Assembly: GCF_001412595.2 (NCBI RefSeq)
Contig: NZ_CP012640.2
Coordinates: 2,108,001-2,172,000 of the forward strand
Length of the DNA: 64,000 nucleotides
From: Massilia sp. WG5
Lineage (GTDB): Bacteria > Pseudomonadota > Gammaproteobacteria > Burkholderiales > Burkholderiaceae_D
Direction: 5' to 3'
The position numbers were made by a program, and so were the translations under genes. Shown here in pieces: positions 1-64,000 of this stretch. Positions within the stretch are counted from its first letter, which is position 1. Every line of letters begins with the position of its first letter. The notes under the pieces were generated by a model. It did not search any database and was not told the origin of the DNA. It saw only the letters and a list, made by a program, of their open reading frames with translations.

Positions 1-2499
1 GGCGAACTGCCGCTGAACGCCGGCCAGCAGATCACCGCCACCGTGGTGGTAACCGGCCAGCTGTCGAACGTCGAACAGTTCGGCAACATCGTGCTGCGCG
101 CGAACCCGGACGGCTCGACCGTGCGCCTGAAGGACGTGGCCCGCATCGAGATCGGCGGCCAGGCCTACACGACCGCGGCGCGCCTGAACGGCAAGCCGTC
201 CAGCGGCATCGGCGTGCAGCTGTCGCCGACCGGTAACGCGCTGGAAACCGCGCAGCTGATCAAGGCCCGCATGGCCGAGCTGCAGAAGTATTTCCCGCAC
301 GGCATGAAGTACGCGATTCCCTACGACTCGACCAAGTTCATCCAGATTTCGATCAAGCAGGTCATCGAGACCCTGATCGAGGCCGTGATCCTGGTGTTCA
401 TCGTGATGTTCGTGTTCCTGCAGAACATCCGCTACACCGTGATCCCGACCATCGTGGTGCCGGTCGCCCTGCTCGGCTCCTTCGCCACCCTGCTGGCGCT
501 GGGCTTCTCGATCAACGTGCTGACCATGTTCGGCATGGTGCTGGTGATCGGTATCGTGGTCGACGACGCCATCGTGGTGGTGGAGAACGTCGAACGCATC
601 ATGTCCGAGGAAGGCCTGCCGCCGCTGCAGGCGACCCGCAAGGCGATGGGCCAGATCTCGGGCGCGATCATCGGCGTGACCGTGGTGCTGATCTCGGTGT
701 TCGTGCCGCTGGCCTTCTTCGCCGGCGCGGTCGGCAACATCTACCGCCAGTTCTCGGCGGTGATGGTGTCCTCGATCGCCTTCTCGGCCTTCCTGGCGCT
801 GTCGCTGACGCCGGCGCTGTGCGCGCACCTGCTCAAGCCGGTGGAAGCCGGCCACCACATGGAGAAGCGCGGCTTCTTCGGCTGGTTCAACCGCAGCTTC
901 TCCACCGGCGCCAAGCGCTATGAAGGCTTCGTCGGCAAGATCCTGCGCCGCACCGGCCGCGCGATGGTCGTGTTCGTGCTGCTGATCGGCCTGGTCGGCC
1001 TGGTCTTCAGCAAGATGCCGAACTCCTTCCTGCCGAACGAGGACCAGGGCTACATCATCGCCAACATCCAGCTGCCGCCGGGCGCCACCGCCCAGCGTAC
1101 CGACGCCGTGCTGCACGCGATGGAAAACTACGTCATGAAGCAGCCGGAAGTGGCCGACATGGTCGCCGTGACCGGCTTCTCGTTCTCCGGCCAGGGCCAG
1201 AACATGGGCCTGGCGTTCATCCCGCTGAAACCCTGGGACGAGCGCAAGGCGAAGGGTTCGGACGCACAGAGCCTGGCCGGGCGCATCACGATGCACCTGG
1301 GCGCGCTGCGCGACTCCTTCATCTTCGTGGTGAGCCCGCCGCCGATCCCGGAACTGGGCCGCGGCGCCGGCTTCTCCTTCCGCCTGCAGGACCGCGGCGG
1401 CCTCGGCCACGCAGCCCTGCTGCAGGCGCGTAACCAGCTGCTGGGCATGGCGATGCAGAGCAAGGTCCTGACCGGCATCCGTCCGGAAGGCCTGGAAGAT
1501 GCGCCGCAGCTGCAGCTCGATATCGACCGCGACAAGGCGCAGGCCCTGGGCGTGACTTTCGATGCGATCAACACCGCGATCTCGACCTCGCTCGGTTCTT
1601 CCTACGTGAACGACTTCCCGAACGCCGGCCGCCTGCAGCGCGTGGTGGTGCAGGCCGACGCCAAGGACCGCATGCAGCCGGAAGACCTGCTGCGCCTGAA
1701 CGCCATGAATACCAAGGGCCAGCCGGTGCCGCTGTCGGCATTCGCGTCCACCAGGTGGATCAACGGTCCGCAGCAGACCACCCGCTACAACGGCTATCCG
1801 GCGATGAGCATCACCGGCGAACCGAAGCCGGGCTATTCGTCGGGCGACGCGCTGCAGGAGATGCAGACCCTGGCCGCCAAGCTGCCGGCCGGCTTCGCCT
1901 ACGAGTGGACCGGCCAGTCGCGCGAAGAGATCCTGTCCGGATCGACCGTGTTCGTCCTGATCGGCTTCTCGCTGCTGGCCGTGTTCCTGGCCCTGGCTGC
2001 GCTGTATGAAAGCTGGTCGATCCCGGTCTCGGTGCTGCTGGTGGTGCCGCTGGGCGTGCTCGGCTCGCTGCTGGCGGCGACCATGCGCGGCATGCCGAAC
2101 GACGTCTACTTCAAGGTCGGCCTGATCACCGTGATCGGCCTGGCGGCGAAGAACGCGATCCTGATCATCGAGTTCGCGAAGGACCTGCAGGCGCAGGGCA
2201 AGTCGCCGATCGAAGCGGCGCTGCAGGCAGCCCACCTGCGTTTCCGTCCGATCGTCATGACCTCGCTGGCCTTCATCCTCGGCGTGCTGCCGCTGGTGAT
2301 CGCGAACGGCGCCGGCGCGGCTTCGCAGCGCGCCATCGGTACCGGCGTGATGGGCGGCATGGTCACCGCAACCGCACTCGGCGTGCTCTTCGTGCCGGTG
2401 TTCTTCGTGGTGATCCGCAGTTTCTTCAAAGGCAGCGACCGCACGCGCAAGATGTACGCGCACGAAGAAGACACCACTGTCATCAACGAGAAAATCTGA
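1..2499 (+). CDS. RND (HAE-1) efflux pump permease, 5'-truncated by window edge
   Basis: Inner-membrane proton/drug antiporter subunit of a tripartite AcrB/MexF-type efflux pump. The frame is open from base 1, so the true start lies upstream; the ATG at 43 is internal. The 832 residues present fit a usual length near 1,050, with about 215 N-terminal residues missing. Motif GIVVDDAIVVVEN (window residues ~184-196) carries the paired aspartates of the proton relay. GLAAKNAILIIEF (~713-725) carries the relay lysine of the second transmembrane half. Hydrophobic helices alternate with two large periplasmic loops, as in the family. Its stop overlaps the start of the outer-membrane gene (ATGA at 2496-2501), so the two are translationally coupled; the periplasmic adaptor is presumably upstream. 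Substrate cannot be read from sequence. Confidence 0.96.
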   Translation, partial: GELPLNAGQQITATVVVTGQLSNVEQFGNIVLRANPDGSTVRLKDVARIEIGGQAYTTAARLNGKPSSGIGVQLSPTGNALETAQLIKARMAELQKYFPHGMKYAIPYDSTKFIQISIKQVIETLIEAVILVFIVMFVFLQNIRYTVIPTIVVPVALLGSFATLLALGFSINVLTMFGMVLVIGIVVDDAIVVVENVERIMSEEGLPPLQATRKAMGQISGAIIGVTVVLISVFVPLAFFAGAVGNIYRQFSAVMVSSIAFSAFLALSLTPALCAHLLKPVEAGHHMEKRGFFGWFNRSFSTGAKRYEGFVGKILRRTGRAMVVFVLLIGLVGLVFSKMPNSFLPNEDQGYIIANIQLPPGATAQRTDAVLHAMENYVMKQPEVADMVAVTGFSFSGQGQNMGLAFIPLKPWDERKAKGSDAQSLAGRITMHLGALRDSFIFVVSPPPIPELGRGAGFSFRLQDRGGLGHAALLQARNQLLGMAMQSKVLTGIRPEGLEDAPQLQLDIDRDKAQALGVTFDAINTAISTSLGSSYVNDFPNAGRLQRVVVQADAKDRMQPEDLLRLNAMNTKGQPVPLSAFASTRWINGPQQTTRYNGYPAMSITGEPKPGYSSGDALQEMQTLAAKLPAGFAYEWTGQSREEILSGSTVFVLIGFSLLAVFLALAALYESWSIPVSVLLVVPLGVLGSLLAATMRGMPNDVYFKVGLITVIGLAAKNAILIIEFAKDLQAQGKSPIEAALQAAHLRFRPIVMTSLAFILGVLPLVIANGAGAASQRAIGTGVMGGMVTATALGVLFVPVFFVVIRSFFKGSDRTRKMYAHEEDTTVINEKI

Positions 2500-3950
2500 T
2501 GAGCGACATGAAACGACTCAGCACTACTCTGCTTCCCCTCACGCTGGCGCTGTCGCTGGCAGGCTGCGTGAACCTGGCGCCCAAGTTCGAGCGCCCGGCG
2601 GCGCCGGTGGCGGGCGCCTTCCCGACCGTGGAAGGCACCGTCAGCAGCGGCAACGCGGTCGCCGCCCAGGCGCCCGCCAACATCGCCTGGCAGCGCTTCT
2701 TCGCGGACGCCCGCCTGCAGCAGCTGATCACGCTGGCGCTGGCGAATAACCGCGACCTGCGCGTGTCGATCCTGAACATCGAGCAGGCGCGTGCGGCCTA
2801 CCAGATCCAGCGCGCAGCGCAGCTGCCGACGGTCAACGGGGTCGTCAACGAGAACCGCGCGACCACCGGCGGCCAGAATAATCCGGTCACCACCACCTAC
2901 CAGGCCGGCTTCGCGGTGTCGGCCTTCGAGCTCGACCTGTTCGGCCGGGTGCGCAACCTGTCGCAGGCGGCGCTGTCGCAATTCCTCGCCACCGGGGAAG
3001 CGCGCAAGACTGCCCAGATCAGCCTGATCGCGTCGGTAGCCAACACCTACCTGACCTTCCTGGCCGACGAGGAACTGCTGGCGCTGACCCAGCAGACCCT
3101 GAAGACGCGCGAGGAATCGCTGCGCCTGAGCCAGCTGCGCTTCGAGAACGGCGTCTCGTCCAAGCTCGACCTGCAGCAGGCGGTCTCGCTGGTCGAACAG
3201 GCCCGCACCACGCTGGCCCAGGCCCAGCGCCAGCGCGCCCAGGACCTGAACCTGCTGACCCTGCTGATCGGCCAGCCGATCCCGGACAACCTGCCGCAGG
3301 GCGCCACCCTGGCCGCGACCCAGCTGCCCGACCTGCCGGCCGGCCTGCCGTCCGACCTCCTGATCGCGCGGCCGGACATCCGCGCCGCCGAGCAGCAGCT
3401 GATCGCCGCCAACGCCAACATCGGCGCCGCCCGTGCGAACTACTTCCCGCGCATCTCGCTGACCGCCACCGCCGGCACCGTCAGCAACGAGCTGTCGGGC
3501 CTGTTCAAGAGCGGTTCCTACGGCTGGACCTTCTCGCCGCAGGCGCTGCTGCCGATCTTCGACTTCGGCGCCCGCCGCGCCGGCGTCGAGAGCGCGCGCG
3601 CCGGCCGCGACATCGCGGTGGCGCGCTACGAGCAATCGATTCAGACTGCGTTCCGCGAAGTGGCGGACGCGCTGGCCGGCCAGGCCACCTTCAGCGAGCA
3701 GCTGCGCGCCCAGCAGGCCGTGGCCGCGGCCGAAGCCGACCGCTTCCGCCTGTCCGACCTGCGCTACCGCAGCGGCACCGCCAGCTACCTCGACCTGCTG
3801 GATGCCCAGCGTTCGCTGTTCAGCGCCCAGCAGCAGGCGATCCAGGCAAACCTGGCACGCCTGCAGAACCAGGTCACGCTGTACCGCGTGCTGGGCGGCG
3901 GCTGGAGCGAACCCGGCAGCGCCAACGGGAATGCGACCGCGGCGCGCTAG
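2499..3950 (+). CDS. NodT-family efflux outer-membrane lipoprotein
   Basis: Outer-membrane channel (TolC/OprM class) of the efflux pump encoded just upstream. The 483-residue length is typical. The N-terminus is a lipoprotein signal peptide ending in the lipobox LAGC (cysteine near residue 23), so the mature protein should be lipid-anchored. Two related halves carry the helix-strand repeats of the family, including ARPDIRAAEQQLIAANANIG and the C-terminal RYRSGTASYLDLLDAQRSLF region. The start overlaps the permease stop. A perfect 20-bp hairpin with a T-run follows 40 bp after the stop, so the efflux operon ends here. Confidence 0.95.
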   Translation: MSDMKRLSTTLLPLTLALSLAGCVNLAPKFERPAAPVAGAFPTVEGTVSSGNAVAAQAPANIAWQRFFADARLQQLITLALANNRDLRVSILNIEQARAAYQIQRAAQLPTVNGVVNENRATTGGQNNPVTTTYQAGFAVSAFELDLFGRVRNLSQAALSQFLATGEARKTAQISLIASVANTYLTFLADEELLALTQQTLKTREESLRLSQLRFENGVSSKLDLQQAVSLVEQARTTLAQAQRQRAQDLNLLTLLIGQPIPDNLPQGATLAATQLPDLPAGLPSDLLIARPDIRAAEQQLIAANANIGAARANYFPRISLTATAGTVSNELSGLFKSGSYGWTFSPQALLPIFDFGARRAGVESARAGRDIAVARYEQSIQTAFREVADALAGQATFSEQLRAQQAVAAAEADRFRLSDLRYRSGTASYLDLLDAQRSLFSAQQQAIQANLARLQNQVTLYRVLGGGWSEPGSANGNATAAR

Positions 3951-3990
3951 GCCTCGACGCTAGTTTCTGCGCGCCATTGAAGGGCTCCCA

Positions 3991-4050
3991 ACCGGGGCCG
4001 TCCTGCGATTTCGGTATCATGGAATCGCAGGACGGCCCCGGTTTCTTTTT
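3991..4050 (+). terminator. Rho-independent terminator of the efflux operon
   Basis: A perfect 20-bp inverted repeat (3991-4010 and 4023-4042) with a 12-nt loop is followed by a T-rich run (TTTCTTTTT, 4042-4050). The stem is about twice the usual terminator length. It lies between the nodT stop at 3950 and the next ATG at 4066. Confidence 0.88.
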
Positions 4051-4065
4051 GCCTGTCTCCATCTC

Positions 4066-5055
4066 ATGCGCACCTTTCTACGTGATCACTGGAACGCCCT
4101 TGCCGCCATCGTTCTTCTGGTGCTGCTGGCAGCGGTGACCGTCAATCCAGGCGCGGCGGTCCCCGAGCTTCCGCTGGCGGCGCGCCTGCGCGCCCACGTG
4201 ACGGCCATCGCTTCCAGCGAACACGACACCGCCACGCCGGCCGAACGCGAGCAGGCGGCCCGCTACATCGAAAGCGTGCTGCGCAGCGAAGGCTACGCGA
4301 TCCGGCGCCGGGAATACCGGGCCGGCGGGGAGATGGTCCGCAATATCGAGGTCTCCATCGCGAACGTCGCCCCGCACACGAAGCCGGCGCGCATCTTCAT
4401 CGTCGGCGCCCACTACGACTCGGCGCCGGGCGCGCCCGGCGCGAATGACAACGGCAGCGGCGCCGCCGCCGTGCTGGAACTGTCGCGCCTGCTCAAGGAC
4501 ATGCGCCCCAGCCAGGGCACGGAAGTGAAGTTCGTCTTCTTCGTCAACGAGGAAGCGCCCTGGTTCAAAGGGGAAGAGATGAGCGGCATCCAGCACGCGC
4601 CGGTGCTGGAAACCATCGGCTGGTACACGCAGCAGCGCCACGGCCGGCAGCCGCCGGCCGGCACGGAGAAACGCTTTCCGGATGGCGGACGCCCGGACGC
4701 CGGCCGCCCGGACGCCGGCAATTTCATCGCCTTCGTCGGCACGCTGGAATCCTCGCGCCTGGTGCAGGACGCCCTGTCGGCCTTCCGCGCCGTCTCCGAC
4801 TTTCCCGCCCATGGCCTGGCCGCGCCGGCCTATGTGCAGGGCGTGACCCTGTCCGACCACGCTTCCTACCGGCGCTTCGGCTATCCCGCCATCATGATCA
4901 CGGACACCGGCTTCATGCGCTACCCCTACTACAAGATGGCAGCGAACGACGGCGCCGACGGCACGCCGGACAAGCTCGACTACGACAGCACCGCACGCGT
5001 GTTGCAGGGCCTGGCGCGCACGCTCAGGGCGCTGGCGGCCGGTGCGCAGGGCTGA
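4066..5055 (+). CDS. M28-family zinc aminopeptidase, membrane-anchored or secreted
   Basis: Predicted metallopeptidase of family M28 (329 aa). An N-terminal hydrophobic segment (residues ~10-28) would export or anchor it with the catalytic domain in the periplasm. Zinc-site motifs are in family order: GAHYDS (first His), ANDNGSG (bridging Asp), FVNEEAPWF (catalytic Glu pair) and SDHASYRRFGYPA (last His). A short in-frame repeat GRPDAGRPDAG (residues ~207-217) sits in a loop, encoded by a 15-bp DNA repeat. It stands alone downstream of the efflux terminator and ends 14 bp before the HAD gene. The family is certain; the substrate is unknown. Confidence 0.9.
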   Translation: MRTFLRDHWNALAAIVLLVLLAAVTVNPGAAVPELPLAARLRAHVTAIASSEHDTATPAEREQAARYIESVLRSEGYAIRRREYRAGGEMVRNIEVSIANVAPHTKPARIFIVGAHYDSAPGAPGANDNGSGAAAVLELSRLLKDMRPSQGTEVKFVFFVNEEAPWFKGEEMSGIQHAPVLETIGWYTQQRHGRQPPAGTEKRFPDGGRPDAGRPDAGNFIAFVGTLESSRLVQDALSAFRAVSDFPAHGLAAPAYVQGVTLSDHASYRRFGYPAIMITDTGFMRYPYYKMAANDGADGTPDKLDYDSTARVLQGLARTLRALAAGAQG

Positions 5056-5069
5056 GGCGGGAGGCGCGC

Positions 5070-5798
5070 ATGACGTGCAGGCTCCAGCAGGTCGGCTTCC
5101 TCGGCTTCGACGTGTTCGGCACCGTCGTCGACTGGCGCTCGGGCGTGGCGCGCGCGGCCGCGCTTTTCCTGGAGCGCTACGACATCGAACTCGATCCCTT
5201 CGCCTTCGCCAACGCCTGGCGCGCGCTGTACCAGCCGTCGATGGAAAAGGTGCGTTCGGGCGAGCGGCCCTGGGTCCGACTCGACGTGCTGCAGCGCGAG
5301 AACCTCGAACGCCTGCTTGCCTCGCACGGCGTGGCGGTGGACGACATTCCCGAGCAGGACCTGGCGGACCTGACGCGCGCCTGGGAAAGGCTGGATCCCT
5401 GGCCCGATTCCGTGGCGGGGCTGACGCGCCTGAAGCGCCGCTTCGCCATCGCGCCGATCTCGAACGGGCATATCGCGGGCATGCTGTGTCTGGCCCGCTT
5501 CGGCGGCCTGCCCTGGGACGCGATACTGGGCGCGGAAATCGCGCGCAACTACAAGCCGCAGCCGGCCACCTACCTGGCGTCGCTGGACGCGGCCGGCTTC
5601 GCGCCCGGACAGGCGGCAATGGTCGCCGCGCACAATGGCGACCTGCGCGCCGCCCGGGCCCTGGGCATGCGCACCGTGTTCGTATGCCGGCCGCATGAAT
5701 ACGGGCCGGACCAGGACACGGACCTGCGTGCCGAAGACGACTGGGACGTGGTGGCGGCGTCGCTGACCGAGGTAGCGGACATCTTGGGCTGCGCCTGA
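5070..5798 (+). CDS. Haloacid dehalogenase type II (HAD superfamily hydrolase)
   Basis: HAD hydrolase of the L-2-haloacid dehalogenase type (242 aa), cytoplasmic. The nucleophile motif is GFDVFGTVVDWRSG near the N-terminus; the class usually reads FDxYGTLxD, so the Tyr is replaced by Phe. Motif II is PISNGH (residues ~129-134), the conserved lysine lies in NYKPQPATY, and motif III is MVAAHNGDLRAARALGM. GGAGG-like bases (5056-5061) precede the ATG. The preceding M28 gene ends 14 bp upstream, so co-transcription is plausible. HADs of this type often act on substrates other than haloacids, so the exact reaction is open. Confidence 0.88.
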   Translation: MTCRLQQVGFLGFDVFGTVVDWRSGVARAAALFLERYDIELDPFAFANAWRALYQPSMEKVRSGERPWVRLDVLQRENLERLLASHGVAVDDIPEQDLADLTRAWERLDPWPDSVAGLTRLKRRFAIAPISNGHIAGMLCLARFGGLPWDAILGAEIARNYKPQPATYLASLDAAGFAPGQAAMVAAHNGDLRAARALGMRTVFVCRPHEYGPDQDTDLRAEDDWDVVAASLTEVADILGCA

Positions 5799-5939
5799 GC
5801 CCCCGCACGCACGCACGCTGCAAATTTACGACAATGTGCACCGCCAGCGTGCAAAATTTTTCCGCACTGCAAGTAATTACTCCATACTTACCTTGGGTAT
5901 TATAAAAATTAATTATTCATACCAAGAGGAAAACCGGAG

Positions 5940-7586
5940 ATGATGAAGTACTTCCTGCGTCACATGCGCATCGGTAGCCGTCTGACCGTTGCTTTTGCCC
6001 TGATCCTGGCGCTTGCCGCCATTGCCACCGCTTCCGCCCTGCTGGCCGCCCGCGCCAACGCCGACGCGACCGAAAAGATGCTGGCAGTCCCGCTGACCAA
6101 GGAACGCCTGGTATCCGACTGGAACACGAACACGTATTCAGCCATCGTCCGCACCTCGCTGATCGCGCGCAGCAACGACACGACGCTGAGCACCGTGTTC
6201 GCCAAGGACATCGCCGACAGCGTCACCAGCACCACCGAGATCATCAAGAAGGTCGAGCCGCTGCTCGACTCGCCGGCGGAAAAGGAGCATCTGAAAAAGG
6301 TGCAGGCGCTGCGCGCCAGCTACCAGGCCGCCAAGGTCGAGGTCATGAATGCCAAGAAGGCCGGCGACGCGATCACCGCCGAACGCCGCTACGACGAAGG
6401 TTTCGCGCCCGCCGCCCGGGCCTACTCGGCCTCGCTGCAGGAATTGCTGGCGATGCAGCGCAGCACCATCGACCAGATGGCGCAGGCCAGCCGCGCCGCC
6501 ACCGACGAACGGGTGCGCCTCGTGCTGCTGCTGGGCGTCCTGATGATCGCACTGGGCGCATTCGCCGCGGTGGCGATCACGCGCAGCATCGTCCGCCCGC
6601 TGTCGCGCGCGGTGAAAGTGGCCGAGACGGTGGCCGACGGCGACCTCACCGGTTCCTTCGACCGCGGACGCGGCGACGAGATCGGCGACCTGCTGCGCGC
6701 CATGCAGACCATGAACGACGGCCTGGCGAAGGTGGTGTCCGAGGTGCAGCAAGGCACGCGGACGATCGCTTCCGGCTCCACCGAAATCGCGAGCGGCAAC
6801 CTGGACCTGTCGGCGCGCACCGAACAGCAGGCCAGCTCGCTGGAGGAAACCGCCGCCTCGATGGAAGAATTGACCTCGACCGTGCGCCACAACGCCGAGA
6901 ATGCCACCCAGGCCAACCAGATGGCCCAGGCGGCATCAACGGTCGCCGCGCGCGGCGGCGAGATCGTCGGCCAGGTGGTCGACACGATGGGCGCCATCGA
7001 CGGCGCCTCGCGCAAGATCGTCGACATCATCGGCGTCATCGACGGCATCGCCTTCCAGACGAATATCCTGGCGCTGAACGCAGCGGTGGAAGCGGCCCGC
7101 GCCGGCGAGCAGGGCCGCGGCTTCGCGGTGGTGGCTTCGGAAGTGCGCAACCTGGCGCAGCGCTCGGCCACCGCGGCGCGCGAGATCAAGGGTTTGATCG
7201 GCGACTCGGTCGCCCAGGTGAATACCGGCACCAAGCTGGTGCAGCAGGCCGGCGCCACGATCGAGGAAGTCGTCGCCAGCGTGGCGCGGGTGGCGGACAT
7301 CATGGCCGAGATCACCGCGGCCAGCCGCGAGCAGAGCGCCGGCATCGACCAGGTGAATGCGGCGATCACGCAGATGGACCAGGTCACCCAGCAGAACGCG
7401 GCCCTGGTCGAGGAAGCCGCCGCGGCGGCGTCCAGCATGCAGGAACAGTCGGCGCGGCTGGCGCAGCTGATGGCCCGCTTCCGCCTCGCGGAAGCCGGCG
7501 CCGCGGCCCCGACGGCGCGCGCGGGCGGCGCCCGCCACGAACCTGGCGCCCTGCCGCGCCTGGCCTCGGCCGTCGCCGCACATTAA
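5940..7586 (+). CDS. Methyl-accepting chemotaxis protein (four-helix-bundle sensor)
   Basis: Transmembrane chemoreceptor (548 aa). TM1 is at residues ~13-36, followed by a helical periplasmic domain of the 4HB_MCP type (~37-192), TM2 (~193-217), a HAMP domain, and the cytoplasmic signalling coiled coil. The hairpin tip is the invariant kinase/CheW contact ([17 protein letters not shown], around residues 373-389). The C-terminus lacks an NWETF-type receptor-docking pentapeptide, so it probably relies on other receptors for adaptation enzymes. Start: tandem ATGATG with AAGAGGA upstream; the first ATG is used here. The 140 bp upstream are AT-rich. The ligand is not predictable. Confidence 0.95.
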
Positions 7587-7599
7587 GCGAAACGGACCT

Positions 7600-9321
7600 T
7601 CAGGAACGGCGCCGGTACAGCCGGAACCGTTCCCGGTCGTCCGCAGGCCGGCTCCCTTCCCAGACCGCGGTCCAGATGCGGCTATCGGGTCGGTGCGGCG
7701 CCTGTCCGTGCGAATCTTCCAGCAGCAGCAGCCGGCAATCGGCATGCGGCTGCAGCTCCAGCCTTTGCGTGATCACGCCGTCGTAGTAGCGCAGCATCGC
7801 CCGTTCGCTCTCCCCGAGTCCATCGCTGGCAATGCACCCGGCGGATGCCGGCAGGGCCGAACGCAGCGACGCGAAGACTTCCCGATAGGACTTGACCTGG
7901 TCGGTCCATGGCATGAACAGCCCCGCCAACAGCAGCCAGCACAGCGCAAGTCCGACGGTCCAGGTCTGGAGCGCGGCCTGCCGCGGGCGGCGCCAGAACA
8001 TCAGCGCGATGCCCACGACGCTCGCGGCCGCACAGCATCCGAGGACGGCGGCGCGGATGCGCCGCTCGGGACTGGGCGGCAGCTGGGCGTACAAGGCGTC
8101 CAGCTGCAGCGGATTACCGGAAAACATGATGTAGCCCCACCCCAGCCACACCAGCAGCGCGATGCCGCCAAAGACCAGTTGCCCGGACCGGCGCCACACG
8201 CGCTCGGCGCGCGCTCCGGGCGACACGGCGCTGCGGGCGCCCAGCAAGGACAAGGGCAGCAACAGGGGCAGCGCATAGCCGCCGCGTGCGGAGGCGGAAA
8301 ACGTCAGCATCGCGAGCACCACGCCGCACATGAGCAGGCATGCCTGCATCAGCTCATCGGTACGCAGCGCCTGCCGTTCGCGCCACAGGGACAGCAGGGC
8401 CAGCGGCGCGGCCGGCAGCGTGATCCACCACAGATTGCGCAGCCAGAAGCCGCTGTCGTGGGGCGCGCCGAGTTCGGGCACCGAGAAGCCGACGAAACGC
8501 CCGATATTGTTCAGCCAGAACCAGTCGGAAAACAGCGCCGGTGAGCGGAGATACAGGGCCGCGGGCCAGATCAGCAGCCAGGGCAGCGCAGCAAGCAGCG
8601 CCGCCAGGACGGTATGCAGGTAGGCGCGCCGGCGCCAGCGGCTGAAGCACAAGGGCAGCAACAGCGCGGTCAGGCCGAACACGCCGGGCGCGATCAGGCC
8701 TTTCGCGAGAAAGCCGACCCCGACCCCGGTGCCGATTTCGCATCCGCTGCTCAGCGGCCGCTCGCGCCAGCGCGGCAGGCCGGCCAGGCCGATCGCCACC
8801 CCGGCCAGCAGGGCCAGGTCGGTCAGCATCTGGTGCGCATAGGCTTCCAGTCCAAGGCAGGCCAGCAGCACGAACACGGCGCTGCGCCCGAACTCGCGAT
8901 CGCGCCAGCGGCGGCCGCAACGGGCGAGCGCAGCGCAGGCCAGCAGCACGAACAGGCCACTCGCCAGGCGCGCGCCGTCGGCCAGCGGCAGGACCGGTGC
9001 AAGGCAGCGGGCGCTCGCCACCGCCGCCCAGTAATACAGCGGCGGCTTTTCCATGAAGGCTTCGCCCGCCATCGTCGGGACCACGAGGTCGCCCGTGTCC
9101 GACATGCTGCGGACGATCTCGGCGATATAGGTTTCGTCCTGTTTCCACGGGTCGTGGCCGGTCAATCCGGACAGCGCATACACGAGAACGAAGCAGACGA
9201 AGGCCCAGCCGCGGGCGGCGAGCATGAAGCCCCGCCCGCGGCCCGGCGGAGAGCCGGGCGCCGCCGGCATCCGCTGCCGCGGGGGGACATCGGGTGCGGC
9301 AAGGGTACGCGAGAAGTCCAT
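7600..9321 (-). CDS. ArnT-like (GT83/PMT family) membrane glycosyltransferase
   Basis: Polytopic inner-membrane glycosyltransferase using a polyprenyl-phosphate sugar donor, related to ArnT, which adds 4-amino-arabinose to lipid A. The first periplasmic loop holds the family signature: DPWKQDETYIAEIVRSM with the catalytic Asp, then GDLVVPTMAGEAFMEKPPLY. About ten or more hydrophobic helices follow, with a hydrophilic C-terminal domain. The start is uncertain: the ATG at 9321 coincides with the predicted transcription start of an operator-driven promoter (9330-9373) and would be leaderless; ATGs at 9270 and 9225 are alternatives, and 9225 starts right at the first helix. Its neighbours and its operator suggest envelope modification. 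The transferred sugar is unknown. Confidence 0.87.
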   Translation of the reverse strand: MDFSRTLAAPDVPPRQRMPAAPGSPPGRGRGFMLAARGWAFVCFVLVYALSGLTGHDPWKQDETYIAEIVRSMSDTGDLVVPTMAGEAFMEKPPLYYWAAVASARCLAPVLPLADGARLASGLFVLLACAALARCGRRWRDREFGRSAVFVLLACLGLEAYAHQMLTDLALLAGVAIGLAGLPRWRERPLSSGCEIGTGVGVGFLAKGLIAPGVFGLTALLLPLCFSRWRRRAYLHTVLAALLAALPWLLIWPAALYLRSPALFSDWFWLNNIGRFVGFSVPELGAPHDSGFWLRNLWWITLPAAPLALLSLWRERQALRTDELMQACLLMCGVVLAMLTFSASARGGYALPLLLPLSLLGARSAVSPGARAERVWRRSGQLVFGGIALLVWLGWGYIMFSGNPLQLDALYAQLPPSPERRIRAAVLGCCAAASVVGIALMFWRRPRQAALQTWTVGLALCWLLLAGLFMPWTDQVKSYREVFASLRSALPASAGCIASDGLGESERAMLRYYDGVITQRLELQPHADCRLLLLEDSHGQAPHRPDSRIWTAVWEGSRPADDRERFRLYRRRS

Positions 9322-9329
9322 ACGCAGCG

Positions 9330-9373
9330 ATTCTAGCCACGCATGCATCACGCAAGGATTACGGTCTAGTCAT
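9330..9373 (-). promoter_or_regulatory. Operator and -10 box upstream of the ArnT-like gene
   Basis: Site ATGACTAGACCGTAAT (minus strand, 9373-9358) matches the palindrome shared by five promoters here, with a perfect promoter-proximal half ACCGTAAT. Then come 22 bp and the -10-like TAGAAT (9335-9330). There is no -35 consensus. The operator centre falls near -42 from the expected start, as for a class II activator. Confidence 0.6.
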
Positions 9374-9390
9374 CTTTGAGATTCGTCACC

Positions 9391-9735
9391 TCAAGCGGCG
9401 CAAGACTTGCCGTGCGGGCCATGGAAGCCCTTGGCTTTCGCGTCCGCTTCCGGCATGTACTCCCCTTTCTTGGTCTTGCCGTAGTACTTGTCGCCCTCGC
9501 AGTGGTAGACCTTGCTGGAGGTGTTGACCCACACCTTGCCGGCGCCGCCGCCGGGCGCCTGCGCGGTTGCGGCGGGCGCGGCCTTGGCGGCCTTGCCGGT
9601 CTTGCCGGCGGGCGTCACGGTGCTCGAGGCCGCGCTGCCGGAGGCCGGGGCGACCGGATTCGGGACGGTGGTTTGCGCCAGCACCGAGCCGGCCATCAGC
9701 ATGCCCACGATGAGGGCGATCGACGTTTTCTTCAT
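9391..9735 (-). CDS. Small secreted protein with a Cys-containing C-terminal motif
   Basis: A 114-residue exported protein of unknown function. A Sec signal peptide ([20 protein letters not shown]) with an AQ cleavage site is followed by a low-complexity Ala/Pro/Thr linker (residues ~21-65). The compact C-terminal domain is [19 protein letters not shown] followed by [17 protein letters not shown] and a final GKSCAA. I recognise this YHCxGxxYYGxTKxGxYMxExxAxxxGF pattern from small secreted proteins of betaproteobacteria; its two cysteines could bridge or bind metal. SD AGGAGAAGT lies just before the ATG. It follows the DUF4337-like gene by 20 bp on the same strand, so it is probably the last gene of a three-gene unit. 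Confidence 0.8.
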
Positions 9736-9755
9736 TACACTTCTCCTTTAAAAAA

Positions 9756-10334
9756 TCATGACACCATAAAAGCGGAGGCCGCAGCACCGAGGCCCACCAG
9801 CGCCGCGCCCCCGACGCCCCACAGCAGCCAGCGGCGGCGCGTCAGCACGGTAATGGCCGCCAGCGCGACGGCGATCTGTACGCAACTGAGCGCCAGCGCC
9901 AGCCGCTCGTGCGGACGCAGCTTGGCATCGGACTCGGCCGCCAGCCTGCGCGACTCCGCCTCCAGCCGCACCGCCGTGCGCTGCACCTCGGCCCGTTCCC
10001 GGTCTTCCTTGGCGCGCTCCGCGACGAAGCGCTCCCGCACCGCCGGCTCGCCGGCCAGCGCCGCCGCCGCATCGGCGATGTGCGCCTTGGTCGACCTGGC
10101 CTGGTAATAGGCCCACTGGTCGCTGGCCTGGGTCTGCTTGAGGATGCTTTCGTTTTTCAGGAACATCGCTTCGGTCTGCGCGTTCCCGCTCTGGTAATTG
10201 ATGAGCGCCCCGACCGTCGACAGGATCGCCGTCATCAGGGCGACCTTTTGCGCCAGGCCGTCCTGGTCCCGTTCGGCGGCCTCTTCGACCGCATGCTCGT
10301 GCGGCGTGGGAATGTCGTAATCGTCGTCGTCCAT
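9756..10334 (-). CDS. DUF4337-like membrane protein
   Basis: A 192-residue protein starting at MDDDDYD (10334). The acidic N-terminus leads to one hydrophobic segment (residues ~30-46). A long charged helix follows, likely coiled coil (~50-140), containing QASDQWAYYQARSTKAHI, the signature I associate with DUF4337. Two C-terminal hydrophobic segments (ALSCVQIAVALAAITVL and the next) finish it. It starts 2 bp after the stop of the upstream channel-like gene, so the two are certainly co-translated. No biochemical role is known to me. The pairing suggests a membrane complex. Confidence 0.8.
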   Translation of the reverse strand: MDDDDYDIPTPHEHAVEEAAERDQDGLAQKVALMTAILSTVGALINYQSGNAQTEAMFLKNESILKQTQASDQWAYYQARSTKAHIADAAAALAGEPAVRERFVAERAKEDRERAEVQRTAVRLEAESRRLAAESDAKLRPHERLALALSCVQIAVALAAITVLTRRRWLLWGVGGAALVGLGAAASAFMVS

Positions 10335-10336
10335 GT

Positions 10337-11035
10337 CTATGCCAGTATGTTCACGGCGCGCGCCGCCACCAGGCCCACCGTCAGCAGCGAGGCGCTCGCC
10401 TCCACCATGAAAAGCACCTTGACGCGGACCGTGAGCGGCAGCGTGTCGGTTGGCGAAAAGGCGGTCGCGTTGGTGAACGACACGAACAGGTAATCGAAAA
10501 ATCCCGGCGTCCACTCCTCGCTTCCCGGCAGTCCGGAGCCCATCTGCGGGAACAGGAAGTCGGCAACCGGCTGTTTCACGAAGGCGCGCGTCGCCGGGCC
10601 GCCGCGGTCGATATTCCAGAACCATAGCGCGAACACGACGACGTTGGTGAACCAGATGTTCAGTGCGTCGATCAGCAGGCTTTGCCCGGTCGTTCCCCTG
10701 GCGCCGTACAGCAGGGCGTGGAGCACGACATACAGCGACTGGAAGTTGATCAGCGTGATGATGGCGGTCAGCACGATCGCCGCGCGCCGGATGATGCGCC
10801 GGTGGCGGTGGATGAGCTGCCAATGATGCTCGCTGGTGGCGCGGCGCATCTGGCTGTGGCTCCAGGCCGTGGCGACCGACAGCGGCGCCAGCAGCGCCAC
10901 CTCGAGCACGGAGGCCAGCCACCATGGGAAAACGGTCAGCTTATTGATCAGGATGGCGTTGAGCGCCGCCGTGACCAGGATTGCCCCGCGTGCGATCCAG
11001 AACTCGCGCATGTGCCGTTCGAGGTTTCTTCGCAT
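10337..11035 (-). CDS. Predicted ion-channel-like integral membrane protein
   Basis: About 232 residues with four to five hydrophobic helices and no assigned function. The last two helices flank FFDYLFVSFTNATAFSPTDT, which resembles the re-entrant pore loop between the helices of a two-TM channel; the helix after it is LTVGLVAARAVNIL. Channel function is inference from layout only. Start: GTG 11077, ATG 11035 and ATG 11011 are in frame. 11035 is used because a -10-like CATACT ends just before it, which would make the mRNA leaderless. It heads the unit with the DUF4337-like and small secreted genes. Confidence 0.7.
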   Translation of the reverse strand: MRRNLERHMREFWIARGAILVTAALNAILINKLTVFPWWLASVLEVALLAPLSVATAWSHSQMRRATSEHHWQLIHRHRRIIRRAAIVLTAIITLINFQSLYVVLHALLYGARGTTGQSLLIDALNIWFTNVVVFALWFWNIDRGGPATRAFVKQPVADFLFPQMGSGLPGSEEWTPGFFDYLFVSFTNATAFSPTDTLPLTVRVKVLFMVEASASLLTVGLVAARAVNILA

Positions 11036-11041
11036 GGGGCG

Positions 11042-11095
11042 AGTATGCCTCGTTTCCGGACGCGCACGAATCGCCACGGATTACCGTTTGGCAAT
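11042..11095 (-). promoter_or_regulatory. Operator and -10-like box upstream of the channel-like gene
   Basis: Minus-strand site ATTGCCAAACGGTAAT (11095-11080) belongs to the same operator family, with the weakest match of the five. The -10-like CATACT (11047-11042) is 32 bp away instead of 22-23, which is one helical turn further, so the same face of the helix is kept. Confidence 0.45.
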
Positions 11096-11101
11096 GTTCA
11101 G

Positions 11102-12469
11102 CTAGCGCTTGGGGAACACGAGGCTGACTTCCAGGCCCGGCCTGGCGTTGCGCAGCTGCACGCTGGCGCCATGCAGTTGCGCGATGGCGCTCACGCTCGA
11201 CAGCCCGAGGCCGTTGCCCGGCAGGTGGCGGCTCTGGTCGACCCGGTAGAAGCGTTCGCACAGGCGGCCGATGTCGGCTTCCGGCACGCCCGGGCCGTAG
11301 TCGCGCACCGACACCACGCTGTCCAGCTGGCCGCCGTGCACCCCGATGTCGACATGGGCGCCGGACTGTGCGTACTTGATCGCATTGTCGATCAGGCTGG
11401 CCAGCGCGGTCGCCAGCAGGTCGCGGTCGCCGTGCACGCTCAGCGTCTCCACGCCGGTGTAGCGCAGCACCATCCCGCGCTCCTCGGCGGCGGCCTCGTA
11501 CAGTTCGACCATGTCGCGCGCAATGGCGGCGATGTCCAGCAGCCCGAAGGAACGGGTGCGCACGCCGCTTTCGGCGGCCGCGATCTGCAGCAGCTTGTCG
11601 AACAGGCCGATCAGGTTGTCGATTTCCTCGATCGCCAGGCGGGCGTCGCCGACCAGCGCGCGTGGCTCGGCGGAGGCCTCGAGCGCCCGCTCCAGCCGGC
11701 TGCGCACCCGGCTCAGCGGCGTGCGCAGGTCGTGCGCGATCGCGTTCGACACGTGGCGCACCCCTTCCATCAAGGACTCGATGCGGTCGAGCATCTGGTT
11801 GATGTCGGCGCCGAGCCGCGCGAACTCGTCGTTGCCCTGCACCGCGATCCGGCTCGACAATTCGCCGGCTTCGATGCGCGCGGCCGTGCGCCGGATGTGC
11901 CCGACGCGCGCTTCGATCAGGCGCCGGAACAGCTGGGCGCCGGCGAAGGCCAGCAGCAGCGATACCGGCGAGCTGATCAGCAGCGCCCGCTCGATGACCT
12001 CGCGGATCGCATCGAGTTCGCTCAGGTCGCGCCCGACCACCAGCCGCCGGCCATCGCCGAGCGGGAGCGCCGTCAGGCGCACCGACACCAGCCCCTTGCT
12101 GCGATGGACTTCCTCGAAGACCAGCTCGCCCGGCGGCGGCAAGGGTCCCTGCAAGGCCGGGAGGTTGCCGATCAGGATCCGCCCGTCGCCGTCGACCAGG
12201 CCGACCAGTTCGGTGTCGCTGTCGATCCGGTCATGCAGCTGGAGGTCGATCTGGCGCACCAGGCCGACGTCCCCTTCGTCGCGCCAGGCGCGGAACAGGT
12301 TCTGCGCGATGGCCTCGATCTTGTTGTCCAGCGAACGCTCGAACACGCCGACCGTGCCGAAGTAGAAGATCGCCGACAGCGCCGCGACCGACAGCGCCAC
12401 CAGCAGGCCGTAGCCGACCGCCAGCCGCGCGGCGATCGAGCCGCGCAGGCTAAGACGCAGCCGGGCCAT
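11102..12469 (-). CDS. Sensor histidine kinase of an OmpR-type two-component system
   Basis: Membrane histidine kinase (455 aa), partner of the response regulator whose 3' end it overlaps by 20 bp. TM1 is at residues ~14-37, a periplasmic region of about 125 residues follows, then TM2 (~163-186) and HAMP. The HisKA box is NAIAHDLRTPLSRVRSRLE with the phospho-acceptor His. The ATPase domain has an N-box (SLIDNAIKYA), G1 (DYGPGVPEADI) and G2 (GNGLGLSSVSAI). All catalytic motifs are intact. The periplasmic part has no metal-binding cluster I can recognise, so the stimulus is unknown. Its gene is transcribed after the regulator from the operator-bearing promoter at 13175-13219. Confidence 0.93.
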   Translation of the reverse strand: MARLRLSLRGSIAARLAVGYGLLVALSVAALSAIFYFGTVGVFERSLDNKIEAIAQNLFRAWRDEGDVGLVRQIDLQLHDRIDSDTELVGLVDGDGRILIGNLPALQGPLPPPGELVFEEVHRSKGLVSVRLTALPLGDGRRLVVGRDLSELDAIREVIERALLISSPVSLLLAFAGAQLFRRLIEARVGHIRRTAARIEAGELSSRIAVQGNDEFARLGADINQMLDRIESLMEGVRHVSNAIAHDLRTPLSRVRSRLERALEASAEPRALVGDARLAIEEIDNLIGLFDKLLQIAAAESGVRTRSFGLLDIAAIARDMVELYEAAAEERGMVLRYTGVETLSVHGDRDLLATALASLIDNAIKYAQSGAHVDIGVHGGQLDSVVSVRDYGPGVPEADIGRLCERFYRVDQSRHLPGNGLGLSSVSAIAQLHGASVQLRNARPGLEVSLVFPKR

Positions 12470-13151
12470 AACCCGAAGGGCTCAGTACATAACCGGCGCC
12501 GCGCACCGTGTGGATGAGGGGTGGATCGAAATCCTTGTCGATCTTGCTGCGCAGGCGGCTGATCTGCACGTCGATCACATTGGTCTGCGGATCGAAATGG
12601 TATTCCCAGACGCCTTCCAGCAGCATGGTGCGGGTCACGATCTGGCCCTCGTGGCGCATCAGGTACTCCAGCAGGCGGAATTCGCGCGGCTGCAGGTTGA
12701 TCGCGACGCCGCGCCGCGTGGCCCGGCTGGTGCGCAGGTCGAGCTGCAGGTCGGCCACCTGCAGCTGGGTCACCTCGTGCGACCAGCTCGCCCGGCGCGT
12801 CAGGTTGGCGACCCGCGCCAGCAGTTCGGACATCACGAAGGGCTTGGCCAGGTAGTCGTCGCTGCCGGCGCGCAGGCCGCGCACGCGCTCGTCGACGCTG
12901 TTCAGGGCGCTCAGGATCAGCACCGGCGTCATGTCGCCGCGCGCGCGCATCTGCTCGAGGATGCCGACGCCGTCGACCTGGCCGGGCAGCATGCGGTCCA
13001 GCACCACGATATCCCAGCGCCGTTCGCGCAGCCGGGTGCTGCCGTCGCTGCCATTGTCGAGCGCAAGCACGGTGTAGCCGGCGGACTCGAGGCCGGCGCG
13101 CAGGTAGTCGCGGGTTTCGGCGTCGTCTTCGATGACGAGACAGTGTGGCAT
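12450..13151 (-). CDS. OmpR-family response regulator
   Basis: DNA-binding response regulator (233 aa): receiver domain with acidic pocket (IEDD), phospho-acceptor Asp in VVLDRMLPG and the lysine in YLAKPF, then a winged-helix domain ending in NVIDVQISRLRSKIDKD and HTVRGAGYVL. In overall pattern it resembles the CusR/CopR-like branch. It heads an operon with the kinase (20-bp overlap). The start ATG at 13151 has an A-rich AGAGG upstream. Its own promoter carries the palindrome also found at four neighbouring promoters, so it probably autoregulates and controls the flanking envelope genes (inference). Confidence 0.94.
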   Translation of the reverse strand: MPHCLVIEDDAETRDYLRAGLESAGYTVLALDNGSDGSTRLRERRWDIVVLDRMLPGQVDGVGILEQMRARGDMTPVLILSALNSVDERVRGLRAGSDDYLAKPFVMSELLARVANLTRRASWSHEVTQLQVADLQLDLRTSRATRRGVAINLQPREFRLLEYLMRHEGQIVTRTMLLEGVWEYHFDPQTNVIDVQISRLRSKIDKDFDPPLIHTVRGAGYVLSPSGYGPAAS

Positions 13152-13174
13152 GGCTGCTAAGAGGAAAAAAACTC

Positions 13175-13219
13175 AGTATAGGCGAGTGGGCGGGCCTTGG
13201 GGGATTACGGTTCCGTAAG
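13175..13219 (-). promoter_or_regulatory. Operator and -10 box of the two-component operon
   Basis: Minus-strand site CTTACGGAACCGTAAT (13219-13204), an almost perfect palindrome, is followed after 23 bp by TATACT (13180-13175). There is no -35 consensus. The operator centre is near -43. Confidence 0.65.
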
Positions 13220-13239
13220 CCGGGCGCCGCGGCCGCGGA

Positions 13240-14433
13240 TCACGCGCTCAAGCGCGCCATCACGTCGACCACGTGATCGATCTGGGCGCGGGTATGGCCT
13301 GCATTCATCATGAAGCGCAGGCGCGCCTGGCCCACCGGCACCGCCGGGAACTGGATCGCGTCGACGTGCACGCCCTCGGCCCGCAGCGCACGCGCGAAGT
13401 GCTGGCAGCGCGCGGCGTCGCCGATCAGGACCGGCACGATCGGCGTGGCGGTCGAGGTCAGCTCGTAGCCGAGCGGGCGCATGCGCTCGACGAAGTAGCG
13501 CTGGTTGTCCCACAGGCGCGCGCGGCGCTGCGGCTCTTCCTGCAGGATGTCGAGCGCGGCCAGCAGGGCGTTGGCCTGGTCCGGCGGCGGCGGGCAGGTG
13601 AAACCGTAGGCCGAACTGGTCAGGCGCAGCACCTCGGCCATCTCGCTGTCGAGGGCGACGAAGCCGCCGATCGCGCCGAGCGCCTTGCTCAGCGTACCCA
13701 TCTGCATGATGGTCGGGCTGTAGCAGCCGAAGTGCTCGGAGGTGCCGCCGCCGTTCGCGCCCAGCACGCCGGTTGCGTGGGCGTCGTCGATGTACAGGAT
13801 GGCGCCGTAGCGCTCGGCCAGCCGGGTCAGTTCCGGCAGCGGCGCGATCGTCCCTTCCATGCTGAACACGCCATCGCTGACGATGATCGGGCTGATCCCG
13901 TCGGCGGCCTTGAGCAGCGATTCCAGGTGGTCCATGTCGGCATGGCGGTAGGTATGGCGCTCGGCGCCCGACATCAGGATGCCTTCGCGGATGCTGATGT
14001 GGTTGTACTCGTCCGTGAAGTAGGCGTACTTGCGCCGCTTCTTGGGACGGAAGCCGTGCAGGCGCGCCAGCATGCCGGCCTTGGTCAGCGTCGACAGCAC
14101 GCCGATATTGGTCATGTAGCCGGTGACGAACAGCACCGCATCGGTCTTGTGCTTGAGGGCGCCCAAGCGACGCTCCAGCTCGCGGTACACCGGCAGGTCG
14201 CCGCCCAGCAGGCGCGACTCGCAGTTGCCGACGCCATAGCGGTCGAGGCCGGCCTTGGCGGCTTCGACCAGGCGCGGGTGATTCGCCAGCGCCAGGTAGT
14301 TATTCGTGCTGAAGGAGACGGCGGCCTCGCCGTTGACGCGGAACACCGGGTCCGGCAGCGTGTCGTGCACCGCCGATTCGTGATGGATGGCGTGGCTCTG
14401 CAGCCAGTCGGCGATATCGCTCAGGTCGTGCAT
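13240..14433 (-). CDS. Alpha-oxoamine synthase family PLP enzyme (BioF/Kbl/SPT-like)
   Basis: PLP-dependent enzyme of the alpha-oxoamine synthase family (397 aa), which condenses an amino acid with an acyl-CoA. Landmarks: STNNYLALANHP near the N-terminus, GVGNCESRLLGGD, the His of the cofactor stack in DEYNHISIREG, DDAHATGVLG (PLP Asp/His), and the Schiff-base lysine in MGTLSKALGAIGGF. The ATG at 14433 is used because homologues begin shortly before the core fold; its SD is weak and the 5' UTR would be about 100 nt. It is not next to bio genes, so a biotin role is unlikely. A sphingoid-type lipid, a CqsA-like signal or KBL activity are all possible. It carries the operator shared with the two-component system. 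Confidence 0.88.
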   Translation of the reverse strand: MHDLSDIADWLQSHAIHHESAVHDTLPDPVFRVNGEAAVSFSTNNYLALANHPRLVEAAKAGLDRYGVGNCESRLLGGDLPVYRELERRLGALKHKTDAVLFVTGYMTNIGVLSTLTKAGMLARLHGFRPKKRRKYAYFTDEYNHISIREGILMSGAERHTYRHADMDHLESLLKAADGISPIIVSDGVFSMEGTIAPLPELTRLAERYGAILYIDDAHATGVLGANGGGTSEHFGCYSPTIMQMGTLSKALGAIGGFVALDSEMAEVLRLTSSAYGFTCPPPPDQANALLAALDILQEEPQRRARLWDNQRYFVERMRPLGYELTSTATPIVPVLIGDAARCQHFARALRAEGVHVDAIQFPAVPVGQARLRFMMNAGHTRAQIDHVVDVMARLSA

Positions 14434-14543
14434 GGTGGTCGTGGTGCGGTCTTGGTTGGAAGTCGAATGGGACGAGGCGCAGTGCGGCGGCGCGGCGGCC
14501 GCGGCAGGGATCGGCCGGCGGCCGGCATGCGCGAATCGAGCGC

Positions 14544-14587
14544 AGTATAGGTGCGCCGTATCGGGAGGAAAATTACGGTTCGGTAAT
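14544..14587 (-). promoter_or_regulatory. Operator and -10 box of the oxoamine synthase gene
   Basis: Minus-strand site ATTACCGAACCGTAAT (14587-14572) is the consensus operator, followed after 22 bp by TATACT (14549-14544). There is no -35 box. The operator centre is near -42. The 323-bp gap between the two divergent genes (14434-14756) contains this promoter, the porin promoter, and otherwise nothing recognisable. Confidence 0.68.
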
Positions 14588-14638
14588 GTCGATGACAGCA
14601 AGACAATCTTTACCCCGAACTGTTGTAAGGACGGCTCA

Positions 14639-14682
14639 ATTACCGAATCGTAATGACATGCTGCGCCGCAGCAAACTATCAT
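14639..14682 (+). promoter_or_regulatory. Operator and -10 box of the porin gene
   Basis: Plus-strand site ATTACCGAATCGTAAT (14639-14654), then 22 bp, then TATCAT (14677-14682, five of six matches to the sigma-70 -10 box). There is no -35 consensus. It faces the porin gene, with a leader of about 68 nt. Confidence 0.68.
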
Positions 14683-14756
14683 GCGCGCCGGCCGCAATCC
14701 GCCGCCGCTTTGAAAACGTGCATGGCAATATGCTGCGCATCCCGACGGAGAAAGCG

Positions 14757-16079
14757 ATGTGTTTCGATCAATTCAAGCAGGCTGCGCCGTGGCTGCTGCT
14801 GGCCGCACTGGCGCCCGCCACGGTGCGCGCCGATGAACTGCCGCAGGAAGAAACCTGGAACGCCCACGCCCAGGCCACCTATGTCTGGCAGCTCAAGCCA
14901 TCCTTCCCGGCCTCCTACAGCGGGCCGGCCAGCCTGCTGCCGCAGCGCGAGACCGGCTATTCCTTCAGCGCCACCGCCGCCTTCGGCCTGCGTCCGTGGG
15001 CCGGGGCCGAGCTCTACCTCGATCCGGAACTGGTGCAGGGCAAGGCGTTCTCGAACCTGCACGGCCTGGGCGGCATGAGCAATGGCGAGCAGCAGAAGAC
15101 CAGCGGGCCGAATCCGACCCTGTACCGCGCGCGCCTGTTCCTGCGCCAGACCTGGGACCTGGGCGGCGAGCGCCAGGCGGTGGCATCGGACCTGAACCAG
15201 CTGGCCGGCGCGGTGTCCAGGCGCCGTCTCGTGCTCACCGCCGGCAACCTGGCCGTCAGCGACATCTTCGACAACAACGCCTATGCCCACGATGCCCGCA
15301 GCCAGTTCCTGAACTGGGCGCTGCTGGCGCACGGGGCCTGGGATTTCGCGGCCGACGCGCGCGGCTACAGCTGGGGCGCGGCGCTGGAATACATCGACGG
15401 CCCCTGGGCGCTGCGCGGCGGGCGCTTCCTGGTGCCGGCCGAGTCGAACGGCCTGGCGCTCGACAAGCGCATCTTCCGCCACTACGGCGACCAGCTCGAA
15501 CTCGAACGCGCCACCGCCTGGCTGGGCCAGCCCGGCAAGCTGCGCCTGCTGGTGTTCCGCGACCGCGCGCGCATGGGGGGATTTGGCGACGCGCTGGCGG
15601 CGGCCGGCGGCGGCGTGCCGGACGTGGCGCAGGTGCGCCGCGAACGCAGCAAGCTCGGCGCCGGCCTCAATGCCGAACAGGCGCTCGGCGAGGACGCCGG
15701 CCTGTTCGTGCGCGCCAGCTGGAACGACGGGAAGTCGGAAACCTATGCCTTCGCCGAGATCGAGCGCTCGCTGTCGGCAGGGCTTACGCTGCAGGGCTCG
15801 GCGTGGGGACGCGCCGGCGACACGCTCGGCCTGGCCCTGGTGCGGAATAGCCTGTCGGCGGCGCACCGCGCCTACCTGGCCGCCGGCGGCGTCGGCGCCT
15901 TCATCGGCGACGGCCGCCTGGACTACCGGCCGGAATCGATCGCCGAGGCGTATTACCGGATTCCGCTGGCCGCGGGCGCCGCGCTGTCGCTGGACTTCCA
16001 GCACATCGCCAACCCCGGCTACAACCGGGCGCGCGGGCCGGTCGACGTCGGCTCGCTGCGCCTGCATATCGCCTACTGA
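14757..16079 (+). CDS. Putative OprB-like carbohydrate-selective porin
   Basis: Outer-membrane beta-barrel protein of the OprB type (440 aa). The ATG at 14757 is chosen because GGAG lies 6 bp upstream and MCFDQFKQAAPWLLLAALAP starts a Sec signal peptide cleaved after VRA. Upstream in-frame ATGs lack these. The mature chain has alternating beta-strand patterns, an early LYLDPELVQGKAFSNLHGLG region and a late FQHIANPGYNRARGPVDVGS region, and ends in a terminal aromatic (IAY) for barrel insertion. The OprB assignment rests on this pattern. The substrate is unknown. It is divergent from the oxoamine synthase, and both promoters carry the same operator. Confidence 0.84.
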   Translation: MCFDQFKQAAPWLLLAALAPATVRADELPQEETWNAHAQATYVWQLKPSFPASYSGPASLLPQRETGYSFSATAAFGLRPWAGAELYLDPELVQGKAFSNLHGLGGMSNGEQQKTSGPNPTLYRARLFLRQTWDLGGERQAVASDLNQLAGAVSRRRLVLTAGNLAVSDIFDNNAYAHDARSQFLNWALLAHGAWDFAADARGYSWGAALEYIDGPWALRGGRFLVPAESNGLALDKRIFRHYGDQLELERATAWLGQPGKLRLLVFRDRARMGGFGDALAAAGGGVPDVAQVRRERSKLGAGLNAEQALGEDAGLFVRASWNDGKSETYAFAEIERSLSAGLTLQGSAWGRAGDTLGLALVRNSLSAAHRAYLAAGGVGAFIGDGRLDYRPESIAEAYYRIPLAAGAALSLDFQHIANPGYNRARGPVDVGSLRLHIAY

Positions 16080-16089
16080 GAACCCGGGC

Positions 16090-17334
16090 TCAGTCGCCCA
16101 GGAACATCTCCTGCAGGTCGTTCAGGAAGCGCTGTCCCAGTTCGGTCGGCCTGATGAGCTTGAAGTCGCGGTAGATCAGGCCCTTGGCCTCGGCCTCGTT
16201 CAGGGCCTTCTCGATGGCGGTAATCGACATGCCGGTGCGCTCGCCGAACAGGTTCGGGTCGAAGCCTTCGGTCAGGCGGAGCAGGTTGAGCATGAACTCG
16301 AAGCCCATCTCGCCGCGCGCGATCTCGCGTTCCTCGTGCACCGCGTTGCCCTTCTGCGCCGCCTCGATGAAGGAAGCCGGCTGCTTGTAGCGCGCCTGGC
16401 GCAGCACGCGGTGCGGGAAGGACAGCTTGGAGTGGGCGCCGGCCCCGATGCCGAGATAGTCGCCGAAGGTCCAGTAGTTCAGGTTATGGCGCGCGCGGTG
16501 GCCCGGCTTCGCATACGCCGACACCTCGTAGTGCTCGTACCCTGCCCCGGCCATCGTCTCGAGGATCATGTCCTGGATGTCGGCGCTCTCGTCGTCGCTG
16601 GGCAGCTGCGGCGGATACTTCGCGAACACGGTGTTCGGCTCCATCGTCAGGTGATACAGCGACAGGTGCGGCGGCGCGAAGCCCAGCGCGGTCTCGATGT
16701 CGCGCCGCGCTTCCTCGAGCGTCTGGCCGGGCAGCGCGTACATCAGGTCGAGGTTGAAGTTGTCGAAATTCGCCTGCGCTATCTCGACCGCGCGCCGGGC
16801 TTCGTTCTCGTCGTGGATGCGGCCCAGCGCCTGCAGGTGCCGGCCATTGAAACTCTGGATGCCGATCGACAGGCGGTTGATGCCGCTGGCGCGGTAGGCC
16901 TTGAATTTCTCGGCCTCGAAGGTGCCGGGATTCGCTTCCATCGTGATCTCGGCATTGATCTCGAGCGGCAGCAGGGTGCGCAGGTCGGACAGCAGGCGGT
17001 CCAGTCCCGCGGCCGACATCAGGCTCGGCGTGCCGCCGCCGATGAAGACGGTGTGGATCTTGCGGCCCCAGATCAGCGGCAGCGACTGCTCGAGGTCGGC
17101 GCGCAGCGCGTCCAGGTATTCCTGCTCCGGGATCGGGCCCTTCGACTCGTGCGAATTGAAGTCGCAGTAGGGGCACTTGCGCACGCACCAGGGCCAGTGG
17201 ATGTACAGCGACAGCGGCGGCAGCGCCGCCAGGTTCAGGGAACCGGGCTGCAGGTATTGCAGGGCGGCGGTGGCGGGCGAACGCGGCTCGAGGTTCGCCG
17301 CGATGCCATTGCCGACGGGTTTGATCGGGATCAT
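16090..17334 (-). CDS. hemW: Radical SAM heme chaperone HemW
   Basis: Oxygen-independent coproporphyrinogen-oxidase-like protein (414 aa), now regarded as a heme chaperone. The 4Fe-4S cluster motif is IHWPWCVRKCPYCDFNSH (CxxxCxxC, residues ~45-62), followed by the SAM-binding GGGTPS and EANPGTF, then NRLSIGIQSF. The C-terminal HemN-type domain includes NLNYWTFGDYLGIGAGAHS. The start overlaps the rdgB stop by 4 bp (ATGA), so translation is coupled. The ATG lies about 45 codons before the cluster motif, a little longer than usual. Confidence 0.95.
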   Translation of the reverse strand: MIPIKPVGNGIAANLEPRSPATAALQYLQPGSLNLAALPPLSLYIHWPWCVRKCPYCDFNSHESKGPIPEQEYLDALRADLEQSLPLIWGRKIHTVFIGGGTPSLMSAAGLDRLLSDLRTLLPLEINAEITMEANPGTFEAEKFKAYRASGINRLSIGIQSFNGRHLQALGRIHDENEARRAVEIAQANFDNFNLDLMYALPGQTLEEARRDIETALGFAPPHLSLYHLTMEPNTVFAKYPPQLPSDDESADIQDMILETMAGAGYEHYEVSAYAKPGHRARHNLNYWTFGDYLGIGAGAHSKLSFPHRVLRQARYKQPASFIEAAQKGNAVHEEREIARGEMGFEFMLNLLRLTEGFDPNLFGERTGMSITAIEKALNEAEAKGLIYRDFKLIRPTELGQRFLNDLQEMFLGD

Positions 17335-17927
17335 TTCAGGAGCTCGCCCAGTTTATCGACCAGGACCCGGATCGCCTGGCCGCGGTGGGAAATCGCATTC
17401 TTTTCGGACGGCTCGAGCTCGGCGGTGGTCCTGCCGAGTTCCGGGATCAGGAAATAAGGGTCGTAGCCGAAGCCGTTGGCGCCGCGCGGCGTGTCGACGA
17501 TCCGGCCGCGCCAGACGCCGTCGGCGATCACCGGCTGCGGATCGTCGGCATGGCGCACGTAGACCAGCACGCAGTAGTAATAGGCCGACCGGTCGGCGTG
17601 GCCGGCGAGATCCTGGATCAGCTTGTCGTTGTTGCGGGCGTCCGACTTCGGCTCGCCGGCATAGCGCGCCGACAGCACGCCGGGCGCACCGCCGAGGGCG
17701 TTCACGCAGACGCCGGAATCGTCGGCCAGCGCCGGCAGTCCGGTCAGGCGCGCGGCGTGGCGGGCCTTCTGCAGCGCGTTCTCGATGAAGGTGCCGAAGG
17801 GCTCCTCGGCTTCGGGAACGTCGAATTCGCCCTGCGGATGCAGTTCGAAACCGATCGGCGCCAGCAGCTGGGCAAATTCCTTGAGCTTGCCTGCGTTGTT
17901 GGAGGCAAGGATGAGGCGTTGGGTCAT
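17331..17927 (-). CDS. rdgB: RdgB/HAM1 non-canonical purine NTP pyrophosphatase
   Basis: Hydrolyses XTP, dITP and ITP to the monophosphates and so keeps deaminated purines out of nucleic acids (198 aa, normal length). Signature motifs: ASNNAGKLKEF at the N-terminus (triphosphate binding), LADDSGVCVNALGGAPGVLS (residues ~71-90) and SARYAGEP, FGYDPYF, SHRGQA near the C-terminus. It precedes hemW with a 4-bp overlap. In many Burkholderiales rph would sit directly upstream; here a kinase gene ends 28 bp away. Confidence 0.96.
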   Translation of the reverse strand: MTQRLILASNNAGKLKEFAQLLAPIGFELHPQGEFDVPEAEEPFGTFIENALQKARHAARLTGLPALADDSGVCVNALGGAPGVLSARYAGEPKSDARNNDKLIQDLAGHADRSAYYYCVLVYVRHADDPQPVIADGVWRGRIVDTPRGANGFGYDPYFLIPELGRTTAELEPSEKNAISHRGQAIRVLVDKLGELLK

Positions 17928-17955
17928 GATGTGTTCGGGTAGCGCGGGGAAGGCG

Positions 17956-19518
17956 CTATTTTAACGCCGCGGGCGCCTGGCCGTCGCCGAGCAGCAAGGG
18001 CTTGAGGACTTCGAAGTCGATCGGTTTTGTCAGGTGATGGTCGAAACCGGCATCGAAGGCGCGCTCGCGGTCTTTTTCCTGGCCCCAGCCGGTGGTGGCG
18101 ATCAGGGTCCTGGCCATACCTCCGGGCAAGGCCCGCAGGCGGCGCGCCAGCTCGTAGCCATTCATGTCGGGCAGGCCGATATCGAGCAGGACCACGGCCG
18201 GATCGGCGATGGCGATGAGTTCCAGCGCCTGCATTCCCGAATGCGCGACCACGACCTTGCAACCGGACAGTTCGAGCGCCATTGCCAGCGTCTCGGCCGC
18301 ATCCTGGTTATCGTCGACCACCAGGATGCGCACGCGGGCGGCGTCGGCAATCGCGGGCGCCGCCGCGGCCGGGCAGGAAGCGCCCACGGCAAGCGGCAGG
18401 CGCACGGTGAAGGTACTGCCCTTGTGCAGTCCCGCGCTCTCCGCCCCGATGCTGCCGCCGTGCAGTTCGACGATCCCGCGCACCAGCGCCAGGCCGATGC
18501 CGAGGCCACCCTTGGAGCGCTCCAGCGCCGGCTCGAGTTGCGAGAACATGTCGAACACGGTGGCGAGCGCGCTTGCGGGAATGCCGATGCCGTTGTCGCA
18601 GACCCGTATCTCCGCCAGCTCCGGCGTACAGGCCAGGTGCAGCTCGATCCGGCCGCCGTCCGGCGTGTACTTGGCGGCATTGGTCAGCAGATTCAGCACC
18701 ACCTGGGCGAGCCTGGTCGCGTCGCCGTCCACGACCACCGGTGCGTCGCAGATAAACAGCTGCAAGTCATGCCGCGCCGTCCGCATCGTCTCGGCCAGGT
18801 CCTGTGCGGCGCTGCGCACCAGCGCGGACAGCTCGAGCGGCGCCCGGCGCAGCTGCATGCGTCCCTGCGTGATCCGCGAGACTTCCATCAGGTCGTCGAC
18901 CAGCCGCGTGAGATGGCGCAGCTGGCGGTCGAACACCTGCAGCAGGCGGCCTTCGCCCGCCTGCCCGAACTTCAGCTTGAAGACGTCGAGTGCGCTGCGC
19001 ATGGGCGCCAGCGGATTGCGCAGTTCGTGCGAAAGGGTGGCCAGGAATTCGTCCTTCCGTCGATCCGCCGCCGACAGCTGCGTGTTCAGCTTCTTCAGCT
19101 CGGCTTCGGCCGCTTCCGCGGCCTTGCGTGCAGCCAGCAGTTCGCGCTCGTAAGCGCGCCGGTCGGACGCCTTGAACAAGGCCCAATGATCGACGATCCC
19201 GCCCGCCTCCTGGCGCCGCATGATGTTGATCAGCATGGGCAAGCGTTCCTGGCGGCGGTTGCGCAGCTCGACCTGCACCTCGGCCACCGAGCCTTGTACT
19301 TGAAGGATCGGCTGGCAATGCGTGTTATAGAAAAGGCGAGCGCCGATCGGCAGCAATTCCTGCGCGCGCATTTTCCCGACGAGGTCGCTCTCGTCGTAGC
19401 CGAGCCAGCTGCAGGCCGTGCTGTTTGCCCTGAGTATCAGGCCATCGCTGGCGGTGAGCAGCAGGGCGCACGCTGCGTGATCGAATAATGTGTCACCGGA
19501 AGGCGATTCTGCCATCAC
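17956..19518 (-). CDS. Soluble PAS hybrid histidine kinase with receiver domain
   Basis: Hybrid kinase of 520 aa with no transmembrane segment. Order: PAS domain (residues ~8-125), a short coiled coil (~127-155), HisKA (DEFLATLSHELRNPLAPMRS), HATPase (NLLTNAAKYTPDGG; DNGIGIPASAL; KGGLGIGLALVRGI) and a C-terminal receiver (ILVVDDNQDAAETLA, phospho-Asp in VVLLDIGLPDMNG, lysine in HLTKPIDF). No output domain follows, so phosphate must pass on to another protein. It starts 6 bp after the RsbQ-like hydrolase gene stop on the same strand, which suggests the hydrolase feeds a signal to the PAS domain, as RsbQ does to the PAS phosphatase RsbP in Bacillus (inference). Confidence 0.93.
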   Translation of the reverse strand: MMAESPSGDTLFDHAACALLLTASDGLILRANSTACSWLGYDESDLVGKMRAQELLPIGARLFYNTHCQPILQVQGSVAEVQVELRNRRQERLPMLINIMRRQEAGGIVDHWALFKASDRRAYERELLAARKAAEAAEAELKKLNTQLSAADRRKDEFLATLSHELRNPLAPMRSALDVFKLKFGQAGEGRLLQVFDRQLRHLTRLVDDLMEVSRITQGRMQLRRAPLELSALVRSAAQDLAETMRTARHDLQLFICDAPVVVDGDATRLAQVVLNLLTNAAKYTPDGGRIELHLACTPELAEIRVCDNGIGIPASALATVFDMFSQLEPALERSKGGLGIGLALVRGIVELHGGSIGAESAGLHKGSTFTVRLPLAVGASCPAAAAPAIADAARVRILVVDDNQDAAETLAMALELSGCKVVVAHSGMQALELIAIADPAVVLLDIGLPDMNGYELARRLRALPGGMARTLIATTGWGQEKDRERAFDAGFDHHLTKPIDFEVLKPLLLGDGQAPAALK

Positions 19519-19524
19519 AACAGG

Positions 19525-20331
19525 TCAGCGCAGGGTGTGCGCGAGGAAGTGATCGATCGCACGCGAGCTTTCGGTGGGCGCGCTCATGTGCGGGCAATGG
19601 CCGACGTTGTCGATGATGTGCAGCGTGCTGACCGGCAGCTTGCGGTGCAGGAACTCCCCTACCGAACGGGGCGCCACGATGTCGTCGGTGCACTGCAGGA
19701 TCAGCGCCGGCACGGTCGAGCGCGCCACGTCCGAACGATGGTCGGACAGGAAGGTAACGCGGGCGAAGTGCTTGGCGATCTCGGGGTCGTTGCGGCAGAA
19801 GCTGCTGGTCAGTTCCGCGCGCAGCTCGGGACGATCCGGCACACCCATGATCGCCGGCGCCATGTTGCTGGACCAGCCGAGGTAATTCGCGTCCATCGTT
19901 TCCAGCAACTCGTCGATATCCTCGCGATCGAAGCCGCCGATATAGTCGCCGTCGTTGATGTAGCACGGCGACGGGCCGACCATGATCTGGGCGCTGAACT
20001 TGTGTGGCGCCTTGATCGTGGCAAGCAGGCCGATCATCGTACTGACGGAGTGGCCGACGAAGATCACGGGGCCGCTTGCGAACTCGTCGATGATCTCCAG
20101 CAGGTCGTCGGCGTAGCCGTGCAGGCTGCCATATTTGTCACGGTCGTACGCCGACAGGTCCGAACGCCCGCTGCCGACGTGATCGAATTCAATTGTACGG
20201 AAACGTTCCTCGTAGGCCGGCGCGAGAAAGCGCCACATGGTTTGATCGCACCCGAATCCGTGAGCAAACACCATGGTCGCCGCGCCTTTGCCAGAGACAT
20301 GAACGTTGTTGCGGTTCTTCACGAGCGACAT
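19525..20331 (-). CDS. RsbQ-like alpha/beta hydrolase
   Basis: Alpha/beta hydrolase of the RsbQ/KAI2/D14 branch (268 aa). Catalytic triad: Ser95 in VGHSVSTM, Asp217 in CTDDIVAP, His245 in NVGHCPHM. The oxyanion-region motif is AHGFGCDQTMW. RsbQ in Bacillus supplies a small hydrophobic molecule or its product to a PAS sensor; this gene lies 6 bp upstream of a PAS hybrid kinase and in the same orientation. The N-terminus (MSLVKNRNNVHVSGKG) also matches the family start. The 162-bp region before it holds the divergent promoter of the NTF2-like gene. Confidence 0.92.
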   Translation of the reverse strand: MSLVKNRNNVHVSGKGAATMVFAHGFGCDQTMWRFLAPAYEERFRTIEFDHVGSGRSDLSAYDRDKYGSLHGYADDLLEIIDEFASGPVIFVGHSVSTMIGLLATIKAPHKFSAQIMVGPSPCYINDGDYIGGFDREDIDELLETMDANYLGWSSNMAPAIMGVPDRPELRAELTSSFCRNDPEIAKHFARVTFLSDHRSDVARSTVPALILQCTDDIVAPRSVGEFLHRKLPVSTLHIIDNVGHCPHMSAPTESSRAIDHFLAHTLR

Positions 20332-20423
20332 CGTTTAGTTTCTCTTACAAAATTTAACATTCGGAATTATACGCATTAATGCTGAGTACAGGCGCCAACA
20401 TGCCGCGTCCTCGTCGGGAATCC

Positions 20424-20451
20424 TTGACATCTCCTTAAGCGGTACTAGGCT
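20424..20451 (+). promoter_or_regulatory. Likely sigma-70 promoter of the NTF2-like gene
   Basis: A perfect -35 TTGACA (20424-20429), a 16-bp spacer and a weak -10 TAGGCT (20446-20451). The gene start is 43 bp downstream with a good SD (AAGGAGA). Confidence 0.45.
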
Positions 20452-20493
20452 GATTCATCGGCCAAGCGAGGCCGACATTCTGAAGGAGACATC

Positions 20494-20937
20494 ATGGACG
20501 CACAGCAAAACAAGCAACTGGTGCAGGAAGCCTACCGGATGTTCCAGAGCGGCGATATCCGGGGCATCATCGACCGCTGCACCGACGACGCCGAATGGAC
20601 CAGTCCGGAATCGGAAGTTGTGCCTTTCGCCGGCAGCTTCCACGGCAAGCAGGGCATTGCCGAGTTCTTCGGCAAGCTCGATGCGAGCACACAGGCGATC
20701 CGCTTCGAGCCCCGCGAATTCATTGCGGAAGGGGACAAGGTCGTGGTGCTGGGGCATGCCACCTGGCACGTCAAGTCGACCGGGCGCGAACTGGACACGC
20801 CATGGGTCCACGTGTTCACCCTACGTGACGGCAAATTCGCCCGCTTCGAAGCGCACAGCAATACGGCGGCGGCCAATCGGGCGTTCCAGCCGGAACAGCC
20901 AAGCCAGGCGTCGATGGGAAGCCAGTTGCATCACTGA
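20494..20937 (+). CDS. NTF2/SnoaL-like small protein
   Basis: Cone-fold protein of the ketosteroid-isomerase/SnoaL-like superfamily (147 aa), cytoplasmic. Typical features: an N-terminal helix NKQLVQEAYRMFQSGDI, then DDAEWTSPES, PFAGSFHGKQGIAEFFGKLD and a final VHVFTLRDGKFARFEAHSNT strand pair. Such proteins bind or convert small hydrophobic molecules, but many are of unknown function. SD AAGGAGACATC precedes the ATG. It is divergent from the RsbQ-like gene; a link to that gene's ligand is conceivable but unproven. The stop codon lies in a 13-bp tandem repeat. Confidence 0.88.
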   Translation: MDAQQNKQLVQEAYRMFQSGDIRGIIDRCTDDAEWTSPESEVVPFAGSFHGKQGIAEFFGKLDASTQAIRFEPREFIAEGDKVVVLGHATWHVKSTGRELDTPWVHVFTLRDGKFARFEAHSNTAAANRAFQPEQPSQASMGSQLHH

Positions 20938-20950
20938 GTTGCATCACTGA
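20925..20950. repeat. 13-bp tandem duplication over two convergent stop codons
   Basis: GTTGCATCACTGA occurs twice back to back (20925-20937 and 20938-20950). The first copy contains the stop of the NTF2-like gene; the second contains the stop of the convergent GH43 gene on the other strand. It looks like a replication slip. Confidence 0.9.
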
Positions 20951-22026
20951 GCCGCTTCACCGATCCGCGCAAGGAGTCGCGGCGCGACGCCTTCCCTGGT
21001 CATTTTGACCTTCCTGATCGTGCCGTCCTCGTTGAAATACAGCCGGTCGATGGCCATCTCGCGGTGATGGCCATTCTTGTCGTCCAGCGGACGCCGGTGA
21101 TAGACGATATACCAGTCATCGGTGCCCGGGATATTCACCACCGAGTGATGCCCCGCTCCCCTGGCGATCCTGTCGTCCTGCTCCAGGATCGTGCCGATGC
21201 GCCTGAACGGCCCGATCGGCGAGGCGCCCATCGCATAGGCGACGCGGTAGTCCGGCCCGGTCCATCCGCCTTCCGACCACATCAGGTAATACACGCCCTT
21301 GCGCTTGGCCATGAAGGAGCCTTCCACATACGCGGGATCCGGCGTGATTTCCTTGTAGGTCTCCCCGTCCGGGAATGGGACCAGGCCGAGCAGGTCCGGC
21401 GCCAGCTTCACCACGTTCGCGTGCTTCCAGCCGCCGTAATACATGTAGATCTGGCCGTCGTCGTCCTTGAAGACCATCTGGTCGATCGGCTGGGCGCCGT
21501 TGCGGATCTCGCCGATCAGCGGGTGGCCGAGCGCATCCCTGAACGGGCCTTCGGGACGGTCGCTGACCGCGACGCCGATGCCCCCGGGCTGGCCCTTGCC
21601 CTGGATATCGTTGGCGCCGAAGAACAGGTAGTACTTGCCCTTGTGTTCGATGGCCGAGGGCGCCCACATCGCGTAGGCGGCCCAGGCGACGTTCGCGACG
21701 TCGAGCACGTGCGCATGCTTGGTCCAGTGCACCAGGTCGGGCGACGAGAAGGCGTCCAGGAAGGTCTGCCTGAGGTAGGTCTCGAAGACGATGCCCGGCT
21801 GGGCGCGCATGCGCTGCTGTTCGGGCGTGAAGGACCGCGATCGGTCCGGCTTGCCATAATCGTCGGAATAGGTCGGATAGATCCAGTACTGGCCCTGGAA
21901 GATGCGGATTTCCGGATCGGCGTACCAGCCGGGGACGATCGGGTTGGCGGCATGCGCGAGCGTGCCGGCGGCGGCCAGCAGCAGCGCAAGCAGGCTGCGG
22001 GGGCGCCGCAGGCCGGGCGCGCTCAT
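20944..22026 (-). CDS. Secreted glycoside hydrolase family 43 enzyme
   Basis: Five-bladed propeller glycosidase (360 aa) with a Sec signal peptide (residues 1-26, ending AHA). Catalytic residues of GH43: Asp in [10 protein letters not shown] (general base), a pKa-modulating Asp possibly in [15 protein letters not shown], and Glu in [16 protein letters not shown] (general acid). FYxFxSxD-like blade motifs are visible ([29 protein letters not shown]). Members act on arabinans or xylans; the exact linkage cannot be read. Its start overlaps the rph stop (ATGA), so an imported sugar-degrading gene is translationally coupled to a tRNA-processing gene, an odd arrangement. Confidence 0.9.
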
Positions 22027-22757
22027 CCCACCAGTCCCAGCGCCCGCTTCTGCACGGTCACCAGCTCGCGCACGCCCTGTTCGGCCAGGTCCAGCAGGCG
22101 GTTCATGCCGGCGCGCGAGAAGGCCGCGCCTTCGGCCGTGCCCTGCACTTCGACGAAGTGGCCGAGGTCGGTCATGACCACGTTCATGTCGGTGTCGCAG
22201 TTCGAGTCTTCGATGTAGTCGAGGTCGAGCACCGGCATGCCCTGGTAGACGCCCACCGAGACCGCCGCCACGAACTGCTTGACCGGCACCGACGCGATCA
22301 GGCCGCGGCCGACCAGGGCGTTGAAGGCGTCATAGGCCGCCACCATCGCACCGGTGATCGAGGCGGTGCGGGTCCCGCCGTCGGCCTGGATCACGTCGCA
22401 GTCCAGGTGCAGGGTGCGCTCGCCGAACGCTTCCAGGTCGAAGGCCGCGCGCAGCGAACGGCCGATCAGGCGCTGGATCTCCTGGGTGCGGCCGGACTGC
22501 TTGCCGCGCGCCGCCTCGCGGTCCATGCGCGTGTGGGTCGAGCGCGGCAGCATGCCGTATTCGGCGGTCAGCCAGCCCTGCCCTTTGCCCTTCAGGAAGC
22601 CCGGCACCTTCTCTTCGATGCTGGCGGTGCAGATCACCTTGGTGTCGCCGCATTCGATCAGCACCGAACCCTCGGCGTGCTTGGTGTACTGGCGGGTCAG
22701 GCGGATGGCGCGCAGCTGGTCGACGGCGCGGTTGCTGGGGCGGGCGGTGAAAGTCAT
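22023..22757 (-). CDS. rph: Ribonuclease PH
   Basis: Phosphorolytic 3'-5' exoribonuclease that trims tRNA precursors (244 aa, normal length). Motifs: [20 protein letters not shown] at the N-terminus; the Arg-rich ring region [20 protein letters not shown]; and the active-site region [19 protein letters not shown] with the conserved aspartates, followed by [12 protein letters not shown]. The start is ATG 22757; the ORF extends upstream without homology. PP2C lies 11 bp upstream on the same strand, and the order rph / PP2C / Ser-Thr kinase / divergent yicC is one I know from Burkholderiales. Confidence 0.97.
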
Positions 22758-22768
22758 GCGGGTCCTTG

Positions 22769-23713
22769 TTATTTGAGTAGCTGTGATGATTTTTCGATCG
22801 CGTCGCGGATCTCGGCGATCGCCTTTTCGATGTCCTCGTCGCCGAAGTCCTCGGCGTCCTGGCCGATTGCCGCGGGCTGCTCGGCCAGGCGGGTCGTCAC
22901 CTCGCCTTCGGACAGCAGCATGGTCGAGACCACGCTGTCGTCGCCGGGGCCGGCAGGATCGGACGACTGCGCGCCGGCGCCCTGCCACTGGATGGCCAGC
23001 GCCGTGGTGTTGTCGCCGCGCGAGCCGGCGATCGCGGTCGCCATGCCGATCATGTCCGGCACCGCCTGCACGATGGTGTGGGTGGAGAGCTGGTGCACGA
23101 TCTCGGTGTCGGGCAGGATGCCCCACAGGCCGTCCGAGCAGAGCAGCAGCACGTCGCCCGGCTCCAGGCTGGCCTGGCGCGACAGCTCGACTTTCGGCGG
23201 CGTCGACGCGCCCAGGCAGCTGTACAGCTTGTTGCGGTCCGGGTGCGTGTTGCGCTCGCCGGGGTCGGCCAGGCCCTTGGCGATCAGGTGCTCGATGTGC
23301 GAATGATCGCGGGTGCGCGCCAGGATCTGGCCGCGCCGCAGCCAGTACAGGCGCGAGTCGCCGCAGTGCGCCCAGACGGCGCAGTTGTGCTGGACCAGGC
23401 AGGCGACGATGGTGGTGCGCGGGCTGTCCGCCATCGCGTGCTCGCGGGCGTAGCGCTGGATCGCTTCGTGGGCCTGCTCGAAGGCCTCTTCCAGGAAGCG
23501 CTCGGGCTTCTTCACATACAGCGTGGCCTGGCTGCGGAACAGGGTCGACATGGTCTGCAGCGCGATGCTGGCAGCGACCTCGCCGCGCTGGTGGCCGCCC
23601 ATGCCGTCGGCCAGCACCAGCAGCAGCGCCTCGCGTGTGTAGCTGTAGCCCATCCGGTCCTGGTTGATCTTGCGGCCGCCGATATGGCTTTGCTGGTAGA
23701 CGGAAAACTGCAT
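22769..23713 (-). CDS. PP2C-family Ser/Thr protein phosphatase
   Basis: Metal-dependent protein phosphatase (314 aa), Stp1-like. Metal and phosphate residues are in the expected motifs: [49 protein letters not shown] and [14 protein letters not shown]. An acidic C-terminal tail (residues ~250-310) is extra. It starts 7 bp after the kinase stop, so kinase and phosphatase form a reversible pair in one operon with rph. The targets are unknown. Confidence 0.95.
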
Positions 23714-23720
23714 GGGCTTC

Positions 23721-24695
23721 CTAAGCGAATGGGTTGATGCGGTTGACCAGGCTGCGCCAGCCGGATGCCGGCGGCCGCGCCTGCGCCACCGCAGCGCCCG
23801 CCGCGCCGGCGCTGAATCCGGCCTGCAGCACCTTCTGCACCGCGAACACGCTCTGCGGACGCGCCAGCGGATCGAGCGCCAGGCAGGACCGCAGCATCGC
23901 CACCAGCTCCGCCGAATAGGCCGCTTCGATCCTGTCGATGCGGGCCGCCATCTCGTCCTGGGTCTTGCGCTGGTCGGCCGGCTGCGGCGGCGCGCCGGCC
24001 ATGCAGGCGTAGATCGCCGCGCCGATGCTGTAGATGTCGGTCCAGGGGCCGAGCATGGCGCCCTTGATGTAAAGGTCGGGAGCCGCGAAGCCCGGCGTGT
24101 ACATCGGCGCGAGGGTCGGCAGGTCGGTGTTGATGGTCTGGCGCGCGGCGCCGAAGTCCAGCAGCAGGGGCGTGCCGTCGGTACGCAGGTAGATGTTGGC
24201 CGGCTTCAGGTCGAGGTGCAGCAGCTTGTTGGCGTGGACCTCGCGCAGGCCGCCGCAGACCCCGTTGAAGGCCTGGCGGATGAAGCCCTCGCTGGCGCGC
24301 TGTCCGCGGGCCAGCAGACGCGAGATCTGCTCCTGCAGCGAGTGGCCCGACTCGTAGGCCATGACCATATACACCGTGTCGTTGGCGCGGAAGAAGTTCA
24401 GGACCCGCACCACGTTCGGGTGGACGATCTTCGCCAGCGCCCTGCCCTCCTCGAAAAAGCACTTCAGGCCGATGCGGAAGACCGGCAGGTTGGCCTTCGA
24501 GATGACCGGGACAAGCTCGCCTGGCTGGCGCAGCGCCAGGGCGCTGGGCAGGTATTCCTTGATGGCGACCGCGTTGCCGTCGCCGTCATATGCAAGATAA
24601 ACAATACTGAACCCGCCGGACGCAATTTTCTTTACAATGCGATATCCGCCAATTTCCAGCCCTTCGGGCAGGGGAGCGTTATTTTGTGCAGCCAT
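23721..24695 (-). CDS. Hanks-type Ser/Thr protein kinase
   Basis: Soluble bacterial Ser/Thr kinase (324 aa). It shows a glycine loop (IASGGFSIVYLAY), the ATP lysine in VAIKEYLP, the catalytic loop HLDLKPANIYL (HLD in place of HRD, as is usual in this subfamily) and LLDFGAAR. A non-conserved tail rich in Ala ends WRSLVNRINPFA; there is no transmembrane helix or PASTA domain. ATG 24695 is preferred over GTG 24743 because homologous sequence begins there; neither has a strong SD. It is the first gene of the kinase-PP2C-rph unit. Confidence 0.93.
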   Translation of the reverse strand: MAAQNNAPLPEGLEIGGYRIVKKIASGGFSIVYLAYDGDGNAVAIKEYLPSALALRQPGELVPVISKANLPVFRIGLKCFFEEGRALAKIVHPNVVRVLNFFRANDTVYMVMAYESGHSLQEQISRLLARGQRASEGFIRQAFNGVCGGLREVHANKLLHLDLKPANIYLRTDGTPLLLDFGAARQTINTDLPTLAPMYTPGFAAPDLYIKGAMLGPWTDIYSIGAAIYACMAGAPPQPADQRKTQDEMAARIDRIEAAYSAELVAMLRSCLALDPLARPQSVFAVQKVLQAGFSAGAAGAAVAQARPPASGWRSLVNRINPFA

Positions 24696-24772
24696 CTGGG
24701 AAAGTATTCCTTGCGTAACACGGCGATTGTGTGGATAAATCACCGCTTTGTAAAGAATAAAGGAGCCACGTG

Positions 24773-24873
24773 GAGCGTCTAAGAAAACCTTCAGGGCAAG
24801 GCGCGTCGTCGAAGACCGTACGCAAGTACGGCGAGACGATGCAACGCCGCCATGGAGGTTTTGTTAGGCGCTC
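24773..24873. repeat. 100-bp imperfect palindromic element upstream of yicC
   Basis: The outer arms (GAGCGTCTAAGAAAACCT and, on the other strand, GAGCGCCTAACAAAACCT) pair, and the complementarity continues inward to a perfect core CCGTACGCAAGTACGG. The layout suggests a MITE- or REP-like element; no second copy is in the window. It fills most of the gap between the Ser/Thr kinase and yicC. Confidence 0.7.
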
Positions 24874-24900
24874 AGGTTCCGTGATTATCCGGGGACTCAA

Positions 24901-25803
24901 TTGAGCATTTCTAGCATGACAGGTTATGCGGTCGCCACCAGCGAAGGCGCTGCCGGCACCCTCACGATCGAGATCAAGAGCGTCAACTCGCGCTTCCTCG
25001 ATCTGCAGTTCCGCATCAACGACGAGCTGCGTGCGCTCGAACCGGACCTGCGCTCGGCGATCATGGCTGCGATCACGCGCGGCAAGGTGGAAGTCCGCCT
25101 CTCGTTCGGCCGCAAGGCGGCGAGCGGCTCCCAGGTGCTGAACCATGAACTGCTGGCCGACCTGGCGCGGCTGCAGGGCGAGGTCACGCGCCACTTCGTG
25201 TCCGCTCCCCCGATGACGGTGGCCGAACTGCTGCGCTGGCCGGGCGTGATCGAAGAAGCGCAAGTGGGCCAGGAATCGCTGCAGGCCGACGTCGCCGGGC
25301 TCACCCGGCAAGTGGTCGCCGCTTTCGTGGACAGCCGCAAACGCGAAGGCGCGGCGCTGGAAGCGATGCTGCTGTCGCGCATCGAGTCGATGGAAGCCAT
25401 CGTCAAGCGCATCTCGCCGCTGATCCCCCAGGTGATCTCGCAGTTCCAGCAAAAGGCGGTCGAACGCATGCAGGATGCGCTGGGCCTTGCCGGCCACGGC
25501 AATCCGCAGGTGTTGACGCGACAGGAAGTCTTCGAGCGGATTCGCCAGGAAGTCACTTTGTACGGCATCCGCATCGACGTCTCCGAAGAGCTGTCGCGCC
25601 TGACCGCGCACCTGAACGAGACCCGGCACATCCTCCAGAAAGGCGGCCAGGTCGGCAAGCGCCTGGACTTCATGATGCAGGAACTGAACCGCGAAGCGAA
25701 CACGCTGGGCGCCAAGGCCTCGGTCAAGGAACTGGCGGACGCGTCGATGGAGCTCAAGCTGCTTATTGAGCAGATGCGCGAACAGGTACAGAATCTTGAA
25801 TAA
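24901..25803 (+). CDS. yicC: YicC-family endoribonuclease
   Basis: YicC/YloC protein (300 aa); the E. coli homologue is an endoribonuclease affecting sRNA stability. The N-terminal signature is ISSMTGYAVA, and the C-terminal DUF1732 part has NETRHILQKGGQVGKRLDF and MQELNREANTLGAKA. The start is TTG at 24901: GGGGA lies 6 bp upstream and homologues have residues before SMTGYA, whereas the ATG at 24916 falls inside that motif. It is followed by a palindromic repeat and then gmk on the same strand, a conserved pair. Confidence 0.95.
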   Translation: MSISSMTGYAVATSEGAAGTLTIEIKSVNSRFLDLQFRINDELRALEPDLRSAIMAAITRGKVEVRLSFGRKAASGSQVLNHELLADLARLQGEVTRHFVSAPPMTVAELLRWPGVIEEAQVGQESLQADVAGLTRQVVAAFVDSRKREGAALEAMLLSRIESMEAIVKRISPLIPQVISQFQQKAVERMQDALGLAGHGNPQVLTRQEVFERIRQEVTLYGIRIDVSEELSRLTAHLNETRHILQKGGQVGKRLDFMMQELNREANTLGAKASVKELADASMELKLLIEQMREQVQNLE

Positions 25804-25807
25804 TCGA

Positions 25808-25851
25808 GGGTCGGAGCCCGGTTTTCACGGGTGGGCTCTGACCCCGACTGA
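25808..25851. repeat. Palindromic intergenic repeat, type A copy 1
   Basis: A 44-bp element just after the yicC stop. The arms GTCGGAGCCC and GGGCTCTGAC pair to form a hairpin. It is 42/44 identical to the copy after gmk, and its GGGCTCTGACCCC arm resembles the elements at 49835 and 52640. Confidence 0.85.
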
Positions 25852-25879
25852 ATAACGCCGGGCAAATTGCACGACACGC

Positions 25880-25932
25880 GTGGGCACGGGGTGTCCACCC
25901 TACGCTGTGTAGGGTGGGCACCCCGTGCCCAC
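25880..25932. repeat. 24-bp inverted repeat upstream of gmk
   Basis: The arms 25880-25903 and 25909-25932 pair with one mismatch around a 5-nt loop GCTGT. Core: GTGGGCACGGGGTG / CACCCCGTGCCCAC. A shorter relative lies after spoT (29308-29326). It could form a strong hairpin in the gmk leader. Confidence 0.85.
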
Positions 25933-25968
25933 CTTTAATTCCGAAACACACGTAGCAAAGGAACAAGC

Positions 25969-26616
25969 ATGCACACCAACGCATTCTCCGGCAGCCTCTT
26001 CATTGTCGCCGCCCCTTCCGGCGCCGGCAAGTCGACCCTGGTCAACGCGCTGCTGGCGCAGGAGCCGGGCATCAAGCTGTCGATCTCGACGACCACGCGT
26101 CCGCCGCGTCCCGGTGAGCAGGACGGCGTCCATTACCACTTCACCACCGCCGAGGATTTCGTCGCCCGCGCCGACCGCGGCGAATTCCTGGAATGGGCTG
26201 AGGTACACGGGAATTACTACGGCACCAGCCGCCTGACCGTGGAACAGGAGATGAAGAACGGCACCGACATCCTGCTGGAGATCGACTGGCAGGGTGCGCG
26301 CCAGGTGAAGAAGCTGTTCCCGGATGCGGCCGGCATCTTCATCCTGCCGCCGTCGATCGCGGCGCTGGAGGAGCGCCTGCACAAGCGCGGCACCGACGAA
26401 CCGCACATCATTACGCGACGTTTGCTGGCGGCGGGCGGCGAGATCGCTCACGCTCCCGAGTTCGAATATGCTATCATCAACGAAGAGTTCAACGTCGCCT
26501 TGTCCGAGCTGCAGGCGATTGTCAAAGCGACACGAGCACGATTCGCCCAGCAGGCGGCCCGCAATGCTTCGCTGTTCGCACAGTTAGGAATCCACGCGCA
26601 TCAACCGCAAAGCTAA
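25969..26616 (+). CDS. gmk: Guanylate kinase
   Basis: Phosphorylates GMP to GDP with ATP, an essential step to GTP and to the (p)ppGpp precursor pool (215 aa). P-loop [15 protein letters not shown] near the N-terminus, GMP-binding [19 protein letters not shown], and [26 protein letters not shown] precedes the ATG. Gene order gmk-rpoZ-spoT is the same as in E. coli and links GMP metabolism with stringent control. Confidence 0.98.
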
Positions 26617-26624
26617 GACCCTCG

Positions 26625-26668
26625 GGGTCGGAGCCCGGTTTTCACGGGTGGGCGCTGCCCCCGACTGA
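26625..26668. repeat. Palindromic intergenic repeat, type A copy 2
   Basis: A 44-bp element starting 8 bp after the gmk stop, with two differences from the copy at 25808-25851. It also ends in CGACTGA. It forms a hairpin that could end or protect the gmk transcript. Confidence 0.85.
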
Positions 26669-26736
26669 TCAGAACAACAGTCAGCATCAAGTCAGCCGGT
26701 CAGAAGCCGGCTTTACATCATTTCTAGGAGCACACC

Positions 26737-26940
26737 ATGGCCCGCATCACCATCGAAGACTGCCTGAAAAACATCCCGAACCGCTTCCAGCTGACCCTGT
26801 CCGCCACCTACCGTGCGCGCCAGCTGCTGCAGGGCCACACCCCGAAAGTCGAAGCCAAGGACAAGCCGACCGTCGTCGCCCTGCGCGAAATCGCTGCCGG
26901 CAAGGTTGGCCTGGAGATGCTGAAAAAGGTCCCGATGTAA
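26737..26940 (+). CDS. rpoZ: RNA polymerase omega subunit
   Basis: Assembly factor of RNA polymerase that binds beta-prime, and part of the ppGpp site 1 (67 aa, typical for betaproteobacteria). Starts [19 protein letters not shown] and contains the [11 protein letters not shown] helix. SD TAGGAGC precedes the ATG. It lies between gmk and spoT. Omega carries N-terminal residues that form ppGpp site 1, which fits its place next to the synthetase/hydrolase gene. Confidence 0.98.
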
Positions 26941-27051
26941 TTAGCTGGGCCCGGATCCCAACTGATTATGTGCCTGAGCTCGTCGTGGCTTGGTCAGCCC
27001 CTGACTTATTCTGATATGCTGTCCCCACACAGCGGCTGATTTTCTTCGAGT

Positions 27052-29292
27052 ATGACCTTGTCTCCACCGGATTCCATCCACTCAGGCAGCACCAAAGGCC
27101 GGCCCAGCCGGCCGGCCAACAAGCCGCAGGAAGCCGAACAGGCGCCCGCTCCGGGCGTCGCGTCGATTTCCCACCTGGCCAGCAAGCTGGCCGACTACCT
27201 CACGCCCGCCGAACTCAAGAAGGTCAAGGAAGCCTACCGCTTCTCCGACGAGATGCACCTCGGCCAGGTACGCAAGTCGGGCGAACCCTATATCTCCCAC
27301 CCGATCGCCGTCGCCGAGATCTGCGCCGACTGGAAGCTGGACGCCCAGGCCATCATGGCCGCGCTGCTGCACGACGTGATCGAGGACCAGGACGTCAAGA
27401 AGGAAGAGCTGCTCGAGCGCTTCGGCCCGCAGGTCGCGAACCTGGTCGACGGCCTGTCCAAGCTCGAGAAGATCGAATTCCAGAGCGTGGTCGAGGCCCA
27501 GGCCGAGAACTTCCGCAAGATGCTGCTGGCGATGGCGTCGGACGTGCGGGTCATCCTGATCAAGCTGGCCGACCGCCTGCACAACATGCGCACGCTGGGC
27601 GTGATGGCGCCCGCGAAGAAGCGCCGCATCGCCAGCGAGACCATGGAAGTCTACGTGCCGATCGCGCACCGGCTGGGCCTGAACGACATCTACCGCGAAC
27701 TGCAGGACCTGTCGTTCTCGCACCTGTACCCGCTGCGTTACCGCACGCTGGCGAAGGCGATCAAGGCCGCGCGCGGCAACCGCCGCGAAGTGGTCCGCAA
27801 GATCCTCGACGCCGTCAAGAACACGCTGGGCGCGGCCGGCATCCAGGCCGAAGTCTACGGCCGCGAAAAGACCCTGTTCGGCATCTATAAGAAAATGCGG
27901 AACAAGCACCTGTCGTTCTCGCAGGTGCTGGACGTGTACGGCTTCCGCGTGGTGGTCGACACCGTCCCGAACTGTTACGTGGCGCTCGGCACCCTGCACG
28001 CCCTGTACAAGCCGATGCCCGGCAAGTTCAAGGACTACATCGCGATCCGCAAGATCAACGGCTACCAGTCGCTGCACACCACCCTGATCGGCCCCTACGG
28101 CACCCCGGTCGAATTCCAGATCCGCACCCAGGAAATGCACCGCACCGCGGAGAGCGGCGTGGCGGCGCACTGGCTGTACAAGACCGGCGACCAGAACATG
28201 TCGGACCTGCAGCAGCGCACCCACGCCTGGCTGCAGTCCCTGCTCGACATCCAGCAGCAGACCGGCGACTCGGCCGAATTCCTCGAGCATGTCAAGGTCG
28301 ACCTGTTCCCGGACTCGGTGTACGTGCTCACGCCGAAGTCGAAGATCATCGCCCTGCCGCGCGGCGCCACCCCGCTCGACTTCGCGTACTCGATCCACAC
28401 CGGCATCGGCGACCATACGGTCTCCGTCAAGATCAACCACGAGCCGGCCCAGCTGCGCACCGAGCTGCGCAACGGCGACATCGTCGAGATCGAGACCGAC
28501 CCGAATTCGCGTCCGAGCCCGACCTGGCTCAGTTTTGTGCGCACCGGCAAGGCGCGTTCGGCGATCCGCCACTACCTGCGCACCATCAACCTGAACGAAT
28601 CGGTGGAACTGGGCCAGGAACTGCTGGCGCAGGCGCTGGGCCAGCTGGGCATCCAGAGCGAACTCCAGCAAGGCACCATCGAGAAGCTGCTGGCCGAGTC
28701 CTCGGTCAAGTCGATGGACGAGGTGTACGCCGACCTCGGCATCGGCAAGCGCATGCCGGCGCTGGTGGCGCGCCACATCTTCGGCCTGATGGACAACCAG
28801 GTCGACGCCCTGCCGGCCCAGCCCAGCAGCTCGCCCGAACTGGATCCGGTCACGATCTACGGCAGCGAAGGCGTGGCGGTGCAGCTGGCGCCCTGCTGCC
28901 TGCCGATCCCGGGCGACCAGATCGTCGGCCAGCTGCGCCGCGACCAGGGCCTGGTGGTGCACACCGGCGACTGCTCGCAGGCCAAGCGCCTGCGCGCCAA
29001 GGAACCGGACCGCTGGATCGCGGTCCAGTGGGGCACGGAGCTGAACCGCCGCTTCGACTGCCGCATCCGCCTGCTGATCAACAACGAGAAGGGCATCCTC
29101 GCCCGGGTCGCCGCCGAGATCGGCGAGTCCGACGCCAACATCACGTATGTGGGCATGGACGAGGACGACGAACACATGATGACCCAGCTGCGCTTCACCA
29201 TCCAGGTGAAGGACCGCGTGCACCTGGCCCACCTGATCCGCAACCTGCGCAGGGTGGCGGGCGTGAACCGGGTCGAGCGCGAGCGGACGTAG
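27052..29292 (+). CDS. spoT: Bifunctional (p)ppGpp synthetase/hydrolase SpoT/Rel
   Basis: Controls the stringent-response alarmone (746 aa). HD hydrolase domain: ISHPIAVAEI, the ALLHDVIED motif and KLADRLHNMRTLG, all intact. Synthetase domain: GREKTLFGIYKKMRN, GKFKDYIAIRKINGYQSLH and EFQIRTQEMH. The basic KFKD element (RFKD in most bifunctional enzymes) differs from the acidic EXDD of synthetase-only RelA, so both activities are expected. TGS domain (VYVLTPKSKIIALPRGATP), a conserved-cysteine region (LAPCCLPIPGD) and a C-terminal ACT domain follow. The N-terminal ~35 residues are low complexity. Confidence 0.97.
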   Translation: MTLSPPDSIHSGSTKGRPSRPANKPQEAEQAPAPGVASISHLASKLADYLTPAELKKVKEAYRFSDEMHLGQVRKSGEPYISHPIAVAEICADWKLDAQAIMAALLHDVIEDQDVKKEELLERFGPQVANLVDGLSKLEKIEFQSVVEAQAENFRKMLLAMASDVRVILIKLADRLHNMRTLGVMAPAKKRRIASETMEVYVPIAHRLGLNDIYRELQDLSFSHLYPLRYRTLAKAIKAARGNRREVVRKILDAVKNTLGAAGIQAEVYGREKTLFGIYKKMRNKHLSFSQVLDVYGFRVVVDTVPNCYVALGTLHALYKPMPGKFKDYIAIRKINGYQSLHTTLIGPYGTPVEFQIRTQEMHRTAESGVAAHWLYKTGDQNMSDLQQRTHAWLQSLLDIQQQTGDSAEFLEHVKVDLFPDSVYVLTPKSKIIALPRGATPLDFAYSIHTGIGDHTVSVKINHEPAQLRTELRNGDIVEIETDPNSRPSPTWLSFVRTGKARSAIRHYLRTINLNESVELGQELLAQALGQLGIQSELQQGTIEKLLAESSVKSMDEVYADLGIGKRMPALVARHIFGLMDNQVDALPAQPSSSPELDPVTIYGSEGVAVQLAPCCLPIPGDQIVGQLRRDQGLVVHTGDCSQAKRLRAKEPDRWIAVQWGTELNRRFDCRIRLLINNEKGILARVAAEIGESDANITYVGMDEDDEHMMTQLRFTIQVKDRVHLAHLIRNLRRVAGVNRVERERT

Positions 29293-29307
29293 CCAGCGAA
29301 CGTGACC

Positions 29308-29326
29308 GTGGGCACAGGGTGCCCAC
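29308..29326. repeat. Short hairpin after spoT, related to the repeat at 25880
   Basis: GTGGGCAC-AGG-GTGCCCAC, a perfect 8-bp stem between the convergent spoT and VOC genes. It shares the GTGGGCAC core with the element upstream of gmk. There is no T-run. Confidence 0.6.
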
Positions 29327-29330
29327 GCGT

Positions 29331-29696
29331 TCAGCGCACCTGGGCCACATCGAACAGCGGATTCTCGATCAGGCCGATCACGTTCCCGAACGGATCCTTC
29401 AACTCCGCCACCTTGATCCCCTCCCCCACATCCTGGATCGCCTCATGCTCGCCGGCCCCGAGCGCCACGATGCGCGCGACCTCGGCCGCGATGTCGTCCA
29501 CGCCCCAGTACACCACCGAGCCGCTGGTGCCCGGCGTCCCGTCCGGCACCAGGCCGAGTTCGAAGCCGCCGATGGCGAAGCCGACATAGAAGGGCTGGTC
29601 GAAGTACGGTGCGGCGCCGAACACCTCGCTGAACCAGGCCTTGGCCTTGTCGAGGTCGGACACGGGGTACTTCACGGTGCGTAATCCCTTGATCAT
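29331..29696 (-). CDS. VOC-family (glyoxalase/bleomycin-resistance fold) protein
   Basis: A 121-residue single-domain vicinal-oxygen-chelate protein. The N-terminal strand is MIKGLRTVKYPVSDLDKAKA, then WFSEVFGAAP, GFELGLVPDG, and the C-terminal AELKDPFGNVIGLIENP with the conserved metal-ligand Glu. The first metal-ligand position (usually His) is taken by Tyr or Val around residues 9-12, so a metal enzyme role is uncertain. The open frame extends far upstream but homology starts at ATG 29696 with SD AGGAGAC. It follows the prohibitin-like gene by 23 bp. Confidence 0.88.
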   Translation of the reverse strand: MIKGLRTVKYPVSDLDKAKAWFSEVFGAAPYFDQPFYVGFAIGGFELGLVPDGTPGTSGSVVYWGVDDIAAEVARIVALGAGEHEAIQDVGEGIKVAELKDPFGNVIGLIENPLFDVAQVR

Positions 29697-29719
29697 GCTG
29701 GTCTCCTGTTCTGGTTGAC

Positions 29720-30517
29720 TTACTTTGCGTTGCTGACGTTGATGAAGGGGATCGCGCCGCCCGCCACGTTGGGCAGCTTGCCGTCCCACTTTTCGATGGC
29801 CTGGCGCTGGTTCTCCATCTCGCGCAGGCGGATCAGTTCCGGCGTCACCTGCTGGCGCTGCACGGCCAGCGATTCCGCCTCGGCCTTGGCCTGGGCCACG
29901 CGCTGGCGGGCCTCGACCTCGATGCGCTGCAGGTCGCGCTCCGCCTTCAGCTTGAGCTGCTCGGCCGTGGTCTTCGCTTCGATCGCCTCGTTGAACGAAC
30001 GCGAGAAATTGAAGTTCACGATCGAGAACTCGTCGACCATGATGCCGTGCCGCGCCAGGCGTTCGCGCAGCTGGGTCACGATCTGGTCGCGCACGTCGGT
30101 GCGCTTGGCGATCAGCTCCTCGGCGGTGAAGCGCGCGGTGACGGCCTTCACGGCTTCCTGCACCGAAGGGATGATGATGCGCGTGCCGGGCTCGTTGCCG
30201 AGGTCGCGGAACACGGTCACCGCCGCCTCCGGCCTGACGTGGTAGTTCAGGGCCACGCGGGTATGCACGGTCTGCAGGTCGCGCGAGGCGGCGTCGCCGT
30301 CGCCCTCGCCCTTCTGGATCGAGACGTTGACCAGGTTGAGCTTCTGCGCCAGCGGAATGCGGAAGTGGATGCCCTCGCTCAGCACCTCGCTGCTCGGACT
30401 GCCGAACGTGGTCATCACGCCGCGGTGGCCGGCGGGCACGGTGCCGAAGGGCGCCAGCGCCACCACCAGGACGACTGCGATGCCGATGGCGAGGGCCTTG
30501 AATGGCAAGCTGTTCAT
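29720..30517 (-). CDS. Prohibitin/SPFH (band 7) membrane protein
   Basis: SPFH-domain protein (265 aa) with a single N-terminal membrane anchor (LAIGIAVVLVVALAPF, residues ~9-24). Family features: AGHRGVMTTFGSPSSEVLSEG, VALNYHVRPE, the long heptad-rich helix (EAIEAKTTAEQLKLKAERDLQR) and a C-terminal KWDGKLPNV typical of prohibitin-like members. Such proteins form ring oligomers at the membrane and act as scaffolds for proteases or lipids. No nfeD partner lies next to it. Its upstream region also carries the start of ydcF on the other strand. Confidence 0.92.
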   Translation of the reverse strand: MNSLPFKALAIGIAVVLVVALAPFGTVPAGHRGVMTTFGSPSSEVLSEGIHFRIPLAQKLNLVNVSIQKGEGDGDAASRDLQTVHTRVALNYHVRPEAAVTVFRDLGNEPGTRIIIPSVQEAVKAVTARFTAEELIAKRTDVRDQIVTQLRERLARHGIMVDEFSIVNFNFSRSFNEAIEAKTTAEQLKLKAERDLQRIEVEARQRVAQAKAEAESLAVQRQQVTPELIRLREMENQRQAIEKWDGKLPNVAGGAIPFINVSNAK

Positions 30518-30614
30518 GTCGATGTCCTTTCCGATGTGTCACGAACGATGTGTTGATGAACTACCAAGGAAGTGTATAGTGACAGCAACAATAAAGACAC
30601 CAGGAAATTCAGAT

Positions 30615-31445
30615 GTGGGCCTGACACCGGTACTCGAACTGCTCAACGCCATTCCGCGCGACCTCATCCTCCCGCCCGCCAATCTATTTTTGCTGATCCT
30701 CATCGGCTTGGGCATCTGGCGCCGCTGGCCGCGCGCCGGACGCCTCATTGCCGGCACGGGCCTGGCCTTGCTCGCCTTCCTGTCCAGTAACGCCGGCGCC
30801 AGCTTCTTCGTTGCGCCGCTGGAACGGATGACGGCGCCGCTGCAGGCGCCCGAGCGGGCCGGTGCGCAGGCGATCGTCGTGCTTGCCGCCGGCAGGCTGC
30901 AGGATGCCCCCGAATACGGCGGCCGCGACATTCCGGACTACGTCGCCCTGGCGCGCCTGCGCTACGCGGCGCACCTGCAGCGCCGCACCGGGCTGCCGGT
31001 CCTGGTCAGCGGCGGCAATGGCAGCAGCGGCCTCGCCCCCGCCGCCGCCGCCGAGGAATACGCCAAGGCCGATGCGATGGCAACGGCCCTGCGCGAGGAC
31101 TTCGGCGTGCCGGTCAGGTGGATCGAGCCGCGCTCGCGCGACACCGCCGAGAACGCGGCCTACAGCGCCGTCCTGCTGCATGCCGACGGCATCCGGCGCA
31201 TCCTGCTGGTGACCGATGCAATGCACATGCCGCGCGCCCGCAGCGCCTTCGAGCACGCAGGCATGGAGGTGATCAGCGCGCCGACCATGTTCTTCGGCAG
31301 GGAGGCGCAGTCGCTCAGCGCCTGGCTGCCCAGCGCCGAGGGCATGCGCCGGTCCTGGTATGCGATCTACGAATTGCTCGGCATCGCCTGGTACAGGATG
31401 CGATACGCCGGCCAGCTTCCAACGCCGGGTGTGGGTGACCAATAA
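30615..31445 (+). CDS. YdcF family (DUF218) protein
   Basis: A 276-residue membrane protein with two N-terminal hydrophobic helices (residues ~20-62) and a DUF218 domain. Domain motifs: AIVVLAAGRLQDAPEYG, VLVSGGNGSS, WIEPRSRDTAENAAYSA and LLVTDAMHMPRARSAF. The domain is thought to handle envelope precursor sugars (E. coli ElyC is a member). The start is taken as GTG 30615, with AGGAAA 7 bp upstream; GTG 30579 is an alternative. It is divergent from the prohibitin-like gene. Confidence 0.85.
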   Translation: MGLTPVLELLNAIPRDLILPPANLFLLILIGLGIWRRWPRAGRLIAGTGLALLAFLSSNAGASFFVAPLERMTAPLQAPERAGAQAIVVLAAGRLQDAPEYGGRDIPDYVALARLRYAAHLQRRTGLPVLVSGGNGSSGLAPAAAAEEYAKADAMATALREDFGVPVRWIEPRSRDTAENAAYSAVLLHADGIRRILLVTDAMHMPRARSAFEHAGMEVISAPTMFFGREAQSLSAWLPSAEGMRRSWYAIYELLGIAWYRMRYAGQLPTPGVGDQ

Positions 31446-31647
31446 AGTCGCCATGCAATTGGATTAAATTTCCAACGAGGCGCATGCCATTCCCTAAAAG
31501 ATGCACTATATCTCTACCCTGGTTCAAAACGATCCCTGTGTTGCATCGAGGAATTCTATTGGCTTTTTTCTTGTTCCCTGCTACGCGCCGTCGCTCCCGC
31601 CGTGCTGCATCGAATGAGAAACATCGGCAAGGAAGCGGAGAGCGCAT

Positions 31648-33327
31648 TTGAAAAGAGCAACATATTTCCAACGCGTATTCCTCAGCAACCAGCGTGTCGC
31701 GCGACTCAGCTTTCCAGTGTTCCTCTGCGCCATCGCGATCATCGCGTACGTCGTCTACACGACGGGCGGGATCAAGTTCGTATTCTCGCACTCCATGTAT
31801 TTGCCCATCCTCCTGTCAGGGTTCATCTACGGGCTCTGGGGTGGACTTGTCGTGGCGATCATCGGCGGCCTTGTGCTCGGCCCATACATGCCGATTGATT
31901 CCGCCACGGGCGAAATGCAGGAAACCTTGAACTGGATCTACCGGACGGTGTTTTTCGCCTTGGTCGGCGTGTTAAGCGGGGTGGCAAGCGATAGCGTGCG
32001 TGCCCAGGTCCGGAAACTGGAATGGGACTCCCTTCACGATCCCAAGAGCGGACTGCGTAACCGCGCCGCCCTGGTCGCGGATCTGCAGCACATGGATCCG
32101 TTTTCCCATCCCCGCAAACCCTTTGTGCTTGCCGTCGTCTCCATCGATAACATCGCCGACCTGAGGACGGCTTTCGGCGTGGACGTGGTGGACGCCATCG
32201 TGGAGCAGCTGGCGCTGAGGATCCGGTCCACGTTCAAGGAAGGGGTGGAAATTTACCGCTCCAGCATCGAGCGCATCAGCGTGCTTGCCATGCCCGGCGC
32301 GGCAGGGGAAGCTGACCGCTTCCTTGAGGATCTCGAAAAGCTGCTCCAGTCCCCGTTGCAGATCGGCCAGGTGCCCGTGCATGCGGACGCCAGCATCGGA
32401 TACGTGCGGGGGCCGCTGCCGCCCGATACCTCGCAAGGTCTGGACACGCTCATCCTCGAGGCGGAGGCAGCGGCGCTGGCCGCGCACCGCGGTGCCCAGC
32501 ACAGCGTGCACTACGACGCCGGGTTCATGATCACCGTAAAGGAGAACCTGTCGCTGCTAAGCGACCTGCGGCTGGCCATGGAGGACGGCGACCTCACGCT
32601 CCGGTACCAGCCCAAGGTGGCAATCCGCTCCGGCCAACTGTGCGGCGTCGAGGCATTGATCCGGTGGTGGCATCCTCAACGTGGCTGGGTCTCGCCGAAC
32701 GTCTTCATCCCTTGCACCGAGCAGAGCACACTGATCCAGGCAATCGTCGAGTTCACGCTGAGGCGCTCGCTGGAGCAGGCCAGGAGATGGCGTGAGCAGG
32801 GAGAGTCGATCCCGGTGGCCGTGAATGTCTCCCCCAGGAATCTCACCTACCGTGGTTTCGTCGACAAGGTGTTCAGCCTTCTCGACTTCCATGGGGTCGA
32901 CGGCGAACTGCTCGAGCTGGAAATCACGGAGGGCGCACTGATGACGGACATGGAGCGGGTGGTCATCGAACTCAACCGACTGGCGCAACGGCGCGTGCGC
33001 ATTACGATCGACGATTTCGGCACGGGCTACTCTTCGCTGCAGTATCTGCATCGCCTGCCGATCTCGCACATCAAGATCGACCAGTCGTTCGTGCGGCGCG
33101 CGCTTACCGAAGAAAGCGCTTCGCACATCGTCGAAGCGGCAGTCACCCTCGCACACCGGATGGGGATTACGACGGTCGGAGAGGGCGTGGAGGATCGGGC
33201 CACGTACGCAGCGCTCGACGGCATGGGGTGCGACATTGTCCAGGGGTACTTCGTCGGCCATCCACTTACCGAGGACGAGTTTGCGCACTGGCGCGACCGT
33301 CACAAGCACGGATTCACGGTCACCTGA
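31648..33327 (+). CDS. Membrane c-di-GMP phosphodiesterase, degenerate GGDEF + EAL
   Basis: 559 aa. Three to four N-terminal hydrophobic helices (residues ~20-118), including LSGFIYGLWGGLVVAIIGGL, form a membrane sensor. The GGDEF-like domain (~130-290) has no GGDEF motif (IERISVLA at that place) and should not make c-di-GMP. The EAL domain (~300-550) is catalytically complete: GVEALIRWWHP, AVNVSPRNL, LELEITEGALM, IDDFGTGYSSL, HIKIDQSFV, TVGEGVED. So it should hydrolyse c-di-GMP to pGpG. The start is TTG 31648 with GGAGAG just upstream. The 200 bp before it contain no other gene. Confidence 0.9.
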   Translation: MKRATYFQRVFLSNQRVARLSFPVFLCAIAIIAYVVYTTGGIKFVFSHSMYLPILLSGFIYGLWGGLVVAIIGGLVLGPYMPIDSATGEMQETLNWIYRTVFFALVGVLSGVASDSVRAQVRKLEWDSLHDPKSGLRNRAALVADLQHMDPFSHPRKPFVLAVVSIDNIADLRTAFGVDVVDAIVEQLALRIRSTFKEGVEIYRSSIERISVLAMPGAAGEADRFLEDLEKLLQSPLQIGQVPVHADASIGYVRGPLPPDTSQGLDTLILEAEAAALAAHRGAQHSVHYDAGFMITVKENLSLLSDLRLAMEDGDLTLRYQPKVAIRSGQLCGVEALIRWWHPQRGWVSPNVFIPCTEQSTLIQAIVEFTLRRSLEQARRWREQGESIPVAVNVSPRNLTYRGFVDKVFSLLDFHGVDGELLELEITEGALMTDMERVVIELNRLAQRRVRITIDDFGTGYSSLQYLHRLPISHIKIDQSFVRRALTEESASHIVEAAVTLAHRMGITTVGEGVEDRATYAALDGMGCDIVQGYFVGHPLTEDEFAHWRDRHKHGFTVT

Positions 33328-33330
33328 ACG

Positions 33331-33648
33331 TCAAACCTCGTCGTTCGCCCGCCCGAGACTGCTGCGCAGCCAGTCGCGCCCGCGCGCATCCAGCGCCTTG
33401 TCGATGACTTCGGCCGGCAGGCTGTATACCGTGGCCCAGGTGGCGCGACCGTCCGCCGCGTTCGAGGGAAAGCTGGTGGTCTCGATCGGCCAGTGGTATT
33501 TGCGTTTCAGGGAGCGGACGATGGCGGCCAGGGTCACGCGCCCGCGCAGGGGTTCGGCGCCGGCCTGCTCGGCGTTCGACAGCAGGATCGCGAGGACCAG
33601 GCCGCGCGCCGTGCGGGGGCCAGGGAAGATGGGGGATTTTTTCGGCAT
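33331..33648 (-). CDS. Hypothetical small protein, possible winged helix
   Basis: 105 residues, not assigned to a family. The central part (RGRVTLAAIVRSLKRKYHWP followed by IETTSFPSN) has the spacing of a small winged-helix domain; there is no signal peptide or membrane segment. It starts 6 bp after the heme oxygenase stop on the same strand and ends 4 bp from the convergent EAL gene stop. Low-confidence guess: a DNA-binding accessory protein. Confidence 0.6.
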   Translation of the reverse strand: MPKKSPIFPGPRTARGLVLAILLSNAEQAGAEPLRGRVTLAAIVRSLKRKYHWPIETTSFPSNAADGRATWATVYSLPAEVIDKALDARGRDWLRSSLGRANDEV

Positions 33649-33654
33649 GGCGGC

Positions 33655-34248
33655 CTAGCGCGGACAAAGCCGGCCGCGCAGCGCCAGCATGCCGTCGAAG
33701 GCCGCGCAGGCCCCGGCGCAGGCTTCCTCGATCTCTTCCGGCGTGCGCACATGCTCGCGCAGCGCCAGCATGAAGGCGCGCCAGCGCGGACCGGGACCGG
33801 CATCGATGCCCTTCAGGTAGCGCAGCGGATGCGGCGCCAGGCGTTCGTGCAGGCGCTGGTAGAGCACTGCGCCGCCCAGCTGCGAGCCTTCGATCACATA
33901 GCACACGCCCCAGCGCCAGGCCGGGCTGGCGTCGGGCGGCCAGACCGCATCGGCCGATGACGCCGGCGCGAGGACGGGCGGCATGCCCTGCTCGTCCAGG
34001 TCGCGCTCGATCAGCGCCAGCCTGCTGGCCTGGTCGAAACGGGGGTCGTCGGCAAAGCCGGCCAGCCAGTCCTGCAGCGGCGCCAGCCAGGCGCGCAGCA
34101 TCGCCAGGTGGCCGGCGTAATCGTCGAGGGAGGCGTCGGGCGCGCCGATGGGCAGGCCGCTGTCGAGTTCCTCGTGGCGGCTGGCCGTGGCCGAGCGCAA
34201 TGCCGCGAGCGCATCCGGCGCGCGTACGGACTCTGGGTGCTGTGTCAT
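33655..34248 (-). CDS. Biliverdin-forming heme oxygenase
   Basis: Bacterial heme oxygenase (197 aa), all-helical, cytoplasmic. The proximal heme His lies in TASRHEELDSGLPIG (residues ~21-35), and the distal helix glycines lie in CYVIEGSQLGGAVLYQRL. The enzyme opens heme to biliverdin, CO and iron. Such genes often sit beside bacteriophytochromes; none is here. The start is 5 bp after the greB stop, so it is likely read through from greB. Confidence 0.9.
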   Translation of the reverse strand: MTQHPESVRAPDALAALRSATASRHEELDSGLPIGAPDASLDDYAGHLAMLRAWLAPLQDWLAGFADDPRFDQASRLALIERDLDEQGMPPVLAPASSADAVWPPDASPAWRWGVCYVIEGSQLGGAVLYQRLHERLAPHPLRYLKGIDAGPGPRWRAFMLALREHVRTPEEIEEACAGACAAFDGMLALRGRLCPR

Positions 34249-34253
34249 GAAAA

Positions 34254-34820
<567 letters not shown>

Positions 34821-34910
34821 AAGTCTTATTGTAGCCGTAAGCGCACAAATGTGATGCATACGCGGCACGGCTGCGGCGGGCATGCCGCTCTTTTCCCGTA
34901 TCATTCGGGC

Positions 34911-35504
34911 ATGACACGAGCCATGACGAATGCGCGCACCCGGCTGTTCGCGCCGCTGGTGCACCTGGCCGCCATGTTCCTGCTGCTCGAGGAGTGGTGC
35001 TGGGACGTGGGGGCGCGGCTGGGCGCCCGCCTGGCGCGCTGGCCGCTGCTGGCGGCGCTGGAGGGCCGCGTGCGCCTGCTGCCGCCCTGGGGAGCGCTGT
35101 GCCTGTTCGTGCTGCCCGGGCTGCTGCTGTTGCCGGTCAAGCTGCTGGCCCTGCTGGCGATCGCGCACGGCCATGCCATCTCCGGCATCGCCACCATCGT
35201 GATCGCCAAGCTGGGCGGTGCGGCAGTGGTCGCGCGGCTGTACGCGCTGACCCTGCCGACCCTGCTGGCGGTGGGCTGGTTCGCGCGCTGCCATGGCTGG
35301 TTCATGGCATTGAAAAACCGCTGGGTCGGACGGCTGCGCGCCAGCCCGGCCTTTGTACAGGCCGGACGCCGGCTGCGGGCCGCGCGGCGCGCGCTGCGGC
35401 GCTGGCGCTACCGGCGCGGCGTGCGCGCGCGAAGCCGCCACGCCAGCCGCGTGTCGCGGGTGCTGCGCCGCTTCGTGGTCCAATGGCGCGCACGGCGCCG
35501 CTGA
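34911..35504 (+). CDS. Hypothetical membrane protein with basic tail
   Basis: 197 residues, three predicted transmembrane helices (residues ~12-35, 60-88, 95-125) followed by a strongly basic C-terminal tail rich in Arg. I recognise similar hypotheticals in Massilia but know no function. It is divergent from greB (90 bp apart) and ends 12 bp before the NarL-type kinase gene, so it may share its transcript. ATG 34923 is an alternative start. Confidence 0.7.
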   Translation: MTRAMTNARTRLFAPLVHLAAMFLLLEEWCWDVGARLGARLARWPLLAALEGRVRLLPPWGALCLFVLPGLLLLPVKLLALLAIAHGHAISGIATIVIAKLGGAAVVARLYALTLPTLLAVGWFARCHGWFMALKNRWVGRLRASPAFVQAGRRLRAARRALRRWRYRRGVRARSRHASRVSRVLRRFVVQWRARRR

Positions 35505-35516
35505 CGGAACCCTATC

Positions 35517-37013
35517 ATGAACGATGACCTGACACCTTCTCCCGTCCCCGCCCTGGCTCCGGAAATGCAGGCGGCGGCCACCGAGATCTACCTGATCGAC
35601 GCCGCGACCCTGCTGCTGGTCGACGCCAACCAGGCCGCGCGCCAGAACCTCGGCTACGAGCTGGCGCGCCTGAGCGCCATGACACCACTCGACCTCGCCC
35701 CCGAGCTCGATGCGGCCGGGCTGCACGCCCTGCTGGCTTCGCTGGGACAGGAGATCGGCGCCCAGGTCAGCCTGTGCACCCGCTTCCTGCGCGCGGACGG
35801 CAGCCGCTATCCGATCAAGCTGTGCTTCCTGCGCATCGTGCGCGACAGCCGCGAACTGTTCCTGGCGATCGGCGACGACCAGTCGCTCGCCCAGGCCGCC
35901 AGCGCCGCGCTGCAGCAGTACCAGGCGCGCTTCAACGCCGTAGTCGACCATACGCCGGGCCTGGTCTACCAGTTCGTGCTGAACCCGGACGGCAGCACGG
36001 CCTTCCCCTACCTGAGCGAAGGCTGCTCCGCCCTGCTGGGACTGTCGGTGAGCGAGCTGCAGCAGGATCCGGAACGCTTCCCGCAGCTGATCCTGCCGGA
36101 AGACCGCAAGAGCTACCAGGAGGCGATGCTGGCCTCGAAGGCCGGCGCCAGCGCCTGGAACTGGGAAGGCCGGATCCGCATTAATGCCACCTGGAACGAC
36201 GTCAAGTGGATCAACCTGCGCGCCTCCCCTTCGCCGCTTGGCGGCGGCGGGATGCAGTGGGACGGCATCATGACCAACATCACGGCCAGCAAGCTGGAGC
36301 AGGAAGAAATCCGGCGTTCGCGCGCCCGCCTGGCCGAGCTGACCGAGCACAGCGCACAGGTCAAGGAGCAGGAGCGCACCCGCATCGCGCGCGAGATCCA
36401 CGACGACCTCGGCGGCAACCTCACGGCGATCAAGATGGCGCTGGCCATGCTGGCGGCGCGCCTCCCGCCCGATCCGGCCCTGCAGGAAAAGGCGGATTAC
36501 CTGGACAGCCTGGTCGACCGCAGCATCGAGGCCGTGCACCGGATCTCGCTCGACCTGCGGCCGTCGACGCTGGACCTGGGCATCGTCGCCGCGCTCGAAT
36601 GGCAGGCGCGCGAGTTCGAGAAGCAGATGGGCATCCCCTGCGTCTTCCGCGCCGACGGCACGGACATCGAGGGCGAACTCGACCCGGACCATGCCAGCGC
36701 CCTGTTCCGCATTTTCCAGGAAACGCTGACGAATATCGCCAAGCATGCCGGCGCGACCCGGGTGACGGTCACGCTGCGCCGCCAGCGCCAGCACCTGACC
36801 CTCGCCATCTGCGATAATGGCCGCGGCATCACCCCGGCCGACCGTCTCAAGCCGCAATCCTTCGGGCTGCGCGGCATGAGCGAGCGCGCCCGTGCGCTGG
36901 GCGGCACCCTGACCTTGTCGGCGGCGCCCGGAGGCGGCACGATGGTGGTCGTCAAGATCAGGCTGGCCGCAAGGTCGGCAGCGGCCAGGCAACCCGAATC
37001 CACCCAAGCATGA
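35517..37013 (+). CDS. PAS-containing NarL/DegS-type sensor histidine kinase
   Basis: Soluble sensor kinase (498 aa) without transmembrane helices. Two PAS-like regions (residues ~15-125 and ~130-265, the second with VYQFVLNPDGSTAFPYLSEG) are followed by HisKA_3 (EQERTRIAREIHDDLGGNLT, phospho-His in EIHDD) and an HATPase_c (QETLTNIAKHAGATRV; LRGMSERARALGG). The stop overlaps the start of the response regulator gene (ATGA), so they are a cognate pair. The ligand of the PAS domains is unknown. Confidence 0.93.
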   Translation: MNDDLTPSPVPALAPEMQAAATEIYLIDAATLLLVDANQAARQNLGYELARLSAMTPLDLAPELDAAGLHALLASLGQEIGAQVSLCTRFLRADGSRYPIKLCFLRIVRDSRELFLAIGDDQSLAQAASAALQQYQARFNAVVDHTPGLVYQFVLNPDGSTAFPYLSEGCSALLGLSVSELQQDPERFPQLILPEDRKSYQEAMLASKAGASAWNWEGRIRINATWNDVKWINLRASPSPLGGGGMQWDGIMTNITASKLEQEEIRRSRARLAELTEHSAQVKEQERTRIAREIHDDLGGNLTAIKMALAMLAARLPPDPALQEKADYLDSLVDRSIEAVHRISLDLRPSTLDLGIVAALEWQAREFEKQMGIPCVFRADGTDIEGELDPDHASALFRIFQETLTNIAKHAGATRVTVTLRRQRQHLTLAICDNGRGITPADRLKPQSFGLRGMSERARALGGTLTLSAAPGGGTMVVVKIRLAARSAAARQPESTQA

Positions 37014-37657
37014 CAGAAAAAGCCAGCATTCGCGTTTTTATTGCCGACGACCACGCCATCGTGCGCGCAGGCCTGAAACAGATCCTCGCCGAGGAACGCG
37101 ACATCAGTGTCGTGGGCGAGGCCGAGACGGGCCTGGACGCCGTCAAGCTGTTCCGCAAGTCGCGCTGCAACGTGCTCCTGCTCGACATCTCCCTGCCCGA
37201 CCGTAACGGCATCGAAGTGCTCAAGCAGATCAAGGACGACAAGCCGGAGCTGGCCGTGCTGATGCTGTCGATGCACCGCGAAGACCAGTACGCGATCCGC
37301 TCGCTGAAGGCCGGCGCGTCCGGCTACCTGACCAAGCAGAGCGCGCCGCGCGAGCTGGTCAATGCGATCCGCCAGGTCGCCGGCGGCCAGCGCTACGTGA
37401 GCGCCCAGCTGGCCCAGGTGCTGGCGGCCCAGCTCGGCGAAGACCACGACAAGCCGGTCCACGACACCCTGTCGGACCGCGAATACCAGACCCTGACCAT
37501 GATCGCATCCGGCAAGACGGTCAGCGAAATCGCCAGGGAACTCTCGCTGTCGGTCAAGACGGTCAGCGAGTACCGATCCCGCCTGTTGTCGAAGATGAAG
37601 CTCAAGACCAGCGCCGAACTCACCCACTACGCGATCCGCAACCAATTGATCGATTAA
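37010..37657 (+). CDS. NarL/FixJ-family response regulator
   Basis: A 215-residue regulator. Receiver: FIADDHAIVRAGL, phospho-Asp in LLLDISLPDRNG, lysine in YLTKQSAP. LuxR-type HTH: SDREYQTLTMIASGKTVSEI and KTVSEYRSRLLSKMKLKTSA. It overlaps the preceding kinase by 4 bp. A terminator hairpin follows directly after the stop codon. Its targets are not visible from this window. Confidence 0.95.
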   Translation: MTEKASIRVFIADDHAIVRAGLKQILAEERDISVVGEAETGLDAVKLFRKSRCNVLLLDISLPDRNGIEVLKQIKDDKPELAVLMLSMHREDQYAIRSLKAGASGYLTKQSAPRELVNAIRQVAGGQRYVSAQLAQVLAAQLGEDHDKPVHDTLSDREYQTLTMIASGKTVSEIARELSLSVKTVSEYRSRLLSKMKLKTSAELTHYAIRNQLID

Positions 37658-37660
37658 AAA

Positions 37661-37685
37661 AAACCGCCTGCGGACAGGCGGTTTT
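37661..37685. terminator. Bidirectional Rho-independent terminator
   Basis: AAACCGCCTG-CGGA-CAGGCGGTTT: a perfect 10-bp stem with T-run on the plus side and A-run on the other. It lies between the response regulator (plus) and the convergent metallopeptidase (minus), serving both. Confidence 0.9.
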
Positions 37686-37709
37686 GCGTGGCTGGCCAGA
37701 CGGCGCCGA

Positions 37710-39143
37710 TTACCAGCCGATGTCCTTCAGCAGTTCGAGGGTCAGGTCGATTGGCGCCGTCACCGAGTGCGTCAGGTCGGCATTGATGGCCGGCTCCATC
37801 AGCAGGTTGCGCGAGGCCGCGGTGTTGTAGTGCGACACCGACGAACCCGGCTCGTACACGCCCGGCGTGTACATCGTGACGCGGCGCTGTGCGTCGGCGC
37901 CCGCGAGCAGGGTCTTGGACAGCTCGAACTTGCCGACGGTGCCGTTCAGATTACCGTTCGGCTTGGTCAGGCTGGCGGCGATCATGGCGCCGTCGGCCTG
38001 CGTCACACGCAGGGCCGGAATCGTGATGCTCGGATCCGCGCCGCCCATGCCGGCCACCGGGCCCGGTGCATTGTCGGCCACGATCACGCCGATCGCGCCG
38101 GCGTCCTGGGCGTTCTTGACCTTGACCGCGAAGCCGCAGGCGCCGCGGCTGACCAGCGCGATGTTACGGCGGACCGCCGCGGCATTCGCCGCATTGAACG
38201 GCGTGCAGGCCGAACCCGGGCTGTCAGCCTGCAGGGCGACCTGGACGACCTGGCCGGTGAGCGGCGACTTGTCCAGCTTCGGGCCGAAATCGGCCGTGCC
38301 GACCGCGTACAGGTCGCCGGCCGGCGAGTTGGCGCCGACACCGACGATGCGCAGCTGCGGCACGGCGGAGAGCACCGCCGGCACGGCCGCGGTCACGCGC
38401 GGACCGGTCCAGGACAGGCCCGCCGGCTTGAGCGCGGATGCGGCGCGCTCGGCGTCCGTCATGTTGACCCACAGCTTGTTGGTCGTGTTGTCGAGCAGGT
38501 TATGGTCCCACACCGATGGATAGCCGGCGAACTGGGCGCCGGTCTGGCCGTTCGTAAAGGTCTGGAATCCCAGGCCGTGACCCATTTCGTGCAGCAGGGT
38601 CGCGACGAAGTCGACGTTGTTGCCTTCGTTGGCATCCAGGCCGAAGTAGAACGAGGTGCCCGTCAGGCAGCCCGCCTTGCCCAGTTCGGAATTGAAGCGG
38701 GCATTGATCTGCGGGCCGGGCTGATCCGAAATCTCGCTGCCGTACAGCTTGTTGGCCAGGGCGTAGGAATAGATGGTGCCGGCTTTCGGCGCGCCGGGGA
38801 AGTCGGCAAACACCTGGGTAGCGCCGGCGCTGCCGAGTACGGCGCCGGTGGCGGTGCAGGCCAGCGGCGTGAACTGCGCATTGATGACGATCGGCACCGA
38901 ACTGCTCAGGGTCGCGCCCCAGATATTGGCGGCATACGTGAACGCGATCAGGCGCTGCTGGCCCAGCGTGGTGCCGGTATTGCCGCCAACCGGGTTGGCC
39001 GGAGTCGGGTCATTGAAACCGACGCCAGGGGCGTTCACGTTGTTGATCACGATCTTCGCAGTTGCCTGGGCCGCGCCGGCGGCGCCGCATGCGAGGGCCA
39101 GGGCCACCGCCGCTTGGGTCAGGCTTGGCTTATTCGACTTCAT
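37710..39143 (-). CDS. Secreted PA-domain zinc metallopeptidase
   Basis: Secreted protein of 477 aa with a Sec signal peptide (residues 1-28, ATA). The catalytic motif HEMGHGLGFQTF (HExxHxxGF, residues ~187-198) is of the metzincin type. An inserted PA domain follows (~290-400: NIALVSRGACGFAVKVKNAQ and DAGAIGVIVADNAPG), which usually shapes substrate access. The C-terminus continues with an additional catalytic-domain part (SSVSHYNTAASRNLLMEPAI), the strand typical of these proteins after the zinc helix, and ends in DLTLELLKDIGW. I know this class from Massilia genomes as PA-domain proteins; the substrate is unknown. It begins inside the end of a small periplasmic gene (14-bp overlap). Confidence 0.87.
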   Translation of the reverse strand: MKSNKPSLTQAAVALALACGAAGAAQATAKIVINNVNAPGVGFNDPTPANPVGGNTGTTLGQQRLIAFTYAANIWGATLSSSVPIVINAQFTPLACTATGAVLGSAGATQVFADFPGAPKAGTIYSYALANKLYGSEISDQPGPQINARFNSELGKAGCLTGTSFYFGLDANEGNNVDFVATLLHEMGHGLGFQTFTNGQTGAQFAGYPSVWDHNLLDNTTNKLWVNMTDAERAASALKPAGLSWTGPRVTAAVPAVLSAVPQLRIVGVGANSPAGDLYAVGTADFGPKLDKSPLTGQVVQVALQADSPGSACTPFNAANAAAVRRNIALVSRGACGFAVKVKNAQDAGAIGVIVADNAPGPVAGMGGADPSITIPALRVTQADGAMIAASLTKPNGNLNGTVGKFELSKTLLAGADAQRRVTMYTPGVYEPGSSVSHYNTAASRNLLMEPAINADLTHSVTAPIDLTLELLKDIGW

Positions 39144-39561
39144 GCTGGTGCTCCTCGGAATGCGTGGTCACAGGCTTGCTCAGGGCGGTCTCGGCGGCAG
39201 TCTTGCCCTGGAAGCAATCGGCTTCGAGCTTGCCGCCGGCGTCGCGGCGCACGACCGAATAGGACACCGACTCTTCATCGACGTAAGCGGCGGCGATGCC
39301 ATTCTGCTGCAGGCGCACGACGCCGGCGGCCGGCGCGCCGGCGGCCTTGCGCGCGGCTTTCTGGGCGGCGCGATCGGCGGCGCGCAGGTCGTTCAGCTGT
39401 TTTGCTTCGGCGGCGGTGGCGTTGCGGATCTTGCCGGTGGCCGGGTCCTTGTGGACGGTCTGGCCAGCCTGGCCATCCTGTCCGGCGGCGAACGCCGAGC
39501 CGGTCAGCGCGAGCGCCGCGATGGCGACCACGCTGCGCAGTGTGAATGCAGGGATATGCAT
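39130..39561 (-). CDS. Small periplasmic protein, possible post-PEP-CTERM-1 type
   Basis: 143 residues: a Sec signal peptide (residues 1-26, AFA), then VHKDPATGKIRNATAAEAKQ, which recalls the DPxTGxxRxPTxxEA motif of the 'post-PEP-CTERM-1' domain, and a C-terminal strand-rich domain with GIAAAYVDEESVSYSVVRRD. It is translated just before the metallopeptidase and overlaps it by 14 bp, so a chaperone or inhibitor role for that protease is possible (inference). The tail is HSEEHQHEVE, rich in His and Glu. Confidence 0.75.
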   Translation of the reverse strand: MHIPAFTLRSVVAIAALALTGSAFAAGQDGQAGQTVHKDPATGKIRNATAAEAKQLNDLRAADRAAQKAARKAAGAPAAGVVRLQQNGIAAAYVDEESVSYSVVRRDAGGKLEADCFQGKTAAETALSKPVTTHSEEHQHEVE

Positions 39562-39900
39562 GTGTTTGTCTCCGGTATTTGCTTTGATAAATACATTACT
39601 GTTCAGTCCGCTCTTGCGTCGGCTGAGGGCAAATATAGCTTCGGAGATAATGAAACCTCGAAAATGTTGTTAAAAATTTTCTATCGTTATTCATGCTATT
39701 TGCATATATTGTTTGGTTTCTACTCTCAAGAAATTGAACGCCGGGCTGTCTTGCCTCCGTTGTTTTCCTGTCGAGGCTTGGCTAGGGCCCGCCAATACCG
39801 TCTGCATAACTGAGGTGGTTTTCGACGTTTTTTCGAGTGATCGAAATAGAAAAACAGGATTACGATGGAAGAATAAATATTCCAAGTAGCAACGTCCGAC
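39562..39900. other. AT-rich intergenic region without a gene
   Basis: The 339-bp gap between the two divergently read genes. I see no ORF, RNA or strong palindrome except a small TTTCGA-GTGA-TCGAAA hairpin near 39825-39840. It should contain the promoters for both genes; I could not fix them. Confidence 0.5.
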
Positions 39901-41462
<1,562 letters not shown>

Positions 41463-41466
<4 letters not shown>

Positions 41467-42497
41467 ACGGCGGCCAGGCCCCGGTAACGGGCGGCCTGCG
41501 CGCTGTCGCCCAAGCCTTCGTACAGCACGGCCAGGTTATGTGCCGCCAGGTGGCTGCCGCGCCCGTGCACCGATCCGTCGAGTTCGGGCTGGTCGCCAAT
41601 CTCGAGGCAGCGCAGGAAGCTCGCCTCGACCATCGGCAGCAATTCGTCTGCCGCCGCCGGGTTGTGCACGGTCCAGTCCAGCAACAGGTCGCCCAGGGCG
41701 AAATAGTAATCAGGCGAATGCTGCCAGTAGGCCATTTCGCTGTCGGCCAGTTCGATCGCCTCCTCGTGCAGCTGGGCTTTTTTCAAGGTAAATATGGCGC
41801 GCACCACCAATTCATGGCGGAACGCGGCGTCCCGCGCCGACAGCGCCAGCGCCTGGCGGTAGGCCGGCGCCGCCTGCGCGAATTCGCCCGCCACCTCGTG
41901 GTTCTTGCCGAGCTGGTACAGGAGGTAGGCATCCTGCGGGTTGTCTTCGAGCGCGCGCGCCAGCAATGCCTGGTTGCGGCCGTGCTTGCGCGCCAGCGCT
42001 TCCGGACGGTACCCGTCGTGGCGCACCGCCAGCGGCAGGCGCCGCCGCGGCAGCATCGAGACCGGCTGTTCATGGATGCGCCCGATGTAGCGCACGTCGC
42101 GCGGCAGCAAGCGTGGGATCCACGAGGTGGCCAGTTCGATCCTGCCGTGCAGTTCGAACTCGCTGCTCACGGGCAGCAGGCCGACCACCGGCCCGCCCGC
42201 CAGCACCGCCGCTAGCGCCTCCCGGTCGACCGATTCCAGCCACTCGTCCGCATCCAGCACGAGGTTCCAGGCCGAGGACGCCAGGCCCAGCGCGGCATTG
42301 CGCGCTGCCGCGAAGTCATCGCACCATGCGAAGTCGTGCACCTGGGCGCCGTGGCTTCGCGCGATCTCCACGGTGGCGTCGCTCGAGCCTGTATCGAGCA
42401 CCACGATCTCGTCGACGATCCCGCGTGCCGACGCCAAGCAACGCCCGAGCTTGGCGGCCTCGTCGCGCACGATCATTACCAGTGCCAGTTGTTTCAT
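41463..42497 (-). CDS. GT2 glycosyltransferase with TPR-like C-terminal region
   Basis: 344 aa from ATG 42497, chosen for its SD GAGGAG 7 bp upstream. GT-A domain (residues ~1-110): ALVMIVRDEAAKLGRCLASA, IVVLDTGSSDATVEIARSHG and the DxD-like metal site VLDADEWLES. The second half (~190-340) is a run of helical repeats with TPR character (PQDAYLLYQLGKNHEVAGEF). Such fusions are common protein or LPS glycosyltransferases. It stands directly upstream of and divergent from flagellin, so it is a candidate flagellin glycosyltransferase (inference). The stop overlaps that of the diguanylate cyclase by 4 bp. Confidence 0.88.
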
Positions 42498-42635
42498 TCC
42501 AATCTCCTCATGCAACGATGGCTCATCCGGCGATTATACCGAGGAGCATTCCTCTAGAAATATTGTAATCATTAAAATTTAATGTCACTTTTGCCATTTT
42601 TTTGGAAATAAATAAAAATATTTTCGTTCTCGGTA

Positions 42636-42662
42636 TCAACTTTTCCCGAGGTCTACCGTTAC
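42636..42662 (+). promoter_or_regulatory. Candidate sigma-28 (FliA) promoter of fliC
   Basis: TCAACTTT (42636-42643), 11 bp, then ACCGTTAC (42655-42662), close to the sigma-28 consensus TAAAGTTT-N11-GCCGATAA. It is 98 bp before the fliC start. The 262-bp gap upstream (42498-42759) is AT-rich in its first half. Confidence 0.5.
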
Positions 42663-42759
42663 CAGCAACAACAGCGGTTTGATTGCTCCAGAACACAGGG
42701 GCAGACCAAAGTGAACAGCGGCAGGTTGCCCACCCCTACAAGCAAGTTTGGAGAAACAA

Positions 42760-44802
42760 ATGTCCAACGTCATCAATACCAATATTTCCTCGCTCAACGC
42801 ACAGCGCAACCTGTCGACCTCGCAGTCCTCGCTGGCGACCTCGCTGCAGCGCCTGTCGACCGGCCTGCGCATCAACAGCGCCAAGGACGACGCCGCCGGC
42901 CAGGCGATCGCGACCCGCATGAGCGCGCAGATCAGCGGCATGCAGCAAGCCAGCCGCAATGCCAATGACGGTATTTCGATGTCGCAGACGGCCGAAGGCG
43001 CGATGGGTTCGGTGAACGACATCCTGCTGCGCATGCGCGACCTGGCGGTCCAGTCCTCGAACGGCACCAACAGCACCGACGACCGCAAGACCATCCAGAA
43101 CGAAGTCGACCAGCTGTACCAGGAAATCGACCGTATTTCCGGCAGCACCGAATTCAACGGCATCAAGCTGCTCGACGGCTCGGCCAAGAGCAACAGTTTC
43201 CAGGTGGGCGCCAACGCCGGCCAGACCATCTCGTTCGGCATCAAGGAAGTCTCGACCAAGGCAATGTCGCTGAACAGCACCAGCGCGCTGGGCGACCTGA
43301 ACAGCGGCCGTGTTCAAACCGGCGCAGCAAATGGCGCCACGACTGGTGACTTGGTCATCAACGGCAAAGAGGTGACGTTCGCCGCCGCCAAGGCCGATGA
43401 TTCGGTCCAGGAATACAAAAATGCGATCAATGCGAGCTCGGGCTCCACTGGCGTGACCGCTTCGGCCTACAACGTCGTCAAGGGCACCGCGGGTGCCAGC
43501 GGCGTGACGAGCGGCCTGCAGATTACCGTCGACGGCGCCGACGGCAGCCCCGGCACCGCGGTAACGATCGACAACTCGTCCGGCATGTCGGACCTGGTCG
43601 ACAAGATCAACAAGCAGGTCGGCGGCGTGACCGCGTCGATCGGCAAGGATGGCGGCCTGGTGCTGTCCAACGACACCGGCGCCAAGATCACCATCGGTGC
43701 CGACACTGCCAACGGCGGCAGCGTGACGGGTTCCGGCCTGACCGCGGGCGGCAACGAAGGCTACCTGTCGCTGACCAGCGGCAATGGCGATCCGATCACG
43801 CTGAGCACCAAGGACGGCGTTGCCGCCACCGCGCTGAACAAGTTCGGCTTTAACGCGAGCAGCGGTTCGAGCCAGGTGTCGACCACCGGCCAGATCTCTG
43901 CATCGTCGGCCACCGCCACCGCTGCCAGCACTGCCCTGAACACTACCCAGGGTGCAGTGCTCGCCACCGACGACATTAAGGTCAACGGCGTGGCGATCGG
44001 CACCAGCGGCGCCAGCGCCGGCGAAAAGGCAGCGGCCATCAACGCCCAGCACGACAAGACCGGCGTCACCGCGACCGCCAGCACCACCGCCTACCTGACG
44101 ATGGACTTCACGACCGGCGGCAACATCACCATCAACGGCGCATCGGTTACCGTCAACACGACCGACGACACCGCTGCCGTCGTCAAGTCGATCAACGACG
44201 CAGGCATCTCGGGCATCACCGCATCGACCGACAGCACCACCGGCAAGCTGAAGCTGACCTCGGCTTCGGGCAGCGACATCGTGCTGGGCGCCGACGCCGC
44301 CATCGTCACCGACGTCAGCAGCGACCCCAAGTCCACCGGCACCAACGCGGTCAACGCCAGCGAATTCGTTGCCGTGCGCGGCGAACTGAAGCTGTCGGGC
44401 GACAACGGCGCCGCAGTCCGCGTCGAAGGCGATGCCACCAGCGTCGCCAAGCTCGGCCTGGTCGCCCAGGGCGGCAACGACGAATCCGTCGGCGGCAAGC
44501 TGGACATCACCACCCAGGCAAATGCCCAGTCGGCCATTACCCGCATCGACAAGGCTATCTCCTACGTTGCCGAGCAGCGTTCGAACATGGGCGCCGTGCA
44601 GAACCGCCTGAACACGACGATCTCGAACCTGGCGACCACGACCGAGAACACCACTTCGGCCCGTAGCCGGATCCAGGACGCCGACTTCGCAACGGAAACG
44701 GCCAACATGACCCGCGGCCAGATCCTGCAGCAGGCCGGCACCGCGATGCTGGCCCAGGCCAACTCGCTGCCGAACGGCGTGCTGTCCCTGCTGCGCGGTT
44801 AA
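42760..44802 (+). CDS. fliC: Flagellin, long variant with repeated central domain
   Basis: Flagellar filament protein (680 aa; E. coli has about 500). N-terminal D0/D1: MSNVINTNISSLNAQRNLS, LQRLSTGLRINSAKDDAAGQ and LLRMRDLAVQ (matching the TLR5-contact QRVRELAVQ). C-terminal D1/D0: NTTISNLATTTENTTSARSR and AGTAMLAQANSLPNGVLSLL. The central region (residues ~190-580) is Thr/Ser/Gly/Asp-rich with repeated Flagellin_IN-like units (e.g. GDLVINGKEVTF, GNITINGASVTVNT) and is surface exposed, with many acceptor sites for O-glycans. ATG 42760 has SD GGAG; a TTG in frame at 42748 is not used. It is followed by a strong terminator. Confidence 0.97.
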   Translation: MSNVINTNISSLNAQRNLSTSQSSLATSLQRLSTGLRINSAKDDAAGQAIATRMSAQISGMQQASRNANDGISMSQTAEGAMGSVNDILLRMRDLAVQSSNGTNSTDDRKTIQNEVDQLYQEIDRISGSTEFNGIKLLDGSAKSNSFQVGANAGQTISFGIKEVSTKAMSLNSTSALGDLNSGRVQTGAANGATTGDLVINGKEVTFAAAKADDSVQEYKNAINASSGSTGVTASAYNVVKGTAGASGVTSGLQITVDGADGSPGTAVTIDNSSGMSDLVDKINKQVGGVTASIGKDGGLVLSNDTGAKITIGADTANGGSVTGSGLTAGGNEGYLSLTSGNGDPITLSTKDGVAATALNKFGFNASSGSSQVSTTGQISASSATATAASTALNTTQGAVLATDDIKVNGVAIGTSGASAGEKAAAINAQHDKTGVTATASTTAYLTMDFTTGGNITINGASVTVNTTDDTAAVVKSINDAGISGITASTDSTTGKLKLTSASGSDIVLGADAAIVTDVSSDPKSTGTNAVNASEFVAVRGELKLSGDNGAAVRVEGDATSVAKLGLVAQGGNDESVGGKLDITTQANAQSAITRIDKAISYVAEQRSNMGAVQNRLNTTISNLATTTENTTSARSRIQDADFATETANMTRGQILQQAGTAMLAQANSLPNGVLSLLRG

Positions 44803-44829
44803 TCCGCCAGTAGGCGCCTGAAACGCAAC

Positions 44830-44860
44830 GCCCGGCCGCTTCCCTGCGGCCGGGCTTTTT
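44830..44860 (+). terminator. Rho-independent terminator of fliC
   Basis: GCCCGGCCGC (44830-44839), a 6-nt loop, GCGGCCGGGC (44846-44855) and a T-run. It isolates the very strong flagellin transcript from flaG, whose start is 17 bp further on. Confidence 0.9.
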
Positions 44861-44876
44861 CATTACAGGAAGCGAT

Positions 44877-45233
44877 ATGGAAATCCGACCACTTGCGCAC
44901 AGTCCCCAAACGACCGTCGGCAGCATCGAACGCGACCTCCCGGCCACAGCGCAAACGCCCGCGACTGCCGCGCTCGACCCGTCCGGGCGCAGTGCTAGTC
45001 CCGACACCAAGGATGCCGGCCTGTCCCAGGCCATCGACCGCATCAACAAATCGCTATCCGATGCCAACCAGGGCATCGAATTCTCGGTTGACCCGGACAG
45101 CGAGCGCGTCATCGTCAAGGTCGTCGACCGCGAGACCAAGGAGGTATTGCGCCAGATGCCGAGCCAGGAAGCGCTCGACATCGCCAAGGCACTGGACCGC
45201 AGCCAGGGCCTGCTGATCAAGCTCAAGGCGTAA
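44877..45233 (+). CDS. flaG: FlaG family protein
   Basis: 118-residue FlaG, a cytoplasmic protein that modulates filament length in other bacteria. The conserved core is the C-terminal half: AIDRINKSLSDANQGIEFSV, VIVKVVDRETKEVLRQMPSQ and ALDIAKALD. The N-terminal 45 residues are low complexity. SD AGGAAG precedes the ATG. It stands between fliC and fliD, the usual place. Confidence 0.92.
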   Translation: MEIRPLAHSPQTTVGSIERDLPATAQTPATAALDPSGRSASPDTKDAGLSQAIDRINKSLSDANQGIEFSVDPDSERVIVKVVDRETKEVLRQMPSQEALDIAKALDRSQGLLIKLKA

Positions 45234-45343
45234 TCCGCAGCCTCGCGGCGGCGCTCTTGGAAATTGGCCGGTAAAACCCCCTCTGCACGACAATTTGATC
45301 GGCCCGGTCGCACGGTATATTGCTCACTCGTTGGAGGAGATTT

Positions 45344-46780
45344 ATGACAACCATCAGTTCCGCTGGCATCGGGTCCGGCCTGGACGTAGACGGCCTCGTC
45401 ACTCAGTTGATGGCGGTCGAGCGCCAGCCGCTGACCCAGATCGACAAGAAGGAGGCCAGTTACCAGGCCAAGCTGTCGTCGTTCGGCACGCTCAAGTCCG
45501 CCCTGGCCGACTTCCAGACCGCGGCCAAGGCGATCAGCACGCCGGCCCAGATGTCGCCGATGAAGACCAGCGTGGCCGACAGCACCGTCATGGGCGCCAC
45601 CGCCGGCGGCGGCGCCGTGGCGGGCAACTACAACATCGAGGTCAAGAGTCTGGCCCAGGCACAAAAGCTGATCTCTTCCACGGCTTATACCGCCACCACC
45701 AGCACAGTCGGCAGCGGCACGATCTCGATTGCCCTGGGCAGCTACGCCAGCGACGGCACGTTCACGCCCGATGCGTCCAAAACCGCCAAGACCATCACGA
45801 TCGACGCCACCAACAATACCCTTGCCGGCGTGCGCGACGCGATCAATGCAGGAGATGCCGGCGTCACGGCCAGCATCATCAACGACGGCACGAACAATTA
45901 TCTGTCGCTAAGCTCGAAGACGACCGGCAAGAGCAGCGCGATGCAGCTCACCGTCACGCCGCCCGCCAACCAGGATCCGGCGGCGCCTTCGCTGTCTTCG
46001 CTGGCCTTCGACGGGTCCCCCGCCAGCGGCATGAAACAGACCGTGGCGGCGAGCGATGCCGTGATCGTGGTCGATTCGATCGAGATCACCAAGCCGACCA
46101 ATACCATCACCGACGCCATCCAGGGCGTCACGCTCAATCTCAGCCATACGACCGCGGCCGGCGTCACCACCGCGCTCTCGCTCGACCGCGACACCGCGTC
46201 GGTGCGCACCGGGATCGAAAACTTCGTCTCGGCGTATAACAAGCTCAGCAAGGCAATGAGCGACGCCACCGCTTTCGACACCTCGACCGGCACCGCCGCT
46301 CCCTTGAACGGCGACAGCACCGTACGCTCGATCCAGACCCAACTGCGTGGCATCCTAGGCAGTGTCATCAGCGGTGCCGCCCGCGGTTCGTCGACCCTGC
46401 CGGACATCGGCATTACCTCGCAGCGCGACGGCACGCTGGCGATCGATTCAAGCAAGCTGAGCGCCGCGCTGGCAGACCCCAACCGGGACATGACCGCGCT
46501 GTTCGCCAGCCGTGGGACCAACAAAGGCTTCGGCGCGCAGATCGACGCGGCGGTCGGCCGTATCCTGAGCCCGGTCGGTACGCTGCCGAGCCACACGAAC
46601 ACGTTCAACTCCTCGATCAAGGATCTCGAGAAGCAGCGTACGGCGCTGAATACGCGCCTGGCTGCCACCGAGGCGCGCTACCGCGCACAGTTTTCCGCGC
46701 TGGACACCATGATGGCCAATATGTCCTCCACCAGCACGTACCTGACGCAACAACTGGCTAGCCTGGCGAAGCAGAGCTAG
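45344..46780 (+). CDS. fliD: Flagellar hook-associated protein 2 (filament cap)
   Basis: Caps the growing filament and folds flagellin monomers (478 aa). The N-terminal export and polymerisation region is SSAGIGSGLDVDGLVTQLMA; a central D2/D3 part follows; the C-terminal helix is LEKQRTALNTRLAATEARYR and MMANMSSTSTYLTQQLA. The ATG 45344 has a perfect SD (GGAGGAG) 4 bp upstream. It forms an operon with fliS and fliT. Confidence 0.96.
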   Translation: MTTISSAGIGSGLDVDGLVTQLMAVERQPLTQIDKKEASYQAKLSSFGTLKSALADFQTAAKAISTPAQMSPMKTSVADSTVMGATAGGGAVAGNYNIEVKSLAQAQKLISSTAYTATTSTVGSGTISIALGSYASDGTFTPDASKTAKTITIDATNNTLAGVRDAINAGDAGVTASIINDGTNNYLSLSSKTTGKSSAMQLTVTPPANQDPAAPSLSSLAFDGSPASGMKQTVAASDAVIVVDSIEITKPTNTITDAIQGVTLNLSHTTAAGVTTALSLDRDTASVRTGIENFVSAYNKLSKAMSDATAFDTSTGTAAPLNGDSTVRSIQTQLRGILGSVISGAARGSSTLPDIGITSQRDGTLAIDSSKLSAALADPNRDMTALFASRGTNKGFGAQIDAAVGRILSPVGTLPSHTNTFNSSIKDLEKQRTALNTRLAATEARYRAQFSALDTMMANMSSTSTYLTQQLASLAKQS

Positions 46781-46808
46781 CCTTTATCGACAACAAAAGG
46801 ATATTGAT

Positions 46809-47270
46809 ATGTTTGGATCAATGCGCACTGGCGCCAACGCATATGCCAACGTTGGGCTCGAAACCGGAATCGCCGCTGCTTCGTCGCACAAGCTGATCGT
46901 CATGTTGTATGACGGCGCGCTGGTTGCGCTGCTCGCCGCGAAAACCAATATCGCCGCACGCAACATCGCGGCCAAGGGCAGTGCGATTTCGAAAGCGATC
47001 GCGATCATCGACAACGGCCTGCGCGCGTCGCTCGACAAGGAATCCGGCGGCGAGATCGCCGCCAACCTCGATGCGCTGTACGAGTACATGAGCCGTCGCC
47101 TGCTGCATGCCAACCTCGAGAGCGATGTGCCGGCTATCGACGAAGTGCACCGCCTGCTGTCGGACCTGCGCGAGGCCTGGGTTTCAATCGACGACAAGGT
47201 CAACCAATCGGCTGCCCTCGCCGCGACGCCCTCGTCCACCTTGAAAGCTGCTACCCTGGTAAGTGCTTGA
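46809..47270 (+). CDS. fliS: Flagellin export chaperone FliS
   Basis: Binds the flagellin C-terminus in the cytoplasm and prevents premature polymerisation (153 aa). Conserved SSHKLIVMLYDGALVALLAA and KAIAIIDNGLRASLDKESGG, then ANLDALYEYMSRRLLHANLE and a VHRLLSDLREAW helix. It has a longer, disordered C-terminus than E. coli FliS. fliT follows with a 3-bp gap. Confidence 0.95.
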   Translation: MFGSMRTGANAYANVGLETGIAAASSHKLIVMLYDGALVALLAAKTNIAARNIAAKGSAISKAIAIIDNGLRASLDKESGGEIAANLDALYEYMSRRLLHANLESDVPAIDEVHRLLSDLREAWVSIDDKVNQSAALAATPSSTLKAATLVSA

Positions 47271-47273
47271 ATA

Positions 47274-47600
47274 ATGATGACCGGACAAGACATCGTATCG
47301 GTCTATGAGGCAATGGTCGGCATCACCGACCAGATGCTGGCGGCCGCTACCGAGAACGACTGGGACCGCGTGGTCCAGCTCGAGCAGCAGTGCAATGCCT
47401 GCGTGCGCCAGCTGAAGGCCAGTGGCGACGGCCAGCCACTGGCCGCCCCGGAGCGCGTGCGCAAGGCGGACGCAATCCGCAGGATGCTCGCCAGCGACCG
47501 CAAGATCCGCGACCTCACCCAGCCGTGGATGGCCAAGCTGTCGGCCCTGATGAACAACAACGCGACCGAACGCCGCCTCGCGCGCGCCTACGGCATCTAA
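47274..47600 (+). CDS. fliT: Flagellar chaperone FliT
   Basis: 108-residue helical protein that chaperones FliD; in enterics FliT also inhibits FlhDC. The motif pattern ENDWDRVVQLEQQCNACVRQ fits. Tandem ATGs at 47274/47277 lie 3 bp after the fliS stop. FliT is highly variable, so the gene is assigned mainly by position and the helical pattern. Confidence 0.85.
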   Translation: MMTGQDIVSVYEAMVGITDQMLAAATENDWDRVVQLEQQCNACVRQLKASGDGQPLAAPERVRKADAIRRMLASDRKIRDLTQPWMAKLSALMNNNATERRLARAYGI

Positions 47601-47607
47601 GTAGTCA

Positions 47608-48738
47608 ATGCTGCCGCGCGACCCCTTGTCGCTGACTCCGGTCGCGCGCGCCGGCGCCGTCCTTCCGGTTGCCGATCCGCGCCAGCAGGCCTTCCAGCGC
47701 GCCCTCGCCGGCCAGCTCGGCCAGTCCATGCAGGCCGAGGTGCTGTCAAAGCTCCCGGACGGCAGCTTCGTGGTGCGGGTGGCCGACATGGCGGCCCGCA
47801 TGCCGCTGCCGAACGGCGTCCAGGCCGGCGCCCAGGTGCCGATGACCCTGGTCGCGCTGCATCCCCGCCCCACCTTCGCGCTCGCCACCGCCCAGGGTGG
47901 GCAGGCGTTCGCCGAAGCCGGGCCGGCGCTGGCGGAAGCCGCCGGCGCCCAGGGCGCGCCGCTCGCCTTCCTGGAAGGCAGGGAAGCGGCCGCGCTGACG
48001 CGCGCCAGCGCCCTGCTCGCCAAAACCCAGGCCCTGCCCACGCCCGCGGCCACGCCCGGCGACGCCGGCGCTTCGCTCAGCAAGACCGGCAAGGCGCTGG
48101 GCGACGTGATCGCCGCCGCCCTCGCCAGCGAGACCCGCCAGACCGCCGCGCTCGGCCGCACGCCGCTGCTGGGCGCGCCGGGCGCCGGCGCCGCGCAGAT
48201 CGCCGCCGCCCTGCAGGAAGGGATGGAGAAAAGCGGCCTGTTCTACGAATCCCATGTGGCCGAATGGGCGCAAGGGACGCGTGCGCAGGCGGAGCTGGCG
48301 GCCGAGCCGCAGGCGCGCGGCATGGCGCCGCCGAGCGATCCCGCCACCGCCCAGCTGATCAACCTGCAGCTGAACGCCCACGAACAGGCACGCGTCGCCT
48401 GGCAGGGCCAGCTGTGGCCGGGCCAGGAACTGCGCTGGGAGATCGAACGCGAGCGCGACGCGCCGGACGGCCATGCCGGCGGTCACGGCGACAGCGAAGA
48501 TGGCCAGGGCAACTGGCAGAGCAGGTTGACGCTCCGTTTCGGCAGTCTGGGCGAAGTGGCGGCGAAGGTCGTTCTGTCCGGCGGCCAGCTGCACATCCGC
48601 CTGGACGCACCGGCATCGGCGCGCGCCCTGCTGGAGGCCGGCAGCGGCCGCCTGGCCGATGCGCTGGACGCCGCCGGCACGCCGCTGGGCACGCTGGCGA
48701 TCCACGACCTGACGGACCGCGATGAGCAAGGAAAATAA
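47608..48738 (+). CDS. FliK-like flagellar hook-length control protein, extra copy
   Basis: 376 aa. The N-terminal part is Ala/Gln-rich with no clear fold. The C-terminal domain (residues ~265-370: WPGQELRWEIERE, RLTLRFGSLGEVAAKVVLS, ARALLEAGSGRLADALDA) follows the Flg_hook domain of FliK. A standard fliK is present at 58645, so this is an additional one located with the FliD chaperones and an FlhB-CTD protein. A role in switching export specificity for filament-type substrates is an inference. The stop overlaps the next gene by 17 bp. Confidence 0.82.
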   Translation: MLPRDPLSLTPVARAGAVLPVADPRQQAFQRALAGQLGQSMQAEVLSKLPDGSFVVRVADMAARMPLPNGVQAGAQVPMTLVALHPRPTFALATAQGGQAFAEAGPALAEAAGAQGAPLAFLEGREAAALTRASALLAKTQALPTPAATPGDAGASLSKTGKALGDVIAAALASETRQTAALGRTPLLGAPGAGAAQIAAALQEGMEKSGLFYESHVAEWAQGTRAQAELAAEPQARGMAPPSDPATAQLINLQLNAHEQARVAWQGQLWPGQELRWEIERERDAPDGHAGGHGDSEDGQGNWQSRLTLRFGSLGEVAAKVVLSGGQLHIRLDAPASARALLEAGSGRLADALDAAGTPLGTLAIHDLTDRDEQGK

Positions 48739-49084
48739 CACCCGCCGCCAGCATGCGGTGGCGCTGGCCTATGGCGCCGGCGACGCCGCGCCGAAGGTCG
48801 TGGCCAAGGGCCAGGGCCTGGTGGCCGAGCAGATCATCGAACGCGCGCGCGGCGCCGGCGTGTTCGTGCACGAATCGAAGGAGCTGGTGTCGCTGCTGAT
48901 GGAAGTCGACCTCGACCGGCAAATTCCACCGGCCCTCTATCGCGCCATTGCCGAACTGTTAGCATGGCTTTATTATATTGAGTCAGCGCAAGCCGCCGGC
49001 CAGGCTTCCCCCCCGCCTCCGGACACGACGCGACTCCTGCAACCAGAAGAATCACCGGTTGGAACAGATGCAAGCAATCACTGA
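48722..49084 (+). CDS. FlhB C-terminal-domain-like protein (FhlB type)
   Basis: A 120-aa cytoplasmic protein matching the C-terminal (FlhB-C/EscU-switch) domain: HAVALAYGAGDAAPKVVAKG and IIERARGAGVFVHESKELVS and LLMEVDLDRQIPPALYRAIA. The membrane part of FlhB and the autocleavage motif NPTH are absent; here the place before HAVAL reads RRQ. It therefore cannot autocleave as FlhB does. It overlaps the extra fliK-like gene and the YcgR start (17 bp each). In other bacteria this family can replace the missing FlhB-C in hook-length switching. Confidence 0.87.
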   Translation: MSKENNTRRQHAVALAYGAGDAAPKVVAKGQGLVAEQIIERARGAGVFVHESKELVSLLMEVDLDRQIPPALYRAIAELLAWLYYIESAQAAGQASPPPPDTTRLLQPEESPVGTDASNH

Positions 49085-49826
49085 TGCCGAACTTGAAGCC
49101 TGGCACGACTACGAAGTCGAGTCGCGCCGGGAAATCGTCGCGCTGCTGCGCCAGATCTCCGAAAAGAACCAGCTCGTCCGCGTGCTGATCCGGGGCGAGG
49201 CCGACGTCTGCGTCACCTCGATCCTCGACGTCGATCCGGACAGCAACACCATGATCCTCGACCGCCCGGTCAGCCGCGAGCAGATCCAGCGCATCGTTGC
49301 CGCCGGTACGGTGCGCTGCGAGACCTCGCTCGACAAGATCCGCATCCTGTTCGGCGCCGACGGCCTGAGCGAGATCAACTACGACGGCGGCACCGCGGTG
49401 CGCGCGAATATCCCCGCCAGCCTGATCCGCCTGCAAAGGCGCGAGTACTACCGGATGGCGACCCCCGTCAGCAATCCGGTGCGCGTGACCATTCCCCTGC
49501 CGGCCGAGTTCGGCGGCAAGCTGGAAGCCTTTCCGCTGGCCGACATCAGCTGCGGCGGCATCGCAATCCTCGACAACAAGCAGGTGCTCGGCACGACCAT
49601 CGGCCAGACCTACGTCGGCTGCCGCCTCGATCTGCCGGAGATCGGCCCGGTCATGACCTCGCTGCAGATCCGCAATTCGCTGGACATGACCCTGCTGAAC
49701 AACAAGACCAACCGCCGCCTCGGCTGCCAGTTCATCGACATCTCGCGCGGCAACCTGGCGGCCGTGCAGCGCTACATCACCAAACTCGAGCGCGAACGTA
49801 ACGCGCGCCTGGCCGGCCTGGTTTAA
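49068..49826 (+). CDS. ycgR: YcgR-like flagellar brake protein (PilZ)
   Basis: c-di-GMP-responsive flagellar brake (252 aa from ATG 49068). The N-terminal YcgR domain (residues ~10-115) precedes a PilZ domain with RLQRREYYRMATP (RxxxR) and DISCGGIAI (D/NxSxxG), so it should bind c-di-GMP and slow the motor by contacting FliG/MotA. The start is inside the end of the FlhB-like gene; the longer upstream frame is without homology. A palindromic repeat follows at once. Confidence 0.92.
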   Translation: MQAITDAELEAWHDYEVESRREIVALLRQISEKNQLVRVLIRGEADVCVTSILDVDPDSNTMILDRPVSREQIQRIVAAGTVRCETSLDKIRILFGADGLSEINYDGGTAVRANIPASLIRLQRREYYRMATPVSNPVRVTIPLPAEFGGKLEAFPLADISCGGIAILDNKQVLGTTIGQTYVGCRLDLPEIGPVMTSLQIRNSLDMTLLNNKTNRRLGCQFIDISRGNLAAVQRYITKLERERNARLAGLV

Positions 49827-49834
49827 AACAAACC

Positions 49835-49930
49835 GGGGTCAGACTCCCGATTTTGGAAATATGCTTTGGGCAATTTCCAAAAATCGGAGTCTAACCCCGT
49901 TCTGAAAATCGGAGTCTGACCCCGTTCTGA
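49835..49930. repeat. Palindromic repeat type B with tandem 25-bp duplication
   Basis: Arms 49835-49860 and 49873-49898 pair with few mismatches around a loop ATGCTTTGGGCA. Then the right arm is duplicated: 49880-49904 and 49905-49929 are 25-bp tandem copies with one mismatch. The same GGGGTCAGACTCC...GCTTTGGGCA pattern occurs at 52640-52715, on the other side of the GH43 gene. Confidence 0.9.
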
Positions 49931-49962
49931 TTCCTCACCCCGGTGTACAGCAGCGCTCGCTG

Positions 49963-52305
49963 CTAATGCGCCAGGCCGGCGACTTCGGCATCGCTCAAGG
50001 CCCGGTTATAGATGCGCAGTTCGTCCATCGAGCCCTTGTACGGGGTGTCCCACCAGTTCACGCCGAGCGCAAACACGCCGCTGACCGTCGTAAAGACGTC
50101 CGGGAAATTGCCCCCGTTAAAGCGCCGGACGCCGTTGACGTAGACATTCACCGCGCCGTTGTTGACGCTGAAAGCCAGGTGTGACCACTGGCCGGTCGGG
50201 ACATTCATGCCCAGGCCGGCGTCGTACCAGGCCGTGCCCGACCACAGCATGGTCGCGCCGTTGACGAAGTCGTGCCCTTTCGGCAGGAGGCTGACCCAGG
50301 CGTCTGGCGTGCGCGCGCCGAAGAAGGTGGGCGTGTAGGCCGTGAGCTGGGCCGGCTTGACCCACAGGGAAACCGTGTAGCTGTTGGTCGAGATCAGGCC
50401 GTTCGGCAAACGCACGCCGGTGGCGCCATCGAAGACGGCCGCGTTGCCGCGCAGGCCGGGCTCGTAGCCGAGGTTGCCGCCCGCCGCATCGATCCGGTTG
50501 CCGACGACGGCGCCGGCGCCGAAGCTGCCGTTCGAATCATTGAGGTTGCCGTCGAAGGCGTAGTACGCGACCAGGCCGCCGAGCCTGGTCACCGTGACCT
50601 GGAAGCTCTTCGTGAGTGTCAGGGCGCCTTTGCTGATCCTGGCCGTGAGCGTCACCGTCACGCTGCCGCTCGCCGGCGTGGTGACGATGCCGGTATTGCT
50701 CACCACCGCCGGATTCGAGGACGTCCAGGCGATCACCGTGCCGCGCGATCCGGCCGTGGGCAGCGGAATGTTGCCGGTCACAGCACTGGTGTTGCCCAGC
50801 GTGAGTTCGTTATAGACGGCGGTCAGCACCTGCATATCGGTACGCGGGACCAGCCGGCTGCCGAACACGGCGATGCCTTCGCGCGACAGCGCCGAGAAGC
50901 TCGTCACATAGCTCTTCGAGGTTTCATCCCACTGGCGGAGGAATAAGCCTTTATAGGTCGAGGCGCCGGGAATATCGATTTCGACCTGGTTGCTGCCGAC
51001 CAGCGCCCATCTGCCCGTCACCGCGCCGCTCACCGTGCCGTTCGCATTCAGCGTGATGAGCCGGGATTTCTTGATGCTGGCCGAGATATCCTTGCCGTGA
51101 TTGACATACATGTAATCGCCCATCACGGCTTCGCGATGTACCGTGGCCAGCGTTTCATTGGTGTTGCGATAAGGCGCAACGACCGGCCAGCCGTCGGCAT
51201 TCATGAACATCTGGTGTACGCGGATTTCATGCTGTTCGCCGCGTTCCGGAAAACGCGTATGGAAAATCAGGAAGTGCTTGCCGGTGGCCGGGTCGTAATA
51301 GGCCGAATTGTGGCCGGGCGAGACATAACCGGTGCCGATGCCGGTGCCGGGATCGCCGAGCTGGCGCTCGAACAGGAAATTCCCCATCAGTTTCACGCCG
51401 TAGGGCGCAATCGAGGCATCGTCGAACAGCGGCTTCGACGGATCGGCCTTCACATTCGCCATATTGTTTCCCTGCGCGTCGACATATGGCCCGTCGGGAT
51501 TCGTCGAACGCGCCACGCGCATATTGTATCCACCGTTCGCATCCAGGCCACCGAAGGACGTGAACATGTAATAGTAGGCGGTCGCCGGGCTGTACATGAC
51601 ATAGGCGCCCTCGATCCGGCTGTGATTACCGCCGATCAGGCGCTTGCCATAGCCTTGCCCCGGGAATGGCATGCCATTCGCCGGATTCATCTGCATGATG
51701 AAGATCCCGCCCGAATAGGAGCCATAGATCATCCACAGTTTGCCGGCATTGTCGAAGAAGACATTCGGGTCGACGGTGTTCGGATGCCTGAGCGCATCGT
51801 AGATCGTGCCGTCGTAGCTCGGCTGGCCCCACATCCCGGATTTCAGAATGATGCCCTTGTTGACATAGGGCCCCTCGACATTGTTGGCGACGGCCACACC
51901 CAGCGCCGAGACCGGTGAATCGCCCTTGCAGGCGTTGTAGTACATGTAGAACTTACCGTCCGCCAGCTGCCGTACATCGGGCGCCCACAGGGTGGTCGAC
52001 TGGGCCCACTTGAAGGTCTCCGCCAGTTCGGTGTAGACGTTTGCCGAGCCGTTCAGGAACAGCGGATTGGTGGCGCTGACGCTGCTCGTCATCTGCGTCC
52101 AGTTCATCAGGTCCTTCGACCTGGCGGAAGCGAGGTGCGAGCCGAATACATAAAACGTGTCCCCGACCTTGATCACCGATGGATCGTGCACGGACGCATT
52201 CTGGAAAGTGATCGGCGTCGTTCCCGCCTGGGCGGCGGCATTGCCGCATACGAAAGAGCAGGCCAATAGGGCGCCCACCCCGAATAAGGACAGGGTTTTT
52301 TTCAC
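49963..52305 (-). CDS. Secreted GH43 arabinanase-type enzyme with LamG-like domain
   Basis: Extracellular GH43 glycosidase (780 aa from GTG 52305, chosen because GGAAA is upstream and the signal peptide VKKTLSLFGVGALLACSF starts there). The catalytic propeller (residues ~25-400) has Asp in SVHDPSVIKVGDTFYVFGSH, Asp in NTVDPNVFFDNAGKLWMIYG and Glu in HSRIEGAYVMYSP, the pattern of endo-arabinanases. A bridging region and an Ig-like module (~495-575) lead to a LamG/concanavalin-like carbohydrate-binding domain (~575-780). It is oriented against the flagellar genes and separates ycgR from fliE, with related palindromic repeats on both sides. This suggests an inserted gene. Confidence 0.92.
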   Translation of the reverse strand: MKKTLSLFGVGALLACSFVCGNAAAQAGTTPITFQNASVHDPSVIKVGDTFYVFGSHLASARSKDLMNWTQMTSSVSATNPLFLNGSANVYTELAETFKWAQSTTLWAPDVRQLADGKFYMYYNACKGDSPVSALGVAVANNVEGPYVNKGIILKSGMWGQPSYDGTIYDALRHPNTVDPNVFFDNAGKLWMIYGSYSGGIFIMQMNPANGMPFPGQGYGKRLIGGNHSRIEGAYVMYSPATAYYYMFTSFGGLDANGGYNMRVARSTNPDGPYVDAQGNNMANVKADPSKPLFDDASIAPYGVKLMGNFLFERQLGDPGTGIGTGYVSPGHNSAYYDPATGKHFLIFHTRFPERGEQHEIRVHQMFMNADGWPVVAPYRNTNETLATVHREAVMGDYMYVNHGKDISASIKKSRLITLNANGTVSGAVTGRWALVGSNQVEIDIPGASTYKGLFLRQWDETSKSYVTSFSALSREGIAVFGSRLVPRTDMQVLTAVYNELTLGNTSAVTGNIPLPTAGSRGTVIAWTSSNPAVVSNTGIVTTPASGSVTVTLTARISKGALTLTKSFQVTVTRLGGLVAYYAFDGNLNDSNGSFGAGAVVGNRIDAAGGNLGYEPGLRGNAAVFDGATGVRLPNGLISTNSYTVSLWVKPAQLTAYTPTFFGARTPDAWVSLLPKGHDFVNGATMLWSGTAWYDAGLGMNVPTGQWSHLAFSVNNGAVNVYVNGVRRFNGGNFPDVFTTVSGVFALGVNWWDTPYKGSMDELRIYNRALSDAEVAGLAH

Positions 52306-52639
52306 GGAGTTTCCGATGTAATAATTATTCGATGGATGAATACGGACCGTACTCGGCGATGCGTATCCATCGGGAGAATGCGTGATTTTCCGGAGGCCTG
52401 CAACTGCACGCCGATGCATGAAAACGCGCTAAATAGCGGGAAAATGCGCAAATTTCCATTGCGGAAATCGTTGCGATTCCAAAAAAACGATTTTTAATCG
52501 ATCAATCGAAATTAATGATATTGCAGCACTCCGAACGATAACGTTTTTTCGCATTAAAGCGCTTTTAGCCGGCAAAAACTCATCGCCGTTTACGGGCGAC
52601 CATGTGTATTTATTTCCACAGCCTACGTTTAAAAAAACG
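52306..52639. other. AT-rich control region of the GH43 gene
   Basis: No gene. Base composition is much more AT-rich than the flanks. It contains symmetric short sequences such as AACGATAACGTT (52536-52547) and TTAATCGATC (52494-52503), which may be operators for a LacI/AraC-type sugar regulator, but no site is convincing. Confidence 0.4.
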
Positions 52640-52715
52640 CAAACCGGGGTCAGACTCCCGTTTTTGGAAATGAGCTTTGGGCAATTTCCAAAAACGGGAG
52701 TCTGACCCCGGTTTG
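52640..52715. repeat. Perfect 32-bp palindromic repeat, type B
   Basis: A perfect inverted repeat (52640-52671 with 52684-52715) around the loop GAGCTTTGGGCA. The left arm begins CAAACCGGGGTCAGACTCCC. It is the near-identical relative of the repeat after ycgR. It ends 23 bp before the fliE stop and could terminate its transcript. Confidence 0.93.
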
Positions 52716-52738
52716 ATTTGGTTTGGGGATTAGGTCGC

Positions 52739-53146
52739 TTAGACTTGCATGTTCATGATGTCGTGGTAGGCCGAGACCAGCTTGTTCCTCACCTGCACCG
52801 TCGCCTGGAAGGTAATGCTGGCTTTCTGCATCGAGATCATGGTGTCGGACAGGCTGACCGAGTCGTCGCCCGCGGCGAAGCGCTTGCCCATGTCGTCGGC
52901 CTGGTTCTGGGCCTTGCTGACGTTGTCCAGCTGGGCCTTCAGGGCATCGGAAAAGCTGACCTTCGACGAGGACTCGGCCGCGTCCGCAGCGCCGGCCTTG
53001 CCCAGGCCGCCAATCCCGCCGATGCCGCCGGACGCCAGCGCCGAGGCCGCGGAGCCGGCCGAGGGCGTGGCCGGCTTGCTCGCCGCCGCCTTCAGTTGCG
53101 CCATCATCGCTTCGATACGGCTGCTGTCGATTCCGCCGATATTCAT
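52739..53146 (-). CDS. fliE: Flagellar hook-basal body complex protein FliE
   Basis: Links the MS ring to the rod (135 aa). The conserved C-terminal half is FSDALKAQLDNVSKAQNQAD and MISMQKASITFQATVQVRNK and a final YHDIMNMQV. The N-terminus is extended by a Gly/Ala-rich stretch. It is alone on the minus strand, with the rod-to-export genes divergent from it. Confidence 0.95.
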   Translation of the reverse strand: MNIGGIDSSRIEAMMAQLKAAASKPATPSAGSAASALASGGIGGIGGLGKAGAADAAESSSKVSFSDALKAQLDNVSKAQNQADDMGKRFAAGDDSVSLSDTMISMQKASITFQATVQVRNKLVSAYHDIMNMQV

Positions 53147-53312
53147 GTCCGCCTCTTGAGAACAGGTTCATTCAGGCTGTCAGAATATCAGCGCCGCAGC
53201 AAGGGTTGGCCTCGAGCAACGCCGTAAACATCCCCCTTTTCGAGGGTTTGAATGTTGCCCCACGGCTTCATAATGGCGTTCAACTACCCCATATCCCCAT
53301 CCGACCACCACC

Positions 53313-54998
53313 ATGGCAACAGCAGCGGAACCACTCCTCGACGACGACCTCGGCGCCCACGCCGAACCCAAGCCGAAATATTGGGAAACCCCGATGGGCA
53401 AGCGCGTCGTGATCGGCGGCGCCATCGCGGCTGCCATGGCCGTCATCGCCGCGATCTGGCTGTGGAGCTCGGCGCCCGACTACAAGGTCCTGTTCTCGAA
53501 CTTCAGCGACCGCGACGGCGGCGCAATCACCGCGTCGCTCGACCAGATGGGGGTCAAGTACAAGTTTTCCGACGGCGGCACCGCGATCCTGATCCCGGCC
53601 GAGCAGGTCCACAACGTGCGCCTGAAGCTGGCCGCCCAGGGCCTGCCGCGCGCCGGCAATGTCGGCTTCGAACTGCTCGAGAACCAGAAGCTGGGCACCT
53701 CGCAGTTCGTCGAACAGGTCAACTACCAGCGCTCGCTGGAAGGCGAACTGGCGAATTCGATCCAGTCGGTGTCGGCGGTCGCCTCGGCGCGCGTGCACCT
53801 GGCGCTGCCGAAAGCCTCCGTGTTCGTGCGCGAGCAGCAGAAGCCGACCGCCTCGGTCCTGCTCAACCTGCAGCCGGGCCGCGCCCTCGACCAGGCCCAG
53901 GTCAGCGCCATCGTGCACCTGGTGGCGTCCTCGGTGCCGGAACTGACCCCGTCCAACGTGACCGTGGTCGACCAGAACGGCACCCTCCTTTCCGACACCA
54001 GCGCGAAGAACGGCAAGCAGCTCGACCCGAACCAGCTGAAGTACGTCGAAGCCCTGCAGCAGAACATCGTCAAGCAGGTCGAGTCTATCATCGCGCCCAT
54101 CGTCGGCCAGAACAATGTGCGCGCCGAGGCCACCGCCGAAGTGGACTTCGCCCAGGTCGACACCGCCGCCGAGATGTACAAGCCGAACTCGCCGCCGGAG
54201 CCGCAGGCGATCCGCAGCCAGCAGACCTCGGAGCAGACCGGTCCCGGCAGCCAGAACCCGTCCGGCATCCCGGGCGCACTGTCGAACCAGCCGCCGGGCG
54301 TGGCCACGGCGCCGATCGACGGCGCCGCCCCGGCTGGCCAGCAAACCGCGAGCACCGGCCCGACCAGCAAGAACGCCACCACCAATTTCGAAGTCGACAA
54401 GACCGTGCGCTTCGAGCAGAAGCCGATGGGCGGCATCAAGCGCCTGACCGTGGGCGTGGTGGTCAACTACCGCCGCTCAATCGATCCGAAGACCGGCAAG
54501 GTCGTGATCAAGCCGCTCACCGCTGCCGAAGTTGCGCAGATCAACGAACTGGTCAAGCAGGCGATGGGCTACAGCCAGGCGCGCGGCGACACCCTGAACG
54601 TGGCCAACGCCCCCTTCGACGGCATCGACAAGCCGGCCGACCAGGCGCCGGACTGGTGGAAGGACCCGAACAACCTGCCGCTGGCGAAGGACATCGCGAA
54701 GTGGGTGTTCATCGCACTGGTGCTGCTGTTCCTTTGGTACCGCATCCTTCGTCCGCTGCTGAAGCCGGTGATGAAGACCTTCGACAAGGCGGTGGAAATG
54801 CCGCCGGAGCCGGAACCGGTGGAGCCGGAGCCGGAAGCGGAACCGGACCACGAGGAAATCGCGCGGATCGTCCGCGAAGCGGAAGAACAGAAACAGGTCA
54901 TCGTCTACAAGAGCAACCTCGAGATGGCCAAGACCCTTGCGCAGAACGACCCGCGCATCGTGGCAAACGTGATCAAGGAATGGCTGGGCGCCGAATAA
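53313..54998 (+). CDS. fliF: Flagellar MS-ring protein FliF
   Basis: Forms the membrane and supramembrane ring on which the flagellum is built (561 aa). TM1 (residues ~30-50: VVIGGAIAAAMAVIAAIWLW), ring-building motifs (GLPRAGNVGFELLENQKLGT; SARVHLALPKASVFVREQQK), a disordered middle region (~295-350), TM2 (WVFIALVLLFLWYRIL, ~472-487) and an acidic C-terminus that binds FliG. First gene of the fliFGHIJK transcript. Confidence 0.97.
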   Translation: MATAAEPLLDDDLGAHAEPKPKYWETPMGKRVVIGGAIAAAMAVIAAIWLWSSAPDYKVLFSNFSDRDGGAITASLDQMGVKYKFSDGGTAILIPAEQVHNVRLKLAAQGLPRAGNVGFELLENQKLGTSQFVEQVNYQRSLEGELANSIQSVSAVASARVHLALPKASVFVREQQKPTASVLLNLQPGRALDQAQVSAIVHLVASSVPELTPSNVTVVDQNGTLLSDTSAKNGKQLDPNQLKYVEALQQNIVKQVESIIAPIVGQNNVRAEATAEVDFAQVDTAAEMYKPNSPPEPQAIRSQQTSEQTGPGSQNPSGIPGALSNQPPGVATAPIDGAAPAGQQTASTGPTSKNATTNFEVDKTVRFEQKPMGGIKRLTVGVVVNYRRSIDPKTGKVVIKPLTAAEVAQINELVKQAMGYSQARGDTLNVANAPFDGIDKPADQAPDWWKDPNNLPLAKDIAKWVFIALVLLFLWYRILRPLLKPVMKTFDKAVEMPPEPEPVEPEPEAEPDHEEIARIVREAEEQKQVIVYKSNLEMAKTLAQNDPRIVANVIKEWLGAE

Positions 54999-55001
54999 GA
55001 C

Positions 55002-56006
55002 ATGAGCGACAAGGACAAAGAGAATATCAACAAGGCGGCGATCCTGATGCTGGCCCTGGGCGAATCCGAAGCGGCCGAGGTGATGAAGTTCCTCGGCCCG
55101 CGCGAAGTGCTCAAGCTGGGCGCGGCGATGGCGCAGATGAAGGCGGTGCAGCACGAGGAGGTGACGGCCGTGCTGACCGACTTCCGCGAGCGCGTCGACC
55201 TGCAGTCGACCGTCGGCCTGGACTCGGACGAGTACATCCGCCAGGTGCTGACCAAGGCGCTGGGCGACGACAAGGCCGCGGTGCTGCTGAACCGCATCCT
55301 GGGCGGCAAGGACGCCTCCGGCATCGAGAGCCTGAAGTGGATGGACTCGCAGTCGGTCGCGGAACTGATCCGCAACGAGCACCCGCAGATCATCGCCACC
55401 ATCCTGGTCCACCTCGAGCGCGACCAGGCCTGCGAGATCCTGGCCCACTTCACGGACCGCCTGCGCAACGACGCGGTGCTGCGTATCGCGACCCTGGACG
55501 GCGTGCAGCCGGCCGCCCTGCGCGAGCTGAACGACGTGCTGACCAAGCTCCTGTCGGGTAACGAGAACATCAAGAAGTCCTCGCTGGGCGGCGTGCGCAC
55601 CGCGGCCGAGATCCTGAACTTCATGAGCGGCGATCAGGAAAGCTCGGTCATGGAGAACATCAAGAACTACGACAACGACATGGCGCAGAAGATCATGGAC
55701 GAGATGTTCGTGTTCGATAACATCATCGACATCGATGACCGCGGCATCCAGCTGCTGCTGCGCGAAGTGCAGTCCGAGATGCTGATCATCGCGCTCAAGG
55801 GCGCCAGCCAGGACCTGCGCGAGAAGGTCTTCAAGAACATGTCGCAGCGTGCGGCCGAGATGATGCGCGAAGACCTCGAATCGAAGGGTCCGGTGCGCCT
55901 GTCCGAAGTGGAATCCCAGCAGAAGCAGATCCTGCAGATCGTCCGCCGCCTGGCCGACGAAGGCCAGATCGTCCTGGGCGGCAAAGGTGAGGACTCGTTC
56001 GTCTGA
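55002..56006 (+). CDS. fliG: Flagellar motor switch protein FliG
   Basis: Rotor protein that contacts the MS ring, FliM and MotA (334 aa). The EHPQ motif is in NEHPQIIATILVHLERDQAC; the C-terminal charged ridge is SEMLIIALKGASQDLREKVF with KNMSQRAAEMMREDLESKGP. The start is 3 bp after the fliF stop and the stop overlaps the fliH start. Confidence 0.98.
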   Translation: MSDKDKENINKAAILMLALGESEAAEVMKFLGPREVLKLGAAMAQMKAVQHEEVTAVLTDFRERVDLQSTVGLDSDEYIRQVLTKALGDDKAAVLLNRILGGKDASGIESLKWMDSQSVAELIRNEHPQIIATILVHLERDQACEILAHFTDRLRNDAVLRIATLDGVQPAALRELNDVLTKLLSGNENIKKSSLGGVRTAAEILNFMSGDQESSVMENIKNYDNDMAQKIMDEMFVFDNIIDIDDRGIQLLLREVQSEMLIIALKGASQDLREKVFKNMSQRAAEMMREDLESKGPVRLSEVESQQKQILQIVRRLADEGQIVLGGKGEDSFV

Positions 56007-56743
56007 TGGTGAACTCGAAAGACTTCCAGCCCATGTTCAAGCGCTGGGAAATGACCTCCTTCGGCGACGAGCGCGCCGGCGCCGTGGCCGAACGCCGCGC
56101 TGCCGAAGCAGCAGCCGCCGCCGCTGAAGCGCAAGCCGCCGCCCTGCGCGCGATGCAGCCGCCCCCTCCCCCGCCGGCGCCGACGATCAGCGAGGAAGAG
56201 CTCGAAGCGATCCGCGAAGCCGCGCGCCAGCAAGGCTATGCCGAGGGCTTCGCGGCCGGCCAGTCCACCGGCCACGCCAGCGGCTACGACGACGGCATGG
56301 CCATGGGTCGCGCCGAGGCGGCCGCCGAGCTGACCCACATGCAGGGCATCGCCGCCACCTTCGGCGACGCCGTCACCCAGGCCGACGAGGCGATCGCGGC
56401 CGACGTGCTGGAACTGGCCCTGCACCTGGCGAAGAACATGGTGCGCACCGCTTTCGAGGTGCGTCCCGAACTGATCCTGCCGGTGGTGCGCGAAGCGGTC
56501 GACTACCTGCCGAACCTGCAGCAGCCGGCCCTCCTGATCCTGCATCCGGAGGACGCCCTGATCGTCCGCGACAACATCGGCCACGAGCTCGAAAAAACCG
56601 GCTGGCGCATCGTCGAGGACGGCAACGTCGCGCGCGGCGGCTGCCGCATCGACACCGCCAGCAACCAGATCGACGCCCAGATCGCCTCGCGCTGGCAGCG
56701 CCTGGCGCATGCGCTGGGCCGCGACGTGGAGTGGCTGGCATGA
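56006..56743 (+). CDS. fliH: Flagellar export stalk protein FliH
   Basis: 245-residue regulator of the FliI ATPase. Features: an N-terminal FKRWEM (residues ~11-16) that docks to FlhA/FliN, an Ala-rich heptad coil (~25-55), glycine-containing [20 protein letters not shown] repeats (GxxxG type) and a C-terminal domain binding FliI. It overlaps fliG by 1 bp (TGATG) and fliI by 4 bp. Confidence 0.94.
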
Positions 56744-58152
56744 CGCTCGCCGGCGAAACGGGCCCGGACCGCCACACGGCGCGCTGGAAGTCCTACCTGA
56801 AGGACTGCGGCAATGTGCTCGATTTCGTCGAGCCGATGCTGGTCTCGGGCCGCGTCACGCGCGTGGCCGGCCTGGTGATGGAATGCGTCGGCCTGAAGCT
56901 GGCGGTGGGCAGCGCCTGCACGATCCCGGTGGCCAGCGGCGCGCGCATCGAAGCCGAGGTCGTCGGCTTCGAGGGCGAGCGCCTGTTCCTGATGCCGCAG
57001 AGCGACGTCGAAGGCGTGATACCGGGTTCGCGCGTGTTCCCGGTCGAGCCGAGCGTGCCGAAGCCCGGCAGTGTCGACCACCCGCGCCGCCGTCCGATGG
57101 ACCGCGCACGCCACCTGCCGGTCGGCTGGGGCCTGCTGGGCCGCGTGGTCGACGGCGCCGGCCGCCCGCTGGACGGCAAGGGCCCGCTCGACACCCTCGA
57201 AGTGGGCCCGCTGAACGCACGCCCGATCAACCCGCTCGAACGCGCACCGATCTCGGAGACGCTGGACGTGGGCGTGCGCGCCATCAATTCCATGCTCACC
57301 GTCGGCCGCGGCCAGCGTCTCGGCCTGTTCGCCGGTACCGGCGTCGGTAAATCGGTGCTGCTGGGGATGATCGCGCGCTACACCACGGCCGACGTGATCG
57401 TGGTCGGCCTGATCGGCGAGCGTGGCCGCGAGGTGAAGGAATTCATCGAACAGATCCTGGGCGAGGAAGGCCTGGCCCGCTCCGTGGTGGTGGCGGCGCC
57501 GGCCGATTCGCCGCCGCTGCTGCGCATGCAGGGCGCCGCGTATGCGACCGCCATCGCCGAGCACTTCCGCGACGAGGGCAAGAACGTCATGCTGATCATG
57601 GATTCGCTGACCCGCTACGCGCAGGCGCAGCGCGAGATCGCGCTCGCCATCGGCGAACCGCCCGCCACCAAGGGCTATCCGCCATCGGTGTTCGCCAAGC
57701 TGCCGGTGCTGGTCGAACGCGCCGGCAACGGCCATGAAGGCGGCGGCTCCATCACCGCCTTCTACACCGTGCTGTCCGAGGGCGACGACCAGCAGGACCC
57801 GATCGCCGACGCGGCGCGCGGTATCCTCGACGGCCACATCGTCCTCAACCGCCGGCTGGCCGAAGCCGGCCACTACCCGGCGATCGACATCGAACAGTCG
57901 ATCTCGCGTGCGATGCACGGCATCACCTCGCGCGAGCACCAGCAGGCGGCGCGCACGCTCAAGCAGCTGTACTCGCGCTACGAGCGCTCGCGCGACCTGA
58001 TCAGCGTGGGCGCCTACGTCGCCGGCACCGACCCGGTGCTCGACAAGGCGATCGTCCTGCACGAGCGCATCGAAGCCTTCCTGTGCCAGGAAATCCATGA
58101 CAACACCGACATGCTGCAGAGTTTGGGGGAATTGACCTCTCTGTTCGGCTGA
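56740..58152 (+). CDS. fliI: Flagellar export ATPase FliI
   Basis: Hexameric F1-beta-like ATPase that powers unloading of export substrates (470 aa). Walker [31 protein letters not shown] with the catalytic Glu; Walker [34 protein letters not shown]. The start ATG 56740 overlaps the fliH stop (ATGA); the upstream GTG is weaker. Confidence 0.97.
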
Positions 58153-58187
58153 TTGGATGAGCTGCCCGGCCGATATACTCGATCATT

Positions 58188-58628
58188 ATGGCCAATCCAT
58201 CCGCACTCGACACCCTGATCGACCTCGCCCAGCGCGAGTCCGACCACCGCGCCAAGCGGCTCGGCGCGGCGCTGAAGGCGCTCGAGGAAGCCGAACAGAA
58301 GCTGCAGATGCTGCTGGGTTACCGCCAGGATTATGCGGACCGCCTGGACCAGGCCCAGGTGAACGGCATCACGCCCTTCGCCTACGCCAACTTCGTCGCC
58401 TTCATGGGCAAGCTGGACAACGCGGTCAGCGGCCAGCAGGAAGTGATCAAGCATGCCCAGTACAAGGCCGACACCGAACGCAATGCGCTGCAGGAGAGCG
58501 AGCGCAAGCGCCTCTCCTACCGCACCCTGAACGATCGCGCGGCGGCCCAGGCGCTGGCCGTCGAGACCAGGCGCGACCAGAAAACGATGGACGACTTCGC
58601 GGCCCGGACCGCACGATTCAAACGCTAA
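58188..58628 (+). CDS. fliJ: Flagellar export chaperone FliJ
   Basis: Coiled-coil stalk between FliI and FlhA (146 aa). Almost completely helical, with heptads from LIDLAQRESDHRAKRLGAAL to ETRRDQKTMDDFAARTARF. It lies 35 bp after fliI and 16 bp before fliK, the usual place. Confidence 0.93.
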   Translation: MANPSALDTLIDLAQRESDHRAKRLGAALKALEEAEQKLQMLLGYRQDYADRLDQAQVNGITPFAYANFVAFMGKLDNAVSGQQEVIKHAQYKADTERNALQESERKRLSYRTLNDRAAAQALAVETRRDQKTMDDFAARTARFKR

Positions 58629-58644
58629 CGCGACGCCGAACGAG

Positions 58645-59997
58645 ATGACGATGCAGACCACTTCCTCCCTTCCGATCCAGCTGAACACCAACAGCCCGGC
58701 CCAGCGCAACGGCGCCGCCGCCAACGGCGACGCGGCGCAGTTCAGCGCCGTGCTGTCGAATGAACTGGAGCTGCGCCACGCCGCGCCGGAACCGGCCCCT
58801 GCACCGGCCGCGCCGAAAGCGGAAGCGCCGAAGCCGAAGGCCGCCGAGAAGCCGGCCCAGCCCGACGGCGCGGCCGAAGCGCAGCAGGCCGCGAAGCCGC
58901 AAGCGGCGGACAAGCCCGCGGCCGCCGACAAGAGCGCCGACGCCAAGGACAGCGACGAGGCCGGCGACGAGGACGGCAAAGCCGACGCGCAGCCGGGCCA
59001 GGCCGGCGATCCCGCCAGCGCCATGCTGGCCCTGATGGCGAGCCTGCAGCAGCCGGCCAAGGACGCGAAGGATGCCAAGGCGAGCACTGCCGCCGCCAAC
59101 GCCTGGGACGCCCTCGGCGGCGCCGCCGGCAAGGGCAAGCGCGGCGACACCGCCCAGCTGGCGGCCCTGCAGGCGGCGATGAAATCGGTGTCGAAGGACG
59201 GCGCCGGCATCGCCACCAGCGCCGGCAAGGCCTTCTCCGATACCGCGGCCCTGCGCAACCCGGCCCTGGCCGCCGCCGGCGCCGCCCTCGGCGCGGACGA
59301 CAAGCCCGCCGGCGCCGACGCCACGGCCAAGCTGGGCGCCGACCTGCGCGCCGCGCTGACGGCCACCAAGGGCGCCGCCGCCACGGGCCAGGGCGAGGCG
59401 CAGCTCGATGCGGCCGCACTCAGCCTGCAGCAGGCGCGCGAAGCCGCCGTGCACGAACCGCTTCCCGCGGCGGCCGCCCTGGCCCAGGCCCAGCCGGCCG
59501 TGATGGAGGCCGTGCAGGCCGCCGCCGCCGCCGAGGGGCTCTCCGCACGGGTCGGCACCGAAGCATGGGAAAACCAGGTCGGCCAGAAGATCGTCTACAT
59601 GGCCGGCAGCGAGGAGCAGACCGCTTCGTTGACCCTGAACCCGCCGGACCTCGGTCCGCTGCAGGTGGTGCTCTCGGTGAGCAACGACCAGGCCAGCGTG
59701 AGCTTCTCGGCCAACCAGGAAGAGGTGCGCCAGGCCCTCGAGAACGCCCTGCCGCGCCTGCGCGAAATGATGAGCGAGAGCGGCATCACGCTGGGTAACG
59801 CCAGCGTCAACGCCGGCATGCCCGACGGCAGCCAGGCCCGGGAGCAGGCCGCGCGCAACAGCGGCGGCTTCGGCAACGGCGGCAATAACGGCCGTGGCCG
59901 TGGCAATGGCGGCAATACCGTCGAGGACAGCGTGGCCCGTCCGGTGACCCGCACCGCGATCCTTGGCGACAGGGGCATGGTCGATACCTTTGCGTGA
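58645..59997 (+). CDS. fliK: Flagellar hook-length control protein FliK
   Basis: Molecular ruler of the hook (450 aa). The long N-terminal part (residues 1-290) is Ala/Lys/Asp-rich and disordered. The C-terminal Flg_hook domain follows: VGQKIVYMAGSEEQTASLTL, PPDLGPLQVVLSVSNDQASV, ANQEEVRQALENALPRLREM. Then a Gly/Asn-rich tail. It is the last gene of the fliFGHIJK run. A second FliK-like protein lies near fliT. Confidence 0.95.
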   Translation: MTMQTTSSLPIQLNTNSPAQRNGAAANGDAAQFSAVLSNELELRHAAPEPAPAPAAPKAEAPKPKAAEKPAQPDGAAEAQQAAKPQAADKPAAADKSADAKDSDEAGDEDGKADAQPGQAGDPASAMLALMASLQQPAKDAKDAKASTAAANAWDALGGAAGKGKRGDTAQLAALQAAMKSVSKDGAGIATSAGKAFSDTAALRNPALAAAGAALGADDKPAGADATAKLGADLRAALTATKGAAATGQGEAQLDAAALSLQQAREAAVHEPLPAAAALAQAQPAVMEAVQAAAAAEGLSARVGTEAWENQVGQKIVYMAGSEEQTASLTLNPPDLGPLQVVLSVSNDQASVSFSANQEEVRQALENALPRLREMMSESGITLGNASVNAGMPDGSQAREQAARNSGGFGNGGNNGRGRGNGGNTVEDSVARPVTRTAILGDRGMVDTFA

Positions 59998-60131
59998 TCA
60001 GATCGCCATCAAATGCGTCAAGAAACAACGAGATAGCGCGCAATCGCCCTTCTTTTCGGCCATTGCTCCTGCTCACTTTTTCCCGATAATGACATAATGA
60101 CGGGACGATCCACAGCAGGGACCGAGGTATC

Positions 60132-60671
60132 TTGAAAGCGAATCCAAAAATGAAGGCTGATCCGAAAGCGGACGCAGCGGCAGCACCGGCAGGCGGCAAG
60201 AACAAGTTGTTCATGATGATCGGCGCGGCCGTGCTGGTGCTCGGCCTGGGCGGCGGCGCCGGCTGGTACTTCATGCACGGCAGCGGCAACGCGGAAGCGT
60301 CCGAGCCGGCCAGGAAGGAGCATGGCGGCAGCAAGAAAAAGAGCAAGAAGGAAGCGCCGCCGGAGTACCTGGCGATCGAGCCTTTCACCGTGAACCTGCA
60401 GCCCGAAAACGGCGACCAGTACCTGCGCGTCGCATTCACGCTGCAGGTCGACGGCGCCGAACAGGCCGAGCTCATCAAGGCGAATATGGCCAAGGTGCGC
60501 AGCCGCGTGCTGCTGCTCCTGTCCGGCAAGAAGGCATCCGAGATCAATACGGTCGAAGGCAAGCAGCAACTGGCCGGCGAGATCCTGGCCGTCGTGAAGC
60601 AACCCTTCGAGTCGCATGGCGAAGAACAGGAAGTCTCGGACGTCCTGTTCACCGAGTTCATCATCCAGTAA
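60132..60671 (+). CDS. fliL: Flagellar basal body protein FliL
   Basis: Single-span membrane protein near the stator (179 aa). TM at residues ~25-45 (LFMMIGAAVLVLGLGGGAGW); a Lys-rich linker; a periplasmic domain with PPEYLAIEPFTVNLQPENGD and YLRVAFTLQVDG. The start is TTG 60132, with GAGG 4 bp upstream; the ATG at 60150 has no SD. Heads the fliLMNOPQ run. Confidence 0.93.
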   Translation: MKANPKMKADPKADAAAAPAGGKNKLFMMIGAAVLVLGLGGGAGWYFMHGSGNAEASEPARKEHGGSKKKSKKEAPPEYLAIEPFTVNLQPENGDQYLRVAFTLQVDGAEQAELIKANMAKVRSRVLLLLSGKKASEINTVEGKQQLAGEILAVVKQPFESHGEEQEVSDVLFTEFIIQ

Positions 60672-60679
60672 ACGGCAGC

Positions 60680-61702
60680 ATGGCTGATAATTTTCTCTCA
60701 CAGGAAGAAGTCGATGCCCTCCTCAAGGGGGTCAACGGCGATCAGGACGATGTCGCGACGCCTGAAGACACCTCGGGAGTCCGCACCTATAACCTGGCAA
60801 CGCAGGAGCGGATCGTCCGCGGCCGCATGCCGACGCTCGAGATCATCAACGAGCGTTTCGCCAGGTATCTGCGGGTCGGCCTGTTCAACTTCTTGCGCCG
60901 CAGCGCCGAGGTCTCGGTCGGCTCGGTGCGCGTCTCCAAGTACAGCGAATTCATCCGCAACCTGGTGGTGCCGACCAACCTGAACCTGATCCACATGAAG
61001 CCGCTGCGCGGCACCGCGCTGATGGTGTTCGATCCGGGCCTGGTGTTCCTGCTGGTCGACAACCTGTTCGGCGGCGACGGCCGTTTCCACACCCGCGTGG
61101 AAGGCCGCGACTTTACCCAGACCGAGCAGCGCATCATCATGCGCATCCTCGATGTCGTGTTCGATGCCTATACCAAGTCCTGGGAACCGGTCCACCCGAT
61201 CGAATTCGAGTACATCCGGTCGGAGATGAACACGCAGTTCGCGAACATCGCCACCCCGAACGAAGTCGTGGTATCTTGCACCTTCACCATCGAGCTCGGT
61301 TCGGTGTCGGGCCAGATCCATTTCTGCATGCCCTATTCGATGATCGAGCCGATCCGCGATGCGCTGACCTCCAGCATCCAGGGCGAGGCCCTGGAAGTGG
61401 ACAAGCGCTGGATCCGCCTGCTGACGCAGCAGATCCAGGTGGCGGAAGTGGAACTGGTGGCCATGCTGGGCCACGGCAAGGCGAACTTCGACGAAATCCT
61501 GAACATGAAGGTCGGCGACGTGATCCCGATCTCGGTCCCGGAAGTCATCCAGGCCACCGTCGACGGCGTGCCCGTGATGGACTGCAGCTACGGCGTCTCG
61601 AACGGACAGTACGCGCTCAAAGTCGAACGGCTCATCGCCAATAGTGAAACCTTCCATAAAGACGGCGCCCTGCCTGGCAGCGCGGGCGCCGTGCAAGCGT
61701 AA
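60680..61702 (+). CDS. fliM: Flagellar motor switch protein FliM
   Basis: C-ring protein that receives CheY-P (340 aa). N-terminal CheY-binding motif FLSQEEVDALLKGVNGD; middle domain with ARYLRVGLFNFLRRSAEVSV and the GGDGRFHTRVEGRDFTQTEQ region; C-terminal SpoA domain. It starts 8 bp after the fliL stop and is followed after 14 bp by fliN. Confidence 0.97.
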   Translation: MADNFLSQEEVDALLKGVNGDQDDVATPEDTSGVRTYNLATQERIVRGRMPTLEIINERFARYLRVGLFNFLRRSAEVSVGSVRVSKYSEFIRNLVVPTNLNLIHMKPLRGTALMVFDPGLVFLLVDNLFGGDGRFHTRVEGRDFTQTEQRIIMRILDVVFDAYTKSWEPVHPIEFEYIRSEMNTQFANIATPNEVVVSCTFTIELGSVSGQIHFCMPYSMIEPIRDALTSSIQGEALEVDKRWIRLLTQQIQVAEVELVAMLGHGKANFDEILNMKVGDVIPISVPEVIQATVDGVPVMDCSYGVSNGQYALKVERLIANSETFHKDGALPGSAGAVQA

Positions 61703-61716
61703 TACAGGAGCAGACC

Positions 61717-62142
61717 ATGTCCGATACTCAAGACGACCAGAGCAGCCTCGACGATGATTGGGGCGCCGCGATTGCCGAACAGGCCGCTGCGGAAGCCGCT
61801 GCGCTGGCCAACCAGCAGCAGGCTGCCAGCGCCGCCGTGTTCAAGGATTTTTCGAACAAGTCCGCGCGCCCGGACACCCCGAACGATATCGACTTCATCC
61901 TCGATATCCCGGTACAGTTGACGGTGGAGCTGGGACGCACCAAGATCGCCATCAAGAACCTGCTGCAGCTCGCGCAGGGCTCGGTGGTGGAACTGGACGG
62001 CCTGGCCGGCGAGCCGATGGACGTGCTCGTGAACGGCTGCCTGATCGCCCAGGGCGAGGTGGTGGTCGTGAACGACAAGTTCGGTATCCGCCTCACCGAC
62101 ATCATCACGCCATCCGAGCGCATCCGCAAACTGAATAAATGA
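61717..62142 (+). CDS. fliN: Flagellar motor switch protein FliN
   Basis: Outer C-ring subunit that also docks FliH (141 aa). The N-terminal ~55 residues are acidic and Ala-rich; the SpoA domain has DIPVQLTVELGRTKIAIKNL, QGSVVELDGLAGEPMDVLVN and VVVNDKFGIRLTDIITPSER. It overlaps the fliO start by 4 bp. Confidence 0.97.
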   Translation: MSDTQDDQSSLDDDWGAAIAEQAAAEAAALANQQQAASAAVFKDFSNKSARPDTPNDIDFILDIPVQLTVELGRTKIAIKNLLQLAQGSVVELDGLAGEPMDVLVNGCLIAQGEVVVVNDKFGIRLTDIITPSERIRKLNK

Positions 62143-62984
62143 CGACCACCGCCCGCCTGCTGACCATCCTTGCCATTACGCTGCCCCTGGCCGCCTGCGC
62201 GGCGCAGCCGGCGGCGCACAGCCAGGACCAGGTCGGCCAGGCGGGCGGCGCCGCCGCGGCGCCCGCTGCTGCAGCGGCCGCGCAGTCTTCTGCCATGCCG
62301 TCTTCCACCGCGACGGCGCCGGCGATGGCGCCTCAGCCGCAATCTTCCGATAACGCCCGGACGCAGACCGCCACGCCGGCTGCGCAGCCGCGCCGGTCCG
62401 CCGGTGCTGTCGGCGCGCCCCTTGCCGGCACTTCGGCTTCGCCCGCGCCTGCAGCAAGCGCGCCGGCAACGGAGCCGTCTGCCGTCCCCGCCGCGAATGC
62501 CCCGGCCATGAACCCGGCCAGCCCCGACGCGCCCGAAACCACGGTCGGCGGCGGCGCCGCGAACCGCGTTCCCGCAAGTCCCGCCGCGGGTCCGGTCACG
62601 ATGCCCTCCGGCTCGGCCACCGGCAGCCTGCTGCAGACCCTGCTCGCCCTGATCGTGGTGCTGGCCGTGCTCGGCGCCCTGGCCTGGTTCCTGAAGCGCT
62701 ACGGCCCGAAGGCCGGCGGCGGCAGCGCCAACCTGCGCGTGGTCGGCGCCCTCAACCTCGGCGGGCGCGAACGCGTGCTGGTGGTCGAAGTCGGCAACCA
62801 GTGGATCGTGGTGGGCGCCTCGCCCGGCCGCATCAACGCGCTGGCCACCATGCCGAAGCAGGACGGCGTGGACACCGGCGCCGGCGAAGGGCATGCTACC
62901 CTTGCTCCGCACGGCGCAAATGCGGCGCAACCCGCGAACAGCTTCGCCGACTGGCTGAAGCAGACCATCGACAAACGTAAGTAA
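62139..62984 (+). CDS. fliO: Flagellar export protein FliO with a lipobox-like start
   Basis: FliO, an assembly factor for the FliP ring (281 aa, well above the ~120-150 usual in enterics). The N-terminus, MTTTARLLTILAITLPLAAC, ends in LAAC, which fits a lipoprotein signal. A 140-residue Ala/Pro/Ser-rich linker follows, then the membrane helix LLQTLLALIVVLAVLGALAW (residues ~166-185) and the FliO cytoplasmic domain (GERERVLVVEV-like: GGRERVLVVEVGNQWIVVGA). It sits between fliN and fliP, directly abutting fliP. Confidence 0.9.
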   Translation: MTTTARLLTILAITLPLAACAAQPAAHSQDQVGQAGGAAAAPAAAAAAQSSAMPSSTATAPAMAPQPQSSDNARTQTATPAAQPRRSAGAVGAPLAGTSASPAPAASAPATEPSAVPAANAPAMNPASPDAPETTVGGGAANRVPASPAAGPVTMPSGSATGSLLQTLLALIVVLAVLGALAWFLKRYGPKAGGGSANLRVVGALNLGGRERVLVVEVGNQWIVVGASPGRINALATMPKQDGVDTGAGEGHATLAPHGANAAQPANSFADWLKQTIDKRK

Positions 62985-63737
62985 ATGCGCAAACAAAGAA
63001 TCCTGCTGGCGGCGGGCTTGATCGGCCTGTCGCTGGCCGCCGCCGCAGCTGCAATCGCAGCGCCCGCCATCCCCGCCTTCACCACCAGCCCCGCGCCGGG
63101 TGGCGGCACCGCGTATTCGCTGCCGGTCCAGACCCTGCTCCTGATGACGGCGCTGACCTTCATCCCGGCGGCGCTGCTGATGATGACGAGTTTTACCCGC
63201 ATCATCATCGTGCTGTCGCTGCTGCGCCAGGCGCTCGGCACCCAGACCGCGCCGCCGAACCAGGTGATGGTCGGGCTGGCCCTGTTCCTGACCCTGTTCG
63301 TGATGGGCCCGACGTTCGACCGCATCTACACCGAAGCCTATGTGCCGCTGCAGGAAAACCGCATCCAGATGGGCGAGGCGATGGACAAGGCCGCCGCGCC
63401 CCTGAAGGGCTTCATGCTGAAGCAGACCCGCCAGTCGGACCTGGCGCTGTTCGTGAAGATCTCGCGCACGCCGGCGCTGCAGGGCCCGGAAGACGTGCCG
63501 CTGCGGGTGCTGATCCCCTCCTTCATCACGAGCGAACTGAAGACCGCGTTCCAGATCGGCTTCGCGATCTTCATCCCCTTCCTCATCATCGACATGGTGG
63601 TCGCGTCGGTGCTGATGTCGATGGGTATGATGATGATGTCGCCGGCGGTGATCTCGCTGCCGTTCAAGCTGATGCTGTTCGTGCTGGTCGACGGCTGGCA
63701 GCTGCTGCTGGGTTCCCTGTCTCAAAGTTTCAATTAG
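62985..63737 (+). CDS. fliP: Flagellar export gate protein FliP
   Basis: Core of the type III export gate, a 5-mer with FliQ and FliR (250 aa). Cleavable signal sequence (residues ~1-27); four membrane helices; the family motifs [20 protein letters not shown] with [40 protein letters not shown] and [20 protein letters not shown]. Its start directly follows the fliO stop. Confidence 0.97.
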
Positions 63738-63764
63738 CCAGAGCTTCAATTAAGGATAAGAGCA

Positions 63765-64000
63765 TGACTCCGGAAAGCGTCATCGCGATGGGCCGCACGG
63801 CCATGGAAGTCACCCTGATGGTGTCGGCGCCGCTGCTGCTGGTGGCCCTGATCATCGGCCTGGTGGTCAGCATCTTCCAGGCCGCCACCCAGATCAACGA
63901 GCAGACCCTGTCCTTCATCCCCAAGCTGGTCGGCGTGTTCGTCGCGCTGGTGCTGGCCGGCCCGTGGATGCTGACCGTGATGACCGACTACATGCGAAGC
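63765..64000 (+). CDS. fliQ: Flagellar export gate protein FliQ, 3'-truncated by window edge
   Basis: First 78 codons of FliQ (normal ~89). MTPESVIAMGRTAMEVTLMV, the helix LLLVALIIGLVVSIFQAATQ and NEQTLSFIPKLVGVFVALVL match the two-helix hairpin of the family. SD AAGGATAAGA precedes the ATG. The frame is open at the window end; fliR and flhB are expected beyond. Confidence 0.96.

Follow-up and report, generated by a model that had tools for sequence, protein, structure and literature searches.

The promoter architecture described below has been footprinted for AgrR, the silver-resistance response regulator of Cupriavidus metallidurans (PMC7380067). The AgrR consensus given in that source is ATKACANNNNTGTMAT, with the box centred at −43.5, and the targets that it describes include an ompC-like promoter. 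For the Pseudomonas regulators CusR, CopR, and CzcR, a single palindrome common to all three and situated between divergent promoters has been described (PMC11195947).

Here, we analyzed a 64,000-nt stretch of Massilia sp. WG5 (NZ_CP012640.2; genome size 6.2 Mb), referred to as the window. Five boxes in the window are read here as predicted operators of the OmpR-type response regulator encoded at 12450–13151 (hereafter RR), which would control one regulon consisting of its own operon and envelope/export genes. Judged from the sequences, we give this reading a probability of roughly 85%. A literature search yielded no paper on a Massilia response-regulator regulon or palindromic binding site.

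Results

Five box-containing promoters in the window

All five 16-mers listed in an initial annotation of this DNA are present in the sequence, and so are the four −10 elements at 22 to 23 bp and the channel promoter that departs by 10 bp from the common spacing (Table 1). If the −10 element TAGAAT is used, the start codon of the ArnT-like gene at 9321 entails a very short leader, and if CATACT is the right −10 element for the channel-like gene, its start would be the ATG at 11035.

Table 1. Boxes and genes of the locus, numbered along the window
Feature	Position	Strand	−10 element	Spacer	Remarks
ArnT-like operator-like box ATGACTAGACCGTAAT	9358–9373	−	TAGAAT, 9330–9335	22 bp	
Channel/DUF4337 pair box ATTGCCAAACGGTAAT	11080–11095	−	CATACT, 11042–11047	32 bp	weakest of the five
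RR–kinase operon box CTTACGGAACCGTAAT	13204–13219	−	TATACT, 13175–13180	23 bp	
Synthase box ATTACCGAACCGTAAT	14572–14587	−	TATACT, 14544–14549	22 bp	
Porin box ATTACCGAATCGTAAT	14639–14654	+	TATCAT, 14677–14682	22 bp	
ArnT-like membrane glycosyltransferase	7600–9321	−			PMT_2 25.1 bits, just under cut-off 26.1; PRK13279 ArnT 76.5 of 567 bits
Small secreted-looking protein	9391–9735	−			weak "sunset" domain, under cut-off
DUF4337 protein	9756–10334	−			PF14235
Channel-like membrane protein	10337–11077	−			no Pfam or NCBIfam match
Sensor histidine kinase	11102–12469	−			best NCBIfam TIGR01386, 167.2 bits, under cut-off 292.55
OmpR-type response regulator (RR), proposed activator	12450–13151	−			PF00072 and PF00486; best NCBIfam TIGR01387
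Alpha-oxoamine synthase (BioF/Kbl/serine palmitoyltransferase superfamily)	13240–14433	−			
OprB-family porin	14757–16079	+			PF04966

Scanning the window with the consensus of the initial annotation (≤3 mismatches) recovered four of the five sites against 0.08 expected, in a scan that is circular because the consensus was derived from the same sites; the ArnT-like site has four mismatches to it. Across the genome, the same consensus and threshold gave 21 matches against 11 in a backwards control, and the arms alone (ATTAC-N6-GTAAT, ≤1 mismatch) occurred at 46 places against 30 in the control. The 5.35-kb stretch holding the sites contains five arm matches, against approximately 0.04 expected (Poisson probability of about 1e-9, for a stretch chosen because of the sites). 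The five sites are real and lie beyond chance. The inner CGAACC that had been included in the consensus is not conserved in relatives, and the literal 16-mer was rejected as a consensus because its inner six bases are variable. Binding to a direct repeat was likewise rejected, the conserved element being a dyad, and two box-like sites on contig 1 (2707253 and 2710747) were discarded as members for want of a −10 element at 21 to 23 bp.

Spacing and direction of control

Near RR loci, 62 −10-like matches were found at spacers of 8 to 40 bp from a box, and 49 of them lie at 21 to 23 bp (8 at 21 bp, 40 at 22 bp, and 1 at 23 bp). This peak at 22 bp supports the proposal that the operator centre falls near −42, the class II position. 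Judged from predicted starts, the boxes occupy this position in promoters that combine a good −10 element with a poor −35 element; a −35 element with at least 4/6 matches is found in 5 of the 49 promoters with spacers of 21 to 23 bp. The earlier statement that −35 elements are lacking throughout holds for four of the promoters in the window, with only 2 to 3 of 6 matches, and fails for the porin promoter, where ATGACA (5/6) lies 18 bp upstream.

This near −35 element bears on an alternative in which the RR binds the boxes as a repressor or with mixed effects, the porin being one gene that it might lower; repression of a porin by P. aeruginosa CzcR is on record (PMC7380067). A centre near −42, a spacing of 21 to 22 bp, and a poor −35 element at most promoters fit activation, however, and we regard repression or mixed control as unlikely.

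The arms of the boxes form a 16-bp dyad, ATTAC/GTAAT, of the AgrR/CusR operator type. Arm conservation among the 49 sites that we aligned reflects selection, as these were picked with at most one mismatch in the ten arm bases. At position 6, A occurs in 2 of the 49 sites and C, T, or G in the other 47; at position 11, T occurs in 11 and C or G in 38. As a set, these sites do not carry the AgrR-type combination of A6 and T11.

Co-occurrence of box and RR

An ortholog of the RR (≥68% identity) is present in 23 of 62 genus genomes. A strict composite of box and −10 element (TTAC-N6-GTAAT, 21 to 24 bp, TATNNT) was found in 22 of the 62, all of them among these 23, and in 0 of the other 39; the single RR-containing genome that lacks it, G052, is 87% complete. 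The backwards control gave one match across the 62 genomes. Fisher's test yielded p = 7e-16, uncorrected for relatedness; the genomes are related, so the counts are not independent. Most of the sites adjoin the RR gene itself.

Allowing one mismatch, the composite occurs in 44 of the 62 genomes, and this version was rejected as a regulon finder because it also matches 22 of the 39 genomes without an RR ortholog. Two genomes without an RR ortholog (G011 and G075) contain the composite exact except for its last T. A different element, TTACAACTCTGTTAAT followed after 22 bp by TATAAT, is common to four RR-containing genomes (G009, G022, G047, and G051) and was excluded because it has no GTAA arm.

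In the wider family, the strict composite is present in 39 of 294 genomes, with about 50 matches in the backwards control. Elsewhere in the family, 24 RR loci of one genus were compared, and 17 of them contain ATTACCAACTTGTAAC (one with ATTGC) and TATCAT at 21 to 22 bp; this element lies approximately 1.4 kb after the RR and, at locus L277, upstream of a DUF535 gene. RRs of other genera that share the recognition-helix motif mostly lack the box in their own promoter, and among 80 more distant RRs, TTAC-N6-GTAA occurs within 350 bp upstream in only four. For RRs at 62 to 67% identity in other genera, a search for a different upstream box gave nothing clear.

RR and its paralogs

Among 84 NCBIfam matches, TIGR01387 (heavy-metal response regulators CztR/SilR/CopR) fits the RR best, with 234.9 bits, which does not reach the cut-off of 279.2. 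Three other genes of the genome (L121, L122, and L123) pass this cut-off, and TTAC-N6-GTAA palindromes are found near them, two within 150 bp upstream and one 1.3 kb away. With the same arms near these genes, and with three such Pseudomonas regulators using one palindrome (PMC11195947), the sites could belong to these true CusR/CopR-type regulators rather than to the local RR. The composite, however, tracks the RR ortholog (22/23 versus 0/39 genomes), and the inner pair of AgrR is rare at the boxes, making ownership by the paralogs highly improbable.

In a tree from which AgrR was left out, CusR, HprR, and the three paralogs fall in an 8-row clade (98/96), and the local RR lies outside it, in a separate 12-row clade (100/97). 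In the partner kinase, an alignment shows a conserved acidic run in the sensor part (D80..D83.D85.E87), and inspection by eye revealed no Cys/Met cluster there.

Conservation at individual targets

Comparison of intergenic regions in related genomes, a check suggested in the initial annotation, showed that the box is kept upstream of the synthase, porin, and ArnT-like orthologs. The counts of assessable loci for RR, synthase, and porin include the present window, and the choice of ORFs by GC3 in part of the relatives' loci is heuristic. Of 21 assessable genomes, 18 have a box with −10 element aimed at the RR or at a synthase–RR operon; the box close to the RR faces away from it in G002, G015, and G074. 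The alpha-oxoamine synthase is highly conserved (88–92% identity), its orthologs occur in 14 of the 62 genus genomes, each of which also has the RR, and all 12 assessable orthologs retain the box. For the porin, the box is kept in nine of ten loci where the gene lies beside the RR or synthase.

The ArnT-like ortholog is found in 7 of the 62 genomes, again all with the RR, and has the box in 7/7 and the −10 element at 22 bp in 6/7 (relatives alone, 6/6 and 5/6). In the six relatives, this gene and the RR lie on different contigs or are separated by about 2.6 Mb, and retention of the box there argues for action in trans. A similar small-protein gene adjoins it divergently in all six (ORFs in L332–L337, compared by eye).

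The channel site differs. Its spacing is 32 bp, its −10 element is CATACT, and a site with −10 element is kept in none of six relatives' channel orthologs; two of these six genomes (G023 and G076) lack the RR. Membership of the channel gene in the regulon, as initially proposed, is therefore doubtful. One could extend this doubt and take only the sites around the RR as functional, with the ArnT-like and channel sites as chance matches. A box with ≤2 mismatches is contained in about 8% of random 460-bp stretches, against six of six relatives for the ArnT-like gene, five with precisely the 22-bp spacing, so that we hold the combined claim very unlikely; for the channel site alone, it may be right.

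In G047 and G054, too, boxes are followed downstream by DUF4337 genes, and in the latter genome, TTTGC...GTAAT is followed after 22 bp by TATACT approximately 0.5 kb upstream of the gene. In G012, a boxed operon encodes a CusA/CzcA-type RND efflux system (TIGR00914, 977.8 bits; cut-off 701.45).

Discussion

Comparative genomics supports the proposal that the RR autoregulates and controls neighboring envelope genes, through the co-occurrence of the strict composite with the RR and the boxes kept at synthase, porin, and ArnT-like genes. The sites themselves, their spacing, their conservation, and the way they co-occur with the RR are observed; from these, a mechanism can be sketched in which the kinase would sense an envelope cue and the RR, probably as a dimer, would bind the 16-bp boxes and activate from the class II position. 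This would raise expression of the RR's own operon, the alpha-oxoamine synthase, the OprB-like porin, and the ArnT-like transferase, and in relatives also of CusA/CzcA-type efflux, an ABC transporter, MipA, and DUF535.

One regulator would thus tie together uncharacterized alpha-oxoamine synthase, DUF4337, DUF535, MipA, and porin genes, in a small regulon for which box, spacing, and targets provide ready predictions in 23 genomes. More tentatively, and with less than even confidence, we suggest a sister clade of CusR/HprR in which the recognition helix changed from AVK/AIR to QIS/QVS, the old ATTAC arms were combined with a new inner pair, and the role became envelope defence, the synthase making a new amino-ketone or sphingoid-like envelope lipid. 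If so, the synthase would be a target of this defence programme alongside the porin, transferase, and efflux genes.

The initial annotation knew of no published box of this exact form. That no such box is published is not supported: the AgrR box, as described, agrees in arms, dyad, position, and weak −35 element (PMC7380067), and the CusR/HprR box agrees in its arms (PMC9302797). The literature searched contained no instance of the exact 16-mer. The form of the box is already known, and what is new seems to be the inner pair, the recognition helix and clade of the RR, and the set of genes in the regulon.

Like AgrR as described in PMC7380067, the present system has a 16-bp inverted repeat with ATTAC/GTAAT arms, a good −10 element, and no or a poor −35 element. 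The box centre is at about −43.5 for AgrR and would be at −42.5 here if transcription starts 7 bp after the −10 element; type II activation and positive autoregulation are reported for AgrR, and the same placement and an autoregulatory site are proposed here. Unlike in the AgrR consensus, with A6 and T11, the inner pair is mostly made up of other bases, and the targets differ from those given in that source. In comparison with the Pseudomonas CusR/CopR/CzcR systems (PMC11195947), no efflux operon lies beside the RR in the window; in the relative G012, a CusA/CzcA-family efflux operon is boxed. The E. coli CusR/HprR box, CATTACAAAATTGTAATG (PMC9302797), has its arms in common with the boxes described here, whereas the regulators belong to separate clades, with 45% (CusR) and 40% (HprR) identity to the RR and recognition helices that read AVKRLR in CusR, AIRRLR in HprR, and QISRLR in the RR. 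The comparison may offer a natural case of a response-regulator family that retains the arms of its box while altering the inner contacts.

Promoter sites and genes of the window

The five 16-bp palindromes (boxes) that the initial annotation had assigned to a regulon of the OmpR-type response regulator (RR) were all located in the window sequence. The consensus given there matches four of the five sites at up to three mismatches, with 0.08 matches expected in the window. The arms alone (ATTAC-N6-GTAAT, at most one mismatch) occur at 46 places in the genome versus 30 for the backwards control, and the genome-wide count therefore implies about 0.04 in the 5.35-kb stretch, where five were observed. 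The accompanying claim that the promoters lack a −35 element holds for four of them but not for the porin promoter. If the proposed −10 elements are used, the transcripts of the ArnT-like gene (ATG at 9321) and the channel-like gene (ATG at 11035) would be near-leaderless, starting a few bases from the ATG.

Features of the window and paired palindromes of related loci
Feature	Position	Strand	Details
Box, ArnT-like gene	9358-9373	-	-10 TAGAAT after 22 bp; best -35 match 2/6
Box, channel-like gene	11080-11095	-	-10 CATACT after 32 bp; best -35 match 2/6
Box, RR-kinase operon	13204-13219	-	-10 TATACT after 23 bp; best -35 match 2/6
Box, synthase	14572-14587	-	-10 TATACT after 22 bp; best -35 match 3/6
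Box, porin	14639-14654	+	-10 TATCAT after 22 bp; best -35 match 5/6 (ATGACA)
DUF4337 protein	9756-10334		family match
Kinase partner of RR	11102-12469	-	best NCBIfam TIGR01386, 167.2 bits (cut-off 292.55)
OmpR-type RR	12450-13151	-	best NCBIfam TIGR01387, 234.9 bits (cut-off 279.2)
α-Oxoamine synthase	13240-14433		close to BioF, Kbl, serine palmitoyltransferase; no family cut-off passed
OprB-family porin	14757-16079		family match
Palindrome pair, efflux operon	L136 8938+8955		
Palindrome pair, efflux operon	L138 11207+11224		
Palindrome pair, efflux operon	L139 7655+7672		
Palindrome pair, efflux operon	L273 7013+7030		

The best NCBIfam families of the RR and the kinase are heavy-metal families, both scores being below the cut-off. 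The nearest solved chains of the synthase are BioF/Kbl-type enzymes, followed by 2-amino-3-ketobutyrate CoA ligase and serine palmitoyltransferase, and a family search with the channel-like protein gave no match. In the sensor part of the kinase, an acidic run (D80..D83.D85.E87) is invariant in 13/13 aligned sequences, and visual inspection revealed no Cys/Met cluster. Based on these two features and on the target genes, we guess that the cue is a cation or a cationic peptide.

Conservation and anatomy of the composite promoter

Among 62 genomes of the genus, 23 carry an RR ortholog at ≥68% identity, and another 13 have only a 53–54% homolog at the same E-value threshold. The strict composite (TTAC-N6-GTAAT followed after 21–24 bp by TATNNT) was found in 22 of the 62, all within the 23 genomes with the ortholog, and in none of the 39 without it (Fisher p 7e-16, with the caveat that the genomes are related); the whole set contained a single match to the backwards control. 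One genome, G052, has an RR ortholog and no composite; its completeness is 87%, and the synthase gene starts 66 bp into a contig. Massilia sp. WG5 itself has four strict matches, three of them in the window. Looser or family-wide scans come close to background: when one mismatch is allowed, 44 of the 62 genomes have matches, 22 of these lacking the ortholog, and in a family-wide set of 294 genomes the strict composite occurs in 39, with about 50 for the backwards control.

The RR loci of the 23 genomes and two further stretches yielded 49 composites in 22 genomes, which were selected on the arms and the 21–23 bp range; the inner bases and the peak of the 8–40 bp histogram are free of this selection. 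The spacer is 22 bp in 40 composites, 21 bp in eight, and 23 bp in one, and scanning spacers of 8–40 bp gave 62 −10-like matches, so that 13 lie outside 21–23 bp. Within the box, A occupies position 9 in 43 of the 49, A or G position 8 in 46, and C or T position 10 in 45; the base counts are C 27, T 11, G 9, A 2 at position 6 and C 28, T 11, G 10 at position 11. A few composites, such as the TACGAT pair of G002 and G015 and the TAATAT case of G046, may be chance matches. Given a start 7 bp past the −10 element, the 22-bp spacer would place the box centre at −42.5. The initial observation holds and gains strong support from the comparison of genomes; its interpretation as a regulon with a class II layout appears to be right.

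Boxed genes beside the RR

Counting the window's own locus, a box with a −10 element is directed at the RR operon or a synthase–RR operon in 18 of 21 assessable genomes (exceptions: G002, G015, and G074; G006 and G052 could not be assessed owing to contig ends). Synthase orthologs occur in 14 genomes, all of which have the RR, and carry box and −10 in 12/12 assessable cases, including G012 and G057, where the boxed synthase is 9–10 kb distant from the RR. An OprB-like porin adjoining the RR or the synthase has both elements in 9/10 loci, the exception being G057.

Other genes follow boxes in some relatives. In G012, the box precedes an operon that encodes a small protein, an outer-membrane efflux protein, an RND adaptor, and a pump of the CusA/CzcA family, the last scoring 977.8 bits against a cut-off of 701.45. 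By eye, ORFs resembling this operon follow boxes in G057, G002, and G074, and an efflux-protein ORF alone in G015. The box of G047 precedes an ABC permease and ATPase and then DUF4337, a similar ABC-type set was seen by eye in G072, and a box of G074 precedes a DUF535 gene. Upstream of the efflux operons, perfect palindromes are paired with starts 17 bp apart (Table), which suggests tandem dimers.

Sites distant from the RR

Orthologs of the ArnT-like gene are present in 7/62 genomes, all with the RR. In the six relatives, the gene lies on a different contig from the RR or, in G022, about 2.6 Mb away, and in 6/6 a TNAC-N6-GTAAC box is found upstream, followed at exactly 22 bp by TATCAT or TAACAT in five (G051 has no −10; in G022, box and gene are separated by an ORF with an AMP-binding match). 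We read these distant boxes as putative sites of action in trans.

The channel site of the window is weaker. Of six relatives with a channel ortholog, G052 has a perfect palindrome and G022 one with two mismatches; four have none within 400 bp, none of the six has a −10 at 21–23 bp from the box, and G023 and G076 have the channel ortholog and no RR ortholog. In favor of the channel site, TTTGC...GTAAT with TATACT after 22 bp precedes, by about 0.5 kb, a DUF4337/MipA pair in G054 and a MipA gene in G041, and the ATTGC site of the window leads a channel–DUF4337 pair.

In a second genus of the family (L210–L233), ATTACCAACTTGTAAC (with ATTGC in one case) followed at 21–22 bp by TATCAT is present in 17 of 24 RR loci; it is located about 1.4 kb past the RR, at the expected end of the kinase gene. 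One more locus has a box but no −10, and in the remaining six no box occurs in the stretch examined. The gene after such a box was identified in L277 only (DUF535). At their own promoter, most RRs of this genus have no box, an argument against simple autoregulation throughout the family.

Further box-like sites were noted. On contig 1 of the same genome, two sites 3.5 kb apart, at 2707253 and 2710747 (L149 7254 and 10748), have partly similar downstream sequence and no −10 at 21–23 bp; a secreted-looking 312-aa protein is encoded 375 bp downstream of the second, and a 70%-identical homolog of this protein is found near the RR locus of G145 (L279). Two more composites on this contig, at 1890297 (L339 2326) and 3803043 (L338 2543), could be either regulon members or chance matches; one (TATGAT) precedes an ORF whose match to Sel1 is sub-threshold, the other (TACACT) a family-less 308-aa ORF. 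Seven identical copies of TTACCGATCGGTAAA...TATCGT on seven contigs of G056 (L324), which has no RR ortholog, probably represent a repeated element.

Comparison with known regulators

The initial annotation took the box form to be unpublished, which is incorrect, as two reports describe operators of the same kind. AgrR of Cupriavidus metallidurans binds an inverted repeat of 16 bp with the consensus ATKACANNNNTGTMAT, the centre of which is at −43.5 in the promoter of AgrR itself; the same report classes AgrR as a type II activator of promoters that have a good −10 and either a poor −35 or none (PMC7380067); the box of E. coli CusR/HprR is given as CATTACAAAATTGTAATG (PMC9302797). In Pseudomonas, one palindrome is reported to be common to three regulators (PMC11195947). 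In the same genome as the window, three genes pass TIGR01387 (L121, L122, and L123), each with a nearby TTAC-N6-GTAA palindrome (two at most 150 bp upstream, one 1.3 kb away), and cross-talk of these regulators with the regulon is possible. No TTAC-N6-GTAA was found in the stretches of the six next-best homologs after the window RR (L125–L130). Considering the published palindromes and these paralogs, operators of this kind and in this placement were therefore already known.

The window RR nevertheless differs from the heavy-metal RRs. It scores below the TIGR01387 cut-off and, in a 42-row tree, belongs to a clade of 12 rows (100/97) that is separate from that of CusR/HprR (98/96). The sequence of its recognition helix is NVIDVQISRLR, compared with NAIDVAVKRLR in CusR and NTVDVAIRRLR in HprR, and QIS or QVS occurs in 23/23 RR orthologs. 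In the boxes of the RR loci, other bases mostly stand in place of the inner A6/T11 pair of the AgrR box, and we infer that the change in the recognition helix is linked to this change in the box.
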